DNA from: a bacterium
GTDB lineage: Bacteria; 4484-113; JALSIF01
Assembly: GCA_026981635.1 (NCBI GenBank)
Contig: JALSIF010000309.1
Location: forward strand, 1 to 7,898
Length of the DNA stretch: 7,898 nucleotides
Direction of reading: 5' to 3'
Below are positions 1-7,898 of the stretch, piece by piece. Under the pieces are notes generated by a model, which had not been told where the DNA came from, made no database searches, and was given only the letters and a program-made list of their open reading frames with translations. Made by a program: the position numbers and the translations under genes. Every line of letters begins with the position of its first letter. Positions within the stretch are counted from its first letter, which is position 1.

Positions 1-650
1 TTCTCCAGGGTGGTGCCGGCAAAGACTTGGTCGCCCGGTTCCTTCTCCCTTGGAACTGCCTCGCCGGTGAGGGCGGCCTCGCTAACTAGACCACTACCCC
101 TAACAACCCTACCGTCCAAGGGAATGTGTTCACCTGCGATCACTTGGATCAACGTACCGGGTGAGACCTCCGCACTGGGGACCATCAGAGCTTCTCCCCC
201 CGGAGTAATCACTCTCGCCTGATCAGGCTTGAGGGCTAGCAGGGCAGAAAGGCGCAGGTTCGCTCGCTTGACCGCGAAGCTCTCCAGAAACTCAGCAAAT
301 TCAAAAAGTACCACCACTACGACGGCCTCGGTCCAGGCACCAATAAACATTGCTCCGGCTACTGCCACAGTCATCAGGGAGAGGATGCTGGGGCGAAGCT
401 TTATGAGTCCCCTGACTCCCCGGGGGTAGATGTCCCAACCGGCGATAAGAGCAGACAGCAGGTAAAGGGGAAGCACCCACAAGTCTTCTGCTCCCCATTT
501 GACAGCCAGCTCTGCGGCTGCGAGAAAGACAATTGAGACCACTAACCGCCAGAACATCGGCCGGGAAGTGAGCTCCCTTATGAAGCCCAGTTCGTCCCCG
601 GGCTGCTGTTGGTTGTCCAACGTGCAAGCGCCACCACAATCACTTCCCAA
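1..650 (-). CDS. Zn/Cd/Pb-type P1B heavy-metal ATPase, N-terminal part (cut by window edge)
   Basis: This is a membrane pump expected to export Zn, Cd or Pb using ATP. About 216 codons are visible and the reading frame is open at position 3, so the P- and N-domains and the CPC-type metal site lie outside the window. Visible parts are four hydrophobic segments (about residues 32-50, 56-75, 88-106 and 107-125), the SALLALKPDQARV stretch that leads into the actuator domain, an A-domain with GEHIPLDG, and the TGE dephosphorylation motif at 60-68. The sequence around LMTVAVAGAMFIGAWTEA resembles CadA/ZntA rather than CopA, which I infer means P1B-2. I chose the TTG at 648-650 because GGAGGT (659-664) sits 8 bases before it; TTG 618-620 is an alternative. 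From that start there is no HMA domain, only a short tail with Cys5 and Cys9 (DCGGAC). It follows the ArsR-type repressor with an 11-bp overlap, suggesting one transcript and translational coupling. Confidence 0.9.
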   Translation of the reverse strand, partial: MGSDCGGACTLDNQQQPGDELGFIRELTSRPMFWRLVVSIVFLAAAELAVKWGAEDLWVLPLYLLSALIAGWDIYPRGVRGLIKLRPSILSLMTVAVAGAMFIGAWTEAVVVVVLFEFAEFLESFAVKRANLRLSALLALKPDQARVITPGGEALMVPSAEVSPGTLIQVIAGEHIPLDGRVVRGSGLVSEAALTGEAVPREKEPGDQVFAGTTLE

Positions 651-1014
651 GGGAGGCCACCTCCATCCCAGGGAGAGCACATTCCCTGGCCTTCTCCAGC
701 AGGCCCCTGAGGATGGGGCAGGCCAGGCGGTAGTAGACCACGTTGCCGTGGCGGCGAGAACGTACCAGCCTTGCCTTGCGCAGGTAGCGCAGGTGGTGGC
801 TGGTGGCGGAGGGCGAGATGCCGGCCACCGAGGCCAGGTCGCATACGCAGAGTTCGCCGGTGATCAGGGCCATGAGGATGCGGAGGCGGCTGGGGTCGGC
901 CAGGGCCTGGAAGCGGTCGGCCAGCTCCAGTACCTCCAGCTCACCCGGCAGAGCCCGGCGGGCCCGCTCCACCGCCTCGGGGTGTTGGTGGGTGATGGTG
1001 CAGCGGTCTTCCAT
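640..1014 (-). CDS. ArsR/SmtB/CadC-family metal-sensing repressor
   Basis: This is a 124-residue cytosolic winged-helix repressor that should leave DNA when it binds metal. The family core is plain: ALADPSRLRILMAL, then ELCVCDLA at 54-61, the recognition helix SPSATSHHLRYLRKARLV (67-84) and the wing HGNVVYYRL. The Cys56-x-Cys58 pair matches the alpha-3 metal site of CadC and ArsR. An N-terminal Cys5 with His9 and His11 could complete a CadC-like Cd/Pb/Zn thiolate site, while Cys99 and Cys112 lie near the C-terminus. The SmtB-type alpha-5 Asp/His zinc ligands are not evident. The ATG at 1012-1014 has no Shine-Dalgarno sequence but starts right where its promoter would begin transcription, so the mRNA is probably leaderless. 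The gene overlaps the downstream efflux ATPase, which it presumably regulates together with itself. A CadC-like Zn/Cd/Pb role is more likely than arsenic because of the ATPase partner. Confidence 0.93.
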   Translation of the reverse strand: MEDRCTITHQHPEAVERARRALPGELEVLELADRFQALADPSRLRILMALITGELCVCDLASVAGISPSATSHHLRYLRKARLVRSRRHGNVVYYRLACPILRGLLEKARECALPGMEVASLGK

Positions 1015-1021
1015 AGGTGAG

Positions 1022-1050
1022 AGTATATGAGCAACTGCTCATATAGTCAA
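1022..1050 (-). promoter_or_regulatory. Promoter of the ArsR-type repressor/ATPase operon
   Basis: On the minus strand a -35 TTGACT (plus 1045-1050) and a -10 TATACT (plus 1022-1027) are separated by exactly 17 bases. This is a near-consensus housekeeping promoter. The -10 ends only 7 bases before the repressor ATG, so transcription would begin at or next to the start codon, giving a leaderless message. The spacer is occupied by the inverted repeat described as the operator, so a bound repressor would block polymerase directly. Confidence 0.8.
1024..1045. promoter_or_regulatory. ArsR/SmtB-type operator, perfect 10-2-10 inverted repeat
   Basis: TATATGAGCA at 1024-1033 and TGCTCATATA at 1036-1045 are perfect reverse complements separated by AC. 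AT-rich imperfect repeats with a TGAxCA-type half-site and a 2-bp centre are typical of ArsR/SmtB-family operators. The site lies between the -35 and -10 of the repressor gene, which indicates autoregulation. It is about 100 bp from the divergent copper-type ATPase start, so an effect on that gene is possible but unproven. Confidence 0.85.
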
Positions 1051-1094
1051 GTGGACAGAGAGGGGGAACGGAGAGGGTTGGGTTAGGTGATATC

Positions 1095-1111
1095 ATACCC
1101 CCAACGGGTAT
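1095..1111. promoter_or_regulatory. CsoR-like copper operator candidate
   Basis: ATACCC (1095-1100) and GGGTAT (1106-1111) form a perfect 6-bp inverted repeat around CCAAC. Read on the minus strand, ATACCCGTTGGGGGTATG closely resembles CsoR operators such as the one before Bacillus copZA, as recalled from general knowledge rather than searched. It lies 37 bp before the copper-type ATPase start codon, a position where a repressor could block its promoter. No convincing -35/-10 pair could be placed around it, and no CsoR gene lies in the window. Confidence 0.55.
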
Positions 1112-1135
1112 ATCCCCTAGTACAACTCCACGTGC

Positions 1136-1141
1136 GGAGGT
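1136..1141 (+). promoter_or_regulatory. Ribosome binding site of the copper-type ATPase
   Basis: GGAGGT ends 6 bases before the ATG at 1148. This fixes the start and shows that, unlike the divergent repressor, this gene uses a leadered, Shine-Dalgarno-driven message. Confidence 0.85.
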
Positions 1142-1147
1142 CTGATC

Positions 1148-4100
1148 ATGAGCAGTGAGGAAGGCCAGATCCAGGTGATTGATCCGGTCTGCGGGATGAA
1201 GGTTGACCCGGCCAAGGCGGCGGGCAGCTTTGAGTACAGGGGGAAGACCTACTACTTCTGTTCGGAGCACTGCCTAAGCAAGTTCAAGGCTAACCCGGAG
1301 GCATTCACCCAGGAGGAGGGAGAGGAGGAGCCCTCCATCGGTGGGCATATCCACCGTCACCATGACTCTGAGGAGAAGGAGCACCACTGTGGGTGCTGCC
1401 ATGGGGGCCACTCCCACCACTCCCACGACGGAAAGGAGTCCTCCCACCACCATTCCCACCCCCAAGCCCACGCTGCCGCTGCGGTGGGAACCCAGACTGG
1501 GGAAATAAAGGACCCGGTCTGTGGGATGACGGTTGATCCACAGAGGGCAGCGGGAAGCTTTGAATATGGCGGCAGGACCTACTACTTCTGCTCCGAGCAC
1601 TGCCTTGCCAAGTTCAAGGCCGACCCGGAAAGCTTCGTTGGGGTGGCCGCAGAGCCGGAAGAAGTGAAGGATCCGGTCTGTGGGATGACCATCAGCCCCG
1701 AGCAGGCAGCCGGCAGTGTGGAGCACAACGGAAAGCTCTATTACTTTTGCTCGGAGCACTGCCTGCACAAGTTCAGGGAGAACCCGGCAAAGTACGTCGG
1801 GGAGGAGGCTGAGCTTAAGGACCCGGTTTGCGGGATGAAGGTGGACCCGGAGGGTGCGGCAGGCAGTTTTGAATACAACGGGAAGACCTACTACTTCTGC
1901 TCCGAGCACTGCCTTGCCAAGTTCAAGGCCGACCCGGAAAGCTACCTAAAGCCCAAGGAGGCAGAGAGCTACTACTGCCCCGAGTGCGAGCACGAGCAGC
2001 CCGACCCTGGCTACTGCGTCCAGTGCGGGATTGAGCTGGTGCCCAAGGTGGAGTTTGTCCCCGGCGCCGAAGAGGGCGAGGTGGAGTACTTCTGCCCCAT
2101 GCACCCCGAAGTGGTGAGTGATAAGCCGGGGGAGTGCCCCAAGTGCGGCATGGCCCTGGAACCCCGCATCATCAGTGGTGAGGTACCCAAGGGAAGCCCC
2201 GAGCTGGCCGCATTAGCCAAGGACATGTGGTTCTCCATCATTCTGGCTATACCGATTGTTATTCTTGCCATGGGAGATTACTTCCCCGCTTTCTCCGATA
2301 GGTTTCTACCTATCAGCACCAAGCTCAACTATTGGCTTCAGTTCATCTTCATGACCCCGATCATGTTCGGCCCCGCTAGGCGCTTCTACCGCAACGCCTG
2401 GCAGGCATGGAAGGGCAGCCGCACCACCAACATGTTCACCCTGATCACCATCGGAATCGTGGCTGCCTATGTCTATAGCGTCATCGCCCTGCTCTTCCCG
2501 GGGCTCTTTCCACCCGAATTTAAGAAAAACGGGATGGTTGAGCCCTACTTTGAGACCGCCGCGGTGATCACCGCCCTGATCTTTGTGGGCGTTTATCTGG
2601 AGGCCTATGCACGTTACGCCACCAACGACGCCATCCGCAAGCTGATCGGGCTTGCCCCCAAGACGGCGCGGGTGGTCCGCAACGGTGAGGAGGTGGACAT
2701 CCCGGTAAGTGAAGTCAAGGTAGGCGACATAGTGGTGGTGCGGCCGGGGGAGAAGATCCCGGTGGACGGGGTGATCATTGAGGGTGAGAGCCAGGTGGAC
2801 GAGAGCATGGTGACCGGCGAGCCCATCCCGGTGGATAAGGAGCCGGGAGATGAGGTGATCGGCGCCACCATCAACAAGGCAGGCACCTTCAAGTTCCGCG
2901 CCACCAAGGTGGGCCGGGAGACGGTGCTGGCCCAGATCATCCAGCTGGTCCAGGAGGCCCAGGCTAGCCGTCCCCCCATCCAGAAGTTGGTGGACCGGGT
3001 ATCAAGCTACTTCGTCCCCGCGGTGATCGTCATTGCCATCATCAGCTTCTTCGCCTGGCTCTTTTGGGGGCCTAGTCCCTCCCTCAACTACGCCCTGGTC
3101 GCCTTCGTCTCGGTGCTCATCATCGCCTGCCCATGCGCCCTGGGCATCGCCACCCCGTCGGCCATCATGATCGGAACTGGAAAAGGGGCCCTGAGCGGCA
3201 TCCTCATCCGTAACGCCGAGGCGCTGGAGAAGCTGGGCAAGGTTGATGCGGTGGTGATGGACAAGACCGGCACCCTCACCAAGGGCGAGCCGGCGGTGAG
3301 CGAGGTGATCCTGGTTGACGGCGACGAGGCTGAGGTGATGGGTCTGGTGGGGGCTGTGGAGCGGGGCTCCGAGCACCCCCTGGCCGAGGCCATCGTTGAC
3401 TATGTGAAGGAGAAGGGCTACCCGGAGAGGCAGGCCACCGGCTTTGAGGCCATCTCGGGAAAGGGTGCGGTGGCTGAGGTGGAGGGCCACAAGGTGGCGG
3501 TGGGCAACCTGAAGCTGATGAGCGAGCTGGGGATTGATATCGCTCCCCTGAGAGACAAGCTTGAGCGGCTCACCTCCCGCGGTGCCACCCCGGTCTTCAT
3601 CTCCATTGACGGGAAACTCAATGGGCTGATTGCCATTGAGGACCAGCTAAAGGAGAGCAGCATCCCGGCGGTGCGGGAGCTTCACCAGATGGGCATCAAG
3701 GTGATCATGCTCACCGGCGACGACCGCCGCACCGCCAAGGCCATCGCCGAGAAGGTGGGGATTGACGAGGTGATCGCCGAGGTGCTACCGGCGGAGAAGG
3801 CGGCCAAGGTAAAGGAGCTCCAGCAGCGGGGTCTCAGGGTGGCCATGGTGGGCGACGGGATCAACGACGCCCCCGCCCTGATGCAGGCCGATGTGGGCAT
3901 CGCCATGGGTTCGGGAACCGACGTGGCCATCGAATCGGCCGGAGTTACCCTGATGCACAGCGACCCCATGGGGGTGGTAAAGGCGATCAAGCTCAGCCGG
4001 GCCACCATGGTAAATATCAAGCAGAACCTGTTTTGGGCTTTCTTCTACAACACCCTGGGCGTACCGCTGGCGGCAGGGGTGCTCTATCCCTTCATCGGCC

Positions 4101-4195
4101 TGGTGATCAGCCCGGTGTTTGCCGCCGCAGCGATGGGCTTCAGCTCGGTGAGCGTGGTCCTCAACGCCTCCCGATTGAAGTGGGTCAAGGTGTAG
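1148..4195 (+). CDS. Cu/Ag-type P1B ATPase with four N-terminal YHS domains
   Basis: This 1015-residue pump is expected to export Cu(I) or Ag(I) across the cytoplasmic membrane. The N-terminus holds four YHS domains, each opening with DPVCGM and carrying YYFCSEHC (residues 12-53, 122-163, 175-216, 225-266). A His/Cys-rich linker (67-108) lies between the first two. Next come a CPEC...CVQC ribbon (277-293) and a heavy-metal-binding module CPMHP...CPKCGM (316-335). There is no HMA domain. The core is complete: eight membrane segments (about 359-379, 393-412, 426-453, 467-488, 619-641, 647-670, 960-981, 988-1012), TGE 556-558, the CPC metal site 661-663, DKTGT with phospho-Asp705, SEHP 741-744 and GDGINDAP 902-909. 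YNTLGVP in TM7 and [11 protein letters not shown] in TM8 are the P1B-1 (Cu+) signature. GGAGGT 6 bases before the ATG supports the start, and a CsoR-like repeat lies upstream. The usual length is 700-850 residues; the excess is the N-terminal array. Confidence 0.95.
1576..1634 (+). repeat. 59-bp direct repeat, copy A (in the second YHS domain)
   Basis: This stretch, from GACCTACTACTTCTG to CCGGAAAGCT, is identical base for base to 1885-1943, 309 bp (103 codons) downstream. It encodes the [19 protein letters not shown] part of the second YHS domain. Identity at synonymous positions points to recent duplication or gene conversion between the YHS units. Confidence 0.9.
1885..1943 (+). repeat. 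59-bp direct repeat, copy B (in the fourth YHS domain)
   Basis: This is the second copy of the 59-bp repeat, in the fourth YHS domain. The first YHS domain (around 1245-1306) shares shorter stretches and the third (around 1735-1795) is more diverged, so units two and four are the closest pair. Confidence 0.9.
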
Positions 4196-4223
4196 GAATT
4201 GGAAGGTTAAGGCAGGTTCATCC

Positions 4224-5411
4224 TCACCTGAAGCTGCGCCTGGCCTCAAGAAGGAGGTTGAGGGCTACCACCAGCCACGCCTCCACCTCGTTTAGGCGCC
4301 CGAGTCTGTATCTGTGGTGATGGGCGGATATCAGGCTGTCAATCTGAAAGCCTGGGTAGCTCCCCACTCGCCAGCGGTCGGCGTTAATAAGGACGAAGTC
4401 GCCCCCGTAGTGGCTAAAGAGCTGGTAGCCCTGATAGACCTCAGACTGGGTGTATGCTTCCCGGTAGAAGGCGTCCTCAGCGAAAAACAGCCTCGCCTCA
4501 TCCATCGGGGTGAGCAGGTGGCGAAGGGCAGTTAGGCTTATGGCGTTGGCCAAGCTTTCTTCCACCACCCGCTCAAAGTATTCCTTTCCTGTTTTCCAGC
4601 GAGGGGGAAAGGAGGGCCAGGGTCTCCTTGCCCTGAAATCCATCATGCCATGGCCAAGCTCATGGGACAGGGTCGCAACCAGGTTGAAGAGGAAGCCCCA
4701 CAATAGTCTTCTTGCAAGCACTAAATTTCTCCCCCTGAGCCTCCAGATTACGGGTGTACGGTGATATTTAATCTGTAGTATCCTCCAAGGAAGGATCCGC
4801 CAAATTCCCCAGAGATTCATGGCCGAAGCCGCGCTGGGCGGGAACTTGAGGAACCTCTGCGGGCAGAGTAAGATGAGTGGATCGAAGTAGTCAAAGTCTT
4901 TGTGGCCCTTGGGCAGGTAAAGTCCCCAGGCTGCTAGCCACCAGGTCGGCTTTTTCTTTGGCTCCCTCTTTTCCCCAGCCTCTTCCCAGCCTCCGCCCCT
5001 TACCTGAGTTTCATCCAGTGGGATCCACTCTTCCTCGGGAAGCTCGCGCAGATCTTCCGGGGTTTCAATGAAGGGGGGAGGTGATGGCTTTATGGGACGC
5101 TGGGCCTCCGCAAGCCGGGTGAATATGGACATGAGAAATGGGAAAAGCTCCTCGGGGTCAATCCCCTCCCACCTTTCAACCTCATCAAGGATGCTGTCCA
5201 GAACCTCTCGGGGTACGTACTTGAGTTTGGCTGGGGGATAGATTGAATCAATGGTTCTCGGTGAAACTGTGATAACTGGAATACGGCTCCAGACACTCCT
5301 GAGACCCCGTGATGTGGCAGCCTTGCATAGTGTAGTTATGTCATCACTAAATCTAAAACCAGAGTCCCAGTCGGTGATTGTGTAGGGCCTAAGCTTCTTG
5401 CTGGACTGCAT
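4224..5411 (-). CDS. Unknown protein with HExxH motif, putative zinc metallopeptidase
   Basis: I do not recognise the family of this 395-residue protein. It has HELGH at 250-254 (4650-4664), preceded by a hydrophobic helix-like stretch (about 235-249), and VVEESLANAISL at 282-293. The HExxH plus a Glu about 30 residues later is the layout of gluzincin-type zinc peptidases, and HELGH...EE.LAN recalls the IrrE/ImmA type. The overall sequence does not obviously match that family, so the function is inferred from the motif only. Residues 105-155 are a Pro/Glu-rich, probably disordered linker. No signal peptide is evident. GGAGG (5417-5421) lies 5 bases before the ATG. It converges on the copper-type ATPase across 28 bp and has no clear functional partner in the window. 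Its codon choice looks less GC-biased than the genes on its right. Confidence 0.75.
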   Translation of the reverse strand: MQSSKKLRPYTITDWDSGFRFSDDITTLCKAATSRGLRSVWSRIPVITVSPRTIDSIYPPAKLKYVPREVLDSILDEVERWEGIDPEELFPFLMSIFTRLAEAQRPIKPSPPPFIETPEDLRELPEEEWIPLDETQVRGGGWEEAGEKREPKKKPTWWLAAWGLYLPKGHKDFDYFDPLILLCPQRFLKFPPSAASAMNLWGIWRILPWRILQIKYHRTPVIWRLRGRNLVLARRLLWGFLFNLVATLSHELGHGMMDFRARRPWPSFPPRWKTGKEYFERVVEESLANAISLTALRHLLTPMDEARLFFAEDAFYREAYTQSEVYQGYQLFSHYGGDFVLINADRWRVGSYPGFQIDSLISAHHHRYRLGRLNEVEAWLVVALNLLLEARRSFR

Positions 5412-5416
5412 CTATT

Positions 5417-5421
5417 CCTCC
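5417..5421 (-). promoter_or_regulatory. Ribosome binding site of the putative metallopeptidase
   Basis: On the minus strand GGAGG is followed by AATAG and then ATG (5409-5411). The 5-base spacing supports this start codon. Confidence 0.75.
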
Positions 5422-5435
5422 ACTAGCAAAGATTC

Positions 5436-5453
5436 CCGCTCGGTATAGAGCGG
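5436..5453. promoter_or_regulatory. 6-6-6 inverted repeat upstream of the putative metallopeptidase
   Basis: CCGCTC (5436-5441) and GAGCGG (5448-5453) are perfect reverse complements around GGTATA. It lies 25-42 bp before the metallopeptidase start, in the 143-bp divergent gap shared with the acetyltransferase. It could be an operator or a leader hairpin. The rest of the gap (5454-5554) shows no clear structure apart from the candidate -10 before the acetyltransferase. Confidence 0.35.
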
Positions 5454-5542
5454 ATAGAGATATGATACACCGCCGGTCGGGAAAATGTTTTATTCCGCTC
5501 TCCCGGGATTGGGGCGACTTTTCTGATCACCCCTTCCTCAGC

Positions 5543-5548
5543 TAAAAT
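5543..5548 (+). promoter_or_regulatory. Candidate -10 element of the acetyltransferase gene
   Basis: TAAAAT ends 6 bases before the ATG at 5555, where a -10 would sit for a leaderless message. No Shine-Dalgarno sequence precedes the ATG. The -35 is weak: TTCTGA at 5521-5526 with 16-bp spacing is the best candidate. Confidence 0.4.
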
Positions 5549-5554
5549 CAGCCC

Positions 5555-6106
5555 ATGCCGGTTTTGGTGGGGGAGCGGGTGCACATCAGGCCCCACCGGC
5601 GGGAAGAGCTGGCCAAACTGGTCAAGCTCAGAAACCGGGGGGTCAACCAGTGGGGCTGGCGGCGCCGCTTCTACAGCCTGGAGGAGATTGAGGCCGAGTT
5701 TGAGCGAAACGGCCTCATTGACCCGGAGCGCCATGTGGTCCTGGCCATCGTGGACAAGAACACCCAGGACTACCTAGGGGCGGTGGAGTACTTCAACATC
5801 AACTGGTTTGACGCCACCGTCTCCCTCTCCATGTACCTGCTGGGGGAGGACCGGCTGGGCAAGGGGATCGGCAGCGAGGCCACCCGGCTCATCGTCTCCC
5901 ACCTGATGGGCGACTTCCCCTTCGTGCGCATTGAGGCGGAGACCACCCCCGACAACCAGGCCGCCCGGCGGGTGCTGGAGAAGAACGGCTTCAAGCTGGA
6001 GGGGACCAAGCGGATGGCCGCCTGGGCAGAGGGCAGGTGGTGTGATCTTTGCCTCTACGCCCTCACCCGCCCCGACTGGGAGAGGCTGCGGGAGGGCGAG
6101 GAGTAG
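5555..6106 (+). CDS. GNAT-family N-acetyltransferase (RimJ/RimL-like)
   Basis: This 183-residue soluble enzyme should transfer an acetyl group from acetyl-CoA to an amine on a protein or small molecule; the acceptor cannot be read from sequence. The N-terminus LVGERVHIRPHRREEL (4-19) is typical of the RimJ/RimL branch. The acetyl-CoA pyrophosphate loop is RLGKGIGSEA (100-109), followed by the helix TRLIVSHL. NQAARRVLEKNGFKLEG (134-150) is the usual C-terminal motif of this branch. Length is normal for the family and no part is missing. There is no Shine-Dalgarno sequence before the ATG, while a TAAAAT box ends 6 bases upstream, suggesting a leaderless message. It is divergent from the putative metallopeptidase, and its TAG stop directly abuts the stop codon of the opposite-strand gene on the right. 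Nothing nearby identifies its substrate. Confidence 0.9.
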   Translation: MPVLVGERVHIRPHRREELAKLVKLRNRGVNQWGWRRRFYSLEEIEAEFERNGLIDPERHVVLAIVDKNTQDYLGAVEYFNINWFDATVSLSMYLLGEDRLGKGIGSEATRLIVSHLMGDFPFVRIEAETTPDNQAARRVLEKNGFKLEGTKRMAAWAEGRWCDLCLYALTRPDWERLREGEE

Positions 6107-6403
6107 CTATCTTTCTAGCCCATTTCCCTGATCTGATGGTGGTGTGACAAGCGGTGGCTCTCCCCTGAGCAGGTCGAGGATCTCCCGGTGCTCGCGGGAG
6201 AGGCGCTCCAGGTGGAGGGTGAGAAGCTCTGCCACCAGCCGGTCATCGCTCTCAAGCTTTTTCTGCAGGAAGCTCTGGTAGCGGGCCTCAAGCTCTCCCC
6301 GCTGGCGCTGGCGCAGGGTGAGGGTACGGGCCAGGGCGAAACTGAGCGGGATGAGCAGTGCCTCCACCGCCGCAATCAGTCTGAGCAGCTCAGCTTCGCT
6401 CAA
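6107..6403 (-). CDS. Small protein with one N-terminal hydrophobic helix and a long helical tail
   Basis: The family is not recognised. The 98-residue product has a hydrophobic segment at about 8-27 (LRLIAAVEALLIPLSFALA), then a charged region rich in Arg, Glu and Leu (about 28-80) that looks helical or coiled-coil, and a Pro-rich end. One membrane anchor with a cytosolic helix is a reasonable picture. The start is uncertain: TTG (6401-6403) gives this length, and an in-frame GTG about 12 codons later is possible. No strong ribosome binding site precedes either. It lies in the same frame as the gene just upstream, separated only by TGA 6410-6412 and two codons, so it could be made by coupling or be the broken end of a longer protein. 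Its position after tail-like genes recalls phage lysis-region small membrane proteins, but there is no direct match. Confidence 0.6.
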   Translation of the reverse strand: MSEAELLRLIAAVEALLIPLSFALARTLTLRQRQRGELEARYQSFLQKKLESDDRLVAELLTLHLERLSREHREILDLLRGEPPLVTPPSDQGNGLER

Positions 6404-6409
6404 GGGGGA

Positions 6410-6712
6410 TCAGCCCTGCTCTGGCGCCCCAGATGGAGGGCCGGCCGGGTCGGTCACTTTGCTCAGCCGCTCGGGCTGGCTCATTAGCACCGTCTCAATG
6501 AGCAGGTTTAGGAGCACGGTGCTGATCTCGCCGGGGTAGAGCCGGCGGAAGCGGCGCTGGACCTCCCGTCGGGCCACCTCGCCGCTGAGGCCCTCCTGTT
6601 CAACCTCCCTCACCAGTTTGGAGAGAAGCAATGCCTCGCGCCAGAAGAGCTCGGTGAGCAGCGAGAGGCTGAACCTTATGAGATGCCTGGAAAGCTTGCC
6701 CAAAAGACTCAC
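6410..6712 (-). CDS. Small helical protein of unknown function
   Basis: I do not recognise this 100-residue protein. It is predicted largely helical: an amphipathic or hydrophobic N-terminus (LLGKLSRHLIRFSLSLLTEL, about 3-22), a charged middle (REVQRRFRRLYPGE) and a second hydrophobic stretch (ISTVLLNLLIETVL, about 63-76), ending in a Pro/Gly tail. The GTG start at 6710-6712 is well supported by GAGGAGGT (6721-6728) 8 bases upstream. It follows the 239-residue gene by 42 bp on the same strand, so it is probably co-transcribed. The next small gene continues in the same frame after the TGA. Confidence 0.65.
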   Translation of the reverse strand: MSLLGKLSRHLIRFSLSLLTELFWREALLLSKLVREVEQEGLSGEVARREVQRRFRRLYPGEISTVLLNLLIETVLMSQPERLSKVTDPAGPPSGAPEQG

Positions 6713-6720
6713 TTCAAATC

Positions 6721-6728
6721 ACCTCCTC
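6721..6728 (-). promoter_or_regulatory. Strong ribosome binding site selecting a GTG start
   Basis: On the minus strand GAGGAGGT is followed by 8 bases and GTG (6710-6712). It is among the strongest ribosome binding sites in the window and decides the start of the 100-residue gene. Confidence 0.8.
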
Positions 6729-6754
6729 GGTTGATGTCAGATCTGCCCATGACC

Positions 6755-7474
6755 TCAGGCGGAAAGCTCCAGCCAGGGCAGGTCTCCCCCTGCCGCCCCC
6801 GGCGAGAGGCTCAGGCTCTGGGGCAGGGGCTGGCCTGAGGGGTGGGCCTGGATGAGGTGGGCGAGGGCGGCCACTCCACCGGCCAGGGAGTAGGTGTGAA
6901 AGGAGGCAGCAAGGGGGGCGAGCAGGCGGAAGGCCAGGTAGATCGCCCCCTGGGAAAGCTCCGGTGCGCCAGTCAGGGGGAACCGGTAGGTATCCCCGCC
7001 CTCAGCCTGGGCTGTGCTGCCGTCAAGGCTGAGGCTGGCCAGAAGGTCGGCCTGGCTGGCTCCCCGGGGCAGGTAGAGGCCCACTTCGGAAAACTCCACC
7101 GCTGGCGGCGCCTGGTCCAGGGCTAGGCGGATGGCGCGGGGAATGAGGCGGCCGGGGAGGTGGAGCAGGGCGAGGTAGAGCTGGTCGGTGATGAGGGGAG
7201 CGGTGCCGCTGGGCAGGGGAGTTGCGGCAAGGTAGATGACGGGGGCGGTGAGGGTGACGGTGCCGCCGCCGGCGGAAACCGCGATGCCTCCCTGGCCCTC
7301 CATGGTCACCCTGCCGCTGGCCTCGCCGCCGGCAAGATCTGAGATCACCCTCACCCCGTCCAGGCCCAGGCCGCCGGTGTTCTCCGGTGGAGCGGGGCCG
7401 GCCCCCGGCTGAGCCACCCTCACTCCCGCCTGCACCTGCCGGCGGGAAAGAAACCTCTTAAGCTCCTCCATCAC
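6755..7474 (-). CDS. Unknown 239-residue protein, possibly a tail-like structural component
   Basis: The function is not recognised. There is a short charged N-terminus (MEELKRFLSRRQVQAG), a Gly/Pro/Ala-rich stretch (about 20-55), a beta-rich segment (GRVTMEGQGGIAVSAGGGTVTL, about 54-75), then alternating hydrophobic segments including VEFSEVGLYLPRGASQADLL and a Leu/Ala-rich C-terminus. No catalytic motif, signal peptide or clear membrane helix is visible. Gly-rich beta character next to a tail-hub-like gene would suit a phage or tail-like structural protein, but this is inference. Two starts are possible: GTG 7472-7474 (4-bp overlap with the upstream gene, used here) or ATG 7469-7471 (TGATG arrangement with the upstream stop). 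A GGAGGGG sequence about 8-10 bases before the GTG favours it slightly. Translation is probably coupled to the upstream gene. Confidence 0.7.
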   Translation of the reverse strand: MMEELKRFLSRRQVQAGVRVAQPGAGPAPPENTGGLGLDGVRVISDLAGGEASGRVTMEGQGGIAVSAGGGTVTLTAPVIYLAATPLPSGTAPLITDQLYLALLHLPGRLIPRAIRLALDQAPPAVEFSEVGLYLPRGASQADLLASLSLDGSTAQAEGGDTYRFPLTGAPELSQGAIYLAFRLLAPLAASFHTYSLAGGVAALAHLIQAHPSGQPLPQSLSLSPGAAGGDLPWLELSA

Positions 7475-7898
7475 GGGTCAAACCCCTCCACCGTGGTGAG
7501 CCTTCCCTCCACCTCGGTCTGCCAGGCGCGGTGGACCACCGCGGTGACCAGCACCAGGTAGTCCTTCCCACTTATGGGATGGGTGATCTGGACCGTCATC
7601 CCCGGCCTCACCACCGGGTCAAAGGCAAAGCTTGCCCTCACCCTCACCCTGGGCATGGTGGAGCTGTCCCGAAGGCTTGCCGCCCGGGCCACCGCCGCCG
7701 CACTGCCCAGCTCGGTTCCACGATCCTCCACCTTGACCAGCGGGCCCACCAGGCTAAGGCGTCCTAGGGTGCTCGGTGCGTAGCCGGGGGCGCTGGGGTC
7801 GCTGGGCTGGAGGGTGGCCACCGCCTCCTTGTGGCCGTCGGGGATAACCGTAAGCTCCCCCAGCCCCAGGGCCAGGCTGTCCTCCCCCGGACTGTCAA
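7471..7898 (-). CDS. C-terminal part of a tail/hub-like structural protein (cut by window edge)
   Basis: The frame is open through the right edge, so about 142 C-terminal codons are seen and the start lies outside. A GTG at 7819-7821 could be read as a start, but the AGGAGG before it is only 2-3 bases away and coding-like sequence continues upstream. The segment around 7540-7660, PRVRVRASFAFDPVVRPG then MTVQITHPISGKDYLVLVTAV and EVEGRLTTVEG, recalls the C-terminal beta domain of phage tail hub or protein-D-like proteins: a pattern of x-P-x-V-R-P-G-M-x-V followed by G-x-Y-L-V and a closing E-G-x-x-T. That resemblance is from memory and weak. It overlaps the next gene by 1-4 bases, so the two are one operon. 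Confidence 0.5.
   Translation of the reverse strand, partial: DSPGEDSLALGLGELTVIPDGHKEAVATLQPSDPSAPGYAPSTLGRLSLVGPLVKVEDRGTELGSAAAVARAASLRDSSTMPRVRVRASFAFDPVVRPGMTVQITHPISGKDYLVLVTAVVHRAWQTEVEGRLTTVEGFDP

What the first reader, a model, noticed from the sequence alone, without database searches (positions are those of the whole stretch)
1148..2170. Copper-type ATPase carrying a four-YHS metal-binding array instead of HMA domains
Copper P1B ATPases usually carry HMA domains, or one YHS or heavy-metal-binding module. Here four YHS units (DPVCGM...YYFCSEHC), a linker with about 19 His and several Cys, and two CxxC modules precede the first membrane helix, giving about 350 residues of potential metal ligands. 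It may act as a metal buffer, a stepwise delivery chain or a regulatory sensor for the pump.
Basis: partly seen in the sequence, partly recalled or inferred. Interest (0 to 1): 0.65.

Follow-up and report, generated by a model that had tools for sequence, protein, structure and literature searches.

The report
Copper pump with four YHS domains
The gene encodes an ordinary bacterial copper-export pump of the Legionella CopA type whose cytoplasmic tail carries four copies of a small metal-binding domain (YHS), where related pumps usually have none, one or two; the longer tail is unusual but was also found in another bacterial phylum.

Summary
There is no HMA domain. The core is a deep sister of the LpCopA/SilP-like HMBD clade (support 97/93), and its best solved-structure match is LpCopA. 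The plan is therefore an extended version of a known kind. Pumps with two YHS plus HMBD are common across phyla and described for Rhizobiales. In about 1,540 genomes I found three other ATPases with three YHS and one with four YHS plus the same two HMBD-like modules, in Pseudomonadota and in a phylum represented by an Acidobacteriota MAG. The window's four copies are closest to each other, share a 59-nt identical tract and are under purifying selection, so they arose by local duplication, probably independently of the other four-copy array. The most likely role, by analogy with LpCopA, is copper sensing that relieves autoinhibition, with extra copper capacity. Delivery or pure buffering cannot be excluded. 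It is a new variant of a known kind, of modest interest.

The parts
1148..4195 (+). copA-type gene, 1015 aa P1B-1 copper ATPase
   Evidence: ORF; Pfam and NCBIfam: TIGR01511 Cu ATPase 620 bits over cut-off 397
1181..1315 (+). YHS copy 1 (aa 12-56)
   Evidence: PF04945; AlphaFold pLDDT above 90
1316..1510 (+). His-rich linker (aa 57-121), 16 His and 3 Cys
   Evidence: count; pLDDT below 50 at aa 61-116, i.e. disordered
1511..1645 (+). YHS copy 2 (aa 122-166)
   Evidence: 59-nt tract 1576-1634 identical to copy 4
1670..1804 (+). YHS copy 3 (aa 175-219), the most divergent copy
1820..1954 (+). YHS copy 4 (aa 225-269)
   Evidence: tract 1885-1943 identical to copy 2
1970..2047 (+). degenerate HMBD-like module (aa 275-300, CPEC...CVQCG)
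   Evidence: aligns with the first HMBD of L006, L007 and L148-L150; same predicted strand pattern as the HMBD; below the Pfam cut-off
2087..2167 (+). canonical HMBD (aa 314-340, CPMHPE...CPKCGM)
   Evidence: PF19335; 8OVL by sequence and by fold, rmsd 1.0 over 33 residues
2198..4192 (+). membrane and catalytic core (aa 351-1015) with CPC at aa 661-663, DKTGT, YNx4P and MxxSS
1095..1111 (.). CsoR-operator-like palindrome ATACCC-N5-GGGTAT, about 37 bp upstream of the start codon
   Evidence: nine exact copies in the genome; assignment to CsoR is inference
1021..1048 (.). 13-2-13 palindrome overlapping the promoter of the divergent arsR-type gene
640..1014 (-). ArsR/SmtB-type metalloregulator gene, divergent
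   Evidence: PF01022 and NF033788
3..680 (-). second, zinc/cadmium-like P1B ATPase gene, cut by the window edge
   Evidence: TIGR01525 and TIGR01512

Best explanation
It is a cytoplasmic-membrane Cu+/Ag+ exporter (P1B-1), a deep relative of the HMBD-type pumps (LpCopA, SilP, Rhizobiales group VII), whose N-terminal metal-binding tail was lengthened by local duplication to four YHS domains. Shown here: the sequence, predicted fold, ancestry and promoter layout. Inferred: transcription is induced by copper through a CsoR-type operator. At low copper the flexible tail restrains the pump. When Cu+ loads the HMBD and the YHS domains (Asp plus three Cys each), the restraint is released. The extra YHS copies raise copper capacity and grade the response rather than passing ions stepwise to the membrane.
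For: P1B-1 motifs and domain matches. Core plus HMBD match LpCopA 3RFU at 783 bits over aa 299-1013. The core tree puts the window beside the HMBD clade at 97/93. The HMBD folds like 8OVL, rmsd 1.0 over 33 residues. In LpCopA the HMBD senses copper and its flexible tail autoinhibits, while removal barely changes activity and added HMBD core does not help transport (PMC11970713). The YHS domain of M. phlei adenylyl cyclase makes the enzyme copper-activated, with Asp plus three Cys the proposed ligands (PMC4626032). All four copies keep these residues, with dN/dS 0.13-0.28 between copies. The CsoR-like site recurs beside cytochrome b, cytochrome-c assembly and Met-rich genes.
Against: No biochemical test of YHS domains in an ATPase was found; PMC4626032 states that copper binding by them had not been shown in the transporters. 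LpCopA has no YHS, so the analogy covers only the HMBD and the flexible tail. No free CopZ-type chaperone was found in the (85% complete) genome, which leaves room for a delivery role.
Confidence: 0.55

Rival explanations
1. The array is mainly a copper buffer (metallothionein-like sink) tethered to the pump, holding several Cu+ ions until they can be exported, with no regulatory role.
For: 22 Cys and 24 His before the first helix; disordered His-rich linker; no stand-alone CopZ chaperone found among HMA proteins of the genome; copy number varies from one to four in relatives.
Against: Each copy is a folded, strongly conserved single-site domain under purifying selection, more than a mere thiol sink needs; the one mechanistic study of a close relative that I read finds regulation (PMC11970713).
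Confidence: 0.25
2. The array is a stepwise delivery chain that accepts Cu+ from the cytosol and hands it along the YHS domains to the HMBD and the membrane entry site, replacing a CopZ chaperone.
For: Linear order YHS-YHS-YHS-HMBD'-HMBD-membrane; no CopZ found in the incomplete genome.
Against: Removing the LpCopA metal-binding domain leaves near-normal activity, and added domain core does not stimulate transport (PMC11970713); inter-domain orientation is not predicted with confidence (pTM 0.33).
Confidence: 0.1
3. The extra YHS copies are near-neutral by-products of repeat expansion and conversion, with one or two copies doing all the work.
For: Copies 2 and 4 share a 59-nt identical tract, a mark of recent conversion; closest analogues manage with one or two copies.
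Against: All ligands are intact in all four copies and dN/dS between copies is 0.13-0.28; four copies also arose elsewhere, apparently independently. Conversion itself could keep copies alike.
Confidence: 0.1

Closest known systems
Legionella pneumophila CopA (LpCopA; PDB 3RFU, 4BBJ, 8OVL)
   Same: HMBD next to the membrane core, His-rich flexible N-terminal segment, P1B-1 motifs, no HMA; best solved match, aa 299-1013
   Different: LpCopA has no YHS domain; here four YHS and a second, degenerate HMBD precede the HMBD
Rhizobiales Cu-ATPases of group VII, 'P1B-1b' (PMC5552934; e.g. L121)
   Same: His-rich stretch, tandem YHS, HMBD with CPKC, CPC core
   Different: two YHS, not four; His-rich stretch lies before the YHS, not between copies 1 and 2; core about 50% identical and outside their clade
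Uncharacterised Pseudomonadota ATPases L149 (four YHS), L148 and L150 (three YHS)
   Same: YHS array, degenerate HMBD, then canonical HMBD, then CopA core
   Different: their copies are only about 40-52% identical to one another, against 61-82% here, so the arrays probably expanded separately; no long His-rich linker between YHS copies
HMA-type CopA (e.g. A. fulgidus CopA; L025 Bipolaricaulota)
   Same: P1B-1 core, up to 59% identity
   Different: HMA domains, absent here

Membership tests
P1B-1 Cu+/Ag+ ATPase | CPC in TM6, YN(x4)P in TM7, MxxSS in TM8, DKTGT | tested here: met
   aa 661-663 CPC, YNTLGVP, MGFSS, DKTGT705-709
P1B-1 Cu+/Ag+ ATPase | copper-dependent ATPase or transport activity | not testable with these tools
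   needs biochemistry
HMBD-type CopA (LpCopA/SilP-like) | HMBD directly before the membrane core | tested here: met
   PF19335 aa 314-339; 8OVL by sequence and fold
HMBD-type CopA (LpCopA/SilP-like) | core groups with the HMBD clade | tested here: met
   sister of all 12 sampled HMBD-type cores, 97/93, on a long branch
HMBD-type CopA (LpCopA/SilP-like) | no HMA domain | tested here: met
   no HMA match
Rhizobiales group VII P1B-1b | two YHS after an N-terminal His-rich stretch | tested here: not met
   four YHS, His-rich stretch between copies 1 and 2
HMA-type CopA | one or more N-terminal HMA domains | tested here: not met
   none found
YHS/TRASH metal-binding domain | D/C-x2-C-x(n)-C-x3-C ligands in the YHS/TRASH fold | tested here: met
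   all four copies; pLDDT above 90; weak fold matches to L24e and toluene monooxygenase, both known YHS/TRASH bearers
YHS/TRASH metal-binding domain | binds Cu | not testable with these tools
   shown only indirectly in M. phlei adenylyl cyclase (PMC4626032)

The most novel reading that the evidence does not exclude
YHS copy number is an evolutionary dial on copper pumps: arrays expand by local duplication and conversion, independently in several lineages, to set the copper threshold or capacity of an autoinhibited CopA, a bacterial parallel to the six-HMA tail of human ATP7B.
Probability: 0.25. Interest if true: 0.5.

Novelty: new variant of a known kind. Interest (0 to 1): 0.32.

Why it matters
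The role of N-terminal metal-binding domains in copper pumps is disputed (delivery, sensing or buffering), and I found no test of YHS domains in an ATPase. A natural series of otherwise similar pumps with one, two, three and four YHS copies would let copy number be tested directly against activation and capacity. The finding itself is a moderate extension of a known architecture.

Tried and rejected
1) Domain shuffling (YHS-HMBD tail grafted on an HMA-type core), suggested because the best full-length match is an HMA-type pump (59%) and local motifs look HMA-like: not supported, since the core groups with the HMBD clade at 97/93 (89 in the quick tree). The branch is long, so some doubt remains.

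2) A unique architecture: rejected, as L149 has four YHS and L148, L150 and L177 have three.

3) Common descent with the four-copy Pseudomonadota array: not favoured, as the window copies form one group (SH-aLRT 84, only 44 columns) and L149's do not.

4) Viral or mobile origin: a viral-contig scan found no relative. Plasmids hold many HMBD/YHS pumps, but no array of three or more was seen among the six regions fetched and read.

6) The plasmid hit in Meiothermus with four matched pieces was one single-YHS protein.

8) The pdb_via list is dominated by one domain, so absence of other folds there means nothing.

Full report
Observation. The window holds a 1015-residue ORF at 1148-4195 on the + strand. 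Pfam finds four YHS domains, one HMBD and an E1-E2 ATPase/hydrolase core, with no HMA. TIGR01511 (copper-translocating ATPase) scores 620 bits against a cut-off of 397. The four YHS units are the only YHS matches in the held genome (1.75 Mb, 317 contigs, 85% complete), each above the curated cut-off. The His count of the linker is 16 rather than about 19; the whole N-terminus has 22 Cys and 24 His.

Anatomy. Order: YHS1 (aa 12-56), His-rich linker (57-121), YHS2 (122-166), YHS3 (175-219), YHS4 (225-269), a CPEC/CVQC module (275-300), the HMBD (314-340), first helix at about 351. AlphaFold gives all four YHS pLDDT of about 90 or more, leaves aa 61-116 disordered and gives the CPEC/CVQC module the same strand pattern as the HMBD. 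Relatives with two HMBDs align their first one with this module, so I read it as a degenerate HMBD; it does not reach the Pfam cut-off, so that is inference. The HMBD matches the NMR structure of the LpCopA metal-binding domain (8OVL) by sequence and by fold, rmsd 1.0 over 33 residues. YHS copies match L24e/TRASH and toluene-monooxygenase folds weakly, as expected for domains of 45 residues. The core has CPC (aa 661-663), DKTGT, YNx4P and MxxSS; CPC, YN(x)4P and MxxSS are the P1B-1 signature named in PMC5552934.

Relatives. Best overall matches are HMA-type pumps at up to 59%, but the best solved structure is LpCopA over aa 299-1013 (783 bits). In a careful tree of 40 cores the window is the sister of all 12 sampled HMBD-type cores (97/93). 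A classmate genome has an HMBD-type pump with two YHS and two HMBDs (L007) that lies inside that clade, so the window gene is a separate, deeper line.

How unusual is the array? Two YHS plus HMBD is common: Rhizobium and Thioclava plasmids and many genomes. It is described for 15 Rhizobiales proteins, with a His-rich start and two TRASH/YHS copies (PMC5552934). I searched the triple-YHS stretch in about 1,540 genomes (385 spread relatives; two small phyla; 398 from the phylum of a Ralstonia record; 400 from the phylum of a Chloroflexi record; 347 from the phylum of an Acidobacteriota record). ATPases with three strong YHS: L148, L150 and L177. With four: L149, followed by the same degenerate plus canonical HMBD pair. 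E-value cut-offs of 1e-15 to 1e-24 make these lower bounds. Three or four copies are thus rare but recurrent.

Origin of the copies. The window copies are 61-82% identical to each other but 43-70% to copies elsewhere, and they form one group in a short-alignment tree (84), while L149's do not. Copies 2 and 4 share a 59-nt identical tract (no codon shuffle of 100,000 reached it) although overall 83% identical, pointing to recent conversion. dN/dS between copies is 0.13-0.28. So the array grew locally and is under constraint.

Regulation. The gene is divergent from an ArsR/SmtB-type regulator and a zinc/cadmium-type ATPase. The intergenic region has a 13-2-13 palindrome overlapping the predicted arsR promoter and, about 37 bp before the copA start, ATACCC-N5-GGGTAT, which resembles CsoR operators as I recall them. 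That motif has nine exact copies in the genome (17 sites at up to one mismatch, against 2 per strand for the reversed control). Neighbours include cytochrome b, a cytochrome-c assembly protein and a Met-rich protein, one single-mismatch site lies upstream of a CsoR-family gene on C24, and four CsoR-family genes are present. Copper control is therefore likely but inferred.

Mechanism. For LpCopA, the HMBD binds Ag+/Cu+ through three sulfurs, truncations keep near-normal activity, CXXC mutants lose about 70%, and the flexible tail is proposed to autoinhibit until copper binds (PMC11970713). For YHS, the M. phlei adenylyl cyclase is copper-activated through its YHS domain, with Asp and three Cys as proposed ligands; the author notes that copper binding by YHS in transporters had not been shown (PMC4626032). 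All four copies keep these ligands. I therefore favour sensing/autoinhibition with added capacity; buffering is the main rival, and a stepwise delivery chain is less likely. None of this was tested on this protein.

Verdict. New variant of a known kind, moderate-to-low interest.

Noticed in passing
window 4224-5411 (-): 395-aa ORF with an HELGHG motif (metallopeptidase-like by eye) and no Pfam or PHROG match.
   Followed up: partly
window 6107-7896 (-): Four adjacent ORFs (98, 100, 239 and at least 141 aa) in one direction with no significant Pfam or PHROG match.
   Followed up: partly
G000 contigs C5, C40, C117, C123, C124, C287, C292, C309, C315: Palindrome ATACCC-N5-GGGTAT occurs nine times exactly, some sites close to cytochrome b, cytochrome-c assembly, Met-rich and cupin genes; looks like a copper (CsoR-type) regulon.
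   Followed up: partly
L189 (G000 C24): 247-aa membrane protein with a C-terminal HMA domain (MerT-like by eye) next to a CsoR-family gene.
   Followed up: no
L188 (G000 C293): Second copper-type ATPase of the genome, with an HMA and a Cys-rich N-terminus (FixI/CcoI-like by eye).
   Followed up: no
L179, L169, L111, L119: Triple-YHS proteins that are not ATPases: a 198-aa stand-alone array (L179), a permease-like protein with a C-terminal array (L169) and apparently secreted ones (L111, L119).
   Followed up: no
window 1576-1634 and 1885-1943: 59-nt identical tract between YHS copies 2 and 4, skipping copy 3: likely gene conversion.
   Followed up: yes
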